A DNA stretch of 52,583 bases, from positions 1-52,583 of the forward strand of contig CALLAC010000025.1 of NCBI GenBank assembly GCA_938002655.1, read 5' to 3'. This document shows, in pieces, positions 1-52,583 of the stretch. This stretch comes from an uncultured Cytophagales bacterium (GTDB lineage: Bacteria > Bacteroidota > Bacteroidia > Cytophagales > Thermonemataceae). The translations under genes and the position numbers were made by a program. The notes under the pieces are model-generated. The model ran no database searches and had not been told where the DNA came from. It was given only the letters and a program-made list of their open reading frames with translations. How positions within the stretch are numbered: the first letter of the stretch is position 1; the number at the start of each line of letters is the position of its first letter.

Positions 1-846
1 TTGTATTTTTAGTTCTTCATTTACAATGAGTAAAGAGTGTGGGATAGCTTCTATAATTTTTTCTAATTCTTCTTGTTTCTCTCGCAGTAGCAATTCTTTT
101 TTTCTTTTTTCTGTAATATCTTTCACATCATTAGAAATACCTATAATATTTTGCTCTCTATCCAAAACAGGATAAATACTAAATTCCCACCAAGAATCAT
201 TTCCATCTGATTTTTCTATGGTTATCATCTCGCCTTGCAAAGCCTTTCTGTAATAGCCTTCAAACTCATCTCTGTATTGGGGAAGTATAAAATCCAAAAC
301 ATAATCGCCTACTTGCACTTCTCTTCCAAACACTTTTTTAGAAAAATCCTTCGCTGCTTGGTTGCAATAACGAACAAGTAAATTTTCATCTATAAAGGTA
401 ATGGCATCGGAGCTACTCTGATAGATAGCCCGAAGAATTCGCTCTTGTTCTTGAACTTTGCTTCGTAATTTTTGAGTTTCTGTAATCTCGTAACCCAAAC
501 AGAATATCCCAACAATATTTCCTTCGCTATCTTTGAAAGCTGAAAAATCCCAAGTGGTAGCATGAATATCCTCGTTTTTATCAACTTTGCGTAAATTTAC
601 CCTTACTACTTGCTCGGGGTTAGCAAGGCACTTTGCAACAGCATCAAGACAGATTGGATGGTCTTCGGAATAGATAGTAAGCATTGAATCTTTTCCTATC
701 AGTTCTTCTGCAATAAAATTGTATCTTTTTTCAAATACTTTATTGACACACAAAATTTTACCCTCCAAATCGGTAACAACCAAGGAAAAAGTTTCAGAAC
801 GAAACAAATAGCTTGGAATAAGAGCGATAATTTCGTCGGTTTTCAT
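1..846 (-). CDS. PAS-domain sensor protein, C-terminus cut by window edge
   Basis: The minus-strand frame is open from an ATG at 844-846 to the window edge (282 residues), so only the N-terminal part is seen. Three PAS/PAC-like units can be read. Unit one, about residues 18-130, contains VVTDLEGKILCVN and ends in GIFCLGYEITETQK. A short coiled linker follows, then unit two, about 135-255, with AIYQSSSDAITFIDENLLV and ending in GISNDVKDITEKRKKE. A second coiled linker leads to the start of unit three (AIPHSLLIVNEELKI). The residues NDSWWEFSIYPV in unit two are typical of a PAS domain with its PAC extension. No transmembrane segment is visible, so sensing is probably cytoplasmic. The missing C-terminus would most likely be a histidine kinase or a SpoIIE/GGDEF output; this cannot be decided here. 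The upstream region is a long gene-free stretch. Confidence 0.85.
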   Translation of the reverse strand, partial: MKTDEIIALIPSYLFRSETFSLVVTDLEGKILCVNKVFEKRYNFIAEELIGKDSMLTIYSEDHPICLDAVAKCLANPEQVVRVNLRKVDKNEDIHATTWDFSAFKDSEGNIVGIFCLGYEITETQKLRSKVQEQERILRAIYQSSSDAITFIDENLLVRYCNQAAKDFSKKVFGREVQVGDYVLDFILPQYRDEFEGYYRKALQGEMITIEKSDGNDSWWEFSIYPVLDREQNIIGISNDVKDITEKRKKELLLREKQEELEKIIEAIPHSLLIVNEELKIQ

Positions 847-1492
847 TTGTTGAACTTGTTATTATTACGTGAGTAATAGGGTTAAGTTTGTGTTTATGAA
901 TAAGTTAGAGAATTGGAAAATTGATTAAATTTAGATTGTACTTTTCAAATATTTAATCCCAATGAGTCAATTACACATAAGCCATTTGAAATTAGTAGAA
1001 ATTTTTGTAAATGCAAATGATTTTTTGATAAATTTTTCGCCTGTGCTTCAAAAATAAATGAGGACAAGTAGGCTAAATTTGCCATGAACAAAAGCGAAGT
1101 AATAAGTATTTTTAGATAATGTTTTATAAATACAAGTACCTGAAAGCAAGTATCTAACTTTACTTAAATTCAACTATATTTTTGATGTAGCTTTTTTGCT
1201 CCTGAAGTTTGGGTATGTTCAGATGCAGAAGCATGTAAAACAAGTTTTTATAAGGAATTGATATTTGATCTGATAACTCGCAAAACATCAGAAACCAAGT
1301 ATTAGAGAATTTCAAGAAAGAATTTTTTCTGCAAAATATTAAACTTTTCCAAGATTAGCTCACGTTATAATAGAAATTATTCATGGTATTTTGTACTTTT
1401 ATGAAAGATACTTAAAGTTTCTGCATAGTACGAATGCCCTCGAAGCGATCCAGAGCAAGCGTCTTTACAGAAACACATAAATGAAATTTTTT
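847..1492. other. Long AT-rich intergenic stretch, no intact gene
   Basis: Roughly 650 bases between the PAS protein and the promoter of the NlpC/P60 gene hold no ORF of useful length and no recognisable RNA gene. Around 1200-1390 a plus-strand frame stays open in pieces interrupted by one stop, beginning after a TGA and reading EVWVCSDAEACK and KTSFYKELIF. This could be a decayed coding remnant, but the composition is so AT-rich that chance is equally likely. The stretch is long compared with the usual 50-200 bases in this window. Confidence 0.5.
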
Positions 1493-1523
1493 TTGTTAGT
1501 TTCAGCTAATTTTGTTATATTTG
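1493..1523 (+). promoter_or_regulatory. Bacteroidota-type promoter upstream of the NlpC/P60 gene
   Basis: TTG at 1493-1495, a 20-base spacer, and TATATTTG at 1516-1523 fit the Bacteroidota housekeeping consensus TTG / TAnnTTTG. It would give a leader of about 95 bases. A 7-bp inverted repeat (TTTGCAA at 1520-1526, TTGCAAA at 1538-1544) overlaps the -7 box and could be an operator. Confidence 0.6.
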
Positions 1524-1624
1524 CAAAAAGCGTGTGCTTGCAAACATAAGAAATTTTTAGTAAAATTGGCATTGTTTAGTTTTATTGTGATGAAATGCTC
1601 CCCAACTACTTAAACAATAAATAA

Positions 1625-2134
1625 GTGGCGAATATATTGATAGTTGTGTGTGCTATTCTTTTTTCAGCTTGTATTTTTCAGAAAAAGACTTTACAAAATA
1701 GTAGCAGTCTGAATAATAGTCAGCCTGTTGAGAATACTTGGAAAATCGAAAAAGTAATTCAGACAGCCAAGCTATATTTAGGAACACCCTATAAATATGC
1801 AGGAGATGATAAAAAAGGTATCGATTGTTCGGGGCTTACTTGCAAGGCTTATGAAAGTGTAGGTATCAAATTGCCTCGCATAGCAGGCGATCAAATCCGG
1901 GCAGGTAAAAAAATATCATTGCAGAATTTACAAAAAGGTGATTTGATATTCTTTAAAAAATCTGTAAAATCAAGTAACCAAATAACACATGTGGGATTAG
2001 TAAGTTCTGTGAGAGAAGCAGGTAAAGATGTTATTTTTATTCATGCTTCAACTTCAAGAGGAGTTATAGAAAGCCAGCTTTTTTCAAAATATTGGAAACC
2101 ACTTGTTGTAGCCGCTGTGCGGGTAATAGAATAG
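1625..2134 (+). CDS. NlpC/P60 (C40) family lipoprotein peptidase
   Basis: A 169-residue cell-wall hydrolase candidate of the NlpC/P60 family, which cleaves gamma-D-Glu-diamino acid links in peptidoglycan stem peptides. The catalytic Cys is C68 in IDCSG, the His is H122 in ITHVG, and H140 in FIHAS is the probable third residue. Residues 4-15 are hydrophobic and end in FSAC, a plausible lipobox, so C16 would be lipidated and the enzyme held in a membrane facing the periplasm. The start is a GTG directly after an in-frame TAA; no ATG is available, and the n-region lacks the usual positive charge, so the start is not secure. The domain is close to minimal length. It precedes a LytTR regulator by 23 bases, and the two may be cotranscribed. 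Confidence 0.88.
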   Translation: MANILIVVCAILFSACIFQKKTLQNSSSLNNSQPVENTWKIEKVIQTAKLYLGTPYKYAGDDKKGIDCSGLTCKAYESVGIKLPRIAGDQIRAGKKISLQNLQKGDLIFFKKSVKSSNQITHVGLVSSVREAGKDVIFIHASTSRGVIESQLFSKYWKPLVVAAVRVIE

Positions 2135-2157
2135 CTTCAATAGTTAAACTTTATTTT

Positions 2158-2874
2158 ATGAAAAAATTTTCTTGTATTGCTGTTGATGATAGTAACGTAC
2201 AACTTACACTGCTCAAAAATTATATCCAAAAAATTCCTAACCTAGCACTTCTAGCAACTTTTGCCAATCCGATTGATGCTTACTATTTTCTACAAGAAAA
2301 TAAAGTAGATATTTTGCTTTTGGACATTGATATGCCCGAAATGAGCGGACTTGAGCTGCTGAAAATGCTCAACAAACAACCTGCTACTATTCTTATTACC
2401 TCTAAGACCGAGTTTGCTCTACAAGCCTTTGAGCTTGATGCCATAGACTATATTGTAAAACCTCCCGAGTATCCTCGTTTTCTGAAATCTATACAAAAAG
2501 CTGTACATTTTTTAGAGGCAGAGGAGAAGGAACATATCAGCAGTAGCGACGATAATTCTGAAATTTTTGTAAAGGTTGCAGGCAAACTGGTACGCTTACA
2601 AATAAATGAAATTTTATTTATTGAAGCTCTTTCCGATTATGTGCTGATACATACGGAAGAGAAACGACAATATATGGTACATGCTACAATGAAGTATTTT
2701 GAGAAAAGATTGAGTGCTTACAAGCATTTCAAGCGTATCCACAGGTCGTATATCGTAAATGTACAAAAAGTAGAGAGTATTAACGAGAACCAAAATGTAG
2801 TGATTGGAGAAAAGATTCTTCCCATTGGTGTTACCTATCGAGAAGAGTTTTTAAAAAGCCTAAACACACTTTAA
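2158..2874 (+). CDS. LytTR-family response regulator
   Basis: A 238-residue DNA-binding response regulator of the LytR/AlgR type. The receiver domain (about 3-122) has acidic residues D10-D11, the phosphoacceptor D56 in LLLDIDMPEMSG and the conserved Lys in YIVKPP. The C-terminal LytTR domain (about 140-238) contains FIEALSDYVLIHTEEK and FKRIHRSYIVNV, the usual core of that DNA-binding fold. The ATG at 2158 is preferred to one 66 bases upstream because the receiver motif starts directly after it and the upstream extension would overlap the peptidase gene. No LytS/YehU-type histidine kinase lies next to it, which is unusual since these often come as pairs; the partner must be elsewhere. Its target cannot be told from the sequence. 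Confidence 0.93.
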   Translation: MKKFSCIAVDDSNVQLTLLKNYIQKIPNLALLATFANPIDAYYFLQENKVDILLLDIDMPEMSGLELLKMLNKQPATILITSKTEFALQAFELDAIDYIVKPPEYPRFLKSIQKAVHFLEAEEKEHISSSDDNSEIFVKVAGKLVRLQINEILFIEALSDYVLIHTEEKRQYMVHATMKYFEKRLSAYKHFKRIHRSYIVNVQKVESINENQNVVIGEKILPIGVTYREEFLKSLNTL

Positions 2875-2882
2875 ACTCATAG

Positions 2883-3395
2883 TTATTTCTTTCCTTCTTT
2901 TTGCATACCAAGTTTCATCAAGTCATCTACTAATTTGCAGGAGGGAGATTTTTCGAGTTCGTCTAATACTTTTTGCACTTGGGCTTCGGTCATTTTAGAA
3001 GCGGCACTTTGAAATTTATTAAGGCATGTATTTAGTTTGCCTGCATCTACATCTTTACTGAATTTTTGGGCATCCTCTACGGCTTTTTTCTGCTCTTTTT
3101 CAGGTAAGTTCATCAAAACATTTTGGAACTTTTCAAGGGCTTTTTCTTCTCCCAAAGAAAGCATATCGTCAATATATTGCCTAATGCTAGGATGGTATTG
3201 ATTGAAAAAGTTATTGATGCAGTTGCAGAGTTCTTCGGCTACATTTTCGGGAGTAGTAGCGGAATTGTTGCGAGAGCTACTATTGTTCTTGACACCTTTC
3301 TTGGTAGGTTGGGCAAAAGCTATGCTTCCACTGAGCAGCAAAAACATAACCAAGGAAAACGTTTGGGTCATATTTTTGAAAAATTTTAATTTCAT
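2883..3395 (-). CDS. Secreted hypothetical protein with helical, Cys-containing domain
   Basis: A 170-residue protein whose N-terminus (positive residues, then SLVMFLLLSGSIAFAQ) is a signal peptide likely cleaved before the Gln, so it is exported. The mature part begins with a low-complexity Ser/Asn linker and continues as a mostly helical domain with CNCINNFF, an acidic-basic helical middle, LNTCLNKF and SPSCKLVDDL. I recognise no catalytic motif or family. The ATG at 3395 is chosen over the upstream in-frame ATG at 3554, which would overlap trxA on the other strand and bury the signal peptide; the ATG at 3371 is also possible. It converges with the LytTR gene, with only 8 bases between stops, and is divergent from trxA. 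Confidence 0.7.
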   Translation of the reverse strand: MKLKFFKNMTQTFSLVMFLLLSGSIAFAQPTKKGVKNNSSSRNNSATTPENVAEELCNCINNFFNQYHPSIRQYIDDMLSLGEEKALEKFQNVLMNLPEKEQKKAVEDAQKFSKDVDAGKLNTCLNKFQSAASKMTEAQVQKVLDELEKSPSCKLVDDLMKLGMQKEGKK

Positions 3396-3512
3396 AAAAA
3401 CTAACAAAAAGTATGCCGAAAACAAAATACTTACAAAATAATTTTGAACTTTTTTGGGTGAAAATTTGTAATAGGTTTGTAAATATTTTTTCAACCAAAA
3501 AACAATACAACA

Positions 3513-3830
3513 ATGGGCAAAAAAACCGTAGAAATCACTGATGCAAATTTTCAAGAAATCATCAATTCAGGAAAGACGGTACTTATTGACTTTTGGGCGG
3601 CTTGGTGCGGACCCTGCCTGATGATAGCTCCTACTATTGATGAAATTGCAAGTGAAGCAGGAGAAGATTTAATTGTAGGGAAATTAGATGTAGATGCTAA
3701 TCCGCAAGTTTCTATGCAACTTGGTATTCGAAGCATTCCTACGCTAATGGTTTTCAAGAACGGTCAGGTAAAAGCTACTCAAATTGGCGTTGTACCCAAA
3801 GCTACTATTCTGAAAATGCTCAACGCATAA
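3513..3830 (+). CDS. trxA: Thioredoxin
   Basis: A 105-residue classical thioredoxin, a cytoplasmic disulfide reductase working with thioredoxin reductase. The active site is W31-C-G-P-C35 in FWAAWCGPC, the cis-proline is P76 in SIPTL, and the length equals that of typical bacterial Trx. There is no signal peptide, so it is not one of the periplasmic thioredoxin-like proteins that are frequent in this phylum. A TAGGTTTG at 3472-3479 resembles a -7 box, but no TTG sits at ideal spacing. The gene is followed immediately by a strong hairpin shared with the convergent gene. Confidence 0.97.
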   Translation: MGKKTVEITDANFQEIINSGKTVLIDFWAAWCGPCLMIAPTIDEIASEAGEDLIVGKLDVDANPQVSMQLGIRSIPTLMVFKNGQVKATQIGVVPKATILKMLNA

Positions 3831-3876
3831 AACAAGACCTGTAAGTTTGTATTCTCAATACTTACAGGTCTTGTTT
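3830..3876. terminator. Bidirectional terminator, 17-bp perfect stem
   Basis: The arm at 3830-3846 (AAACAAGACCTGTAAGT) is the exact reverse complement of 3860-3876, with a 13-base loop. The outer A/T runs give a U-tract on both strands. The arm starts in the trxA stop codon and ends one base from the end of the convergent recombinase-family gene, so it serves both. Confidence 0.9.
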
Positions 3877-3877
3877 A

Positions 3878-5962
3878 TTAAGTATCTTTCTTTTCATCAG
3901 GAAAAAGATTAGGAATTGGTAAAGGCAGAAAAAAAGCTAAAGGTTTTTTCAGAAAGGCTTTTAACAAAATCTGTATAATTTTACCTGTTTCGTAAAAAGT
4001 TAAGTTTCTAGATTTGAGGGCAACGATTACTGATAAACCAAAACTCACGGTCACATTTACCAAGCCTATCAAAAACACTCCCAATAAGGTTTCTAACACA
4101 ACTGCCGTGGGCATTTGTCCATGTTGGAGGTTGTAGCTTATAGCAAAATTTCCTCCTGCGAAAGTTACGTGGCGAATATCTACATTGATACCAATAATTT
4201 TACCAATGGTAGAAGTTGAACCTAGAAATATGCCTAAAAAGAAATTACCTGCCAAGGCTCCTGTGTTTTTTTCGATATAAGCAATAAATTTTTCAAAAAT
4301 TTTAGGAGGTAAAATTTTTCTAAAAATAGAGTAACGCCTTATTCTTTCTGGAATGTTGTTATATACTACTTGATTGTCGTAATAACCTGCAATTAATCCT
4401 GCCGCCATTAAATAAACACCCGCAATAGCGGCAAAAGGTAAAGATAGGCTTGCCCAAGGCGAAAGTTCGGTGGCAAGTTTTTCAGCTTTCTGAATACCAA
4501 CTAGTTCGCTTTCAAAGAGCCAAAAATACCCTGTTGTAAGAAAAAATGCTGTGGGAATTACTGCCAATACATTGCCTGTAAGCGAAATAAACTGGCTTCG
4601 TATCATTTTTATCAGAGTAGAAGGAAGTTGTTCATTGAGTACTCTTTCTTTACTTTTGGGATTTTTAAATTTTCTCCATTCATCAAGAATATCTGCGATG
4701 GTAGAGGCAGTCATTGCGGGTTGTTTGGTAGCAAGCGTAAAATGGAATATATGAATAAGAATAAAACCTAATGAATAATTAAGACTATACAATAGAGCCA
4801 TAATCAGAGGTGGGCTCTGCCCTTCTACAAGGCTAATTCTAGCTTTAAAGATACACAAGAAAGCCACAATGAACCCTCCACCAAGTGCCTTTTTCAACAA
4901 ATCGTAATATTCTTTTGAATTGTTGGCAATGTAGTGTTCGCCTGTTTTGGCAGTATGTTCTACTACTTTATGAGCAAGGAAACTCAGATTGTCCGAAAAA
5001 TGTTTAGTTAGGCTATATTTTTTGTTTTCAGCCCAGACAATTTCTTTGAAAAAGAAAATTATTTTTTGCAGATTAGCTTCTTCTGAATTTGGTCTGATGA
5101 AAAGTAATATTTTCTTTAATCGTTCAATATTTTGTGTAAGACGCAAGATGAAATAAGTAATTCGCAGACTTATGCCGTATTTTTCTCTGTCTTTATGTAA
5201 GCGAGCAATGCTATCTTCACATTGTTGTAAAAGCACCCAAATATGCTTGTAGTCTTCATCGCTTGGCATTTGACGAGTAGTAACATCTTTGTATTTTTCA
5301 ACAAACTTGGTAATTTCAATAAGCATAGAGAGAAAAGGCGAGTTCAGATCGTCCATATCGGGCAGTTTCTCAATGATTTCGGGTTCAAGCCCCAAAGAAG
5401 TAGCCTTTTGAGCAAGTACAACAATAGCATTGAGCATTTCATTGAGAAAGTATTTTTTTACTTCTTGGCTATCAAAGAGATGAAGCGTTTGAGCCAACTC
5501 TATCCATAGTTCGTTGCTTATTGAGTTTACCCATTGGTAATCATTTTTTTTGTAAAAAATTTCGTTGATAACAGTACGTAGCTCGCCTTCGCGATGTAGA
5601 GGAGGTAGAATTTTGTATGAAAACTTTTCATAGGCTTCTGCCCAAAAGCCTTTGCTACTCATTATACCTACTTCGGTGAATACGAGTAAGGGATTATTTT
5701 GCAGGCAGATTTCTTCAATGAGTTTTTTGAGATTGTTTCGGGATTGGGTATCTTGTTGTATCACTTGGATAAGTTCTTGGAGCTTTTGCTCAGCAATTTT
5801 GCGAATATTGCTAAAAGTTCGTGGGCGAATAATGCTCACTAAATTTTTGAGCAGGAAAATGCGTCTTTCTTGAGCCAGCTTGGTATCCAGTCCGCTATGA
5901 GGATTAGATAAATCTTGATAAAAATCTTGCAGTGAATTAAAAAAAGTACTTAAATTTTGCAT
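3878..5962 (-). CDS. 'Site-specific recombinase' (SpecificRecomb) family membrane protein
   Basis: A 694-residue protein that I assign to the SpecificRecomb family (PF10136), named after a neisserial protein, from the overall layout and the motif TLATKQPAMTAS at about 409-420 and GEHYIA at 341-346. The first ~350 residues are soluble and helical. The second half carries about six to seven hydrophobic segments, including GGGFIVAFLCIF, ALLYSLNYSLGFILIHIF, VLAVIPTAFFLTTGYFWLF and GLVNVTVSFGLSVIVAL. No tyrosine- or serine-recombinase catalytic motif is present and a polytopic membrane protein is an odd recombinase, so the family name should not be taken as function. It lies 60 bases upstream of nothing coding on its strand except upp, whose end is 61 bases before its start, so the two may be cotranscribed. 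Confidence 0.75.
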   Translation of the reverse strand: MQNLSTFFNSLQDFYQDLSNPHSGLDTKLAQERRIFLLKNLVSIIRPRTFSNIRKIAEQKLQELIQVIQQDTQSRNNLKKLIEEICLQNNPLLVFTEVGIMSSKGFWAEAYEKFSYKILPPLHREGELRTVINEIFYKKNDYQWVNSISNELWIELAQTLHLFDSQEVKKYFLNEMLNAIVVLAQKATSLGLEPEIIEKLPDMDDLNSPFLSMLIEITKFVEKYKDVTTRQMPSDEDYKHIWVLLQQCEDSIARLHKDREKYGISLRITYFILRLTQNIERLKKILLFIRPNSEEANLQKIIFFFKEIVWAENKKYSLTKHFSDNLSFLAHKVVEHTAKTGEHYIANNSKEYYDLLKKALGGGFIVAFLCIFKARISLVEGQSPPLIMALLYSLNYSLGFILIHIFHFTLATKQPAMTASTIADILDEWRKFKNPKSKERVLNEQLPSTLIKMIRSQFISLTGNVLAVIPTAFFLTTGYFWLFESELVGIQKAEKLATELSPWASLSLPFAAIAGVYLMAAGLIAGYYDNQVVYNNIPERIRRYSIFRKILPPKIFEKFIAYIEKNTGALAGNFFLGIFLGSTSTIGKIIGINVDIRHVTFAGGNFAISYNLQHGQMPTAVVLETLLGVFLIGLVNVTVSFGLSVIVALKSRNLTFYETGKIIQILLKAFLKKPLAFFLPLPIPNLFPDEKKDT

Positions 5963-6023
5963 AACCGATTGGTTTAGGTGAGGAAGGTAGAGTTAAGATA
6001 GAGTATTTGTCTGATGAGTTGCT

Positions 6024-6671
6024 TTAGAATTTTAAGCCAAAAGCCAAATCACCTGCATCGCCTAATCCAGGTACGATGTAAGACTTGTGGTTTAGGTCGT
6101 TGTCCAAATCGCCTAACCAGAGAGAAAATTCATGAAGAATATTTTTTTGTAAATAGCTCAGACCTATTTTACTACCAATAATAGAGGCAATATGAATATA
6201 TTTGGGTTTTCCATTTTTGAGTAATTTTTTGAGAGCTATACTTAAAGACTTGCCCGTAGCAAGCATCGGGTCGATAAGTATTAGAATTTTATCGTTCAAA
6301 TCGGGGGCTACACTGTAATGCAATTGTATTTCGAAGCTCTCATCTTCTTGATATTCGCCTCGGTAGGCACCTATAAAAGCACTATCGGCATTTTCAAAAA
6401 CATTTAAGAAACCCTGATAAAAGGGCAATCCTGCACGTAAAATTGTTGCTAAAACTATTTTTTCATCACTAATTTGTACCTGTGCTGTGGCTAGGGGGGT
6501 TTGTACTTCTTTCTTATGATAATGAAAGGTTTTAGAAATCTCGTATGCCAATATTTCGCCTATTCGGCACATATTTCGCCGAAAATTAGCCCTATTTTTT
6601 TGTGTTTGAATATTTCGTAAATCTGCAAGCCAGTGGTTGGCAATCGAATTTTGTTGAGTAAGTACAAACAT
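6024..6671 (-). CDS. upp: Uracil phosphoribosyltransferase
   Basis: A 215-residue UPRTase making UMP from uracil and PRPP in pyrimidine salvage. The PRPP loop is ILIDPMLATGKS at about 131-142, the uracil pocket is GLGDAGDLAFG at 202-212 near the C-terminus, and RAGLPF (79-84) is the conserved loop seen throughout the family. The ATG at 6671 is chosen because the family N-terminus starts close to LTQQNS; an upstream ATG at 6707 adds 12 residues without support. Cytoplasmic. It sits between the M1 aminopeptidase and the SpecificRecomb gene on the same strand. Confidence 0.95.
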   Translation of the reverse strand: MFVLTQQNSIANHWLADLRNIQTQKNRANFRRNMCRIGEILAYEISKTFHYHKKEVQTPLATAQVQISDEKIVLATILRAGLPFYQGFLNVFENADSAFIGAYRGEYQEDESFEIQLHYSVAPDLNDKILILIDPMLATGKSLSIALKKLLKNGKPKYIHIASIIGSKIGLSYLQKNILHEFSLWLGDLDNDLNHKSYIVPGLGDAGDLAFGLKF

Positions 6672-6721
6672 AAAATTTTGTAGTTTAGATATCGGACATA
6701 AGAGCAAAGAGAAATATACTT

Positions 6722-6736
6722 TTTCAGACGCTGAAA
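6722..6736 (-). terminator. Short hairpin after the M1 aminopeptidase gene
   Basis: TTTCAG-ACG-CTGAAA is a 6-bp perfect inverted repeat ten bases beyond the aminopeptidase stop codon. It is too short to be a convincing terminator and could be a partial one before upp. Confidence 0.3.
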
Positions 6737-6745
6737 GTTGAGATT

Positions 6746-8626
6746 TTACTTTGCCTGTACTATTACTCCCAAAGTTTCTTCAATTTTAACTCTTACAAGG
6801 CTATGATAGTTAGCTTTGGCTTTTTCATAAATTTGAATAGCCATTTGTTTAGTTTCAGGGTGTTTGCTCATAGCGGTGTAAAGCGGTAAAAGAAATTTTC
6901 TACGACCTACGTTTGTTAGAAATTTTTCAAGAGCAGGATAAGCCTTTGTATAATTTTGATGAATACAATGTACAAACCAAGCGGCAAGAATTTCGCTATT
7001 ACCTGAGTTGGTAAAGGCAAAAGCCTTATCAAGTTGTTCCATATCTTGCAAAGTGATTGTATTGGGCAAATGGCGAATAAAATGAAGCCACTCGTGACTA
7101 CTCCAGCTACTAGTTTGTAGGCTATCAGTTTGTTTATAAGTTATCCATTTTTTAAGTTCCTTATCAACTTTTTCAAAGCGTACAGAGCGTACTTTGGGGC
7201 AATTGTCGGGAATACCTACGCCAAAAATCCAATCCTGATGACGTATCTTTTGGGCAAGAGCTTCATTGCTTTCCAACAATTCTTTTTCCAAAAATTTGAT
7301 AAAATTTTCGGTATTCATTGATTCAAAAGCAAAAGTTTTGAAATATTTTTTGACAAAGGCATCAAATTTTTCTCTGCCAAAGGTTTCCTCAATGAGACGC
7401 AAAAAGAAATAGCCCTTTTCATAAGCAATTTCTGTTACAGCATCATCAGGATTGCGTTGGCGAAGGTCTAGTTGTAATTTAGTATCTTTACTATTAGCTC
7501 CTAACTCTTCAATATCGGCAAGCAAATCCTGATAGCCCAAGAGAGCCAGCATTTCGGCATAATCTTTTCCTTCAAGCTCTTCCATGATACGTCTTTCAAA
7601 ATACACTGTAAAGCCTTCATTGAGCCAAAAGTCGTTCCAAGTGGCGTTGGTAACTAAGTTGCCTGACCAAGAGTGAGCGAGTTCGTGAGCCACTAAACTT
7701 ACCAAAGATTTATCACCTGCAATAATCGTAGGAGTAGCAAAGGTAAGTCGTGGGTTTTCCATTCCACCAAAAGGGAAACTAGGAGGTAGCACAAGCAAAT
7801 CGTAGCGTTCCCATTCATACTTTCCATAGATTTGCTCGGCGATGTTTACCATTTTACCCAAATCTTCAAATTCTTGGCGAGCTATATCCAGCATTGTAGG
7901 CTCGGCATAAACGCCAGTGCGTTCATCAATTGGAGCAAATTCCAAATCACCGACTGCTATGGCTACCAGATAGGCAGGAATAGGCTGAGGCATTTCAAAT
8001 TCGTAAATGCCGCTTGTATTTTTAGTTTGAGGATTTTTTGCTGACATCAGAGCCAGCAAGCTATCAGGTACTTGCACACGTGCTTTATAAGAAAATCTCA
8101 CGCCTGGGCTATCTTGACAAGGGAACCAACTTCTTGCTAGTATGCATTGCGATTGGCTGAATAAAAAGGGAGCTTTTTTGCTTGCAGTTTGTTCAGGAGT
8201 GAGCCATTGCAGTGCCGCCGCTTCGGGTGAAGTTTCATATTCGATGGCTACGGCTTTGGTATCTGGCTGAATTTGAATAATGAGAGGCTCGCCAAGGTAT
8301 TTTACAGTTTTTCCTATTTTGAAAGAAGCATCTTCTCCATTGTCCAGACGAACTCTTTTGATATTGAGCTGGTCGGTGTCTAAAATCAGTTCTTGGACTT
8401 TACGAGGATTTTCAAAATGAATAAGAGCCGAACCTAAAAGTATCTTACGTTCAAAATCAACTTTTAAGTCCAACTCTAAATGGTACATTTGTATTTTATC
8501 AGTGTTAGCAAAAGAGTGAATATCTTTAAAGTACTGCATTTTCTTTTTGGGTTTGGAAAGTTCTTGGCAACTAAATAAAGCAAAAAACCCTATCCAAAGA
8601 GAAAGAAGAGTGTTTTGCAAAGTCAT
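6746..8626 (-). CDS. M1-family zinc aminopeptidase, lipoprotein (LTA4H-like)
   Basis: A 626-residue membrane-anchored aminopeptidase of the M1 family, removing N-terminal residues from peptides outside the cytoplasm. Zinc ligands are H314, H318 (HELAH) and E337 (NEGFTVYFE), E315 is the catalytic base, and GGMEN at 287-291 is the substrate N-terminus site. The layout (N-terminal beta domain, thermolysin-like domain, C-terminal helical domain from about 500) resembles leukotriene-A4 hydrolase-like aminopeptidases. The N-terminus is a lipoprotein signal, hydrophobic up to FALFSC, so C20 would be lipidated. The ATG at 8626 is favoured over 8734 because a promoter at 8677-8705 lies between them and because only this start puts the signal sequence at the N-terminus. 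Confidence 0.93.
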   Translation of the reverse strand: MTLQNTLLSLWIGFFALFSCQELSKPKKKMQYFKDIHSFANTDKIQMYHLELDLKVDFERKILLGSALIHFENPRKVQELILDTDQLNIKRVRLDNGEDASFKIGKTVKYLGEPLIIQIQPDTKAVAIEYETSPEAAALQWLTPEQTASKKAPFLFSQSQCILARSWFPCQDSPGVRFSYKARVQVPDSLLALMSAKNPQTKNTSGIYEFEMPQPIPAYLVAIAVGDLEFAPIDERTGVYAEPTMLDIARQEFEDLGKMVNIAEQIYGKYEWERYDLLVLPPSFPFGGMENPRLTFATPTIIAGDKSLVSLVAHELAHSWSGNLVTNATWNDFWLNEGFTVYFERRIMEELEGKDYAEMLALLGYQDLLADIEELGANSKDTKLQLDLRQRNPDDAVTEIAYEKGYFFLRLIEETFGREKFDAFVKKYFKTFAFESMNTENFIKFLEKELLESNEALAQKIRHQDWIFGVGIPDNCPKVRSVRFEKVDKELKKWITYKQTDSLQTSSWSSHEWLHFIRHLPNTITLQDMEQLDKAFAFTNSGNSEILAAWFVHCIHQNYTKAYPALEKFLTNVGRRKFLLPLYTAMSKHPETKQMAIQIYEKAKANYHSLVRVKIEETLGVIVQAK

Positions 8627-8676
8627 ACAAATATGTTTTGATATAAACAGTAAAAATAAATCAATATAAACAGCTA

Positions 8677-8705
8677 CAAAATTAGTAAGTATTGATAACG
8701 TGCAA
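8677..8705 (-). promoter_or_regulatory. Promoter of the M1 aminopeptidase gene
   Basis: On the minus strand TTG (8703-8705), an 18-base spacer and TAATTTTG (8677-8684) match TTG / TAnnTTTG, with a leader of about 45 bases to the ATG at 8626. Confidence 0.55.
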
Positions 8706-8858
8706 TTAAACAAAATTAAGAAAGATTTTAGCACTAAAAAAACTTGGGAGCAATTTTATGAGGTATCAAAAAATAATCATCTCATTTTATTTATACCCCA
8801 AACATGATATGATAGGCTTTGAAAACCTATCAGGTTTGATGCATTGTTTTTCAAACTA

Positions 8859-8891
8859 TTGCAAAATGTATTCTTGCATAAACTATTTTTG
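8859..8891 (+). promoter_or_regulatory. Probable promoter of sucD
   Basis: TTG at 8859-8861, a 22-base spacer and TATTTTTG at 8884-8891. The leader would be about 95 bases. Just upstream, AAACCT-ATC-AGGTTT at 8823-8837 is a small perfect inverted repeat. Otherwise the 366 bases between the two divergent genes hold nothing I recognise. Confidence 0.45.
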
Positions 8892-8992
8892 TTTGCATAT
8901 AAATACCATTTTAAGAAATTAAAAAATTAAACGGCAAATTTAATGCAAAAATATATTTTTTTGTAACTTGCCGAAACAAAAAATTACTTGTT

Positions 8993-9880
8993 ATGGCTGT
9001 TTTAGTAAATAAAAACTCTCGTGTAATTGTTCAAGGCTTTACAGGCTCGGAAGGGACTTTCCACGCCCAACAAATGATTGAATACGGTACGAATGTAGTT
9101 GGGGGAGTGACACCAGGTAAAGGCGGTCAGAAACATTTGGAACGTCCTGTATTCAATACAGTATATGATGCTGTGAAAGAAGTAGAAACAAATGTTTCCA
9201 TTATTTTTGTACCTCCTGCTTTTGCCGCTGATGCAATTATGGAATCAGCTGATGCAGGTATCGAAGTAATTATCTGTATAACAGAAGGCATTCCTGTTAA
9301 GGATATGATGTATGCAAAAGAATATCTGAAAAGCAAAACATCTCGCCTGATTGGTCCGAATTGCCCTGGAGTTATTACGCCTGGTGAAGCGAAAGTAGGT
9401 ATTATGCCTGGTTTTGTATTTAAACCTGGACGTGTAGGTATTGTTTCAAAATCGGGTACACTTACTTATGAAGCCGCTGACCAAATCGTAAAAGCGGGTC
9501 TGGGTATTTCTACTGCAATTGGTATTGGAGGAGACCCCATTATTGGTACACCCACCAAAGAAGCCGTTGAATTGTTGATGGAAGATGAAGGCACTGATGC
9601 CATTGTAATGATTGGCGAAATCGGTGGAAACTATGAAACAGTTGCCGCCGAATATATCAAATCTACGGGGAATAAAAAGCCTGTCATTGGCTTTATTGCC
9701 GGTCAGACTGCTCCCAAAGGCAGACGTATGGGGCACGCAGGAGCTATCATCGGAGGGAAAGACGATACTGCTCAGGCTAAAATGGAAATTATGAGCAAGT
9801 GTGGCATTCACGTGGTATATTCACCTGCTGATATTGGTGCTACTGTAGCAAAAGTATTGACCAAAGAGCAAAGTTCATAG
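8993..9880 (+). CDS. sucD: Succinyl-CoA synthetase alpha subunit
   Basis: A 295-residue alpha subunit that interconverts succinyl-CoA and succinate with NTP formation in the TCA cycle. The N-terminal CoA-binding Rossmann domain has [15 protein letters not shown] (12-25) and [10 protein letters not shown]; the ligase domain carries the phospho-histidine H248 in [12 protein letters not shown], matching His246 of the E. coli enzyme, with GEIGGNYE before it. The length is normal. The beta subunit gene (sucC) is not adjacent, as is common in Bacteroidota. Downstream lies a terminator shared with the convergent tRNA/str operon. Confidence 0.97.
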
Positions 9881-9959
9881 ACGCTTTATTGCTACAAGTA
9901 TTTCGAGAGCACCTACAATTTAGAAAGTAAGAGTTTTTTTAGAGCTGAAATTCTTAAAT

Positions 9960-9987
9960 AAAAAAGCCCTTTCCAAGGGGCTTTTTT
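9960..9987. terminator. Bidirectional terminator between sucD and the str operon/tRNA-Arg
   Basis: AAAAAAGCCC at 9960-9969 pairs perfectly with GGGCTTTTTT at 9978-9987 around an 8-base loop. T-runs occur in both directions, so it can end sucD on plus and rpsJ/tRNA-Arg on minus. Confidence 0.9.
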
Positions 9988-9999
9988 GTCGCTGTTAAG

Positions 10000-10073
10000 T
10001 GTTCTCGGAAGGAGTCGAACCCTCAACCTTCTGATCCGTAGTCAGATGCTCTATCCAGTTGAGCTACGAGAAC
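10000..10073 (-). tRNA. tRNA-Arg (anticodon ACG)
   Basis: A 74-base cloverleaf on the minus strand. The acceptor stem GTTCTCG pairs with CGAGAAC, followed by discriminator A. The D arm is GCTCAACTGGATAGAGC, the anticodon stem-loop is TCTGA-CTACGGA-TCAGA with anticodon ACG, and the T arm contains GGTTCGACTCC. The CCA end is not encoded. The first base A34 would be expected to be edited to inosine by TadA. It follows rpsJ by 47 bases on the same strand and may ride on the str operon transcript. Confidence 0.97.
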
Positions 10074-10120
10074 AAATGAGATTGCAAAGCTACGATATTT
10101 TTTGCAATCTTCCAAATTTT

Positions 10121-10426
10121 TTAGACCTTAATTTTTACATCTACTCCGCTAGGCAGTTCTAGTTTCAGCAAAGCTTCAACAGTTTTAGGACTTGACGAAT
10201 AAATATCAATCAAGCGTTTGTAGGTACAAAGTTGGAACTGCTCACGCGATTTTTTATTTACGTGAGGTGAACGGAGTACAGTGAATATTTCTTTGCGAGT
10301 AGGCAAAGGAATAGGTCCGCTTACTACAGCTCCGTTATCTTTCACAGCCTTTACGATTTTGGCAGCTGAAATATCCACCAGATTGTGGTCGTAAGATTTT
10401 AGTTTAATTCTAATTTTTTGTGTCAT
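10121..10426 (-). CDS. rpsJ: 30S ribosomal protein S10
   Basis: A 101-residue S10 protein of the small subunit head, also the NusE antitermination factor. It reads [18 protein letters not shown] at the start, [13 protein letters not shown] in the middle and [11 protein letters not shown] at the end, all standard. The ATG at 10426 is used; an upstream ATG at 10483 adds 19 residues unlike S10. It is the last protein gene of rpsL-rpsG-fusA-rpsJ, 158 bases behind fusA. In most Bacteroidota rplC and the rest of the S10 operon would follow, but here a tRNA and a terminator do. Confidence 0.97.
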
Positions 10427-10584
10427 GGTTGTTAGAATTTTGGGCATACACGTTTGTACCCTATGAAAGACGCATTTTTGCACTACAAGTTATTTTCGGA
10501 AAGCGTCATTTATTCCCGAAAATAGGTTTGCGTATAGAGATAGAGGGTTTTAGCAACTCGCTACGCTGCACACGAATTTGATGG

Positions 10585-12711
10585 TTAGTTAGCTTTTGCT
10601 CCTTTCACTTCTGCAATAATTTTCTCTGCAATATTTTGAGGTACAAAATCGTAATGCGAGAAAGTAAGTGTAGCAGAAGCACGTCCTGAAGAAATAGTAC
10701 GCAAGGTAGTTACATAACCAAATAGCTCTGCCAAAGGTACATCAGCTTTAATAATCTGAGCACCGCCTTTGCTATCCATTCCTTTCATCACACCGCGTCT
10801 GCGATTCAAATCGCCTGTAATAGGTCCAGTAAATTCATCAGGAGTAACTACTTCCACTGACATAATGGGCTCTAAAAGTTTGGGTGAAGCTTTTTTAGCC
10901 GCCTCTTTGAAACCAAGCGAAGCCGCCATTTCAAAAGAGAAAGAGTCAGAGTCTACTTCGTGATATGAACCGTGAAACAAACGCACACGCATAGAATCGA
11001 CAGGATAGCCAGCCAAGGGTCCGTTTTTCATAGCCGCTTCAAAACCTTTCTGTACGGCAGGAATAAATTCTTTTGGAATGACCCCACCAACAATATCATT
11101 GATAAACTCTAATCCAGGCTTGCCATCTTCCCGAGGACCAATCTCAAAGACAATGTCAGCAAATTTACCACGCCCACCCGTTTGCTTTTTATAGACTTCT
11201 TTGTGTTCAACGGTAGAGGTAAGAGCTTCTTTATAGGCTACTTGTGGGGCACCCTGATTTACTTCTACTTTAAATTCACGCTTCATTCTGTCTAGAATGA
11301 TTTCCAGGTGCAATTCGCCCATACCACGCAAAACGGTTTGCCCTGTTTCATGGTCTGTATAAAGACTAAGCGTAGGGTCTTCTTCTAGAAGTTTTGCCAA
11401 GGCATTGCTCATTTTGTCTAAGTCTGCGGTTGTTTTAGGCTCAATAGCATAACCAATTACAGGTTCGGGGAAAGTCATTGCTTCTAAAACAATCGGGTTA
11501 TTTTCATCGCAAAGCGTATCACCTGTTTTGATATCTTTGAAACCAACCCCTGCACAAATATCACCTGCTTCTACTCTATCGATAGGGTTTTGCTTGTTGG
11601 CGTGCATTTGCATAAGGCGAGAAATACGCTCTTTTTTTCCTGTACGCGTATTGAGCACATAAGAACCAGCTTCTAATGAGCCGGAATACACACGGAAGAA
11701 GCACAAACGTCCTACGTAAGGGTCAGTAGCAATTTTGAAAGCAAGTGCCGCAAAAGGCTCGTTTACATCAGGTTTGCGTTCAATTTCTTGCTCGGTTTCA
11801 GGGTGTTTGCCTTTTACAGGAGGCAAATCTAAGGGAGAAGGTAAAAATTCACAAACTGCATCAAGCAAAGACTGCACCCCTTTGTTTTTGAAAGCTGAGC
11901 CGCACATTACAGGCTGCATCGACATATCGATTACCGCCTTACGAATTGCGGCACGAATTTCAGTAGGTGTGATAGAATTAGGGTCATCAAAAAACTTTTC
12001 GAGTAGGTGGTCGTCGTAAGAAGCAACAGCTTCAATAAGGTTCTGACGCCAGAAGTTTACATCTTCTTGAATATCGGCAGGTACAGGAACAATTTGATAG
12101 GTTTTACCTTCATCGTGTTCGTTCCAAATGATACCTTGGTTGGTTATCAAATCTACTACTCCTTTGAAGGTATCTTCGGCACCTATAGGTACTTGTAAAG
12201 GAACAGGGTTGCCTCCTAAATTTTCTTTTATTTCTCTGACAGCCTTAAAGAAATCTGCCCCTGCTCTATCCATTTTATTTACAAAACAGATACGAGGAAC
12301 GCGATACTTATCCATTTGTCTCCAAACGGTTTCGGACTGAGGTTGAACTCCTGCCACAGCACAAAACAAGGCGATGGCCCCGTCCAATACACGCAAAGAA
12401 CGCTCCACCTCTACGGTGAAATCTACGTGGCCAGGCGTATCAATCAAGTTGATAGTGTAAGTTTTGGATTCAGGTGTAATTTCACCTTGTATGGTAGGAT
12501 AGTTCCAGCGAGTAGAGGTAGCGGCAGAAGTGATAGTAATACCACGCTCTTGCTCTTGCTCCATCCAGTCCATTGTAGCGGCTCCTTCGTGTACCTCTCC
12601 AATTTTGTGGGTTTTTCCTGTATAGTACAGGATACGCTCAGAGGTAGTTGTTTTTCCTGCATCAATATGAGCAGAGATACCAATATTTCTAAGATACTTT
12701 AAGTCTGCCAT
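10585..12711 (-). CDS. fusA: Translation elongation factor G
   Basis: A 708-residue EF-G, the GTPase that drives tRNA-mRNA translocation on the ribosome. G1 is AHIDAGKTT (residues 14-22), the switch I region has [10 protein letters not shown]3 is DTPGHVD and G4 is NKMD. Domains II to V follow in the usual order, ending with the C-terminal [27 protein letters not shown] in pieces. Its place in the str operon between rpsG and rpsJ marks it as the canonical copy rather than a paralogue. Nothing is truncated. Confidence 0.98.
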
Positions 12712-12748
12712 AATTATAGGTTGTTAGCGAAACAGATAAAAATATTTT

Positions 12749-13216
12749 TTAGAATTTGAAATGTGAGAAAGCTTTGTTTGCTTCGGCCATTCTGTGGGTG
12801 TCGTCTTTCTTTTTCACGGCGGCACCTTCACCTTTGGAAGCGGCAATAATTTCGTTGGCTAAGCATTCTACCATAGTTTTATCGTTACGAAGGCGAGCAT
12901 ATTTGATAAGCCACTTGATACCCAAAGAAATTCTGCGTTCAGGGCGAACCTCTGTAGGAACCTGGAATGTGGCTCCCCCTACTCTTCGGCTTCTTACTTC
13001 TACGCTAGGCATTACGTTGTTCAAGGCTCTACGCCATACTTCTAAGCCATCTTCCTTGGTTTTTTCTGTTATTAAATCAATGGCTCCATAAAATATTCTG
13101 TAAGCCAGACTTTTCTTGCCTTCCATCATCAAATTATTCACAAATTTAGTTACCAAAGTATCTTTATACTTTGGGTCAGGTAATACGTACCTTTTAGGCG
13201 GTTTTGATTTTCTCAT
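12749..13216 (-). CDS. rpsG: 30S ribosomal protein S7
   Basis: A 155-residue S7 protein that nucleates assembly of the 30S head and contacts the E-site tRNA. It reads MRKSKPPKRYVLPDPKY at the start and contains GKKSLAYRIFYGA, RRVGGATFQVPTEVRP and KKDDTHRMAEANKAF. The ATG at 13216 fits the family N-terminus; the one at 13246 adds ten residues. It lies between rpsL and fusA. Confidence 0.97.
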   Translation of the reverse strand: MRKSKPPKRYVLPDPKYKDTLVTKFVNNLMMEGKKSLAYRIFYGAIDLITEKTKEDGLEVWRRALNNVMPSVEVRSRRVGGATFQVPTEVRPERRISLGIKWLIKYARLRNDKTMVECLANEIIAASKGEGAAVKKKDDTHRMAEANKAFSHFKF

Positions 13217-13314
13217 AAGTTCAACAAATTTTTTTAAGTTACTCAACCGAAACTCTATCGGCTGTTTGACTTCACTGAAAAAGATCGATTTGCTAAAAAA
13301 TCCGTATCTTCAAG

Positions 13315-13725
13315 CTATTTTTTACCTTTTCCTGCGGGTTGTGCCTGCTGACCAGGTTTAGGACGTTTGGCTCCATATTTTGAGCGCCTCTGACGGCGAT
13401 TGGCTACACCTGCTGTATCCAAAGCACCACGAACTATATGGTAGCGAACACCAGGCAAATCCTTTACACGTCCTCCACGAATAAGCACGATGGAGTGTTC
13501 TTGTAAGTTATGACCTTCGCCAGGAATATAGGCAATTACTTCTTGCTGGTTAGAAAGACGCACTTTGGCCACCTTTCTCAACGCTGAATTAGGTTTTTTG
13601 GGCGTAGTAGTATACACTTTCGTACATACGCCTCGCTTTTGCGGGCAAGCATCAAGGGCAGGCGACTTTGACTTTGCCTTTTTCGCCTCTCTTCCTTTTC
13701 TCACTAATTGCTGTATAGTAGGCAT
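13315..13725 (-). CDS. rpsL: 30S ribosomal protein S12
   Basis: A 136-residue S12 protein of the decoding centre, first gene of the str operon. Canonical stretches are [42 protein letters not shown] and [12 protein letters not shown]. Both lysines linked to streptomycin resistance (in PKKPNS and RVKDLP) are wild type, so no resistance mutation is indicated. The C-terminal tail is a little longer than in E. coli and ends in a Pro/Gln/Lys-rich segment, common in this phylum. Confidence 0.98.
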
Positions 13726-13763
13726 TTATTTCAGATTTTTAGACCTTTTTCAATTTTGAACTG

Positions 13764-13793
13764 CAAAAGTACGAAAAAACTTTTTATCACCAA
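13764..13793 (-). promoter_or_regulatory. Promoter of the str operon
   Basis: On the minus strand TTG (13791-13793), a 19-base spacer and TACTTTTG (13764-13771), a full match to the Bacteroidota consensus, with a leader of about 30 bases to rpsL. Confidence 0.7.
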
Positions 13794-13890
13794 ATTTTTT
13801 GTAAAAAATAATTTTGAAGCAACATTCTTTTAAACCTTTGAAAAGTATACGGGTTATCAATTTAATGCTTGAAAAGCAAATTCGTAACTA

Positions 13891-14343
13891 TTACTTTCTA
13901 TTTTTGGAGTCTATGATAATGGTTACGGGTCCGTCATTGCAAAGGTTTACTTGCATATCTGCTCCAAATGCTCCTGTCTGAATAGCTTTACCAAGCTCTT
14001 GCGAAAATATTTCTATTGCTTTCTCATAGAGAGGAATGGCTACTTCGGGGCGAGCCGCCTCAATGAAAGAAGGTCTGTTGCCTTTTTTGGTGCTTGCCAA
14101 CAATGTAAATTGGCTTACTAGTAAAATTTCACCTGCTATCTCCTGCACTGAAAGGTTCATCTTTCCTTCTTTATCAGCAAAAATTCGCATTTGTACAATT
14201 TTTTTAGCAAGCCAAGCGGCATCATCAGTGCTGTCTGTATTGCCGATTCCCAAAAGCACAAGCAATCCTTTACCGATTTCAGATTTTATTTCGTTTTCTA
14301 TACTTACAGAAGCATTTTTTACTCTTTGAATTACTGCTATCAT
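13891..14343 (-). CDS. dtd: D-aminoacyl-tRNA deacylase
   Basis: A 150-residue Dtd that hydrolyses D-amino acids mischarged on tRNA. The active-site motif SQFT is at 77-80 (VSQFTLLA), and the cross-subunit Gly-Pro motif is at 136-141 as NDGPVT, which supplies the chiral selectivity. The N-terminus MIAVIQRVKNASV is typical. Length and start are normal. It stands alone between the str operon promoter and a divergent membrane enzyme. Confidence 0.96.
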   Translation of the reverse strand: MIAVIQRVKNASVSIENEIKSEIGKGLLVLLGIGNTDSTDDAAWLAKKIVQMRIFADKEGKMNLSVQEIAGEILLVSQFTLLASTKKGNRPSFIEAARPEVAIPLYEKAIEIFSQELGKAIQTGAFGADMQVNLCNDGPVTIIIDSKNRK

Positions 14344-14563
14344 TTTTTTACTAAAATTTACAGATTTGTCGGATTAAAATGCTTTTCAAAAGTGCAGAAA
14401 TAAAAGTTTTTTCAAAAAGTAGAAAGCAATATTAAAGATTATCCAGCAAAGTGCAAAAAAAGTATTTTTGAGAAATCTTTTTTATTTTGCAAATTTGTAT
14501 ATTGCAGAATATTATTTGGCAAGTAGCCTTATTTTTTATGGAATTTTTATATGTTTATTGCTT

Positions 14564-15388
14564 ATGTTTGAACAAATTGCAAATTATTTCAGCGAGATAC
14601 CAAGTACGCACAGGTCTGCGATTTTGGTAGGCGGATTGGCGCTGTTTTGGTCTTTGGAAAGTCTTATTCCACTTTTCAGAACAAATTATGCAAAGTGGAA
14701 ACATGCAGGTATCAACTTGTTTTTTACGCTCACTACAATAGTTATCAATCTTGCTTTTGCTTGGCTCATACTCAAAACCAGCGATTGGGCTATCAGCCAA
14801 AAATTTGGTGTTTTACAGTGGATAGAACTTCCCTTGTGGGCATTTACAATAGTCGGGCTTTTAGGCTTGGATTTGATAGGAGCATATTTTATCCATTGGC
14901 TTGAACATCAGGTAAAATGGATGTGGCAATTTCATTTGGTTCATCATACCGATACCAATGTAGATGCAACCACCGCCAATCGCCACCACCCTGGCGAAAG
15001 TGTATTTCGGGCTATTTTTACTACGCTGGGTATAGCACTTTTGGGTACGCCAATATGGCTTGTTATGCTTTATCAGAGCCTTTCGGTGTTTTTTTCTCAA
15101 TTCAATCATGCCAATATTCGCTTGCCCGAAAAATTAGACAAAATATTAAGTTGGGTCATTGTTTCGCCCAATATGCACAAAGTGCATCATCACACTACTC
15201 GCCCACTCACCGATACCAACTATGGAAATATTTTTGCCATTTGGGACAGGATTTTCAGAACTTATACTTTTGAAAAACCTGAAAAATTGCGTTATGGATT
15301 AGATACCCACCCCGAAGCTCAAGAAAATGCAACTTTGAAGGGTCTTTTGAAAATGCCTTTTCAGCCTTACAGACCCCCTACTCAATAA
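14564..15388 (+). CDS. Sterol desaturase/fatty acid hydroxylase superfamily membrane protein
   Basis: A 274-residue polytopic membrane protein with the His clusters of the diiron fatty acid hydroxylase superfamily (PF04116): HWLEH at 111-115, HLVHH at 124-128, HH at 141-142 and HKVHH at 205-209. These bind two irons that activate oxygen to hydroxylate or desaturate a lipid carbon. Four or so hydrophobic segments surround them. The substrate (fatty acyl, carotenoid or other lipid) cannot be told. The first ATG in frame is at 14564; a TTG at 14468 would add 32 mostly hydrophobic residues and remains possible. No lipid genes flank it. Confidence 0.87.
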   Translation: MFEQIANYFSEIPSTHRSAILVGGLALFWSLESLIPLFRTNYAKWKHAGINLFFTLTTIVINLAFAWLILKTSDWAISQKFGVLQWIELPLWAFTIVGLLGLDLIGAYFIHWLEHQVKWMWQFHLVHHTDTNVDATTANRHHPGESVFRAIFTTLGIALLGTPIWLVMLYQSLSVFFSQFNHANIRLPEKLDKILSWVIVSPNMHKVHHHTTRPLTDTNYGNIFAIWDRIFRTYTFEKPEKLRYGLDTHPEAQENATLKGLLKMPFQPYRPPTQ

Positions 15389-15423
15389 AAAAGGAGTAAA
15401 TTTATCACAGGCTAAACACAAAA

Positions 15424-15445
15424 AAGTGAGGCTTTTGCCTCACTT
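15424..15445 (-). terminator. Hairpin terminator containing the HNH gene stop codon
   Basis: AAGTGAGGC (15424-15432), loop TTTT, GCCTCACTT (15437-15445): a 9-bp perfect stem. On the minus strand it is followed by a T-run, so it ends the HNH gene transcript. The TGA stop codon at 15440-15442 lies inside the stem. Confidence 0.8.
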
Positions 15446-15964
15446 ATTCCATACGATTTCGTCTTTATTTTTCTTGCCTAAAAACATTTCCCAATCTTTT
15501 TCGATTTTGCCCGAAAAATCACGCAAAAACATTATGAAAGAGGGCTTGATAGGTTTTCGTTTCAGAGGCATTCCTGCTTCTTCGGGGGTAAGGTCACCTT
15601 TCTTGGAGTTACAACTTTTACAAGCAGTGACAAGGTTTGTCCAAGAAGATTTTCCTCCACGTGAGCGTGGAAGTACGTGGTCTAATGTTAAATCGGTTGT
15701 TGCACCACAATATTGGCACTCTTGCCCATCGCGGCGGAAAATATTCTGACGACTCAAAATTACTCCCTTGTAAGGCAAACTCACGTACTTGTGCAAACGT
15801 ATTACAGAAGGACGTGGAAAAGTACGCGTTACGGTTCGAATTTCTCCTTCGGAAGAAACAGACACAATATCAGCCTTGTTCAAATATACAAGGATAAAGG
15901 CTTTCTGCACGCTACAAATCGTAAGAGCAGAATAATCTTGATTGAGTATGAGTACCTTACCCAT
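15440..15964 (-). CDS. HNH endonuclease family protein
   Basis: A 174-residue protein of the widespread HNH family conserved in Bacteroidota and others. An N-terminal region (VLILNQDYSALTICSVQKAF) precedes the HNH module: zinc cysteines C83 and C86 (CQYC), D95-H96 in LDHVLPRSRGG, N110 and C115-C118 with N119 (CKSCNSKKG). All metal and zinc residues are present. The biological role of this stand-alone type is not established; a DNA repair or nicking function is usually assumed. The ATG at 15964 is chosen because the promoter at 15986-16019 excludes the ATG at 15988. Confidence 0.9.
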   Translation of the reverse strand: MGKVLILNQDYSALTICSVQKAFILVYLNKADIVSVSSEGEIRTVTRTFPRPSVIRLHKYVSLPYKGVILSRQNIFRRDGQECQYCGATTDLTLDHVLPRSRGGKSSWTNLVTACKSCNSKKGDLTPEEAGMPLKRKPIKPSFIMFLRDFSGKIEKDWEMFLGKKNKDEIVWNK

Positions 15965-15985
15965 AGGTGGTTCGATTTTCAAAGG

Positions 15986-16019
15986 CAAATATAGTATTTT
16001 GTTTGGATAAATTCCTCAA
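15986..16019 (-). promoter_or_regulatory. Promoter of the HNH gene
   Basis: On the minus strand TTG (16017-16019), a 23-base spacer and TATATTTG (15986-15993). Transcription would begin about 15 bases before the ATG at 15964. The 200 bases to the divergent sod promoter hold nothing else I recognise. Confidence 0.5.
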
Positions 16020-16232
16020 AATCATCACAAAAATTTTGCCGAAAATGAATTTGATAATTTTTTGAGCGATAGTACAGCAGGCATAAATATTATGGATTCA
16101 TCAATATACACTCAAAAAGCCTAAATTTATCATATCATTTGAAGCAAGACGTTTTTGATTTCATTTTTTTTACCTTTCATTCGTTTATTACGTGTTTCTA
16201 TCGTTTTTTGTTTTTATTTGCCAAAGAAAAAT

Positions 16233-16263
16233 TTGCAAGTGCTCTAAAATTCTCATACTTTTG
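16233..16263 (+). promoter_or_regulatory. Promoter of the superoxide dismutase gene
   Basis: TTG at 16233-16235, a 20-base spacer and TACTTTTG at 16256-16263, an exact consensus match. The leader to the ATG at 16287 is only about 17 bases. Confidence 0.7.
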
Positions 16264-16279
16264 TTAAACACAAAAGTAT
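16255..16279. promoter_or_regulatory. 10-bp-arm palindrome over the sod -7 box (operator candidate)
   Basis: ATACTTTTGT at 16255-16264 and ACAAAAGTAT at 16270-16279 are perfect reverse complements with a 5-base spacer. The repeat covers the -7 box and the expected transcription start, the place where a repressor would act. The binding protein is unknown. Confidence 0.55.
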
Positions 16280-16286
16280 AATCTTT

Positions 16287-16991
16287 ATGCAAAGACGAAC
16301 ATTTTTGCAAAATGCCTTTCTTTTCACTGCTGCAAGTCTTCTCAAACCTGAATGGCTTTGGGCTGGCAGAGTACAAGCATTTGAGTTGCCTGCTTTACCT
16401 TACCCTTACGAGGCATTAGAGCCGTATTTTGATACCCAAACCATGCAAATTCACCATACCAAGCATCATGCTACGTATGTAAAAAATCTTAATGAAGCAA
16501 TTACAGGTACTAAATTTGAAAAAATGAGTTTAGAAGAAATATTAGCCAATCTTACAGATAAAGATACTAAAATTCGTAACAACGCAGGTGGGCATTACAA
16601 TCATTCACTTTTTTGGAAAATTCTTACTCCCAAGCAAAATTCTTCCGAACCTACAGGCAAACTTGCCGAAGCTATCCGTATACAATTTGGTAGTTTTGAA
16701 AAGTTTAAAGAGGCTTTCAGCGAAAAAGCCAAATCGCTGTTTGGTTCAGGCTGGACTTGGCTGGCTTATGAAAAAAAACGAGGTCTTTTCTTGGAAAATA
16801 CACCTAATCAGGATAACTTGCAGATGAAAAAAATCTATAAAACATCCCTCACTAAAACTATCTTCGGACTGGATGTATGGGAGCATGCCTATTACCTAAA
16901 GTATCAAAACCGCCGGGCAGATTACATTCAAGCCTTCTGGAGTGTAATAAATTGGGACCAAGTTAGCCTAAACTATGAATCAGCCTTGTAA
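16287..16991 (+). CDS. Superoxide dismutase, Mn-type signature, Tat-exported
   Basis: A 234-residue Fe/Mn superoxide dismutase converting superoxide to oxygen and hydrogen peroxide. Metal ligands are H56 (QIHHTKHH), H106 (GGHYNHSLFW), D196 and H200 (LDVWEHAYYL). The outer-sphere Gln in TPNQDN (Q175) together with the GG before H103 fits the manganese type rather than the iron type. Unlike cytosolic enzymes, it has about 30 extra N-terminal residues starting MQRRTFLQNA, with twin arginines and a hydrophobic stretch (FLFTAASLL): a Tat signal, so the folded enzyme is probably exported. It has its own promoter with a palindromic operator candidate. A receiver-domain protein follows 23 bases later. 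Confidence 0.95.
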   Translation: MQRRTFLQNAFLFTAASLLKPEWLWAGRVQAFELPALPYPYEALEPYFDTQTMQIHHTKHHATYVKNLNEAITGTKFEKMSLEEILANLTDKDTKIRNNAGGHYNHSLFWKILTPKQNSSEPTGKLAEAIRIQFGSFEKFKEAFSEKAKSLFGSGWTWLAYEKKRGLFLENTPNQDNLQMKKIYKTSLTKTIFGLDVWEHAYYLKYQNRRADYIQAFWSVINWDQVSLNYESAL

Positions 16992-17014
16992 GCAAAATAA
17001 ATGCACCGTGTGTT

Positions 17015-17401
17015 ATGATAAAACCTAAGTTTTATATTGTTATTGATGATGACCGTATCAATAATATGGTGTGTGAATCGGTGATAAAAAAATTACACGA
17101 ACAAAATCAGGTAATTTCGTTTCTGCGTGCCGAAGACGCTCTCAACTATTTAAAGAATAACACAAGTGTCAAGCCTGATATTATTCTTCTGGATATCAAT
17201 ATGCCTGAAATGGATGGTTGGGAGTTCTTGGATAATTATCAAAAACTAAATGGAGACAACAAAGCCCAAATTTTTATGCTTTCTTCTTCTATCAATCAAA
17301 ATGATTTCGATAAAGCCAAAACGTATACCCAAGTGCTAGATTACATCGTAAAACCTTTTTCCAAAGATAAACTCATGAAAATTATAGAAATGACTTCTTG
17401 A
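17015..17401 (+). CDS. Single-domain response regulator (CheY-like)
   Basis: A 128-residue receiver domain without output domain. Acidic pocket residues are D11-D13, the phosphoacceptor is D60 in ILLDINMPEMDGWEF, then MLSSS and the conserved Lys in YIVKPF. This subtype, with CESVIKKL after helix 1, is very common in Cytophagales, where such proteins relay phosphate between histidine kinases or act on motility and stress circuits. No kinase is adjacent. The 23-base spacing from the superoxide dismutase gene suggests possible cotranscription. Confidence 0.93.
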   Translation: MIKPKFYIVIDDDRINNMVCESVIKKLHEQNQVISFLRAEDALNYLKNNTSVKPDIILLDINMPEMDGWEFLDNYQKLNGDNKAQIFMLSSSINQNDFDKAKTYTQVLDYIVKPFSKDKLMKIIEMTS

Positions 17402-17488
17402 CTTGAGACAAGATTTTATGTAAGTTCAAGGCAGATTTCCTTTTTCTCTACTCAAACTTTCTATATCTGCAAATCACTTAGCATCTGA

Positions 17489-18655
17489 ATGGAAAATTTT
17501 ATTGTTTCGGCTCGCAAGTATCGTCCTGCAACATTTGCTAGTGTAGTGGGGCAAAGTCATATTACTACTACGCTCAAAAATGCTATTCTGAACAATCATT
17601 TAGCACAAGCGTTTTTATTCTGTGGACCCAGAGGGGTAGGCAAAACCACTTGTGCGAGAATTTTAGCCAAAACTATCAATTGTCACCATATTACCCCTGA
17701 AGGCGAAGCCTGTGGCGAGTGCGAATCTTGTGTTGCTTTTCAAAATAATGCTTCTTTTAATATTCACGAATTAGATGCCGCTTCCAACAACTCTGTGGAA
17801 GATATCAGAAACCTTGTGGAGCAAGTTCGCTATCCGCCCCAAAATGGGAAATACAAAATTTACATCATAGACGAGGTGCACATGCTTAGCAATGCGGCTT
17901 TCAATGCTTTCCTGAAAACCTTAGAAGAGCCGCCCCGCTATGCTATTTTTATTTTGGCTACTACTGAAAAACATAAAATTATCCCTACTATTCTTTCTCG
18001 CTGTCAGATTTACGACTTCAATCGTATTCAAATTTCTGACATTGCCAATCATCTGGCTTCTATTGCAGAAAAAGAAGGCATCAAAGCCGAGCCGCAAGCC
18101 CTGCACCTAATTGCCCAAAAAGCCGATGGAGGCTTACGCGATGCTCTTTCTATGTTTGATTTGATTGTAACTTTTTCTGCCGATAATACTATCACCTATC
18201 AAAAGACCATTGAGAACCTTCATATTCTTGATTACGACTATTATTTCCGCATTACAGATTGCCTTTGGCAAAACGACCTTTCGCAAACTTTGCTTATTTT
18301 TGATGAAATTCTAAAAAAAGGCTTCGACGGACATCTTTTCGTGATAGGACTGGCAGAACATTGGCGAAATCTGCTTGTAAGTAAAGATGCCCAAACTGTA
18401 CAACTTCTGCAAACTACCGATGAAATCAAAAAACGCTATGCCGAGCAAGCAAAAAATTTGCCCCTTTCTTGGCTTATTTCGGCTATGAATGTTCTGCAAC
18501 AAGTAGATATTCAATACAAAAATAGCAAAAACCCCAAACTCTTTGTAGAAATTGCTCTGATGAAAATTGCTCATCTGCAAAAAGCTATTGAGCTTTCTCA
18601 AATAGCTCAAAGTCAAAATATTGCAGATGATAAAAAAAAAGTACCTACCCCATAA
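17489..18655 (+). CDS. dnaX: DNA polymerase III clamp-loader subunit, gamma-length product
   Basis: A 388-residue product of the zero frame, ending at a TAA eight codons after the A9 run begins. It contains the full clamp-loader core: Walker A GPRGVGKT (46-53), zinc cysteines C65, C75, C78, C81, Walker B IIDEVHML (126-133), sensor ATTEKHK and SRC (170-172), then domains II and III. The end falls shortly after the region where domain III ends in E. coli DnaX (about 373), so this truncated form corresponds to gamma, which supports clamp loading but lacks the polymerase- and helicase-binding tail. It begins 87 bases after the CheY-like gene. Confidence 0.93.
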   Translation: MENFIVSARKYRPATFASVVGQSHITTTLKNAILNNHLAQAFLFCGPRGVGKTTCARILAKTINCHHITPEGEACGECESCVAFQNNASFNIHELDAASNNSVEDIRNLVEQVRYPPQNGKYKIYIIDEVHMLSNAAFNAFLKTLEEPPRYAIFILATTEKHKIIPTILSRCQIYDFNRIQISDIANHLASIAEKEGIKAEPQALHLIAQKADGGLRDALSMFDLIVTFSADNTITYQKTIENLHILDYDYYFRITDCLWQNDLSQTLLIFDEILKKGFDGHLFVIGLAEHWRNLLVSKDAQTVQLLQTTDEIKKRYAEQAKNLPLSWLISAMNVLQQVDIQYKNSKNPKLFVEIALMKIAHLQKAIELSQIAQSQNIADDKKKVPTP

Positions 18656-19179
18656 CGCCTTCTGCTCAAACTAAACCGCAAGAGTTCAAAAGTACGCTTC
18701 CGCTTCCTACTATTGAAACGCTTCAAAATCAGGTTAGTGATAAAATTACTGCTACTCAGCCAAAAGCTACAAATGCAGCAGCCCATAGCGAGGCTTTCCC
18801 GAAAAAGCCGATTAGTCTTTCTGAAATGCAAGAGGCATGGCAAAAACTTGTACAGAAAGCTAAACAAAGTGATGAATTTGACTCTACCGATAGAATAATT
18901 TTGGACAGACCCTTTACTTGGGAAAAGAATGTTCTGCATTTAGTTCTGGAAAATAGCCTACAAACAAATATTGTGAACAAAAAAAAAGAGTTTTGGATAA
19001 AATTGTTGCAAGAGTTTTTGCAAAACGCTACCCGCTTTGATATTCAGGCGAGTGTAGCATCCAAAGAGCAAGTAGAAAATAAAATCATTTACACCAATCA
19101 GGATAAATGGCTATTTTTGGCTCAAAAACACCCAACTTTGGAAGATTTTAGAAAACGTTTTGGCTTAATCTTGGAGTAA
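17489..19179 (+). CDS. dnaX: Tau subunit, read through a -1 frame switch at the A9 tract
   Basis: If the reading frame moves by -1 at 18632-18640, translation continues without a stop from AGT at 18640 to 19179, giving a product of about 563 residues. The extension has a Pro/Thr/Ala-rich linker (STYPITPSAQTKPQ, then KKPISLSEM) and a folded end with AWQKLVQKAK, VLENSLQTNIVNKKKEFW and LAQKHPTLEDFRKRF. A linker followed by a small alpha/beta domain is the layout of Bacteroidota tau tails. No start codon with separate coding logic is seen at the linker, so it is not an independent gene. Whether one continuous frame is really lost through a sequencing error in the homopolymer cannot be excluded from sequence alone. 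Confidence 0.75.
18632..18640 (+). promoter_or_regulatory. A9 slippage tract in dnaX
   Basis: Nine A residues encode KKK in the zero frame just before GTA CCT ACC CCA TAA. An A9 run at the same place in Thermus dnaX causes transcriptional slippage, while E. coli uses ribosomal slippage on A-AAA-AAG. Here no internal Shine-Dalgarno or strong downstream hairpin is evident, which favours the transcriptional mechanism. Confidence 0.65.
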
Positions 19180-19243
19180 AGATTTTTTAATTTGGTAGAT
19201 GTTTGAAAAAAAACTAACTTGGCAGTATCCAAACGTTTCTCCT

Positions 19244-19951
19244 ATGAATAAAATAACAACTCTCTTGTTACTAACTTTCTTACCTATGAGTTTGCAAATG
19301 TTTACATCTCCACCACTATTTACAAAAGTAAAAAAATATCTTGATGAACGTGCCAAAGAGTTTGAGCAAATTCCACAACAACGACGGAAAGAACTCAAAG
19401 AAATTGCTAATCACATTATCAAAAAGCAAAAGAAAAAAGAAACAACCGAAATTATCGTAATTTGTACACACAATTCACGTAGAAGCCACTTTGGGCAAGT
19501 ATGGCTACAAATTGGAGCATACTACTACGGACTGGAAAAAATCAGCACTTTTTCTGGCGGAACAGAAGCTACGGCTTGCAATCCTCGTACCGTAGCGGCA
19601 TTGCAAAGGGCAGGCTTGGAAATTAAAAATATTTCTTCGAGTGATGAGAAAAACCCAAAGTATGTGGTAAGTTATGCCCAAAACATTCCAGAAATCTATC
19701 TTTTTTCCAAGGAATATAACTCTACTGCCAATCCGCAAATGGGCTTTATAGCAATTTTGGTGTGTTCTTCTGCCAACGAAGTGTGCCCCATTGTAAAAGG
19801 TGCTGAACAAAGATTTTACATTCCTTACGAAGATCCTAAAATTTCCGACGATTCGCCACAAGAAACACAAACCTATGACGAGCGTTGTAAACAAATTTCT
19901 CGTGAAATGCTTTATGTAATGTATTGCGTAAAAAATGGCATAAAAAAGTAA
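19244..19951 (+). CDS. Low-molecular-weight phosphatase/arsenate reductase-fold protein
   Basis: A 235-residue protein with the P-loop C-T-H-N-S-R-R (CX5R) in VICTHNSRRSHFGQ, the active site of low-molecular-weight protein tyrosine phosphatases and related arsenate reductases, and an acidic loop YEDPKISDD in place of the usual general-acid DP motif. The N-terminus MNKITTLLLLTFLPMSLQ is a signal peptide or membrane anchor, so the enzyme may act outside the cytoplasm or at the membrane. That would be unusual for arsenate reduction, which needs cytosolic thiols. An upstream ATG at 19199 would add 15 residues before the hydrophobic segment. The stop is three bases from nth. Phosphatase of phosphotyrosine and arsenate reductase are both possible; I do not choose. 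Confidence 0.75.
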   Translation: MNKITTLLLLTFLPMSLQMFTSPPLFTKVKKYLDERAKEFEQIPQQRRKELKEIANHIIKKQKKKETTEIIVICTHNSRRSHFGQVWLQIGAYYYGLEKISTFSGGTEATACNPRTVAALQRAGLEIKNISSSDEKNPKYVVSYAQNIPEIYLFSKEYNSTANPQMGFIAILVCSSANEVCPIVKGAEQRFYIPYEDPKISDDSPQETQTYDERCKQISREMLYVMYCVKNGIKK

Positions 19952-19954
19952 TGT

Positions 19955-20602
19955 ATGACGCAAAAACAACGCTATGACTATCTTTTAGACTATTTCATTC
20001 AAAATTTTCCTGAACCTACCACCGAACTTCAATACGAAAATTCTTATCAGTTGCTTGTAGCTGTTATTCTCTCGGCACAATGCACCGATAAGAGAGTAAA
20101 TGCTGTTACACCTGCTTTGTTCAAGCGTTTTCCTACACCTCAAAGCCTTGCAGAAGCCACTTTCGAAGAAGTATATCCTTATGTTCAGAGTGTTTCTTAT
20201 CCTAATAATAAAACCAAGCATCTTATAGCCGCCGCTAAGCGTATCGTAGAAACATATAAAGGAAAAATTCCAGAGACTATCGAAGAACTGCAAACTTTGC
20301 AAGGAGTAGGTAGAAAAACAGCTAACGTAATTGCTTCGGTGATTTATAATCAGCCTGCTATGGCAGTAGATACACACGTTTTTCGAGTTTCGCACCGATT
20401 GGGCTTGGTTTCGGCAGAAGCTAAAACACCCCTGCAAGTGGAAAAAGAACTTACCCAAAACATTCCTGCCGAACTCATTCCCAAGGCTCATCATTGGCTG
20501 ATTTTACACGGCAGATATATTTGCACAGCTCGCAAACCACATTGCCAGAAATGCAATTTACAACAAATCTGTGCTCACTATGCAAAGCAAAAATCAGTTT
20601 GA
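19955..20602 (+). CDS. nth: Endonuclease III (DNA glycosylase/AP lyase)
   Basis: A 215-residue base-excision repair enzyme removing oxidised pyrimidines. The helix-hairpin-helix is LQGVGRKTANVIA with catalytic K121; the catalytic Asp is D139 in MAVDTHVFRV. The C-terminal 4Fe-4S site is complete: C190, C197, C200 and C206 with C-x6-C-x2-C-x5-C spacing. Length matches E. coli Nth. It starts three bases after the preceding phosphatase-fold gene and is probably translated from the same message. Confidence 0.97.
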   Translation: MTQKQRYDYLLDYFIQNFPEPTTELQYENSYQLLVAVILSAQCTDKRVNAVTPALFKRFPTPQSLAEATFEEVYPYVQSVSYPNNKTKHLIAAAKRIVETYKGKIPETIEELQTLQGVGRKTANVIASVIYNQPAMAVDTHVFRVSHRLGLVSAEAKTPLQVEKELTQNIPAELIPKAHHWLILHGRYICTARKPHCQKCNLQQICAHYAKQKSV

Positions 20603-20710
20603 TAGCGTTTGATAAGCAATACAGTTGAAATTTTTTGGATGCTCAATTTTAACACTATATTTTTTTGAAAAAACTCTAGAAAAGTTCCATTTGCGTAATT
20701 TATATTTGAA

Positions 20711-21520
20711 ATGATTAGTTTTCCGAATGCTAAAATCAATTTAGGACTATATGTTATCGAAAAACGCTCCGATAATTATCACAATCTAGTTTCTTGCTTT
20801 TACCCTGTGTCTTTGCAAGATGCATTAGAAATCTTACCTGCTGAAAAATTAACTTTAGAAATCAAAGGTTTACAGATAGATGCCGCTATTCAAGAAAATC
20901 TTTGTTACAAGACTTATCAATTACTTTCTCGAGATTTTGCTTTACCTCCTGTTCGCATTATTTTACTGAAAAATATTCCTATGGGTGCGGGGCTCGGGGG
21001 CGGCTCGGCAAATGTAGCCTTCTTGATAAAAATGCTCAACGAATATTTTAATTTAGGCTTAAATAGTCAACAAATGCAAGTGTATGCCAGTCGTTTGGGT
21101 AGCGATTGTGCCTTTTTTATTGAAAACACTCCCAAAATTTGCTTTTTGAAAGGCGATGTTTTCGAGGCTACTTCGCTAAATTTGAAAGGTAGAAAAATAA
21201 TGATTGTCTATCCTCGCTTTGCTATTTCAACAGCAGAAGCGTATAAAGGCATAAAACCTAAACCTATTACATTTGATTTACGGAACAGCATAGAAAATTC
21301 TCCTTTACGAGAATGGAAAAATTGGCTGAAAAATCAATTTGAAGAGCATTTGTTTGAAAAGTACCCTATTTTGTCAGAAATAAAGGCACAACTTTATACA
21401 CAAGGAGCTTTGTATGCATCTATGACAGGCTCGGGCTCTGCTGTTTATGGAATTTTTGATAGCCTACCTTGTAGCTTTCCCTATTCCGAAAGGTTTTGGA
21501 TATGGAAAGGTGAAATGTAA
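20711..21520 (+). CDS. ispE: 4-diphosphocytidyl-2-C-methyl-D-erythritol kinase
   Basis: A 269-residue GHMP kinase of the non-mevalonate isoprenoid pathway, phosphorylating CDP-methylerythritol. It has the N-terminal AKINLGLYV with K8, the ATP loop PMGAGLGGGSAN (90-101), the catalytic Asp in GSDCAFF and the C-terminal MTGSGSAVYGIF. The C-terminus FWIWKGEM resembles other Bacteroidota IspE ends, so no frameshift is needed. It indicates that this organism uses the MEP pathway. The next 130 bases carry no gene. Confidence 0.95.
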   Translation: MISFPNAKINLGLYVIEKRSDNYHNLVSCFYPVSLQDALEILPAEKLTLEIKGLQIDAAIQENLCYKTYQLLSRDFALPPVRIILLKNIPMGAGLGGGSANVAFLIKMLNEYFNLGLNSQQMQVYASRLGSDCAFFIENTPKICFLKGDVFEATSLNLKGRKIMIVYPRFAISTAEAYKGIKPKPITFDLRNSIENSPLREWKNWLKNQFEEHLFEKYPILSEIKAQLYTQGALYASMTGSGSAVYGIFDSLPCSFPYSERFWIWKGEM

Positions 21521-21650
21521 AAATAAATTTTTACCTATTTGTGAATATTTCAAAAGCGAAGAATTAGCAAAAAATTGTCAGCAAATTGTTGCATCTGCTA
21601 ATAAAAAATTGCTTACACAAGAAACAAACAACAAAAAGATACAAAACTAA

Positions 21651-21679
21651 AAAAAGCTAACCTTTTGGGTTAGCTTTTT
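21651..21679. terminator. Bidirectional terminator between ispE and the DUF2795 gene
   Basis: AAAAAGCTAACC (21651-21662) pairs perfectly with GGTTAGCTTTTT (21668-21679) around a 5-base loop. A/T runs serve both strands; it lies four bases from the end of the convergent DUF2795 gene. Confidence 0.9.
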
Positions 21680-21682
21680 GTT

Positions 21683-21904
21683 TCAATATTCGTCTTCGTT
21701 GAAAAAGAAATCTTCCTTGGTTGGATAATCAGGCCATATTTCTTCGATGTTTTCATAGGGTTGCCCATCATCTTCGAGTTCTTGCAGGTTTTCAATCACT
21801 TCCATAGGTGCTCCTGAACGAATCGCATAATCAATCAATTCATCTTTGGTAGCAGGCCAAGGAGCATCTTCTAGATACGAGGCTAATTCAAGAGTCCAGT
21901 ACAT
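21683..21904 (-). CDS. DUF2795 small acidic protein
   Basis: A 73-residue protein of the DUF2795 family, recognised from YWTLELASYLEDAPWPATKDELIDY in pieces and the acidic end YPTKEDFFFNEDEY. It is nearly invariant across Bacteroidota, which points to a basic cellular role, but the function is unknown. There is no signal peptide or membrane segment. It follows the DUF349 gene by 64 bases on the same strand and is closed by a strong terminator. Confidence 0.93.
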   Translation of the reverse strand: MYWTLELASYLEDAPWPATKDELIDYAIRSGAPMEVIENLQELEDDGQPYENIEEIWPDYPTKEDFFFNEDEY

Positions 21905-21968
21905 AAGGCAATCAAGATTTATGGTTCAACAATTTACCAAAAATGTGCGAAAAATAAAATTTTTAGGT

Positions 21969-23279
21969 TTATTTTTTAGGAACGTAGTTTTTCTGAAAAT
22001 TTTTGGATGGTGTATAAAGTTTTTTGAGCTCTTTATCAAATTCTTCCAGCATGATATTTTTCACTTGAACTTTACGTTTTTGTGTAGCCAAATTAAAGCT
22101 TTTATGTTCGGGTTTGTAGTTTTGGCTATTTTCTGCAATGTGGATTTCTTGTTCATCTTTACGGATAAGTTCTCGCAAGAAACTTGTTTTGATACGGAAC
22201 TGGTCTAGTTTGGGTTTTTGATAGAAATCGGGATATTTTCGCATTACTACTTTCATCAAATAACTTTCTTCAAAGATTCTATCACAAGCATAACGGAAAC
22301 GATTAGCAAGGTTTTTATCTAAATAGCGAGGATTATTAACTTGGTTTTTCCAAGCTACAAGCAACTGTTTAGCTTCATTTACGCTGTCTTCAGTATTTAA
22401 GCCAATAAGGCTTTCGGCACGCTTGCAAAGTTTTTCCTGAACGATACGAGCTTGCTCTAAGGGGTCCAGAGGCTTGATCTGCTCTATGGGTACACCTTCT
22501 TTGAACTGCTTATATCGATAGAAAAATTCATTATTGATTTTTTTGAAGCGTTCCCAGTATTTTTCCAATTTCTTTTGAGGCACTTTGCCAATCGTTTTCC
22601 ATTTTTGTTGCATTTCTTTGAAAGCAAGAGCAGTGGCTTCAAAGTCATCAGAAAGTTTGAGGATACTGGCTTTATCTACAAGCAAGCGATATTGATTGAG
22701 CCTACTTTTGATTTCTTCAGCTCTTTTCTTGAAATATTCTTTTTTGTGTTGGTAATATGCTTTAATGAGCCTTGTAAAATGCTCTTCCATTTCAGCCTGT
22801 TGCGATTCTTCTACCGCTCCTGTACGAATCCAGCGTTGTTTGAGCTCTTCTACCTTGGCATCTGTGTTTTTCCAATCGGTTTCATCTACGAGCAGAGCCA
22901 AATCAGCAAGGATTTGATTTTTAATATCTAGATTACGTTGTCGGTTTTGCTCTATCAAAGAACGCAAGAACTTTTCCAGTTCATCTAATCGAGAAAGTAG
23001 AGCAGGAAAATCGCCCAATCCTTTGAATTTTAGAGTATATTCGCGAAGGTGGAGCAGTTTCATTAGATAAGAGCCTTTGTTTTCAGCTCGATGAATATCT
23101 TGTTCAAGTTTGTTGATTTTTTCACAAAGTTCAGCATAGCGTTTTTCAAAATATTCGATAGATTTCTCATCTGTTTCTTTGACTACGCCAATCTCCCTAT
23201 CAGGATAGTTCAAATAACCCTTCAAGAAAACTTTACCATCAGCAATGTAGCCGTAAGAATGATTGTAGGTAATGTTCAT
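21969..23279 (-). CDS. DUF349 domain protein
   Basis: A 436-residue, highly charged helical protein with repeated DUF349 units. Typical units read WKNTDAKVEELKQRWIRTG, FKEMQQKWKTIGKVPQKK with LEKYWERFKKINNEFF, and AKQLLVAWKNQVNN. Long coiled-coil segments connect them. There is no signal peptide, so it is cytoplasmic. DUF349 proteins are found in one copy in most Bacteroidota; their role is not established. The last ~50 residues are Lys-rich. Its place is downstream of the M28 peptidase gene, 132 bases away. Confidence 0.9.
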   Translation of the reverse strand: MNITYNHSYGYIADGKVFLKGYLNYPDREIGVVKETDEKSIEYFEKRYAELCEKINKLEQDIHRAENKGSYLMKLLHLREYTLKFKGLGDFPALLSRLDELEKFLRSLIEQNRQRNLDIKNQILADLALLVDETDWKNTDAKVEELKQRWIRTGAVEESQQAEMEEHFTRLIKAYYQHKKEYFKKRAEEIKSRLNQYRLLVDKASILKLSDDFEATALAFKEMQQKWKTIGKVPQKKLEKYWERFKKINNEFFYRYKQFKEGVPIEQIKPLDPLEQARIVQEKLCKRAESLIGLNTEDSVNEAKQLLVAWKNQVNNPRYLDKNLANRFRYACDRIFEESYLMKVVMRKYPDFYQKPKLDQFRIKTSFLRELIRKDEQEIHIAENSQNYKPEHKSFNLATQKRKVQVKNIMLEEFDKELKKLYTPSKNFQKNYVPKK

Positions 23280-23411
23280 AGCATTTTCAATTTGTATAGC
23301 CTTTATATCAGAAACATAAGGCTATGCGTTAAAGAATAGGTTTTAAGCTGTTAGGTACAGGCAACAAAAGTAACAATTTTTTTCAAAAAACGTTCCAAAA
23401 AAAGTAAAAAT

Positions 23412-24659
23412 TTACTCACATATTTTGATGTACTCGGTAATGAGTTTGAATAGCTCTTTGTACTTTGTCAGGGGTAATGTTTCAGCTCTATCATCAATAT
23501 CATGATAGGCTTTGATGCCCCCCATCGTGTAGATAAAGAAAGCTTTTACGCCCTTTTCTGAGAAAAAGTAGTGGTCAGAATTAGCGGCTTTGCCTCTTTT
23601 AGCAATTTTGGGTAAAAGTTTATGGTTATCATTGATTTTTTCAAACAACTGAAAATCTTTTTCAAAAACAGCACCATTCACTATTGTAATACCTTCATTG
23701 CCTGTTCCTACTAAATCCAGATTGAGCAATACTTTAATTTGCGATAAAGGAAACAGTGGGTTTTGAGTATAAAACTGCGAACCTATGAGCCCAGCCTCTT
23801 CGGCGGCAAAAGCTATCAGAGCAACCGAGTATTTGGAAGGGTTTTGCTTGTAATGCTGTGCCAATTCTAAAAGCATTGTAACACCGCTGGCATTGTCGTT
23901 GGCACCCGGGAAATAAATATTGCCCATACTGCCCAGATGGTCGTAATGAGCCGTAAAAACTACAAAGCTATCGGGTTGGGTAGTGCCTCTGATGTAGCCA
24001 ATTACATTACGAGTATTATACTTTTCAATAAACTTATTGCGAATATGGAAAGTAATTCGTTTGCAAGAAGGTTTCCAAACACTTTGAAGAAGTTGAATTT
24101 CGGGCAATTTATCTTGCCATACAGAAACGCTTGCTGTAAGTTTGGAATGTAAAGAAACCCATATACTTGCTTTTTTTAATTTTTCTATTTCATTACGGCT
24201 CAGCTCGGCAAATTTTTTTGACCAACTCACAGGATACACCAAGGCTTTTTTTTGGAAATCTTGTTCAAAAAATTTTTTTCGGCGGTCTTTGTCCGAAAAA
24301 AGAAGGGTATCTAGCAAAACTATCGTCGCTTTACCAAAAGCCGAAGGGCTATGAGCACTGACGATAAAATCTTTGCCTAAGTTCAATTTTTTACCATCAA
24401 TACTACACTGAATTGTTTTGGGAAAAGTGTTGATACTTATACTGAAATTTTGGAAATAAGAATTTTCAAAATGTAGTAATCCAATTTTTTCAAATTCTTG
24501 GGCAATCCAAGCAGAAGCCAGGGAATCGCCTTTTTTTACATAACCTCTGCCATTGAATTCGGGAGAGCAAAGTTTTTGAAGGTTTTTACGTACTCGGTCT
24601 AAATCTTGCGGAAAGCAGTGGGACCAAAATCCTAAAAATAAAAGAACGAATAGCCTCAT
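23412..24659 (-). CDS. Secreted M28-family zinc aminopeptidase
   Basis: A 415-residue exported peptidase. The N-terminus MRLFVLLFLGFWSHCFPQ is a signal peptide. The dinuclear zinc site is complete: H238 (TAHYDH), D255 bridging (GANDNASG), E287 catalytic and E288 (AAEEAG), D315 (NLDLVG) and H386 (AYHDIDDRAETL). About 100-220 resembles a PA-type insert between signal and catalytic core. The substrate is peptides in the periplasm or outside. The ATG overlaps the pdxA stop as ATGA, so the two are translationally coupled although their functions look unrelated. Confidence 0.93.
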   Translation of the reverse strand: MRLFVLLFLGFWSHCFPQDLDRVRKNLQKLCSPEFNGRGYVKKGDSLASAWIAQEFEKIGLLHFENSYFQNFSISINTFPKTIQCSIDGKKLNLGKDFIVSAHSPSAFGKATIVLLDTLLFSDKDRRKKFFEQDFQKKALVYPVSWSKKFAELSRNEIEKLKKASIWVSLHSKLTASVSVWQDKLPEIQLLQSVWKPSCKRITFHIRNKFIEKYNTRNVIGYIRGTTQPDSFVVFTAHYDHLGSMGNIYFPGANDNASGVTMLLELAQHYKQNPSKYSVALIAFAAEEAGLIGSQFYTQNPLFPLSQIKVLLNLDLVGTGNEGITIVNGAVFEKDFQLFEKINDNHKLLPKIAKRGKAANSDHYFFSEKGVKAFFIYTMGGIKAYHDIDDRAETLPLTKYKELFKLITEYIKICE

Positions 24660-25693
24660 TTTACTGATAGTGCTAGTTTTTCACCTTGTCGAGCTTTGAT
24701 AATATCGCAAGCGGTATAAATAGCTTTCAACATAGAGCTGGGATTTGCCTGATTTTTCCCTGCGATATTGTAGGCGGTGCCGTGGTCGGGCGAGGTGCGT
24801 ACAATTGGTAAACCTGCTGTATAATTTACCCCTTCATCGAAAGCTAGGGTTTTGAAAGCTACCAAACCTTGGTCGTGATACATTGCCAAAATGGCATCAT
24901 AAGAGGTATACTTGCCGCTACCAAATAAGCCATCAGCAGGAAAAGGTCCATATATTAGATTACCTTGTTTGCGAAATTCACGTACTACGGGTTCAATAAT
25001 TTCTATATCTTCTGTACCTATTAGTCCTCTTTCGCTTGCGTGGGGGTTCAGGCCCAGTACGGCGATTTTAGGCTTTTGCACACCAAAATCTTTTTGCAAA
25101 GTACGGATAAGTAATTCAAGTTTACTTTGCAGTTTTTCTTTGGTAATTTCAGAAGCAACCTCTTTCAGGGGGATATGCCCTGTAAGTAGAGCAACTTTTA
25201 TTTTTTCGCTTATCATGCACATGAGCGAATCGCTTACACCGAAGTTTTCGGTAAAATATTCGGTATGCCCTACAAACTGAAAATGCTCATTCTGTATATT
25301 GTACTTGTTGATAGGAGCAGTAACTACTCCTTGCAGAACACCACGTAGAAGGTCTTTGGTACAGTTTTCAAGACATGCGAAAGCGGCTTTACCTGCTTCG
25401 GCGGTTACTTGTCCGGGTTGCACATCGGCATCATCAAAACAATTGATAAGATTGACTTTTCGGGGGTTGGCTTGTTCGGCATCTTTGATAAGAACAGCGG
25501 TGAAGTCTTCCATCTGCAATATTTTACGGTACTTGCTCAAAACTTTCAGAGAGCCATAGATAATAGGTGTGCAAAAAGCAAGTAAACGCGTATCAGCAAG
25601 AGACTTCAATATAATTTCAGGACCTATGCCGTTGTAGTCGCCTAAGGTAATACCTAAAATGGGTTTTTCATCTTTCTTGGCTTGCATAGTCAT
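24656..25693 (-). CDS. pdxA: 4-hydroxythreonine-4-phosphate dehydrogenase
   Basis: A 345-residue NAD-dependent enzyme of the DXP-dependent pyridoxal phosphate pathway. It carries ITLGDYNGIGPEI at the N-terminus, the metal histidines in GHTEYF, LNPHASERG and MYHDQGL, and the C-terminal VRTSPDHGTAY. Length is normal. The product feeds PLP synthesis; glyA, a PLP enzyme, is two genes upstream, but this may be chance. It overlaps the M28 peptidase by four bases. Confidence 0.96.
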   Translation of the reverse strand: MTMQAKKDEKPILGITLGDYNGIGPEIILKSLADTRLLAFCTPIIYGSLKVLSKYRKILQMEDFTAVLIKDAEQANPRKVNLINCFDDADVQPGQVTAEAGKAAFACLENCTKDLLRGVLQGVVTAPINKYNIQNEHFQFVGHTEYFTENFGVSDSLMCMISEKIKVALLTGHIPLKEVASEITKEKLQSKLELLIRTLQKDFGVQKPKIAVLGLNPHASERGLIGTEDIEIIEPVVREFRKQGNLIYGPFPADGLFGSGKYTSYDAILAMYHDQGLVAFKTLAFDEGVNYTAGLPIVRTSPDHGTAYNIAGKNQANPSSMLKAIYTACDIIKARQGEKLALSVK

Positions 25694-25713
25694 GCATTAT
25701 TTAGTCTTGAAGT

Positions 25714-25747
25714 AGAAAATTTTAGTTCTACTATACTAAAATTTTCT
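25714..25747. repeat. 13-bp-arm inverted repeat between the HMA gene and pdxA
   Basis: AGAAAATTTTAGT (25714-25726) and its exact reverse complement (25735-25747) enclose an 8-base loop. It could end the HMA transcript or shape the pdxA leader. There is no clear T-run after it on the minus strand. Confidence 0.6.
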
Positions 25748-25756
25748 GCCAATCTT

Positions 25757-26101
25757 TTAATGGAGTTTGTTGTCTTTTTTACAACATTCAGGCAATTTCT
25801 TATAGGCTTTGGGATTGGCAGGTAGCTCATCGGCATCGTAGCCAGCTTTGTTGATAGCCTTTTTAATTTTAGCTATATTAGTTTTTTTAGGATTGTACTT
25901 TACAGTTACGATTTTTGTTTCAACGTTCAAATCTGCACTTACTACTCCTTTTTCGTAGCTTAAATCTTTTTCAATTTTCTTTTTACACATTCCACATACT
26001 GCCGAAGTTTTGATTGGCACTTCTTGTAAGTCGGTAGCTTCTTGGGCGAAAGCAAATATTGCTACAAATATCAAAGCGAAGAGGAGAGCAAACTTTTTCA
26101 T
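25757..26101 (-). CDS. Periplasmic heavy-metal-associated (HMA) domain protein
   Basis: A 114-residue exported protein. The signal peptide is residues 1-19 (ending FAFA before Q20). A single ferredoxin-like HMA domain follows (about 27-95), with the metal site C36-G-M-C39 in SAVCGMCKKKIEK and the second half KAINKAGYDADELPA. A Lys/Cys tail (LPECCKKDNKLH) adds two cysteines and a His that may also bind metal. Copper or another soft metal is the expected ligand, but this is inference. It is not beside the CzcA gene of this window. Confidence 0.88.
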   Translation of the reverse strand: MKKFALLFALIFVAIFAFAQEATDLQEVPIKTSAVCGMCKKKIEKDLSYEKGVVSADLNVETKIVTVKYNPKKTNIAKIKKAINKAGYDADELPANPKAYKKLPECCKKDNKLH

Positions 26102-26162
26102 ATCACATTGTAATTTAAGGGTTTAATTTTCAGAAAATAAAACTTTGATTGAGTTGTTTTGT

Positions 26163-27458
26163 TTAGTATGCAAAAAGAGGATATTGCTGCATTTGTAAAT
26201 TTATTTTTTCACGGATTTGGGCGAGCTTGGTGTCGTTGTTATGATTTTGCAGAGCCTCATCAATCCATTCTACAATTTGAAGCATATCGTTTTCTTTCAA
26301 GCCACGTGTAGTAATAGCAGGTGTACCGATACGCATACCCGAGGTTACAAAAGGCGATTTATCATCAAAAGGAACAGCATTTTTATTGATGGTAATGTCT
26401 GCTTTGATGAGCGTTTCTTGAGCGAGTTTACCTGTAAGGTTTTTTGAACGCAAATCTATGAGCATTAAGTGATTATCGGTGCCACCTGAAATTACTTTGT
26501 AGCCTCTGCGTATAAACTCTTGTGCCATAGTTTGGGCATTTTTACGAACTTGTTGGGCATATTCGGCAAAGGAAGGTTCTAATGCTTCGCTGAAAGCTAC
26601 TGCTTTGGCGGCAATGACGTGCTCCAAAGGACCGCCCTGTGTGCCGGGGAAAACGGCAGCGTCTAATAGTTCAGATATCAAACGAAGTTCTCCTTTGGGG
26701 TTCTTGATACCGAAGGGGTTTTCAAAATCTTTTCTTATCATAATCAAGCCTCCTCGAGGCCCACGAAGCGTTTTATGTGTAGTAGTGGTAACAATATGGC
26801 AGTACTCGAGAGGGTCATTTAGTAGTTTTTTGGCAATCAGCCCCGAGGGATGAGAGATATCAGCCATAAGTAAAGCTCCTGTTTGGTCTGCAATAGCACG
26901 CAGGCGTGCGTAATCCCAATCGCGAGAGTAAGCTGAGGCTCCGCAGATGATGAGTTTAGGTTTTTCTCGCACGGCAATTTCTTCTACTTTATTCCAGTTG
27001 ATAAGCCCGGTTTCAGGTTCTACGCCGTAGAATGAAGGTTGATAGAGCTTGCCTGAAAAATTGACAGGTGAGCCATGCGTGAGGTGTCCACCATGAGAGA
27101 GGTCAAAACCTAAAATTTTATCACCAGGTTTCAAAACAGCCAACATTACAGCGGCATTTGCCTGAGCCCCCGAATGCGGTTGTACATTTGCCCAAACTGC
27201 TCCAAAAAGCTCTTTGGCTCTATCAATAGCAATTTGTTCGATTTCATCAACTACTTCACAACCTCCGTAATAACGTTTTTTGGGCAAGCCTTCGGCGTAT
27301 TTATTGGTCAGTACACTTCCCATAGCTTGCATTACTTGTTCGGAAACGAAGTTTTCGGAAGCTATGAGTTCTATACCGTGTAATTGGCGTTTGTATTCTT
27401 TCTCTATGAGGTTGAAAATCGTTGTGTCTTTGTACGAGTGTGTTGCCGTAGAATTCAT
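26163..27458 (-). CDS. glyA: Serine hydroxymethyltransferase
   Basis: A 431-residue PLP enzyme making glycine and methylene-THF from serine. Canonical motifs are [13 protein letters not shown] near the N-terminus, [18 protein letters not shown], the PLP lysine in [15 protein letters not shown], and [13 protein letters not shown] near the end. Length matches bacterial GlyA. The ATG at 27458 is chosen because it lies just after a good promoter and because the longer start at 27545 adds residues unlike the family. Confidence 0.97.
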
Positions 27459-27473
27459 TTGTATTGCGTTTTT

Positions 27474-27504
27474 CAAAAGTAAATAAATTTTGATGAAAGA
27501 ACAA
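27474..27504 (-). promoter_or_regulatory. Promoter of glyA
   Basis: On the minus strand TTG (27502-27504), a 20-base spacer and TACTTTTG (27474-27481): exact consensus. The leader to the ATG at 27458 would be about 10 bases. Confidence 0.65.
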
Positions 27505-27556
27505 ATTTTAGTTTTTTTTTGTTCGAAAAGAGCTTTGTAAGACAATTGTCGTGTTT

Positions 27557-29704
27557 TTACTCTTTTTTTAGTTCAGCGATTTTTCTGAAATGTTCAATAA
27601 CCTTGCTATCGGGATATTTACGGAAAAAGTTTTCTAAATCTTCGGCAAATTTTTCTTGTTTTTTGTGTAAACGAGCATCAGCAATAATTTTCAGGGCTTC
27701 AATTTTATCAGAGATAGCATTTTCGGGATACTTTTTTTGCAGTTCGTCAAGAGCTTTAATAGTAGCTTCGTACTGACGTTTTTCGTAGAGATTCTCGTAA
27801 ATTTCGGCATATTCTTTCTGAACGGCATCGTTTTGAGCCTGACTTTCAGCCAAATAGTTAGGATTTTCTATGAGTTTGGCATAAATAGAGTTGGGAAATT
27901 TTTGGAAAATGAGATTTCGCATCTCTTGAGCTTTTGCAGAGTTTTTTTGCTGATTGTAGAGCAGATATAGCAAATAATAGACTTCGGGTTCGTATTGAGA
28001 GTTTTGAACTCTTTGCGGTATGCTCCAGTAGGTTTTTTCTGCATCGGGCAGTTCATCAAGTTGGAAATGGTAGAGTTTGGCTAGATTGAGCGAAGCATTT
28101 TCCCATTTTTGCAAAGACTTCTGCAAAGCTTCTGGGCTACGAGGGATTTGAGATTTCACGGCTCTTTTTCGATTATTTACTTCCTCACGAATTTGCTCCT
28201 GTTCTGCAATGGCTTGCTCTTTGGCTGTAAGGTTTTGTTGAGGAATGCTTTCATCAATTTCGTTTGAGATACGGCTCAAAATCCGCCAATTATCAGCAAG
28301 GGGGCGATTGCCCCATTTTTGGCGAAATTCTTTTTTTCCTGCTTCTACTTGGATGATATTATCAAAGTACCATTCGCTGTTTTGGCGATTTTTTTCTTCT
28401 TGCAAAGTATTTTTGCTTAAAAGCTCTTTTTCGGCTTCGGCTTGTTTTTGTGCTTTTTCACGAGCTTTTTGCAATTCTTTTTCAGCTTTTACTTGGCTGG
28501 TGATACTTGCTTCTAAATAAGCATCTAATTGATTTTCGGGCATTTTAGCCATTCTTTGTAAGCTATCTTCTAGCTGAACAATGCGTAGATACTTGATAAA
28601 TTCATCAAGTACTTCATAACGTTTGGCAATTTTTTCATAGCCTTCTTCATCTTTGGGTAAAAGAGCCATTGTACTATCGTAGTACAACTTGGCTGTTTCA
28701 TAATCGCGTAATTTATCAAAATGAATTTCAGCCAAATGCAAGAAAGTATAGGGTTTTTGTCCGCCTGTACCTTTGGCTTGGGCAGATTTTTGAAGCAGAT
28801 TTATAGCTTTGCGTAAATCGTTGCGTTTGAGTTCAAGCATTGCCAAAGCGTAATAGATTTCATCCAGATAGTCTTGATTTTTGAAATCTTTGAGCATTTT
28901 TTCTAATTTTTTTTGTGTTTTGGCAGAAAAAACTTTGGCAGAATCGCCTGTGAGCATCATCGCCAAATTTGCTTGCAATTCAAGCTCGTAAGGAGGTTTG
29001 TTTTTGAGAACTTTGGCATAGTTTTGAAAGGCTTTTTTATTGTTTTTTAGTTTTTGGTAAAGTTGCCCTTGTAAAAAGAGCAATCGTGCTTTTTTTTCGC
29101 CTCGCTTTATGTCGGGCAAAGCCAAATCCAAACTTTTGGCGGTGCGTTCATAATCTTTGCGAAGGCGATATAAATGAGCTTGAACTAAATAATATGAAGC
29201 TAAATTGGATTGGCTTACTTCAAATCTACGCAAATAATTTTTAACAATGTCGGCATCATCCCACTGATTGGTTTCTATGTAGGTACGCATTAGCTCAATA
29301 AGGGCTTTTTCTTGCATTATTTTATCTTTGGAGGTGCCATTGATGTATTTGAAGGTATTGATAGCATCAGAAAATTCACGATTGTAGAAACGTGCCTTGC
29401 CCACAAGCAGATAGGAGTCGTCAGTCCAGTTGCTTATTTCATGTCTTTCTATGGCATAAGCGGCTTTTTTGATACAGTCGTCAAAATCAGCTTTCATTCC
29501 TTTGAGCATGTTGGTATCCAGTAGAGGAATGACATACAAAATTCGATTGTAATTATCTTTGCGATTAGTAAAAATTTTTTTTTCAGCTTCCAGCATTTTT
29601 TCTTTTGCCAAAAAATAAGCATTGTAATGAGCCGTAATGTTGTGATAATGCTTACAACCAGCCAAAGCAACGAGTGTGAGCAAAAGAAAAGTAATCTGCT
29701 TCAT
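27557..29704 (-). CDS. PorW/SprE-like T9SS lipoprotein with TPR repeats
   Basis: A 715-residue lipoprotein: [17 protein letters not shown] is a type II signal with the lipid Cys at 17. The next residues, [19 protein letters not shown], match the N-terminal signature of the SprE/PorW family, outer-membrane lipoproteins needed for type IX secretion and gliding. Several TPR-like repeats follow in the first 400 residues (for example [20 protein letters not shown] and [17 protein letters not shown]), then a Gln/Glu-rich charged coil (~430-560) and more TPRs at the C-terminus. The ATG at 29704 is chosen because it opens the lipoprotein signal; 29773 would overlap the DUF3109 gene. The assignment rests on family recognition, not on a search. 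Confidence 0.8.
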
Positions 29705-29745
29705 AGGGGTTGGCATTAAAATACACGAGCGAAAATCAAGCCATT

Positions 29746-30330
29746 TTAGCGGTTTATTCGTCTTTTTTCCCATTTCGTAACTTCTTGACAGAGCTTTTCA
29801 TACCACGCCTTCCCATATTTGCGAATGAGAGGCTCTTTGAGGAACTCAAATACCCGCACTTGCATTTTTTTGCCTAATACGCAAGCAGGCGAACACACTT
29901 GCCACCGATGATAATTGAGAGCCTCGTATTGGTCATACTTTGTGATGCGTATGGGGTATAAATGGCAAGAAATAGGCTTTGGGAAATCAATTTTGCCTTC
30001 TTGAAAGGCTTTTTCGATAGCACAAGCCCAAGTGCCTTTTTCGTCTTCCACAGCAAAAACACATTCTTTGCCTTCAATAGTAGTTGTAGAAAAATCGCCG
30101 TCGCTATCCAGAATGTATAAGCCTTGTTTTTCGGCAACTTTTCTACCTTTTTCAGACATAAAGGGCTTGATTTGCTCAAAGATTTGTTCTAGGATAGAGA
30201 GTTCGTTTTCTTCGAGCGGAGCCCCCAAATCGCCTGCTTCACAGCAAGCTCCTTTGCATCGTTCTAAATCACATTTGAAGTAATATTCAGCAATATCGTC
30301 AGAGATATAGGCGTTTTCAACAATGAGCAT
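29746..30330 (-). CDS. DUF3109 Cys-rich protein
   Basis: A 194-residue cytoplasmic protein of the DUF3109 family, common in Bacteroidota. Cysteines C20, C25, C29 and C30 form CDLERCKGACCEAGD, and more follow in GKECVF, TWACAI, PISCHLYPIR and VCSPACVLG. The pattern resembles YkgJ-type putative iron-sulfur or zinc proteins. The function is unknown. It lies 41 bases upstream of the PorW-like gene on the same strand. Confidence 0.9.
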   Translation of the reverse strand: MLIVENAYISDDIAEYYFKCDLERCKGACCEAGDLGAPLEENELSILEQIFEQIKPFMSEKGRKVAEKQGLYILDSDGDFSTTTIEGKECVFAVEDEKGTWACAIEKAFQEGKIDFPKPISCHLYPIRITKYDQYEALNYHRWQVCSPACVLGKKMQVRVFEFLKEPLIRKYGKAWYEKLCQEVTKWEKRRINR

Positions 30331-30433
30331 GGATATTTTATTTAGCTTCTTATGAAAAATTTTCGCAATTTACATAAAATTTTTCATAAATTCGTGCCAA
30401 TTTCGTTTTTACTCAAAAATTTTCAACAAGACT

Positions 30434-31297
30434 TTGAAAAATTCAAGGAAAAAAGCATTCATAGGATTATTTTTCTTGCTTTTTTTGGCTTATGTTGGCA
30501 GTTATTTTTGGCTAAAAAGTAGTTTCCGTTTGCTTACTTTTCCGAAGCTTGCAGAGAGGCCGACCTTCTCTTTTTCTGAAAAAATGAGGCAATTTGGCTT
30601 GGAGTATGAGAAAGTTTCTCTGCCAAGTGCCTACGGCAATATTGAAGCCTGCATTGTTCCAAGTAAGTCGGAAAATAAAATTTGGCTTTTGTACCTACAA
30701 AACTCGGATAGGTTGTATTATTCGGAGAAAAATATTTGGCGATATAGGATTTGGAATTATCTGGGAATGAATGTAATCGTACCCAACTATATTCTCAATG
30801 AGCAAACTCAATCTGTTGAAAATCCTGAAAAGCTCTACCAAACGGCACTGGTTACCTACAATTATCTGACTAACATTTTGGAAGCTCCTTCGGATAGAAT
30901 TATATTCTATGGTGAAGGTGTAGGGGCTTATGCCGCCATAAGGCTAGGAAACGAAATGAGTTTGGCGGGGCTCATCATAGAAAATGGCTTTATATCTCTG
31001 CAAAGCTATCTACAAGATTTGTATCCAATATTCAATATTCGTTGGGTAGTACCAAATTGGTTAGATATCGAAAAAGAAATAGCGGAAATAGATAAGCCTC
31101 TTCTTTTTTTCAATTCTTTGAAAGATGAAACTTTCCCTTTTCGACATACGCAAATGCTCTACGAAAAAGCGACTTCGGGACAGAAAAAAATCGTTGTACT
31201 GAAAAAAAATCTGCAACAAATCAAAGAAAAAGATGGCAAAACCTATCAGAAAGCTATTTCCGATTTCCTGAAAGAACTCAAATTACGTAATTTGTGA
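30434..31297 (+). CDS. Alpha/beta hydrolase-fold membrane protein lacking the nucleophile
   Basis: A 287-residue protein with an N-terminal membrane anchor (about 8-26) and an alpha/beta hydrolase-like domain facing out, similar in layout to ABHD13/BEM46-type proteins. The nucleophile elbow should read GxSxG; here it is GEGVG in IIFYGEGVGAYAAIRLG, with Gly in place of Ser. An acid is possible in NSLKDETFPF, but the expected catalytic His near the C-terminus is not evident (VVLKKNLQQIKEKDGK). It is likely a non-catalytic relative. The start codon is TTG at 30434; no better ATG exists. It opens a six-gene overlapping operon: its TGA overlaps the next ATG. Confidence 0.75.
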   Translation: MKNSRKKAFIGLFFLLFLAYVGSYFWLKSSFRLLTFPKLAERPTFSFSEKMRQFGLEYEKVSLPSAYGNIEACIVPSKSENKIWLLYLQNSDRLYYSEKNIWRYRIWNYLGMNVIVPNYILNEQTQSVENPEKLYQTALVTYNYLTNILEAPSDRIIFYGEGVGAYAAIRLGNEMSLAGLIIENGFISLQSYLQDLYPIFNIRWVVPNWLDIEKEIAEIDKPLLFFNSLKDETFPFRHTQMLYEKATSGQKKIVVLKKNLQQIKEKDGKTYQKAISDFLKELKLRNL

Positions 31298-32466
31298 TGT
31301 TTTTTTTGGTAGTTATTGCTCTGTTTTTGGTAGCTTATGCAATAATGATGCTTTACTTTAGTTGGGCGTGGGAATACCTCCTTTCTCATGAGCTATTAGT
31401 TTGTAGAATAGACAAAGAAGAGCTCGACAGACTTCTTTCAAAAGAGAGTGCAGAAAAGTTGCTATCGGTAGTAGTAGTTTTTCGGAATGAAGCAAAAAAT
31501 TTGCCTAAACTGATAACGACTTTTGTTCAGCAAGATTTACCTCAAAAGTATTGGGAAATCTTATGGATTGATGATTTTTCGGAAGATGAGAGTTTGGAAA
31601 TTGTGAAAGAAGCTCAAAGTTTCCTGCCCAATAGTTGTATTTTGAGAAATGATAAATTTTCTCATATTTTTTCTCCTAAAAAGCGAGCTATTACGCACGC
31701 TATTAGCATGGCAAAAGGCAAATGGATTGTGTGCACCGATGCTGATTGTCAGGTACCTATTTCTTGGTTAAGTGCTATTTTGGTATATTTGAAGCAGAGC
31801 GATGCGTATTTTGTCAGTATGCCTGTACATATATTTGCCGAAGATAATTTTTTTCAGCAATGGCAAGCAGTTGAATTTGCTGGTCTTATAGGTGCAGGGG
31901 CGGCTTGTATAGCTTTGCACAAGCCTACAATGTGCAACGGAGCAAATATTGCCTATAAAAAAAGTATTTTTGAGCAAGTAGGTGGCTTTACAGGCTCGGA
32001 ACATATTCCTTCGGGAGATGATGAATTTTTGATGCACAAAATAGCAACACAATTTCCTTTGAGAGTACAATTTTTCAAATCGCAAGCAGTATTAGTAAGT
32101 ACACAAGCCAACGAAAATTGGAAGCAGTTTTTTCATCAACGCAAACGTTGGGCAAGTAAGTGGGAGCATTACCAAAATTCTTTTGCAAAAATGCTTGCAT
32201 TATTCATTTTCCTTGCTAACTTTTCAGCTTTGATGCTTTCTTTTTGGATTTTTGAAAAAACTTGGGTAGTTTTGGGCTTGCTTGCCTTCAAACTTACAGC
32301 AGAGTTTATATTTTTGAGTATTGTTCTACATTTTTTGCGGCAAAAAAGGTTAGCATACTGGATACCTATTCTATTTGTTTTGTATCCTATTTATGCGGTT
32401 TTTTTTGCCCTCATAAGCCGAATAAAAAACTATGAATGGAAAAACCGACATTATGAACGAACTTGA
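31297..32466 (+). CDS. Family 2 glycosyltransferase, membrane-anchored
   Basis: A 389-residue GT2 enzyme. An N-terminal membrane segment is followed by the GT-A domain: LSVVVVFRNEAKNLPKL for the nucleotide site, WIDDFSEDESLEIV, CTDADCQVP for the metal-binding Asp motif, NGANIAYKK and the acceptor loop SGDDEFLMHK, then QRKRWASKW, the Q/RxxRW signature of processive or membrane GT2 enzymes. Two or three C-terminal hydrophobic helices end the protein. The sugar donor and acceptor are unknown. The ATG overlaps the preceding TGA (TGATG), showing coupling with the hydrolase-like gene. Confidence 0.93.
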   Translation: MFFLVVIALFLVAYAIMMLYFSWAWEYLLSHELLVCRIDKEELDRLLSKESAEKLLSVVVVFRNEAKNLPKLITTFVQQDLPQKYWEILWIDDFSEDESLEIVKEAQSFLPNSCILRNDKFSHIFSPKKRAITHAISMAKGKWIVCTDADCQVPISWLSAILVYLKQSDAYFVSMPVHIFAEDNFFQQWQAVEFAGLIGAGAACIALHKPTMCNGANIAYKKSIFEQVGGFTGSEHIPSGDDEFLMHKIATQFPLRVQFFKSQAVLVSTQANENWKQFFHQRKRWASKWEHYQNSFAKMLALFIFLANFSALMLSFWIFEKTWVVLGLLAFKLTAEFIFLSIVLHFLRQKRLAYWIPILFVLYPIYAVFFALISRIKNYEWKNRHYERT

Positions 32467-32707
32467 ATTTGAAATACTCGACCAAATTTACTTCGTTGAA
32501 AGTTTCGCCAAAATACAACAAGCCGTAGGAGCCGATGAAATAACTTTGAAAAATACGCTCAAAACAATGATTGAGAAAGGTTGGGTAAAATGTTTCTTAA
32601 ACCATTTTTCTGATGTAGTAATTTCTACCGAAAATTTTGAAGAAAACTTTCGCAACTATTATTATTTAGCCACCAAAGAAGGACTTTTAGCTCATAATAG
32701 CCGTTAG
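32453..32707 (+). CDS. Small conserved-looking protein, winged-helix-like
   Basis: An 84-residue protein, MNELEFEILDQIYFVESF at the start, that I do not recognise as a named family. The helical N-terminal half and the segment ITLKNTLKTMIEKGWVKC resemble the helix-turn-helix and wing entry of a small winged-helix protein, ending with YYYLATKEGLLAHNSR; this is a shape argument only. The start at 32453 overlaps the glycosyltransferase end by 14 bases; an ATG at 32432 is also in frame. The permease starts two bases after its stop. Confidence 0.6.
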   Translation: MNELEFEILDQIYFVESFAKIQQAVGADEITLKNTLKTMIEKGWVKCFLNHFSDVVISTENFEENFRNYYYLATKEGLLAHNSR

Positions 32708-32708
32708 T

Positions 32709-33998
32709 ATGCAAGCAATCAAAGAAGAGGTGCATCATTCGCCTGGATATTACGTAAAAAAGCGGTTTTTTAGTAATATTACTGCGGTTATAGGTTTGGT
32801 AGTAGTTATTATTGCAGTGATTGTAGCTATTTTGGGTTATTTGATAATGCCAGATAACACCCCCAATGCCGATGATGGCTCGGTGTACGTAAAACTCAAA
32901 CCGCCGGGTTATGAAGCTACTTTTCTAAAAAAGTGCAAAAATATTCCTCAATACAAACCGTCTTTTCTTGAAAAAATGCTTTTTGGTTTGCCCAGCGAAT
33001 ACACGATTGTGCCCATCAAAAGCTATCAGGTAAATAAAGAAACTTTGGAAGTTACTTATACGGTGGAAGGGGTAACCAACAAGGACGGTTCGCCCAGAAA
33101 GGAAAAATACAGCCTTATTGCCGCAGTCAAGTCTTTGTATGTAGGCGAATTGAGTGAGCTTAAAGAACTTACTAATGTGGAAAAATTCAACGGAAAGCCC
33201 TACTATACCGAAGGGGATAAGGTTTTTTATATTGACTACGAGGGCAGAATCAATCAGACTACAAAGGCTGAAATCATCAGTGAGTTTGAGCAAAAAAATA
33301 TTGAAAAACGCACTTTTCTTTTGGGTACTGATAAGCAGGGCAGAGATTTGCTGAGCCGTCTGATTTTAGGCACACGAATCTCGTTGGGAATTGGTCTGGT
33401 AGCAGTGTTTATTTCTGTGATATTGGGAGTAACTTTGGGTTCGTTGGCAGGCTTTTTTGGCGGAAAAATAGACTATGCTATCAATTTCTTGATGACTATC
33501 GTGTGGTCTATTCCACAAATTATGCTTGTAATTGTGATTAGCTTGGCTTTGGGAAGGGGTGTATTGGGGGCATTTATTGCTTTGGGGCTTACTACTTGGG
33601 TAGAAATTGCTCGTTTGGTACGTGGCGAAATCATGGCTATCAAAGAAAAGCAATACATTGAAGCCGCCCGAGCATTGGGTTTGAGCAATTTCCGTATAGT
33701 GTTTAGGCATATTTTACCCAATCTTTTTGGTCCGTTGATTGTAATGATTAGCTCTAACTTTGCCGCCGCAATTCTTACTGAGGCAGGTTTGAGCTTTTTG
33801 GGTATGGGGGCTCAGCCCCCTACACCCTCTTGGGGAATGATGGTTTCCGAAGGTAAAGATTTTATCGGTTCGGATACAGGTTTGGGAGTGCATCTGATTT
33901 TTTACCCAAGTATGGCAATATGCCTTCTAGTGCTTGCTTTCAACTTACTGGGCAATGGCTTACGCGATGCCTACGACCCTAAAACACTTGTCAAATGA
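32709..33998 (+). CDS. ABC transporter permease, DppC/OppC type, with periplasmic insert
   Basis: A 429-residue inner-membrane permease of the peptide/nickel importer family. TM1 is at about 26-48. Instead of the short linker of DppC, about 150 residues lie outside (49-203), including YVKLKPPGYEATFLKK and YSLIAAVKSLYVGE. Then comes the family core: LLGTDKQGRDLLSRLI, five more membrane helices and the ATPase-coupling EAA loop EAARALGLSNFRIVFRHILPN. No DppB partner, ATPase or binding protein is adjacent, so the rest of the transporter must be elsewhere. The stop overlaps the next ATG as ATGA. Confidence 0.92.
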   Translation: MQAIKEEVHHSPGYYVKKRFFSNITAVIGLVVVIIAVIVAILGYLIMPDNTPNADDGSVYVKLKPPGYEATFLKKCKNIPQYKPSFLEKMLFGLPSEYTIVPIKSYQVNKETLEVTYTVEGVTNKDGSPRKEKYSLIAAVKSLYVGELSELKELTNVEKFNGKPYYTEGDKVFYIDYEGRINQTTKAEIISEFEQKNIEKRTFLLGTDKQGRDLLSRLILGTRISLGIGLVAVFISVILGVTLGSLAGFFGGKIDYAINFLMTIVWSIPQIMLVIVISLALGRGVLGAFIALGLTTWVEIARLVRGEIMAIKEKQYIEAARALGLSNFRIVFRHILPNLFGPLIVMISSNFAAAILTEAGLSFLGMGAQPPTPSWGMMVSEGKDFIGSDTGLGVHLIFYPSMAICLLVLAFNLLGNGLRDAYDPKTLVK

Positions 33999-35200
33999 TT
34001 TCCTTGAATGCTCTTCTGCAAAGAAAGGAACTTTCCTTAGGGGCTTTGCTAGAAATTACGCAAGCTATCAACAACAACATAGCAGAAGACCACCTATATC
34101 GCATCTATAATTTTACTTTACGAGGTAATTTGAGCCTTCAAAAAATGGCTTTATGGGTGAATGATTTTGGCAGATGGTATTGTAAAACGCATTTTGGTGT
34201 CAAGAAACTTGTAGATAGTCCCGATTTTGAACAATTTTTGCCTAATGCCCCTCAAAAGGTAATTCTGGTGAAAGAAAGTATTTTTGCAGAAAATTTTGCA
34301 GAATTTGAATGGGTAATACCTGTTTTTCATAAAGGCAACTCTTTGGCTTTTCTTTTTGCTTCGGCAAGCCCCAATAGCCCCTTAGATACCGACTTTATTC
34401 GCACACTCACCAATATTCTGATTGTAGCAATTGAAAATAAAAAACTTGCTCAAAAACAGCTTGAGCAAGAAGTTTTTCGGAAAGAGTTGGATATTGCCGC
34501 CCAAGTTCAACAAAGGCTTTGTCCTAAAAATCTGCCTCAAACCGAAAAATTATGGATTTCGGCTTATTATGCCCCACATTTCACCGTAGGAGGCGATTAT
34601 TACGATTTTATTTCTTTGGATAAAGAAAAATTTTTGTTCTGCATAGCTGATGTTTCAGGCAAAGGTATGGCGGCGGCTATGATGATGGCAAATTTTCAGG
34701 CTTCTTTGCGTACTATTATCCGACAAACACAAAATTTGCGAGATATTGTCAGTGAGCTCAACTATTTAGTTTTACAAAATGCACAAGGTGAGAATTTTAT
34801 TACTTTTTTTGTAGCTATTTACGATTTCCAAACGCATCTTTTGCAATATATCAATGCAGGGCATAATCCGCCTTTTCTCATAACTCATGGGCAATTACAA
34901 CGCTTGGAACAAGGCACAACTGTTTTAGGTATTTTTGAACCCTTGCCCTTTGTAGTAGAATCTCAGATAATTTTGAAAGAAGAAAGCCTTATTTTCGCCT
35001 ATACCGACGGCCTGAGCGAAACAATCAATCCACAAGACGAATTATTTGGTGATGAGCGAATAGCTCTTTTGCTCAAAAAATTGGCACACTATCCTACTGA
35101 AAAATTGCACAGTGAATTTATTATAGCACTGAATAATTTTCGGAAAGAAATACCACTCCAAGATGATATTACAATGATTTCCTGTAAAATTGTACCTTGA
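33995..35200 (+). CDS. SpoIIE-type PP2C serine phosphatase
   Basis: A 401-residue protein. Residues 1 to about 150 look like a GAF-type sensory domain. A short helical linker (KQLEQEVFRKELDIAAQVQQRL) leads to a complete SpoIIE phosphatase domain with metal-binding aspartates in GGDYYDF, ADVSGKGMAAA, TDGLSE and DDITMIS, plus NAGHNPPFL. Such enzymes dephosphorylate anti-sigma-factor antagonists or other serine phosphoproteins. No anti-sigma kinase (RsbW type) or antagonist gene is visible nearby. Overlaps on both sides (ATGA and TGATG) tie it to the permease and deacetylase. Confidence 0.93.
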   Translation: MISLNALLQRKELSLGALLEITQAINNNIAEDHLYRIYNFTLRGNLSLQKMALWVNDFGRWYCKTHFGVKKLVDSPDFEQFLPNAPQKVILVKESIFAENFAEFEWVIPVFHKGNSLAFLFASASPNSPLDTDFIRTLTNILIVAIENKKLAQKQLEQEVFRKELDIAAQVQQRLCPKNLPQTEKLWISAYYAPHFTVGGDYYDFISLDKEKFLFCIADVSGKGMAAAMMMANFQASLRTIIRQTQNLRDIVSELNYLVLQNAQGENFITFFVAIYDFQTHLLQYINAGHNPPFLITHGQLQRLEQGTTVLGIFEPLPFVVESQIILKEESLIFAYTDGLSETINPQDELFGDERIALLLKKLAHYPTEKLHSEFIIALNNFRKEIPLQDDITMISCKIVP

Positions 35201-35859
35201 TGCGATATTTCAAAACACCTACTATTTTGCCCAAAATTTTTCAATCTTTTTGGTGGCGTTTGCCCCAAGAAACACCCACCATTTTCCTTACCTTTGACGA
35301 CGGTCCCATTCCCGAACTTACTCCTTTTGTATTGGAAACATTAAAATATTACAAAGCCCAAGCTACTTTTTTTTGCGTAGGTGATAATATCCGTAAACAT
35401 TCCTCAATTTTCAGAACTATTTTGCAGGAAAATCATCAAGTAGGAAACCATACCTATCATCATCTCGATGCTTGGAAAGCTAGGAAAAGTGAATACTTAG
35501 CAGATATTCAACTTTGCCAAAATATAATGCAAGAAAAAAAAGTAGAAAATACTCTTTTTCGCCCTCCTTATGGTAAACTACCGTTTAGCTTTCGAAAAAA
35601 AATTGAGAAAGACTTACAGATTGTTCTTTGGGACGTACTTTCTTATGACTTTGATAGCTACCTCAACCGAGAACTCTGCTTGCAACATACCATTCAATGC
35701 ACTGAAAATGGGTCTATTGTGGTTTTTCATGACAACATCAAGGCTACTCGGAACCTGATTTATGTCTTGCCTCGTTTTTTAGAACATTTCACTGAAAAAG
35801 GGTTTCAATTTGCAAAATTGCCTTCCGTGCAAACAAAAACTGCTGACAGTAGTTTGTAG
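35200..35859 (+). CDS. Polysaccharide deacetylase (NodB/CE4)
   Basis: A 219-residue CE4-family deacetylase removing N- or O-acetyl groups from a polysaccharide or peptidoglycan sugar. It has the TFDDGP motif with D33 and D34, the metal histidines H84 and H88 in NHTYHH, the RPPYG motif and VVFHDN near the end. No signal peptide is visible in the first 30 residues, so the substrate may be cytoplasmic or the secretion route is unclear. The ATG overlaps the PP2C stop (TGATG). Together with the glycosyltransferase it suggests a surface-polysaccharide role for the operon. Confidence 0.93.
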   Translation: MRYFKTPTILPKIFQSFWWRLPQETPTIFLTFDDGPIPELTPFVLETLKYYKAQATFFCVGDNIRKHSSIFRTILQENHQVGNHTYHHLDAWKARKSEYLADIQLCQNIMQEKKVENTLFRPPYGKLPFSFRKKIEKDLQIVLWDVLSYDFDSYLNRELCLQHTIQCTENGSIVVFHDNIKATRNLIYVLPRFLEHFTEKGFQFAKLPSVQTKTADSSL

Positions 35860-35947
35860 AAAGTACGAAAATTTTTACTTTTACGTTCATAAACAAAATT
35901 ATTCTTGTAGAAATCTTGCAAATTATTTTAATCTTGTTGTAAAAGCT

Positions 35948-36913
35948 ATGAAGCCATTCCAATCTGATGTAGAAGCCGCCGATGCTATTGCTCAATCTTA
36001 TCAAAAGCTCAAAAAAGAAATCGGAAAAGTTATTGTAGGTCAAGAAGAAACTGTAAGGCTTTTGCTTACTTCTATTTTTTCGCAAGGGCATTGCTTGCTG
36101 ATAGGTGTGCCTGGGCTTGCCAAAACTTTGCTTGTGCAAACCCTAGCTTCGGTATTAGATTTGAGCTTCAATCGTATTCAATTCACTCCCGACTTGATGC
36201 CTTCGGATATTACAGGTTCGGAAACTTTGGATAAAGACCGCAATTTTCAGTTTATCAAAGGTCCTGTTTTTGCCAATATCATTTTGGCTGATGAAATTAA
36301 CCGTACCCCTCCCAAAACCCAAGCGGCACTCTTGGAAGCTATGCAAGAATATGCCGTAACCATTGCAGGCAAACGTTATGAACTGCCCAAGCCCTTTTTT
36401 GTACTCGCTACTCAAAATCCCATAGAGCAAGAAGGAACTTACCCTTTGCCTGAAGCACAATTGGATAGATTTATGTTCAATGTAATACTAGACTATCCGA
36501 GCTACCAAGACGAAGTGCAAGTGGTGAAAAATACTACTTCGGGGCTAAAAGTAGAACTTGAAAAAGTATTAGACGCTGAAACGCTTTTGTATTTCCAAAT
36601 ACTGGTTCGTAAAGTAATTGTAGCAGATAACGTAGTAGAATATGCTGTAAAACTCGTACAAAAAACTCGTCCTCATACACAAAATGCTTCCAAAGAAGCT
36701 AACGACTACTTAGAGTGGGGAGCAGGTCCTAGAGCCTCGCAATATCTGATAGTGGGGGCTAAATGCAATGCACTACTGCATGGCAAGTATTCACCTGATA
36801 TTGAAGATGTAAAAGCAGTAGCCAAGCCCATACTGCGTCATAGAATTGTACGCAATTTCAGAGCTGAAGCAGAAAGAATTAGTGTAGATAACATCATCGA
36901 GGCTTTGTTGTAA
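35948..36913 (+). CDS. MoxR-family AAA+ ATPase
   Basis: A 321-residue MoxR chaperone-like ATPase. Walker A is GVPGLAKT (53-60), Walker B ILADEINR (112-119), followed by the sensor ATQNPIEQEGTYPLPEAQLDRF and the lid domain ending in RHRIVRNFRAEAE. The ATG at 35948 fits the family; an ATG at 35810 would overlap the deacetylase gene by 50 bases. MoxR genes usually sit beside DUF58 and VWA-domain genes; here the next gene is the convergent efflux pump, so the partners are missing or elsewhere. It is 88 bases behind the deacetylase gene. Confidence 0.95.
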   Translation: MKPFQSDVEAADAIAQSYQKLKKEIGKVIVGQEETVRLLLTSIFSQGHCLLIGVPGLAKTLLVQTLASVLDLSFNRIQFTPDLMPSDITGSETLDKDRNFQFIKGPVFANIILADEINRTPPKTQAALLEAMQEYAVTIAGKRYELPKPFFVLATQNPIEQEGTYPLPEAQLDRFMFNVILDYPSYQDEVQVVKNTTSGLKVELEKVLDAETLLYFQILVRKVIVADNVVEYAVKLVQKTRPHTQNASKEANDYLEWGAGPRASQYLIVGAKCNALLHGKYSPDIEDVKAVAKPILRHRIVRNFRAEAERISVDNIIEALL

Positions 36914-36979
36914 TTGTTTGGGCTAAAATAGTACCCAATCTGCAAGGTTTATAAAAACTCATAGATTTTTCAGAGTTTA

Positions 36980-39900
36980 TTAAGTTTTGAAAGCGTAATT
37001 TACAGTTGCTTTGATGCTTTTTTGTTCAAAAAGATAATACAAAATTGGTAAAACGATAAGTGTAAGAAAAGTAGCCGAAAGCAAACCGCCAATCACTACC
37101 GTAGCAAGTGGTTTTTGTACTTCTGCCCCTGCCGAAGTAGAAAGAGCCATTGGCAAAAAGCCCAAACTTGCTACCGAAGCCGTCATCAGTACGGGGCGAA
37201 GCCGTACCAAAACCCCTATCATAATGCGTCTGTGTAGGTTTTTGATGCCTTCTTTGGCTAATTGATTGAAATAGCCTATCAGAACGATACCGTTCAGCAC
37301 CGAAACCCCAAACAAAGCAATAAAACCTACCCCCGCCGAAATACTAAACGGCATATCCCGAAGCCAAAGAGCCAACACGCCCCCAATCGCCGAAAGAGGA
37401 ATAGCCGTAAAAATCAGCATTGCTTGCTTGACAGAATGAAACGTAAAATACAAAAGCAAGAAAATCAGCCCCAAAGCTATCGGTACGGCTATCATTAAGC
37501 GTTGTTTGCCTTTTTCGAGGTTTTCAAACTGCCCACCATATTCTACATAATAGCCCACAGGCAACTTGATTTGACGCTCTTCAAAGATGCGTTGCATATC
37601 TTTTACTACGCTCTCTACATCACGCCCACGTACATTGACGCCTATCACGATACGCCTTTTGGTATTTTCGCGAGAAATTTGCACAGGTGCAGACTGATAA
37701 TCAATAGTTGCAAGCTCTTCTAATCTTACCTGACTGCCCTGCGGCGTGCGTACATAGAGGTTTTTCAGATTTTCAAGGCTGTTTCGGTTGGTAGTATCCA
37801 AACGAATGACTAAATCGAAACGTTTTTCGCCTTCAAACACTATGCCTGCTACTTCGCCTGCGAAGGCAGTTCGTACTGCCTGATTGAGTGTCTGAATATC
37901 CAAGCCATATTGGGCTATTTTAGCTCGGTTGTACTGCACAAGCATTTGAGGCAAGCCCAAAACTTGCTCTACTTTTATATCGGCTACACCTTGAATTTTT
38001 TTGAGTTTTTGGGCAGTTTGTTCGGCTTTTTTGGTAAGAATTTCCAAATTTTCGCCATATATCTTCAAGGCAATATCCGATTTTACGCCTGTCATTAGCT
38101 CATTGAAACGCATCTGGATAGGCTGTTGGAACTCAAAATTTACGCCTAAAATATGCTCTTGCAGGGCTTGGTGCATCTTTTCGGCAAGTTCTTCTTTGCT
38201 ACGGGCAGTTGTCCATTCGGATTTATCTTTCAAAATCACCATTAAATCGTTGGCTTCAATGGGCATCGGGTCGGTAGGGATTTCCGAAGAGCCAATCTTT
38301 GAAACACAAGTTTTCACTTCGGGAAATTTGAGCAAAATCTTTTCAACTTCGGTAGAAATGCGTATCGTTTCCGATAGTGAAGTTCCTGCTTTTAGGCGGG
38401 TTTCAATAGCAAAATCGCCTTCATCGAGTTGTGGAATAAACTCCCCTCCCAAACGGCTGAAAATCCATAAAGCCACTACAAAAATTGAGAAGGTAGCTAC
38501 TAAAATCGCTATTTTTCGCCTCAAAGCCCAAAGCATAATCGGCTGATATACAAGAGCTATGCGGTGCATCAATTTATCTGAAAAGTTTTCTTTCAGGCTA
38601 ATTTTTTTGCTCAACACCAAAGCCGACATCATTGGCACGTAGGTAAGCGAAAGAATAAAAGCTCCTAAAATAGCAAAACTTACAGCTTGTGCCATCGGCT
38701 TGAACATCTTGCCCTCTACGCCTGAAAGCGACCAAATCGGTAGATACACCATCAGGATAATAATTTCGCCAAAAGCCGCTGACTGCCTGATTTTCCTTGC
38801 CGCCGAAAAGACCTTTTCGTCCATTGCTTGCTGTGAGATTTGGTGCGAAAGTTGTGTTTTGGGCAAGCCTGTATGTAAATAGTGCAAAATTGCCTCAACG
38901 ATAATTACTGCTCCATCAACGACTAAACCGAAATCAATTGCTCCCAAACTCATCAGGTTCGCCGAAACACCAAACAGGTTCATCATTGCCAAGGTGAAAA
39001 GCAAAGCCAAAGGAATAACACTCGCCACTACCAAGCCTGCCCGCAGGTTTCCCAAAAATAAAATCAAGACGAAAACGACAATCAGCCCGCCCAAAGCCAA
39101 ATTTTCGGACACGGTGAAAATCGCCTTATTTACCAAAATCGTTCTATCCAAAAATGGTTCTATGACAAGCCCTTCGGGCAAAGTAGTCTGTATTTGGGCA
39201 ATTCGTTCTTTTACTTTGGTAATTACTTGGGCAGAATTTGCCCCTTTGAGCATCATCACAATTCCACCAACTACTTCGCCTTTGCCGTCTTGGGTCATTG
39301 CTCCGTAGCGGGTGGCACTGCCTAAGTGTACTTTTGCCACATCTCTAATGAAAATGGGCATACCATTGGGCATAGTTTTGATGGGAGTTTGTTCGATATC
39401 TTGCAGAGTTTTTACAAAACCTTCGGCACGAATGAAATAGGCTTGCCCTTGCTTTTCGATATAGCTTCCGCCGGTATTTTCGTTGTTGCGGTGCAGAGCC
39501 TCAAACACTTCGGCGATAGTGAGGTCATAAGCTCGGAGCTTTTCGGTTTCAAGGGCAACTTCGTATTGTTTTACTTTTCCACCAAAACTATTCACCTCCA
39601 CTACGCCCTCTGTACCTGCCAAACGGCGTTTGACAATCCAATCTTGGATAGTTCGCAAATCTTGGGCATTGTAGCGTTTTTCGTAACCTTTTTTCGGGCG
39701 AATGACGTACTGGTAAATCTCACCTAAACCTGTTGAAACAGGAGCCATATAGGGTTGCCCCATAGTAGCGGGAATATCCTTTTCAGCTAATTTGATTTTT
39801 TCGGCAATCCATTGCCGAGCCAAATATACATCTGTATCTTCACTGAACACAATCGTAATTACCGAAAGTCCAAAACGAGAAATAGAGCGGATTTCCTCTA

Positions 39901-40135
39901 CGTTTTGCAAATTAGCAAAAGCAATTTCTAAAGGAGCGGTAATAAATTGCTCTACTTCTTGGGCAGAAAACTGCGGTGCTGAGGTAATTACTTGCACTTG
40001 GTTGTTGGTAATATCAGGAACGGCGTCAATGGGAATTTGCGTAACCGAAAAGCCTCCCCAAATTATCAATGCCAAGACGAAAACGCCTACAATGATTTTA
40101 TTCCGGATTGAAAATCCGATAATAGCATCTAACAT
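36980..40135 (-). CDS. CzcA-type RND heavy-metal efflux pump
   Basis: A 1051-residue inner-membrane RND transporter of the heavy-metal subfamily. The proton-relay signature DFGLVVDGAVIIVE carries D401, D407 and E414, matching D402, D408 and E415 of CzcA. Twelve membrane helices and two large periplasmic loops are present (for example PIDAVPDITNNQVQV and LDEGDFAIETRLKAG). It exports a divalent or monovalent metal by proton antiport. The fusion protein (CzcB) and outer-membrane channel (CzcC) genes normally adjoin; here neither is near. A small His-rich secreted protein gene lies upstream on the same strand. The start at 40135 is family-like; 40189 adds 18 residues. Confidence 0.95.
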   Translation of the reverse strand: MLDAIIGFSIRNKIIVGVFVLALIIWGGFSVTQIPIDAVPDITNNQVQVITSAPQFSAQEVEQFITAPLEIAFANLQNVEEIRSISRFGLSVITIVFSEDTDVYLARQWIAEKIKLAEKDIPATMGQPYMAPVSTGLGEIYQYVIRPKKGYEKRYNAQDLRTIQDWIVKRRLAGTEGVVEVNSFGGKVKQYEVALETEKLRAYDLTIAEVFEALHRNNENTGGSYIEKQGQAYFIRAEGFVKTLQDIEQTPIKTMPNGMPIFIRDVAKVHLGSATRYGAMTQDGKGEVVGGIVMMLKGANSAQVITKVKERIAQIQTTLPEGLVIEPFLDRTILVNKAIFTVSENLALGGLIVVFVLILFLGNLRAGLVVASVIPLALLFTLAMMNLFGVSANLMSLGAIDFGLVVDGAVIIVEAILHYLHTGLPKTQLSHQISQQAMDEKVFSAARKIRQSAAFGEIIILMVYLPIWSLSGVEGKMFKPMAQAVSFAILGAFILSLTYVPMMSALVLSKKISLKENFSDKLMHRIALVYQPIMLWALRRKIAILVATFSIFVVALWIFSRLGGEFIPQLDEGDFAIETRLKAGTSLSETIRISTEVEKILLKFPEVKTCVSKIGSSEIPTDPMPIEANDLMVILKDKSEWTTARSKEELAEKMHQALQEHILGVNFEFQQPIQMRFNELMTGVKSDIALKIYGENLEILTKKAEQTAQKLKKIQGVADIKVEQVLGLPQMLVQYNRAKIAQYGLDIQTLNQAVRTAFAGEVAGIVFEGEKRFDLVIRLDTTNRNSLENLKNLYVRTPQGSQVRLEELATIDYQSAPVQISRENTKRRIVIGVNVRGRDVESVVKDMQRIFEERQIKLPVGYYVEYGGQFENLEKGKQRLMIAVPIALGLIFLLLYFTFHSVKQAMLIFTAIPLSAIGGVLALWLRDMPFSISAGVGFIALFGVSVLNGIVLIGYFNQLAKEGIKNLHRRIMIGVLVRLRPVLMTASVASLGFLPMALSTSAGAEVQKPLATVVIGGLLSATFLTLIVLPILYYLFEQKSIKATVNYAFKT

Positions 40136-40249
40136 AGTTGATTTTTTAGTTTCTTTTGAAAAAAGTCGTAAACTCATTGAGCGAAGCAAAATGAGCAGAG
40201 TTGAAATGACTAAGTTCGCTGATATAGAGAACTCAGCAAATCAAAGAAA

Positions 40250-40636
40250 CTAAACACGAGGTGGCTGGAAACTCTCGTCTACGATTTGGAAATGATAAAA
40301 AGACTGCCAATCAAGGTAGTTTTTGATTTGGTTGATGGGTTGTATTTGTTTTTGTATTTCAAAAGAAGTATGAGATAAAATGATTAGGCTCGCACATTCG
40401 GTGTGGTGGCATTGTAAGGGCAAATTTTTATGTTTTTTAGAGTCTTGTTTTTGATGTTCGGTATGGGTGTAATGAAGCCACAAAAATTGCCAAAAACTAA
40501 TATTTTCTTGCCTCTGATGTTCAGCAAAATGTTTGAGTAAATTGCTCATATCGCCTAAGTAGTGAGTGTCGCTTTTAGGCAAAAAAGCAGTTAGGCTTAT
40601 CCAAAGGCTTAATAGTATAGTAGCGATTTGTTTCAT
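40250..40636 (-). CDS. Small His-rich exported protein upstream of czcA
   Basis: A 128-residue protein with an N-terminal hydrophobic segment (MKQIATILLSLWISLTAFLP), probably a signal or anchor. The rest is rich in His, Gln and Lys (YLGDMSNLLKHFAEHQRQEN, HYTHTEHQKQDSKKHKN, QCHHTECA) and ends with the tail FQPPRV. Small proteins of this kind often precede CzcCBA-type pump genes in Bacteroidota and may bind metal in the periplasm; this is inference from position and composition. The ATG at 40636 is chosen for the signal sequence; 40777 would run over the mutL start on the other strand. It is 114 bases upstream of czcA. Confidence 0.7.
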   Translation of the reverse strand: MKQIATILLSLWISLTAFLPKSDTHYLGDMSNLLKHFAEHQRQENISFWQFLWLHYTHTEHQKQDSKKHKNLPLQCHHTECASLIILSHTSFEIQKQIQPINQIKNYLDWQSFYHFQIVDESFQPPRV

Positions 40637-40688
40637 GAAACAAAGTTCGTAACAAGAACGTTTAGAACCAAAATAAATTATGTTGAGG

Positions 40689-40718
40689 TTGTATTTTGAG
40701 ATAAATTCCGTAAGTTTG
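40689..40718 (+). promoter_or_regulatory. Promoter of mutL
   Basis: TTG at 40689-40691, a 19-base spacer and TAAGTTTG at 40711-40718 fit the consensus; the leader to the ATG at 40737 is about 12 bases. Confidence 0.6.
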
Positions 40719-40736
40719 TCTTGAAATTCAATAGCT

Positions 40737-42584
40737 ATGCAAGATATTATCCGTCTTTTGCCTGATTCACTTGCCAACCAAATTGCGGCAGGGGAAGTGG
40801 TTCAGCGACCTGCTTCTGTCGTGAAAGAGTTGTTAGAAAATTCTATTGATGCAGGTGCAAGCTCTATACAACTCATCATCAAAGATGCAGGGAAAACACT
40901 CATCCAAGTAGTAGATGACGGGGTGGGAATGTCAGAAACAGATGCTCGAATGAGCTTTGAACGCCACGCCACTTCCAAAATCAAGACTCAAGAAGATTTA
41001 TTTAAAATAATGACAATGGGTTTTCGAGGGGAGGCTTTGGCTTCTATTGCGGCTGTGGCACAAGTAGAAATGCGTACGCGTAGAGAAATGGATAGTTTAG
41101 GAACTCAAATCATCATTGAGGGGAGTGAGCTAAAAAGTCAGAGTAAAATTAATTGCCCCAAAGGAACGTCTATTGCAGTAAAAAATCTTTTTTTCAATGT
41201 GCCTGCTCGCCGAAATTTCTTGAAGTCTAATCCCGTAGAAACCAAGCACATCCTTGATGAGTTTCAGCGAATAGCTTTGGCTTTTCCTGAAGTTGCTTTC
41301 CGATTGTATCATAATGACGAAGAGATTTACAACTTACCCAAAGGCAAATTGGCTCAGCGTATTGTAGGCATTTTCGGAAAAAACTATCGCGAAGGGCTTA
41401 TCGCTTGCCAAGAAGAAACTGCCTTACTCAAGATAAAAGGCTACCTTGGCAAACCTGAACTTGCCAAAAAAACGCGTGGAGAGCAGTTTTTCTTTGTAAA
41501 TAATCGTTTCATTAGGCATGCATACTTGCATCATGCTCTAATGACTTGCTATCAAGACCTTTTGCCTAAGGAGCATAACCCTTTCTATGTAATTTTTTTA
41601 GAAATTGAACCGCAACACATTGATATAAACGTGCATCCTACGAAAACCGAAATTAAGTTTGATGACGAAAAAAGCATTTATGCCATTTTACAAGCCAGTG
41701 TACGCAAGGCTTTGGGTTCGGTACAAAGCAATTTAGATTTTGAGGAAAAGCCTTTTATCTTTGATGCTGTTTTTAGCACTGAAAAAAACACTTTTGCTGA
41801 TAAGCCAACGCAGTTTTCGCCCAAAGATAGTTTCAGCAGTTTGGGTAAAACTACCTATCGTGAAAAAAGTAACCTACGGAATTGGGAAAGTATTTTTACA
41901 GGCCTAAAAAGCCGAGCTATTCAAACCTTTGAGCAAGAGAAAGGCGATATTTTCCCGCAAGAAAATATTTCAGAAACTGCTACACTCGCCAAAGAATACG
42001 AAAATCCTGAAACTAAAACTTTTCAGCTACATCAAAGATATATTGTAACGCAAATTAGGGCAGGTTTATTGATTATAGACCAACATTTGGCACATCAGCG
42101 TATTTTATACGATAAGTTTTTGAGCCTTTTGCAGAGCGAAGGTTCGGGGCGAGTTTCGCAGCAATTGCTTTTCCCCATAGAAATTCCTTTGAACCCTACC
42201 GATTTGGCTCTGGTGCAAGATATTGCCGAACAGATACGCTATTTAGGCTTTAATTTTGAACTAAACTACGAGGGAATGATTCTGTATGGTACGCCCCCGA
42301 ACTTGCCTCGTGAGCAAGAAAAAGAAATTGTAGAGTCTTTCATCGAGCAAATCAAGCATTCGGCAGATATTGGCCTCTTTCCTTCGCAAGAAAAAATCGC
42401 CCGCCTGATGGCTCAACGTTCAGCCTTACGCTATGGAACAAAATTGGGTTCTGCTGAAATACAAACACTTTTGGCACAACTTTTCGCCTCTTCCAACCCT
42501 AATTATAGCCCCAATGGAGAGCCTACAATGATACTGGTAGATATGGTAAAAATTGGGGAATGGTTTGCCAGCGGCATACATTAA
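40737..42584 (+). CDS. mutL: DNA mismatch repair protein MutL
   Basis: A 615-residue MutL. The GHKL ATPase core is intact: IAAGEVVQRPASVVKELLENSIDAG with E34 and N35, VVDDGVGM, FERHATSK and TMGFRGEAL. A linker (330-425) leads to the C-terminal dimerisation domain. The endonuclease motif expected in MutH-lacking bacteria, DQHA(X)2E(X)4E, reads DQHLAHQRILYDKF at 448-461 (E to Q, E to D), and the CPHGRP-type motif reads SPNGEP at 591-596 without Cys or His. The nick-making activity may therefore be altered or lost, or the motif may be a lineage variant. No mutH is in the window. Confidence 0.95.
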   Translation: MQDIIRLLPDSLANQIAAGEVVQRPASVVKELLENSIDAGASSIQLIIKDAGKTLIQVVDDGVGMSETDARMSFERHATSKIKTQEDLFKIMTMGFRGEALASIAAVAQVEMRTRREMDSLGTQIIIEGSELKSQSKINCPKGTSIAVKNLFFNVPARRNFLKSNPVETKHILDEFQRIALAFPEVAFRLYHNDEEIYNLPKGKLAQRIVGIFGKNYREGLIACQEETALLKIKGYLGKPELAKKTRGEQFFFVNNRFIRHAYLHHALMTCYQDLLPKEHNPFYVIFLEIEPQHIDINVHPTKTEIKFDDEKSIYAILQASVRKALGSVQSNLDFEEKPFIFDAVFSTEKNTFADKPTQFSPKDSFSSLGKTTYREKSNLRNWESIFTGLKSRAIQTFEQEKGDIFPQENISETATLAKEYENPETKTFQLHQRYIVTQIRAGLLIIDQHLAHQRILYDKFLSLLQSEGSGRVSQQLLFPIEIPLNPTDLALVQDIAEQIRYLGFNFELNYEGMILYGTPPNLPREQEKEIVESFIEQIKHSADIGLFPSQEKIARLMAQRSALRYGTKLGSAEIQTLLAQLFASSNPNYSPNGEPTMILVDMVKIGEWFASGIH

Positions 42585-42692
42585 GCGAAAATTAAATTTT
42601 GATTAGAAGATTTTACAAGCCACCTTTCATGGGAAAATTGTATTATTTTTGCAAAAAGTTATCATTTTGCCAAGTTTCCATTAATCAAAAAA

Positions 42693-43829
42693 ATGAAAGT
42701 TTCAACCCAAGTAAGCACAATTTTTCATAATTCGCAAACGCGTTTGGGGCAAAATGTGTCTCGTATTGCTTTGCTTTTGCTACTGACTTTATTTTTTCTC
42801 TTTGCTTTGGATATGGCTATTGAAAGCCTCAAACATATCATAGGCATTGAGTATTTACGCAAATCTTTGAATGAAATTTATAATCCTTTTATTGGGCTTT
42901 TTGTGGGTATTTTGGCAACTGCTTTGGTGCAAAGCAGTACTCTGATAACTTCTTTGGCAGTAGCTCTCGTAGCGGCAGGTACCGTGAGTATTTCTAATGC
43001 TATTCCGCTTGTAATGGGAGCTAACATAGGTACAACCATTACGGCTATGCTGGTGGCTTTTGGGCACGTAGGCAAACGAAAAGAATTTCGCAAAGCCATT
43101 TCAGGAAGCCTTTTACACGTGCTTGCCAATATTTTACCAACACTTGTTATTTTTCCATTAGAGTATAGCTTCGGTTTTCTTACCAAACTTTCTTTGTTTT
43201 TTGCTTCTTGGGTTTCGGGAGAAGGAAAAATCTTTTCTTTTGAAGGATGGCAGTTTAGCAAGTATATTACTCAGCCTATACTCTATCATTTGCCATTGGT
43301 AGAACACAGCTGGATTTTTCTGCTTGTAAGTGTGATAGGTGTTTTTGCTTGTATTCGCTTGTTTATTTTGCTTTTCAAAAATTGGCTTGTAAGCGACCTC
43401 CTGCATAAAATCCAAAATGTTTTTTGGGTTACTTCGTGGAGAGCCTTTGGCTGGGGAACGCTTATTACTGCAATTATTCATTCTAGCACCGTAGTTACTT
43501 GTTTTTTGGTTACGCTTATTGGTTCAAACAAGCTTTCTATTCGGCAGGCTTTACCTTTCATTTTAGGAGCAAACCTGGGAACAACGCTTACGGCTCTTAC
43601 TGCCTCTTTGGGGAAAACAGAAACTGCTATTAGTATTGCTTTTGCTCACTTTTTATTCAATGTGTTTTCGGTGCTCATAATTTTGCCTATTCCTTACCTG
43701 AAAATGCGTTTTATATTTCTCAGCCGCTATTTGGGTAAATTGATGATGAACTACCGCTTGCTTGCTTTTGCTTTTGTCCTGATTTTCTTTTTTCTTTTGC
43801 CTTTCGTTCTGATTTACTTGCACAAGTGA
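42693..43829 (+). CDS. Na/Pi-cotransporter family protein
   Basis: A 378-residue membrane transporter of the Na+/phosphate symporter family. The family's two inverted repeats show as VQSSTLITSLAVALVAAGTVS and MGANIGTTITAMLVA in the first half, and IHSSTVVTCFLVTLIGSNK with LGANLGTTLTALTAS in the second. About eight to nine hydrophobic helices are present. The C-terminal PhoU-like domain found in some members is absent, so it is a short form. It probably imports phosphate with sodium; the substrate is inferred from family. The next gene's first in-frame codons overlap its end. Confidence 0.92.
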   Translation: MKVSTQVSTIFHNSQTRLGQNVSRIALLLLLTLFFLFALDMAIESLKHIIGIEYLRKSLNEIYNPFIGLFVGILATALVQSSTLITSLAVALVAAGTVSISNAIPLVMGANIGTTITAMLVAFGHVGKRKEFRKAISGSLLHVLANILPTLVIFPLEYSFGFLTKLSLFFASWVSGEGKIFSFEGWQFSKYITQPILYHLPLVEHSWIFLLVSVIGVFACIRLFILLFKNWLVSDLLHKIQNVFWVTSWRAFGWGTLITAIIHSSTVVTCFLVTLIGSNKLSIRQALPFILGANLGTTLTALTASLGKTETAISIAFAHFLFNVFSVLIILPIPYLKMRFIFLSRYLGKLMMNYRLLAFAFVLIFFFLLPFVLIYLHK

Positions 43830-43873
43830 AGCATTTTTACTTTTTTTGCTCTTCACCCCAAAACGCAATGCTT

Positions 43874-44872
43874 ATGAAAAAGTTTTTTCTTGCAATTTTA
43901 TTGTGGGCAGGTACGCAACCTATTTTTGCTCAAAATGTAAAGCCCGTCATTGTAATTCACGGTGGAGCAGGCGTAATACGTAAAGCCGATATGACCCCCG
44001 AAAAAGAACGTGAATACGAAGCCAAACTGAAAGAAGCATTGGAAAAAGGTTATGCAGTTTTGGAAAAGGGAGCAAGTAGTTTAGATGCCGTAGAAGTGGC
44101 TATTCAGGTACTTGAAGAATCGCCGTTATTTAATGCGGGCAGGGGTTGTGTGCTAAACAACCAAGGAATGCCTGAGTTAGATGCTTCGATAATGAATGGA
44201 AAAACACTGGAAGCAGGAGCCGTAGCAGGGGTAAATAAAGTAAAAAGCCCCATTACCTTAGCTCGTACCATAATGAGCAAATCCGAACACGTAATGCTTG
44301 TAGGCAGTGGTGCCGAACTTTTTGCTAAACAACAAGGCTTAGAAATGGTAAAGCCCTCTTATTTTATTACCGAAAAACGCTCTCAACAGCTCAAAAAAGC
44401 CAAAGAAGCAGAAAAAAAAGATAGCAAATCTGATGCTGATTTTCTGAATTCTGATAAAAAATATGGCACCGTGGGCTGTGTAGCTCTGGATAAATTCGGA
44501 AATCTTGCCGCAGGTACATCTACGGGGGGTATGATGAACAAACGTTATGGCAGAGTAGGCGATTCGCCCATTATAGGAGCAGGCACATATGCCGATAACA
44601 ATGGTTGTGCCGTTTCTGCCACAGGGCACGGCGAATATTTCATTCGTTCTGCTGTTGCTTTTCGTGTGAATGCTCTCGTACAAATGAAAGGTCTTCCGCT
44701 TGCCCAAGCCGCCCAAGAGGCTATTCAGTTTATGGAGAATTTAGGAGGAACAGGAGGAATTATTGCTCTGGACAAAAATGGCAATATCGCTATGCCTTTC
44801 AACACCGAAGGAATGTATCGGGGCTATATTGATGCCAACAAAAATATGCTTATCCGTATGTATCGGGATTAG
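43874..44872 (+). CDS. Isoaspartyl peptidase/L-asparaginase, Ntn hydrolase, exported
   Basis: A 332-residue precursor that cuts itself to form the active alpha/beta enzyme. The autocleavage threonine is T199 in YGTVGCVALD; upstream features are IHGGAG (28-33), FNAGRGCVLN and LDASIMNGK, downstream TGHGEYFIR. A Lys/Glu/Ser-rich linker (165-195) precedes the cut, as in the family. The N-terminus MKKFFLAILLWAGTQPIFAQ is a signal peptide, so it works in the periplasm or outside. It degrades isoaspartyl dipeptides and asparagine. ATGs at 43868 and 43826 are in frame; 43874 gives the cleanest signal peptide. Confidence 0.94.
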   Translation: MKKFFLAILLWAGTQPIFAQNVKPVIVIHGGAGVIRKADMTPEKEREYEAKLKEALEKGYAVLEKGASSLDAVEVAIQVLEESPLFNAGRGCVLNNQGMPELDASIMNGKTLEAGAVAGVNKVKSPITLARTIMSKSEHVMLVGSGAELFAKQQGLEMVKPSYFITEKRSQQLKKAKEAEKKDSKSDADFLNSDKKYGTVGCVALDKFGNLAAGTSTGGMMNKRYGRVGDSPIIGAGTYADNNGCAVSATGHGEYFIRSAVAFRVNALVQMKGLPLAQAAQEAIQFMENLGGTGGIIALDKNGNIAMPFNTEGMYRGYIDANKNMLIRMYRD

Positions 44873-45059
44873 GAATTTGATTAAAAGGGGGTATGGTTTA
44901 AGATATACTCAAACAACTCATGCTGGGGGGGTGGGGTTACTCCAACCACCGATTTTATTTACTGAACAAGTTTTGGCTTGCAGCATCATCTCAAAATAAC
45001 TGCTTCGTTTTTGAAAAGCTATCAAGGTTTTTCTTACATTTACGCCAAAACTTTCGTAT

Positions 45060-45641
45060 ATGCTTTCTCAAAAATTTGTAGGTACTGAAATTATTTTAGC
45101 TTCGGCTTCGCCTCGCCGTAGGCAATTATTGGCAGGTTTAGATATTGAGTTTGGAGTAAAAACCAAAGAAGTTTCGGAAGATTTTTCTGCTGAAATGCCT
45201 GTAAATCAGATACCTTTATACTTAGCACAAAAAAAAGCTCATGCTTTTGAAGAAGAGTTACAAGAAAATCAGCTTATCATAGCCGCCGATACGATTGTAA
45301 GCATACAAGAAACAATTTTGAACAAACCCAATTCTTTGCAAGAAGCAAGAGCTATGCTTGAAATGCTTTCGGGAAAAATGCACAAAGTAATTACAGGGGT
45401 TTGTTTGCTTAGCAAACACAAAAAGGAACTTTTTGCAGATATTACCCAAGTATATTTTCGCTCTTTGAGCAAAGCTGAAATAGATTACTATGTAGAACAT
45501 TACAAGCCTTTTGATAAAGCAGGTAGCTATGGAGCCCAAGAGTGGCTCGGAATGATAGCCATAGAACGCATAGAAGGCTCTTATTTTAATGTTATGGGCT
45601 TGCCTGTGCATTTGCTTTACGAAAAACTCAAGAATTTCTAA
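45060..45641 (+). CDS. maf: Maf-family nucleotide pyrophosphatase
   Basis: A 193-residue Maf/YhdE-type enzyme that hydrolyses non-canonical or dTTP/UTP nucleotides. It reads ILASASPRRRQLLAGL at the N-terminus, AADTIVSI with the catalytic Asp, LNKPNSLQEARAMLEMLSGK, and DKAGSYGAQEWLG with GSYFNVMGLPVH near the end. Length is normal. It is preceded by an intergenic region with unusual G-runs and converges with rsgA. Cytoplasmic. Confidence 0.95.
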   Translation: MLSQKFVGTEIILASASPRRRQLLAGLDIEFGVKTKEVSEDFSAEMPVNQIPLYLAQKKAHAFEEELQENQLIIAADTIVSIQETILNKPNSLQEARAMLEMLSGKMHKVITGVCLLSKHKKELFADITQVYFRSLSKAEIDYYVEHYKPFDKAGSYGAQEWLGMIAIERIEGSYFNVMGLPVHLLYEKLKNF

Positions 45642-45787
45642 ATTGTGATTATTCACGTTCAAAAAGTTTGCAGGTTCAAGAATTTGGGGAAAAATTCTAC
45701 TCGTTTTGGATATCCAGTGTTCTAAGTCTGGTTTCCTGCTTTTGGTTTTCTGGTTCTATATTAGACCTAAACAATTACTCTAAATTT

Positions 45788-46711
45788 TCATCTTCTATTA
45801 TCTTCGTTGGTAAGCATACTCAAGTAGCTTTCATAACGAAAAAGAGCGATTTCTCCATTTTCAACGGCTTCAATTACTTTGCATTGGGGTTCGTGGGTAT
45901 GCAAACAACGAGAGCCGAATTTACACTTTCCCAGATATTTTCTCATTTCGGGGAAATAGTGCGAAAGTTCGTTTGCTTCAATTTCTACAAGTCCCAATTC
46001 TTTGATACCGGGCGTATCAATGATAAAAGTGTTTTCGCTAAGCTCAAACATTTCGGCAAAGGTAGTGGTGTGCTTTCCTTTTTGGGAAAATTCTGAAATT
46101 TCGCCTGTTTTGAGTTTTAACGAGGGATTGATGGCATTGATAAGACTGGATTTACCCACGCCCGAATGTCCTGAAAGTAAGGAAACTTTGCCTTGCAAGA
46201 TTTTCTCAAAATCGTGGATACCTTCTTGGCTGATAACAGAGGTTTGCAGACAAGAATAACCTATTTCTGTGTAAATTTGCATAATTTCTTCCTGATAGCG
46301 TAAAGTGTCTTTGTCCAAAAGGTCGCTTTTATTGAAAACGACTACCGCAGGGATCCGAAACGTTTCAGCAGAAACTAAAAATCTATCGATAAAGCCAAAA
46401 GATGTACGAGGGGCTACAAGGGTAGCAATGATGATGGCTTGGTCAATGTTGGTAGCAATGAGATGAGCATGGGCGGTTTTATGAACCGATTTGCGAATGA
46501 TATAATTTTCGCGAGGTAAAATAGCCGTAATGATGCCTGTTTTTTGGTCTTTTTCCCATTCCCACTCCACTCGGTCGCCTACGGCAATGGGGTTGGTAAC
46601 CTTTAAGTCTTGCAGTTTGAATTTACCACGTAAACGACACGAAACGACACTTTTGTCCGAATTTCTAACTTCGTACCAAGCTCCTGTAGAGCGAACTACA
46701 ACTCCTTGCAT
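45788..46711 (-). CDS. rsgA: Ribosome small-subunit biogenesis GTPase RsgA
   Basis: A 307-residue circularly permuted GTPase that acts in late 30S maturation. The N-terminal OB-fold domain (GVVVRSTGAWYEVR) is followed by the permuted G motifs: G4 NKSD, then G1 GHSGVGKSS, then G3 DTPG. The C-terminal zinc region is CKFGSRCLHTHEPQCKV with three Cys and one His, as in the family. It begins six bases after the Ddl-Ddl gene on the same strand and is probably cotranscribed with it. Confidence 0.96.
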   Translation of the reverse strand: MQGVVVRSTGAWYEVRNSDKSVVSCRLRGKFKLQDLKVTNPIAVGDRVEWEWEKDQKTGIITAILPRENYIIRKSVHKTAHAHLIATNIDQAIIIATLVAPRTSFGFIDRFLVSAETFRIPAVVVFNKSDLLDKDTLRYQEEIMQIYTEIGYSCLQTSVISQEGIHDFEKILQGKVSLLSGHSGVGKSSLINAINPSLKLKTGEISEFSQKGKHTTTFAEMFELSENTFIIDTPGIKELGLVEIEANELSHYFPEMRKYLGKCKFGSRCLHTHEPQCKVIEAVENGEIALFRYESYLSMLTNEDNRR

Positions 46712-46717
46712 ATTTGT

Positions 46718-49438
46718 TCAGATTTCAGCTTTGGAAAGCGATTTTTGCTGTCCGTATGCTAGAATTTTATCAATAAACTCGTAAGGTTTATAGCCATTTA
46801 GGGCGGCTTGATGAAAAATACACGTGGCGGGCGTCATACCAGGTAAAGAATTGACTTCGATGATAATAGTTTCTACGCTTCCATCGGCATAGATACGGAC
46901 AAAAGCATCAATTCGGCAATAGCCTTCTACATTGAGAATTTCGGCAGTTTTTTGTAAAGTTTTCTTGACTTCTGAAGAGATACGTACTTGCTCGGTAGGG
47001 TCTTTGGAAAAACGAGCTGGCGTAATATTTTGCCCTTCGCCTGCTAAAAATTTTTCTTCCAAACTCAATACATCTCCTGTGGCAAAAGTTTCTGATGGTT
47101 CAAATACTTCATAATGCCTTGAGCCATCGGGCAAATAATGAGTAAGCATACCACCTGTAATTTCTAAAAAATGTATGGCTTGCCCCTGCGTTATCAGCTC
47201 TTCTATGAGAAAATAACTTCTCTGCGGAAACTCTTCTCCTGGTTTAAGTTGCAAGATTTGTGCGGCTTGGGGCAGAGAGCCTTCTTGTTGACGAAATGTT
47301 TGTGCAATATAGGCTTTTAGTTCTTCACGGTTACGAATTTTTTTTACTGCCGAACTGCATCCATCATCAGCAGGCTTGCAAATAAACGGGTATGAAAACA
47401 TAGCTTCAATCTCTTCAATAGCTTTCTTTGGGTTGAGCAGATAGTCATTTTTAGTAAGTAAGTAATGGCGAGCAACAGAAATACCATTTTTGGCTAAAAT
47501 TTCATTGGTTTCGTATTTGTTGATGGTAATTTGGGAGCTATAAACGCCTGAACCATTGTAAGGTAAGGCTATTTTTTCTAATTCTTGTTGCAAGGTTCCA
47601 TCTTCGCCTGGTCTGCCGTGCAGTGCAATAAAGGCTACATCGGCTAAATTTTTCAGATCGGTATAAGTAATTTTTTGAGGTTCAAAAATAGGATTATGAG
47701 CATATTTTTGTGTAATAGCCTTACCTTGATTTCTGATTTTTGCTAAAATATCTTTTTTGCTCTCTTGCTTATTATCAGTTGTTTTTGCTTGCAAAGCAAT
47801 ATCGTCTGCATTATCTTTGAGCATAATATTAATAGGAAGCAAATACAATTCGTGCTTTTCGGCGTTGCCTGTTAGAAATACAGGAATAGGCTCGTATTTG
47901 CCCGATGAAGCCAATTTTTCGTAAATGTTTCTACCGCTTTCTACTGATATGTGCCTTTCTGATGAGTAGCCACCCATAATTACAGCTACGCGTGTTTTGG
48001 GAAGTTGGCAATTTTGCTTGTTTTCGAGGGTTTCATCTAAATTTTTCAGTAGTTGTTTGATAAAGTAGTTATTTTTTGGGGTTTTAGCTCTTGCGGCAAG
48101 CGAAGTACGAATGATGTAAGTTAGGAATTGCGAGGGGTTCAAGCCAATTTCAGCGGCTTGATGAAAAAAGAAAGAGGAAGGCAACATTCCCGAAGTAGTG
48201 TTGGGGTCATTGAGGTAGATTTCGCCCAAAGCATTGATAAAGCCATCTATACGTGCATACACGCTTGCGTGAATGGTTTTGAAAAGCCTGCAACACTCTT
48301 TGCGAATAGCTTCAATTTGTTCAGTGGGCAAATCAATAGGGGTAACTTTCCTGCTGATACCAGGCAGATATTTGGCTCGGTAATCAAAAATATCTGATTT
48401 TTTGACAATTTCGGTAGGCGGCAAAGCCAAAGGCTCGCCATTTTCATCTTCTATGACAATACAGGAAAACTCTTTGCCTGTAATAAACTGCTCAATCAGG
48501 ATACTTTCTTCACTGCTGGTGGAAGTCATCAGGGCTTTGTAATAATTTTCCGTAAGGATTTCATCAAGTTTTTGCCAAAGTGCTTCGGGGTGGTAAAAAA
48601 TCCCGAAATTATTCAATTCTTGTCGAGAGCCATCAAGGTTTTGAGCAATGAGTCGCAGTTCTAAGGGGAAGCCAATGCCTTCACGAATATCTGTAAGGCG
48701 GGTAATAAAAGCCCATTTTTGTTCACGAGAGAAATTTTGCCACTTTCGTCCCGAAATTTCTTCTATAAAAAAGGCTTTGCAGATAAGTTCATGAAAAGCG
48801 TGATTATCTTTTTCGTTGAGAATGGAAATACCGATAGAAGAGCCTTGATGAGGGGCTTTGATAACCATAGGCAAGCCAATTTTGGCAACGAGCCATTCTA
48901 AAATATCACCTTTGTAAAAATTCTGCAAATACTCTTTTTTGCTTAAAGTAAGATATTTGGGGCGTTTGAAGCCATATTGAGCCAGCAAATCGGCTTGTAA
49001 GGCTTTATTGGTACCAATTGCCGAAGGCAAAATTCCACAACCTGTGTAAGGAATATCATACCATTCTAAAAGCCCTTGGATGGCTCCATCTTCCCCTTGC
49101 AAGCCGTGCAGAGCCAAAAATGCCACATCAAAATACTGCTTAAACTCCGAAGGATGAATTTTTGTGCCAATGGTATGAGTTAAATCTTGGTTGGGCAAAG
49201 ACTCAATATAAATTTGAAATTCTTTGGGCTGATGCGAAGCAGGTGGATAAAAATCGCGAATAGTGCCTTTGTAGATGTACTCCCATTCAAGCAAAATAAA
49301 ATTGCCCAAGCTATCTACAAAAATAGGTACGGGTTCAAATAATTCTTTGTTGAGGTTATCATAGACGGTTCTACCTCCTGCAAAGGCAATTTCACGCTCA
49401 CGCGATTGCCCACCAAAAAAAATACCAATTCGTAACAT
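46718..49438 (-). CDS. Tandem D-alanine--D-alanine ligase fusion (two ATP-grasp modules)
   Basis: A 906-residue protein formed by two complete Ddl-like modules, about 1-455 and 482-906, joined by a Lys/Asn-rich linker. Module A has FFGGQSREREIAF (E14 equals the D-Ala1-binding Glu), LALHGLQGEDG, APHQGSSIG and ARIDGF with LNDPNTTSGM. Module B has IMGGYSSERHISVESG, IALHGRPGEDG, PADDGCSSAV and CRIDAF with IEVNSLPGM. In module A the Glu of the usual E-x-N metal motif is Asp (DPN); in module B the loop is DGCSSAV rather than EGSSVG. Both modules are larger than the usual ~330 residues of a free Ddl. It should make D-Ala-D-Ala for peptidoglycan, with one or both modules active. rsgA follows six bases later. 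Confidence 0.9.
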   Translation of the reverse strand: MLRIGIFFGGQSREREIAFAGGRTVYDNLNKELFEPVPIFVDSLGNFILLEWEYIYKGTIRDFYPPASHQPKEFQIYIESLPNQDLTHTIGTKIHPSEFKQYFDVAFLALHGLQGEDGAIQGLLEWYDIPYTGCGILPSAIGTNKALQADLLAQYGFKRPKYLTLSKKEYLQNFYKGDILEWLVAKIGLPMVIKAPHQGSSIGISILNEKDNHAFHELICKAFFIEEISGRKWQNFSREQKWAFITRLTDIREGIGFPLELRLIAQNLDGSRQELNNFGIFYHPEALWQKLDEILTENYYKALMTSTSSEESILIEQFITGKEFSCIVIEDENGEPLALPPTEIVKKSDIFDYRAKYLPGISRKVTPIDLPTEQIEAIRKECCRLFKTIHASVYARIDGFINALGEIYLNDPNTTSGMLPSSFFFHQAAEIGLNPSQFLTYIIRTSLAARAKTPKNNYFIKQLLKNLDETLENKQNCQLPKTRVAVIMGGYSSERHISVESGRNIYEKLASSGKYEPIPVFLTGNAEKHELYLLPINIMLKDNADDIALQAKTTDNKQESKKDILAKIRNQGKAITQKYAHNPIFEPQKITYTDLKNLADVAFIALHGRPGEDGTLQQELEKIALPYNGSGVYSSQITINKYETNEILAKNGISVARHYLLTKNDYLLNPKKAIEEIEAMFSYPFICKPADDGCSSAVKKIRNREELKAYIAQTFRQQEGSLPQAAQILQLKPGEEFPQRSYFLIEELITQGQAIHFLEITGGMLTHYLPDGSRHYEVFEPSETFATGDVLSLEEKFLAGEGQNITPARFSKDPTEQVRISSEVKKTLQKTAEILNVEGYCRIDAFVRIYADGSVETIIIEVNSLPGMTPATCIFHQAALNGYKPYEFIDKILAYGQQKSLSKAEI

Positions 49439-49570
49439 ATGTGGATTTTCTAAAAAAACGAAATTTTATGCCAATGCAAATTTAGCGAATTTCAATAAGA
49501 AAAAAAGTTGGTCAGAGAAAGAGCAGTTTGTTTTTTCTGTAATTATTTCAAAAAGTTCGGTGTTTAGAGT

Positions 49571-49804
49571 TCAAGGTTTTAAGGATTTTCTCTCTCTTTT
49601 TTCTTTTTGCCACTGCTTGATGCCTTCATACACACGCAAAGCACGTAAAAAACTGTAAGCTATCATTACCCAACCCAAAATTTCCGCAAGATGAGGCTTT
49701 TCCATTAGTTTTTCAGCATATGTAATCACAAACATACCACCCAAAAGATAGATAAGTACCATCGTAGAACCAAAAATCAAATTTACTTTTTCATGAAAAC
49801 GCAT
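49571..49804 (-). CDS. Small two-helix membrane protein
   Basis: A 77-residue protein, MRFHEKVNLIFGSTMVLIYL at the start, with two hydrophobic segments (about 8-28 and 40-58) separated by a short polar loop (AEKLMEKPHLAE), and a basic C-terminal tail (KQWQKEKRERKSLKP). Such small proteins occur widely in Bacteroidota; the function is unknown to me. The ATG at 49804 is favoured over 49867 because it begins at the first amphipathic helix. No operon partner is obvious; the Ddl gene begins 132 bases away on the same strand. Confidence 0.6.
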   Translation of the reverse strand: MRFHEKVNLIFGSTMVLIYLLGGMFVITYAEKLMEKPHLAEILGWVMIAYSFLRALRVYEGIKQWQKEKRERKSLKP

Positions 49805-50024
49805 ACAAGAAAGTAAAGTATTTTTGCAAGTATAACCGAAATTCTGCCGTTTGCCAAATGCACTCATTAAACAAAAGTTAAAAAAAGGTTATTTTTTTGA
49901 ACTTTCTCAAAAATAAAAATCTGATTTACAAGCACTTGATTTTTAATTTTTACTAATTTAGAAAGATTTTTTTGAAATTTTATTTACCTTTGTTTTTAAG
50001 CTTGTATCAAAACAAAAAAATTGT

Positions 50025-52583
50025 ATGAAAAAACTTATACTTCTTTGCCTGCTTGCATGTTCTCTGACAGCATACGCCCAGCCGCCTACGGGCTATTATA
50101 GCAGTGCTACGGGTACGGGATACACCCTCAAAACGCAACTGTACAATATTATCAAAAATCACACGGTTATTCCGTATAGTTCGTTATATGCTTGTTTCGA
50201 AGGAACTTACAACGGAAATGCTACCGACAAAAAATCTAACGGCAAAGTGTGGGATATGTATTCGGATATTCCGAATGGTACGCCACCTTATGAGTACAAC
50301 TGGTCGCAGAAATGTGGTTCGTATAGTGCCGAAGGGCAATGTTTCAATCGCGAACACTCTTTTCCACAATCGTGGTTCAATTCGCAATCGCCGATGCAAT
50401 CTGATTTATTTCATATCTATCCTACCGATGGCTATGTAAATGGCAAACGTTCTAATTATCCGTTTGGTACTGTATCGGCTCCTACTTGGACAAGCCAGAA
50501 TGGAAGCAAATTAGGACCTTGTTCTTTTCCAGGCTATACAGGCATTGTTTTTGAACCCCGCGACGAGTACAAAGGCGATTTTGCTCGTTCGTATTTTTAT
50601 ATGGCAACACGTTACGAAAACCTGATTGCTTCTTGGCAAAACAACAGCAATGCCGATAACGTACTCAACGGTACTTCAACACAAGTGTTTGATACTTGGC
50701 ACTTGAATTTGCTCTATCAATGGCATATCCAAGACCCAGTAAGTGCCAAAGAAATTAACCGAAATAATGCTGTTTATACCATACAAGGCAATCGAAATCC
50801 TTTCATAGACCACCCCGAATGGGTGGCTGTAATTTGGGGATTTGGACCTGTTAGCCCACAAGTAAGTTTTTCGGTTCCTACTTCTACCATACAAGAACCC
50901 AGTTCAGGAACAATCACACATACAGTTAATGTGGTAGTCAATACTACGGCAAATAATCCGTTTAGTGTCAATGTTTCGGTAGATGGTTCGGGTACTACAG
51001 CCAGCTCGCCTGCCGATTTTACTTTACTTACTACTTCTCTGACCTTCACAGGCTCCGAAACTATCAAGCCTGTGCAAGTTGTTATTCAAAGCGATGGCAC
51101 TACCGAACCCGATGAAACTATCAAGCTGATACTTTCTTCGCCTACCAATGGCGTGGGTTTAGGTACTTCGACTCATACGATTACCTTGCGAGATGTCTCG
51201 GCTTCGTCGAATGTCACGGAAACCTTTGACCCCTGCAATAACCTGAATACTTGGACACAATTCAGCGTCACGGGTGCCCAAACTTGGCAATGTACTACCT
51301 TCGGACGCAATAGCTCCAGCGGTGTTCAAATGAATGGTTATGCGAGCGGTCCGGTAGTCAATGAAGATTGGCTTATTTCGCCACCACTTAATCTCAATGC
51401 CTCTTCTAAAATGTCGTACTGGTCAAGAACGAAATTCAATGGTAATTCTTTACAACTTAAAATTTCTACCAATTACACGGGCACAGGCAATCCTAATGCG
51501 GCTACTTGGGTAAATGTGCCTGGGGCTACTTTCCCTGCTATCAATTCTGATGTGTGGACTGAAACGGCGAATGTCGATTTATCGGCTTATGCAGGAAGCA
51601 ATCGTTATGTAGCTTTTGTTTATACTTCTACGGCAACAGCGGCGGCTCGCTGGACACTCGACGATATCACTTTTACTTCTATTTCTGCTCCTGCGGTTAC
51701 GCCTCCTGCTATTAGTGTTTCAGGTTCGCTTACTCCTTTTGGTAATGTAAATTTCGGTGCAGTTTCATCATCGCAAAACTTTTCTGTTTCAGGAACCAAC
51801 TTGCAAGGCGATGTAACCATTGAAGCCCCCGAAAATTTTCAAGTTTCCAAAGACGGCAACAGCTTCGTATCAACCATTACCTTTGTAGCAGGTACAGATT
51901 TTAGTTTGCCTACAATGCCTTCTAAAACCGTTTATGTACGTTTTGCCCCTAATTCGGGCGTAGATGGCGATAAAGACGGCGATATTGTGATAACTACTCC
52001 CCAAATGGCTTCACCTGTGGGCGTGTATGTGGAAGGAATAGAAACAGGCAACGGCTTTGCTTTGATAGAATTTGCAGGAATTAGCTCGCAAGCTCCCAAA
52101 GGGCAGAATACGTTCATTAAAATGAACATTCAGCCCGCTACCAAACGACTGACTTACGTCAATCTGAAAGCTCGTTTGTTGAATAATACTGCTCTGGCAG
52201 ATTTTTCGCAAACCCCTTTGGTTCAACCTGATACTACTTTCCGCATCAATATTCCCGCAGGAGCTACCGAAACAGCCTTTTTCTTGCAACCTACGGCTGA
52301 AACTATTACCGAAAAAGGTGTCGAATTTACAATTACGGGCACAGGAGCAGGTTTAGGATTGGGCTCGCAAATAGTACATCGAGTAGATTTTACCGAAATA
52401 ACTGCTTTAAGCAATTTTGATGTAGAAAACACGGTGCTTTATCCTGTACCTGCTCAAACTGAAATCTTTGTGCGTACGCCTTTGCAAAATTATGAAGTAA
52501 GTTTGATAGATATTTCGGGCAGAGTAGTAAAGAAATTTAGCCATTCGCCTCGTACCATTAACCTAAGCGATTTGGCAAATGGA
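50025..52583 (+). CDS. Secreted endonuclease I-domain protein with T9SS sorting domain, C-terminus cut by window edge
   Basis: The frame is open from ATG 50025 to the window end (853 residues). The signal peptide is 1-18 (ending TAYA). Residues ~20-270 are an endonuclease I domain (PF04231): NREHSFPQSWF (108-118, with E110 and H111), SDLFHIYPTDGYVNGKRS and the end FIDHPEWVAVIWG. Then come a Calx-beta-like domain (~275-390, with SDGTTEPDETIKL), a cleaved-adhesin/choice-of-anchor type beta domain (~395-555, with EDWLISPPLNL), a further beta domain (~555-675) and a T9SS type A sorting domain starting near residue 800 (ENTVLYPVPAQTEIFV). It degrades DNA or RNA outside the cell. A TACCTTTG at 49985-49992 could be its -7 box. 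LLAC at 9-12 resembles a lipobox but sits inside a normal signal peptide. Confidence 0.92.
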   Translation, partial: MKKLILLCLLACSLTAYAQPPTGYYSSATGTGYTLKTQLYNIIKNHTVIPYSSLYACFEGTYNGNATDKKSNGKVWDMYSDIPNGTPPYEYNWSQKCGSYSAEGQCFNREHSFPQSWFNSQSPMQSDLFHIYPTDGYVNGKRSNYPFGTVSAPTWTSQNGSKLGPCSFPGYTGIVFEPRDEYKGDFARSYFYMATRYENLIASWQNNSNADNVLNGTSTQVFDTWHLNLLYQWHIQDPVSAKEINRNNAVYTIQGNRNPFIDHPEWVAVIWGFGPVSPQVSFSVPTSTIQEPSSGTITHTVNVVVNTTANNPFSVNVSVDGSGTTASSPADFTLLTTSLTFTGSETIKPVQVVIQSDGTTEPDETIKLILSSPTNGVGLGTSTHTITLRDVSASSNVTETFDPCNNLNTWTQFSVTGAQTWQCTTFGRNSSSGVQMNGYASGPVVNEDWLISPPLNLNASSKMSYWSRTKFNGNSLQLKISTNYTGTGNPNAATWVNVPGATFPAINSDVWTETANVDLSAYAGSNRYVAFVYTSTATAAARWTLDDITFTSISAPAVTPPAISVSGSLTPFGNVNFGAVSSSQNFSVSGTNLQGDVTIEAPENFQVSKDGNSFVSTITFVAGTDFSLPTMPSKTVYVRFAPNSGVDGDKDGDIVITTPQMASPVGVYVEGIETGNGFALIEFAGISSQAPKGQNTFIKMNIQPATKRLTYVNLKARLLNNTALADFSQTPLVQPDTTFRINIPAGATETAFFLQPTAETITEKGVEFTITGTGAGLGLGSQIVHRVDFTEITALSNFDVENTVLYPVPAQTEIFVRTPLQNYEVSLIDISGRVVKKFSHSPRTINLSDLANG

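Follow-up and report, generated by a model that had tools for sequence, protein, structure and literature searches.

Does the dnaX gene of an uncultured Cytophagales bacterium, in which the reading frame breaks off shortly after a run of nine A residues, encode one clamp-loader protein or two? The gene is located in the window, by which we mean the whole stretch of 52,583 nucleotides of contig CALLAC010000025.1 that was analysed; all features described here are on its forward strand. The zero-frame open reading frame (17489–18655) encodes 388 amino acids, comprises clamp-loader domains I to III and, in profile searches, matches NF011531, PF13177, PF22608 and PF12169, with the ATPase, lid and domain III all present; its unslipped product is gamma-like. 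The closest solved structures by sequence are gamma/tau chains in the PDB (best E-value 2.6e-66), which we take to be those of E. coli. The Pfam match to domain III stops at residue 368 and the A run (18632–18640), with a T on its 5' side and a G on its 3' side, starts at codon 382. An earlier, sequence-only reading had placed an A9 tract in dnaX after domain III, as is indeed found; the zero-frame stop that it put 18 bases past the run is 12 nucleotides away, the TAA at 18653–18655 closing the gamma-like product four codons on. The claim of a -1 frame that runs on to 19179 with a tau-like tail was also borne out: 178 codons follow the run up to the TAA at 19177–19179, and the tail matches positions 445–613 of the 614 in the full-length gamma/tau model NF011531 (E-value 9.5e-13). 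This tau linker and C-terminal tail (18640–19179) would be joined to dnaX in transcripts with ten (or seven, or 13) As, while the +1 frame stops after ten codons at the TAA of 18672–18674. The computed products are thus of 388 amino acids for A9, 563 amino acids (tau) for A10 and 394–395 amino acids for A8 or A11, the last two being closed by the +1-frame stop; the gamma-like protein and tau would have masses of about 43 and 63 kDa.

The split might be an artefact, and comparison with genomes of the same genus bears on this directly. One of them (locus L004 in genome G001) has the identical A9 run and the identical split. Over the 178 codons of the -1 frame, the tails of the window locus (L003) and L004 have diverged with a dS of 0.85 and a dN of 0.12, giving a dN/dS of 0.14. 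The out-of-frame tail is under purifying selection as protein, even though it is in frame in neither genome. A third member of the genus (L005 in G002) is split too, with A10 instead of A9; its tail has a dN/dS of 0.24 relative to the window, at saturated dS. A homopolymer error in sequencing or assembly, the true gene having A10 and being continuous, would fit the fact that ten As in place of nine render the window gene continuous, as they do in two members of its family (L010 and L029). Such a slip is improbable, since L004 repeats both the A9 and the split in an independent genome and the tail is under purifying selection. Moreover, L005 is split with A10, splits occur in 82 of the 219 loci with at least nine As in the wider sample described below, and the run itself would persist even if there were an error. 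Still less probable, to the point of being negligible, is a genuine split in which tau has been inactivated to a pseudogene, or a phase-variable switch in the DNA. Long homopolymers do mutate fast and some near relatives differ in run length; against this stand the dN/dS of 0.14 at a dS of 0.85 between two split genomes, a run length that is mostly ten elsewhere and the presence of splits in all four sampled sets. Loss of tau is also unlikely to be tolerated, as tau of E. coli contacts both the polymerase and the helicase according to PMC11470591.

The end of the tau tail is predicted to be a folded domain. An alignment of 46 tails (the window and 45 relatives) delimits a conserved part at 18805–19176, and the AlphaFold2 model of these last 124 residues has a mean pLDDT of 88.7, which supports the -1 frame as a real part of a protein. 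A Pfam search of the 46 tails did not reveal any family matched by more than one of them, a PDB sequence search with the tau tail returned nothing below an E-value of 0.33, and Foldseek with the model returned no match at an E-value of 0.001 or less. The best fold matches of the model are DnaA domain I (4tps_B, Z-score 9.0, r.m.s.d. 2.6 over 78 residues) and DciA (8a3v_C, Z-score 7.3). This resemblance concerns the fold alone, at a level close to that of common arrangements, and was not used as evidence. The C-terminal domain of E. coli tau is absent among the fold matches listed, which excludes nothing.

For a wider comparison, 266 dnaX loci were gathered: genomes of the order contributed 59, a named set (whose titles give Cytophagales genera, Pedobacter and others) 80, the class 107 and the phylum's other classes 20. 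One locus of the class set, L190, belongs to the order of the window and is counted there. L053, where the contig ends within dnaX, was dropped and three duplicate contexts were merged, leaving 262 distinct loci; G049, with a weak dnaX match, was left out. The class set (106 distinct loci) is enriched for split genes, as it consists of the listed split genes except those of G081, G181, G211 and G241, roughly one gene per genus from the rest of those listed, and 20 more. The run scored is the longest A run within 250 nucleotides after about residue 350, and control windows (n = 3544) are of the same size and strand, taken elsewhere in the loci. As the loci are related, Fisher tests on these counts are descriptive only; numbers of changes on the FastTree tree, built on the N-terminal parts, are estimates.

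The run is widely conserved. At least nine As are present in 219 of the 262 linkers, as compared with 22 of 3544 control windows and four of 1045 windows inside dnaX upstream of the linker. The length is exactly ten in 183 loci, nine in 20 and eleven in 16; an exact A10 occurs in only two of the 3544 control windows. By set, the run is found in 51 of 59 loci of the order (with L190), 66 of 77 of the named set, 91 of 106 of the class and 11 of 20 from other classes, the last share being an overstatement because these 20, from 15 families, were picked with extra weight on short open frames; counted by family, six of the 15 have it. Across 22 whole genomes there are 217 exact A10 runs versus 1878 exact A9 runs, where the dnaX linkers have 183 and 20, respectively, and in the 7-Mb genome G035 one of only three exact A10 runs (both strands) sits in dnaX. 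General A-richness is rejected as an explanation by the control windows and the genome-wide counts. The run starts in codon phase 0, 1 and 2 in 39, 96 and 84 loci, respectively, with A10 in 32, 79 and 72 of these; A10 dominates in every phase, so it is the nucleotide run that is kept and not a codon pattern. A need of the protein for poly-lysine is likewise rejected, as the run occurs in all three phases. Loci with a GC fraction of at least 0.5 still carry the run in 33 of 48 cases, even though in the N-terminal part of dnaX in those 33 every second lysine codon on average is AAG. The run is not indispensable, as 43 of the 262 linkers do not contain nine or more As; three of the 43 have such a run further downstream.

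A single A9 in the window proves little, because the genome has 147 exact A9 runs on both strands; the evidence lies in the conservation. Exact runs in this genome (G000, both strands) number 3171 for A7, 977 for A8, 147 for A9 and 14 for A10, an ever steeper fall-off with length, as if ten-base runs were avoided. Some loci depart from the common arrangement. Displaced runs of A10 to A12 lie downstream of the usual position in L008 (offset 1723), L052 (1390) and L194 (1369). The 1.2-Mb genome G044 contains two dnaX genes (L054 and L061), one with A8 and the other with A11. In L107 and L185, dnaX is split near residues 382 and 372, respectively, and there is no A run at the stop (that of L107 has G5A3); these two splits stay unexplained.

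Aligning related dnaX genes was the check suggested by the sequence-only reading for both the run and the frame break. The run is kept, but the frame break is not constant: among the 219 loci with the run, tau is in the zero frame in 137, which are continuous, in the -1 frame in 76 and in the +1 frame in six. Of 58 loci from the order, 28 are split, 22 are continuous and eight lack the run. Cultured relatives show both arrangements: A10 goes with a continuous gene in Thermonema rossianum, which belongs to the family of the window, in a Dyadobacter and in a Pedobacter, and with a split one in an Algoriphagus, whereas Siphonobacter sp. SORGH_AS_0500 has A9 and is split. The same reading had taken relatives with A10 and one frame as an argument against slippage. 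Such genes do exist (L010 and L029; 137 of the 219 loci are continuous), yet they do not refute it, since the other two frames mostly stop within a few codons and slippage would give gamma. The longer of the two non-tau frames has six codons or fewer in 181 of the 219 loci, compared to 661 of 4380 positions chosen at random in the tail.

On the tree of the N-terminal parts, the run-bearing loci require a minimum of 35 changes of tau frame, 35 of phase and 33 of run length, and presence of the run a minimum of 27. Near relatives mostly agree in tau frame, a point against slippage: where the N-terminal parts are at least 85% identical (235 pairs), only eight pairs differ. In Siphonobacter, the N-terminal parts of L119 (a metagenome-assembled genome; A10, continuous) and L132 (A9, split) are 98.9% identical; L029 (A10, continuous) and L032 (A11, split) have 91.4% identity. 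In the pairs L268/L273 (82.7%) and L295/L296 (91.2%), A10 is retained and the frame is shifted elsewhere. To judge by these comparisons, one-base changes have probably survived beside a near-constant run, as would be expected if the frames mix there anyway, and run length seems to be under stronger selection than frame.

We estimate, from the sequence comparisons, a chance of roughly three in four that transcriptional slippage is programmed at the A9 run and yields gamma and tau. The rA:dT hybrid, being weak, would be realigned by RNA polymerase on the run, giving rise to a mixture of messengers. Those with nine (or six, or 12) As would encode the gamma-like clamp-loader protein of 387–389 amino acids; those with ten (or seven, or 13) would join the -1 frame and encode tau, of 562–564 amino acids with the C-terminal domain; and those with eight or eleven would encode a second short gamma-like protein of 394–395 amino acids. 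In the window, the unslipped messenger would thus give gamma and the slipped one tau, the reverse of the continuous relatives. In most relatives A10 would serve the same purpose: slippage would give gamma where tau is in frame, and tau where it is out of frame. The mixture would arise in transcription and both proteins would be made; as the window has A9 rather than the usual A10, its level of slippage is uncertain.

Could the ribosome bring about the shift instead? Read in the zero frame, the run is AAA AAA AAA GTA and contains A_AAA_AAA, on which programmed -1 frameshifting as in E. coli might occur without any heterogeneity of the RNA. The sequence-only reading had seen no ribosomal signals here; this holds for an upstream SD-like element, of which there is none in gtcaaaatattgcagatgat, and for a stable downstream hairpin, also lacking (minimum free energy -2.7, z -0.49; for L004 the energy is 0.0), but not for the run itself with its slippery heptamer. 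An Rfam scan of 14 loci, L003, L004 and L005 among them, found no frameshift element. Of the 82 split genes, 76 need a -1 shift, as ribosomal frameshifting would have it, and six require +1, which it would not. Also in favour of a ribosomal shift, SD-like 4-mers are moderately enriched upstream of the run (52 of 219 loci versus 203 of 1971 controls; 27 of 82 in split genes and 25 of 137 in continuous ones). Downstream, the mean folding z of 60 nucleotides at the 219 sites is -0.38 versus -0.10 further downstream, too weak for a conserved hairpin to be accepted as an element. In the window genome, one tRNA-Lys (UUU) was found among 30 of the 32 tRNA loci, the remaining two having class II lengths and the genome being 97.5% complete; this is like E. 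coli, and the tRNA argument used for Thermus, which has two tRNA-Lys (PMC1088944, PMC5009743), is lacking here. The heptamer takes up only seven bases, whereas the run is held at ten in all three phases, and we regard ribosomal frameshifting on it as unlikely, though the most serious competitor to slippage in transcription. Sliding of ribosomes on poly-A was rejected as the least likely mechanism; in a cell-free system from E. coli it needed at least eleven As (PMC4363877).

Some short-run relatives carry what look like ribosomal cassettes, a point in favour of ribosomal shifting in this group. An in-frame A_AAA_AAN followed within eight codons by a -1 stop is present in 16 of the 43 loci that lack the long run, compared to 69 of 785 control windows. 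In L007 (positions 2600–2700; genome G005, of the family of the window), what looks like a complete E. coli-type frameshift cassette stands where the A run would be: AGAGGA, A_AAA_AAG, a -1 TAA one codon on and a hairpin (-24.7 kcal/mol, z -6.5). L130 (3620–3700) contains AAGGAGG, A_AAA_AAG, a -1 TGA and a weaker GTCCCC/GGGGAC stem (z -1.4). Eight Pontibacter loci (L078, L080, L081, L086, L088, L089, L092 and L094, at about 3600–3700) have A7 and not A10, forming A_AAA_AAA, and the -1 frame stops one codon on; in five of the eight, AAGGAG or AGGAGGG is located upstream. Their hairpin z ranges from 0 to -1.6 over 50 nucleotides; over 70 nucleotides, measured for five of the eight, it reaches -3.4 in L086 and -3.1 in L088. 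The other six of the 16 loci have unconvincing stimulators. Judged by their sequences, these cassettes may stand in for the slippage run by acting on the ribosome; only that of L007 is convincing by itself. L007 pairs a short run with stimulators, which is the contrast expected if the long runs act differently.

The programmed slippage proposed for the window has relatives among described systems. In Thermus thermophilus, RNA polymerase slips on an A9 run in dnaX (Larsen et al. 2000, as cited in PMC1088944 and PMC5009743). Similarity to Thermus had been proposed for the window from the beginning, and it extends to the nine As late in the gene and the close stops in other frames (four codons in the zero frame and ten in the +1 frame); slippage into a gamma/tau mixture is the likeliest mechanism here. 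Genes of the Thermus type give messengers with varying numbers of A and both proteins at about 1:1. The direction is reversed: the unslipped product in Thermus is tau, and gamma comes from slippage (PMC1088944, PMC5009743), while the single continuous tau frame is absent from the window and present in 137 of the 219 run-bearing loci. Reversed dnaX genes of this kind are mentioned, for few bacteria, in the review PMC5009743. As in E. coli, where frameshifting is ribosomal, one gene would yield two kinds of product, but the window does not have the zero-frame A_AAA_AAG, the SD-like element about 10 nucleotides upstream or the hairpin, and its tau needs the shift (PMC5009743, PMC3711429). Shigella mxiE also needs slippage for a longer protein from two open reading frames, on a U run in the messenger and in an unrelated gene (PMC1088944).

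The sequence-only reading knew of no description in Bacteroidota, where dnaX is usually annotated as one frame, but genes of this kind are already published. Antonov et al. (2013; PMC3711429) described 17 dnaX genes from 12 genera as a new structural type with two open reading frames and predicted slippage for them; nine of these, from species named in the supplement, have ten As, and those from Chlorobi have nine, eight or seven. The window gene has all the properties of this type: dnaX is split into two adjacent frames with a -1 shift at poly-A, the C-terminus of tau is in the second frame and tau needs recoding. The genes presented in that paper are frame-broken ones only, whereas here the run is also found in continuous genes and in most sampled loci, and the frame flips both ways. 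The survey of Baranov et al. (2005; PMC1088944), as described there, retained only cases where slippage gives the larger protein, so that continuous genes would have escaped it. In the open-licence literature, no account was found of A10 in continuous dnaX genes or of its breadth across Bacteroidota, nor of the frame flips or of relatives in which an E. coli-like cassette replaces the run. While the two-frame poly-A type is already published, the breadth, the continuous genes, the flips and the cassette swaps are apparently new, which is no proof of novelty.

Taking these comparisons together, we lean slightly towards a broader reading, to be judged as a whole. The A10 site would be old in Bacteroidota, present in most of the class of the window and in several others, with run length alone setting the gamma to tau ratio; as the polymerase would always scramble the frame, the frame of tau would be near neutral in the long term, hence dozens of flips; and some lineages (that of L007, possibly also L130 and Pontibacter) would have exchanged the run for an E. 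coli-like ribosomal cassette. The cellular role of gamma is controversial, and the routes to it differ among bacteria, including ribosomal shifting, slippage and proteolysis (PMC5009743). A run held at ten As in most sampled loci, whatever the phase or frame, would strongly indicate that the mixture of gamma and tau matters, and a direct comparison is possible among relatives that are nearly identical but have A9, A10 or A11. Our analysis suggests that in these bacteria an apparently short or frameshifted dnaX is in many cases intact, and that a second product is hidden in the continuous genes.

Adjoining dnaX in the window, an open reading frame of 250 amino acids (19199–19951) has no Pfam match at 1e-5; it contains the sequence CTHNSRRS, which we take to resemble a phosphatase-type C(X)5R motif.
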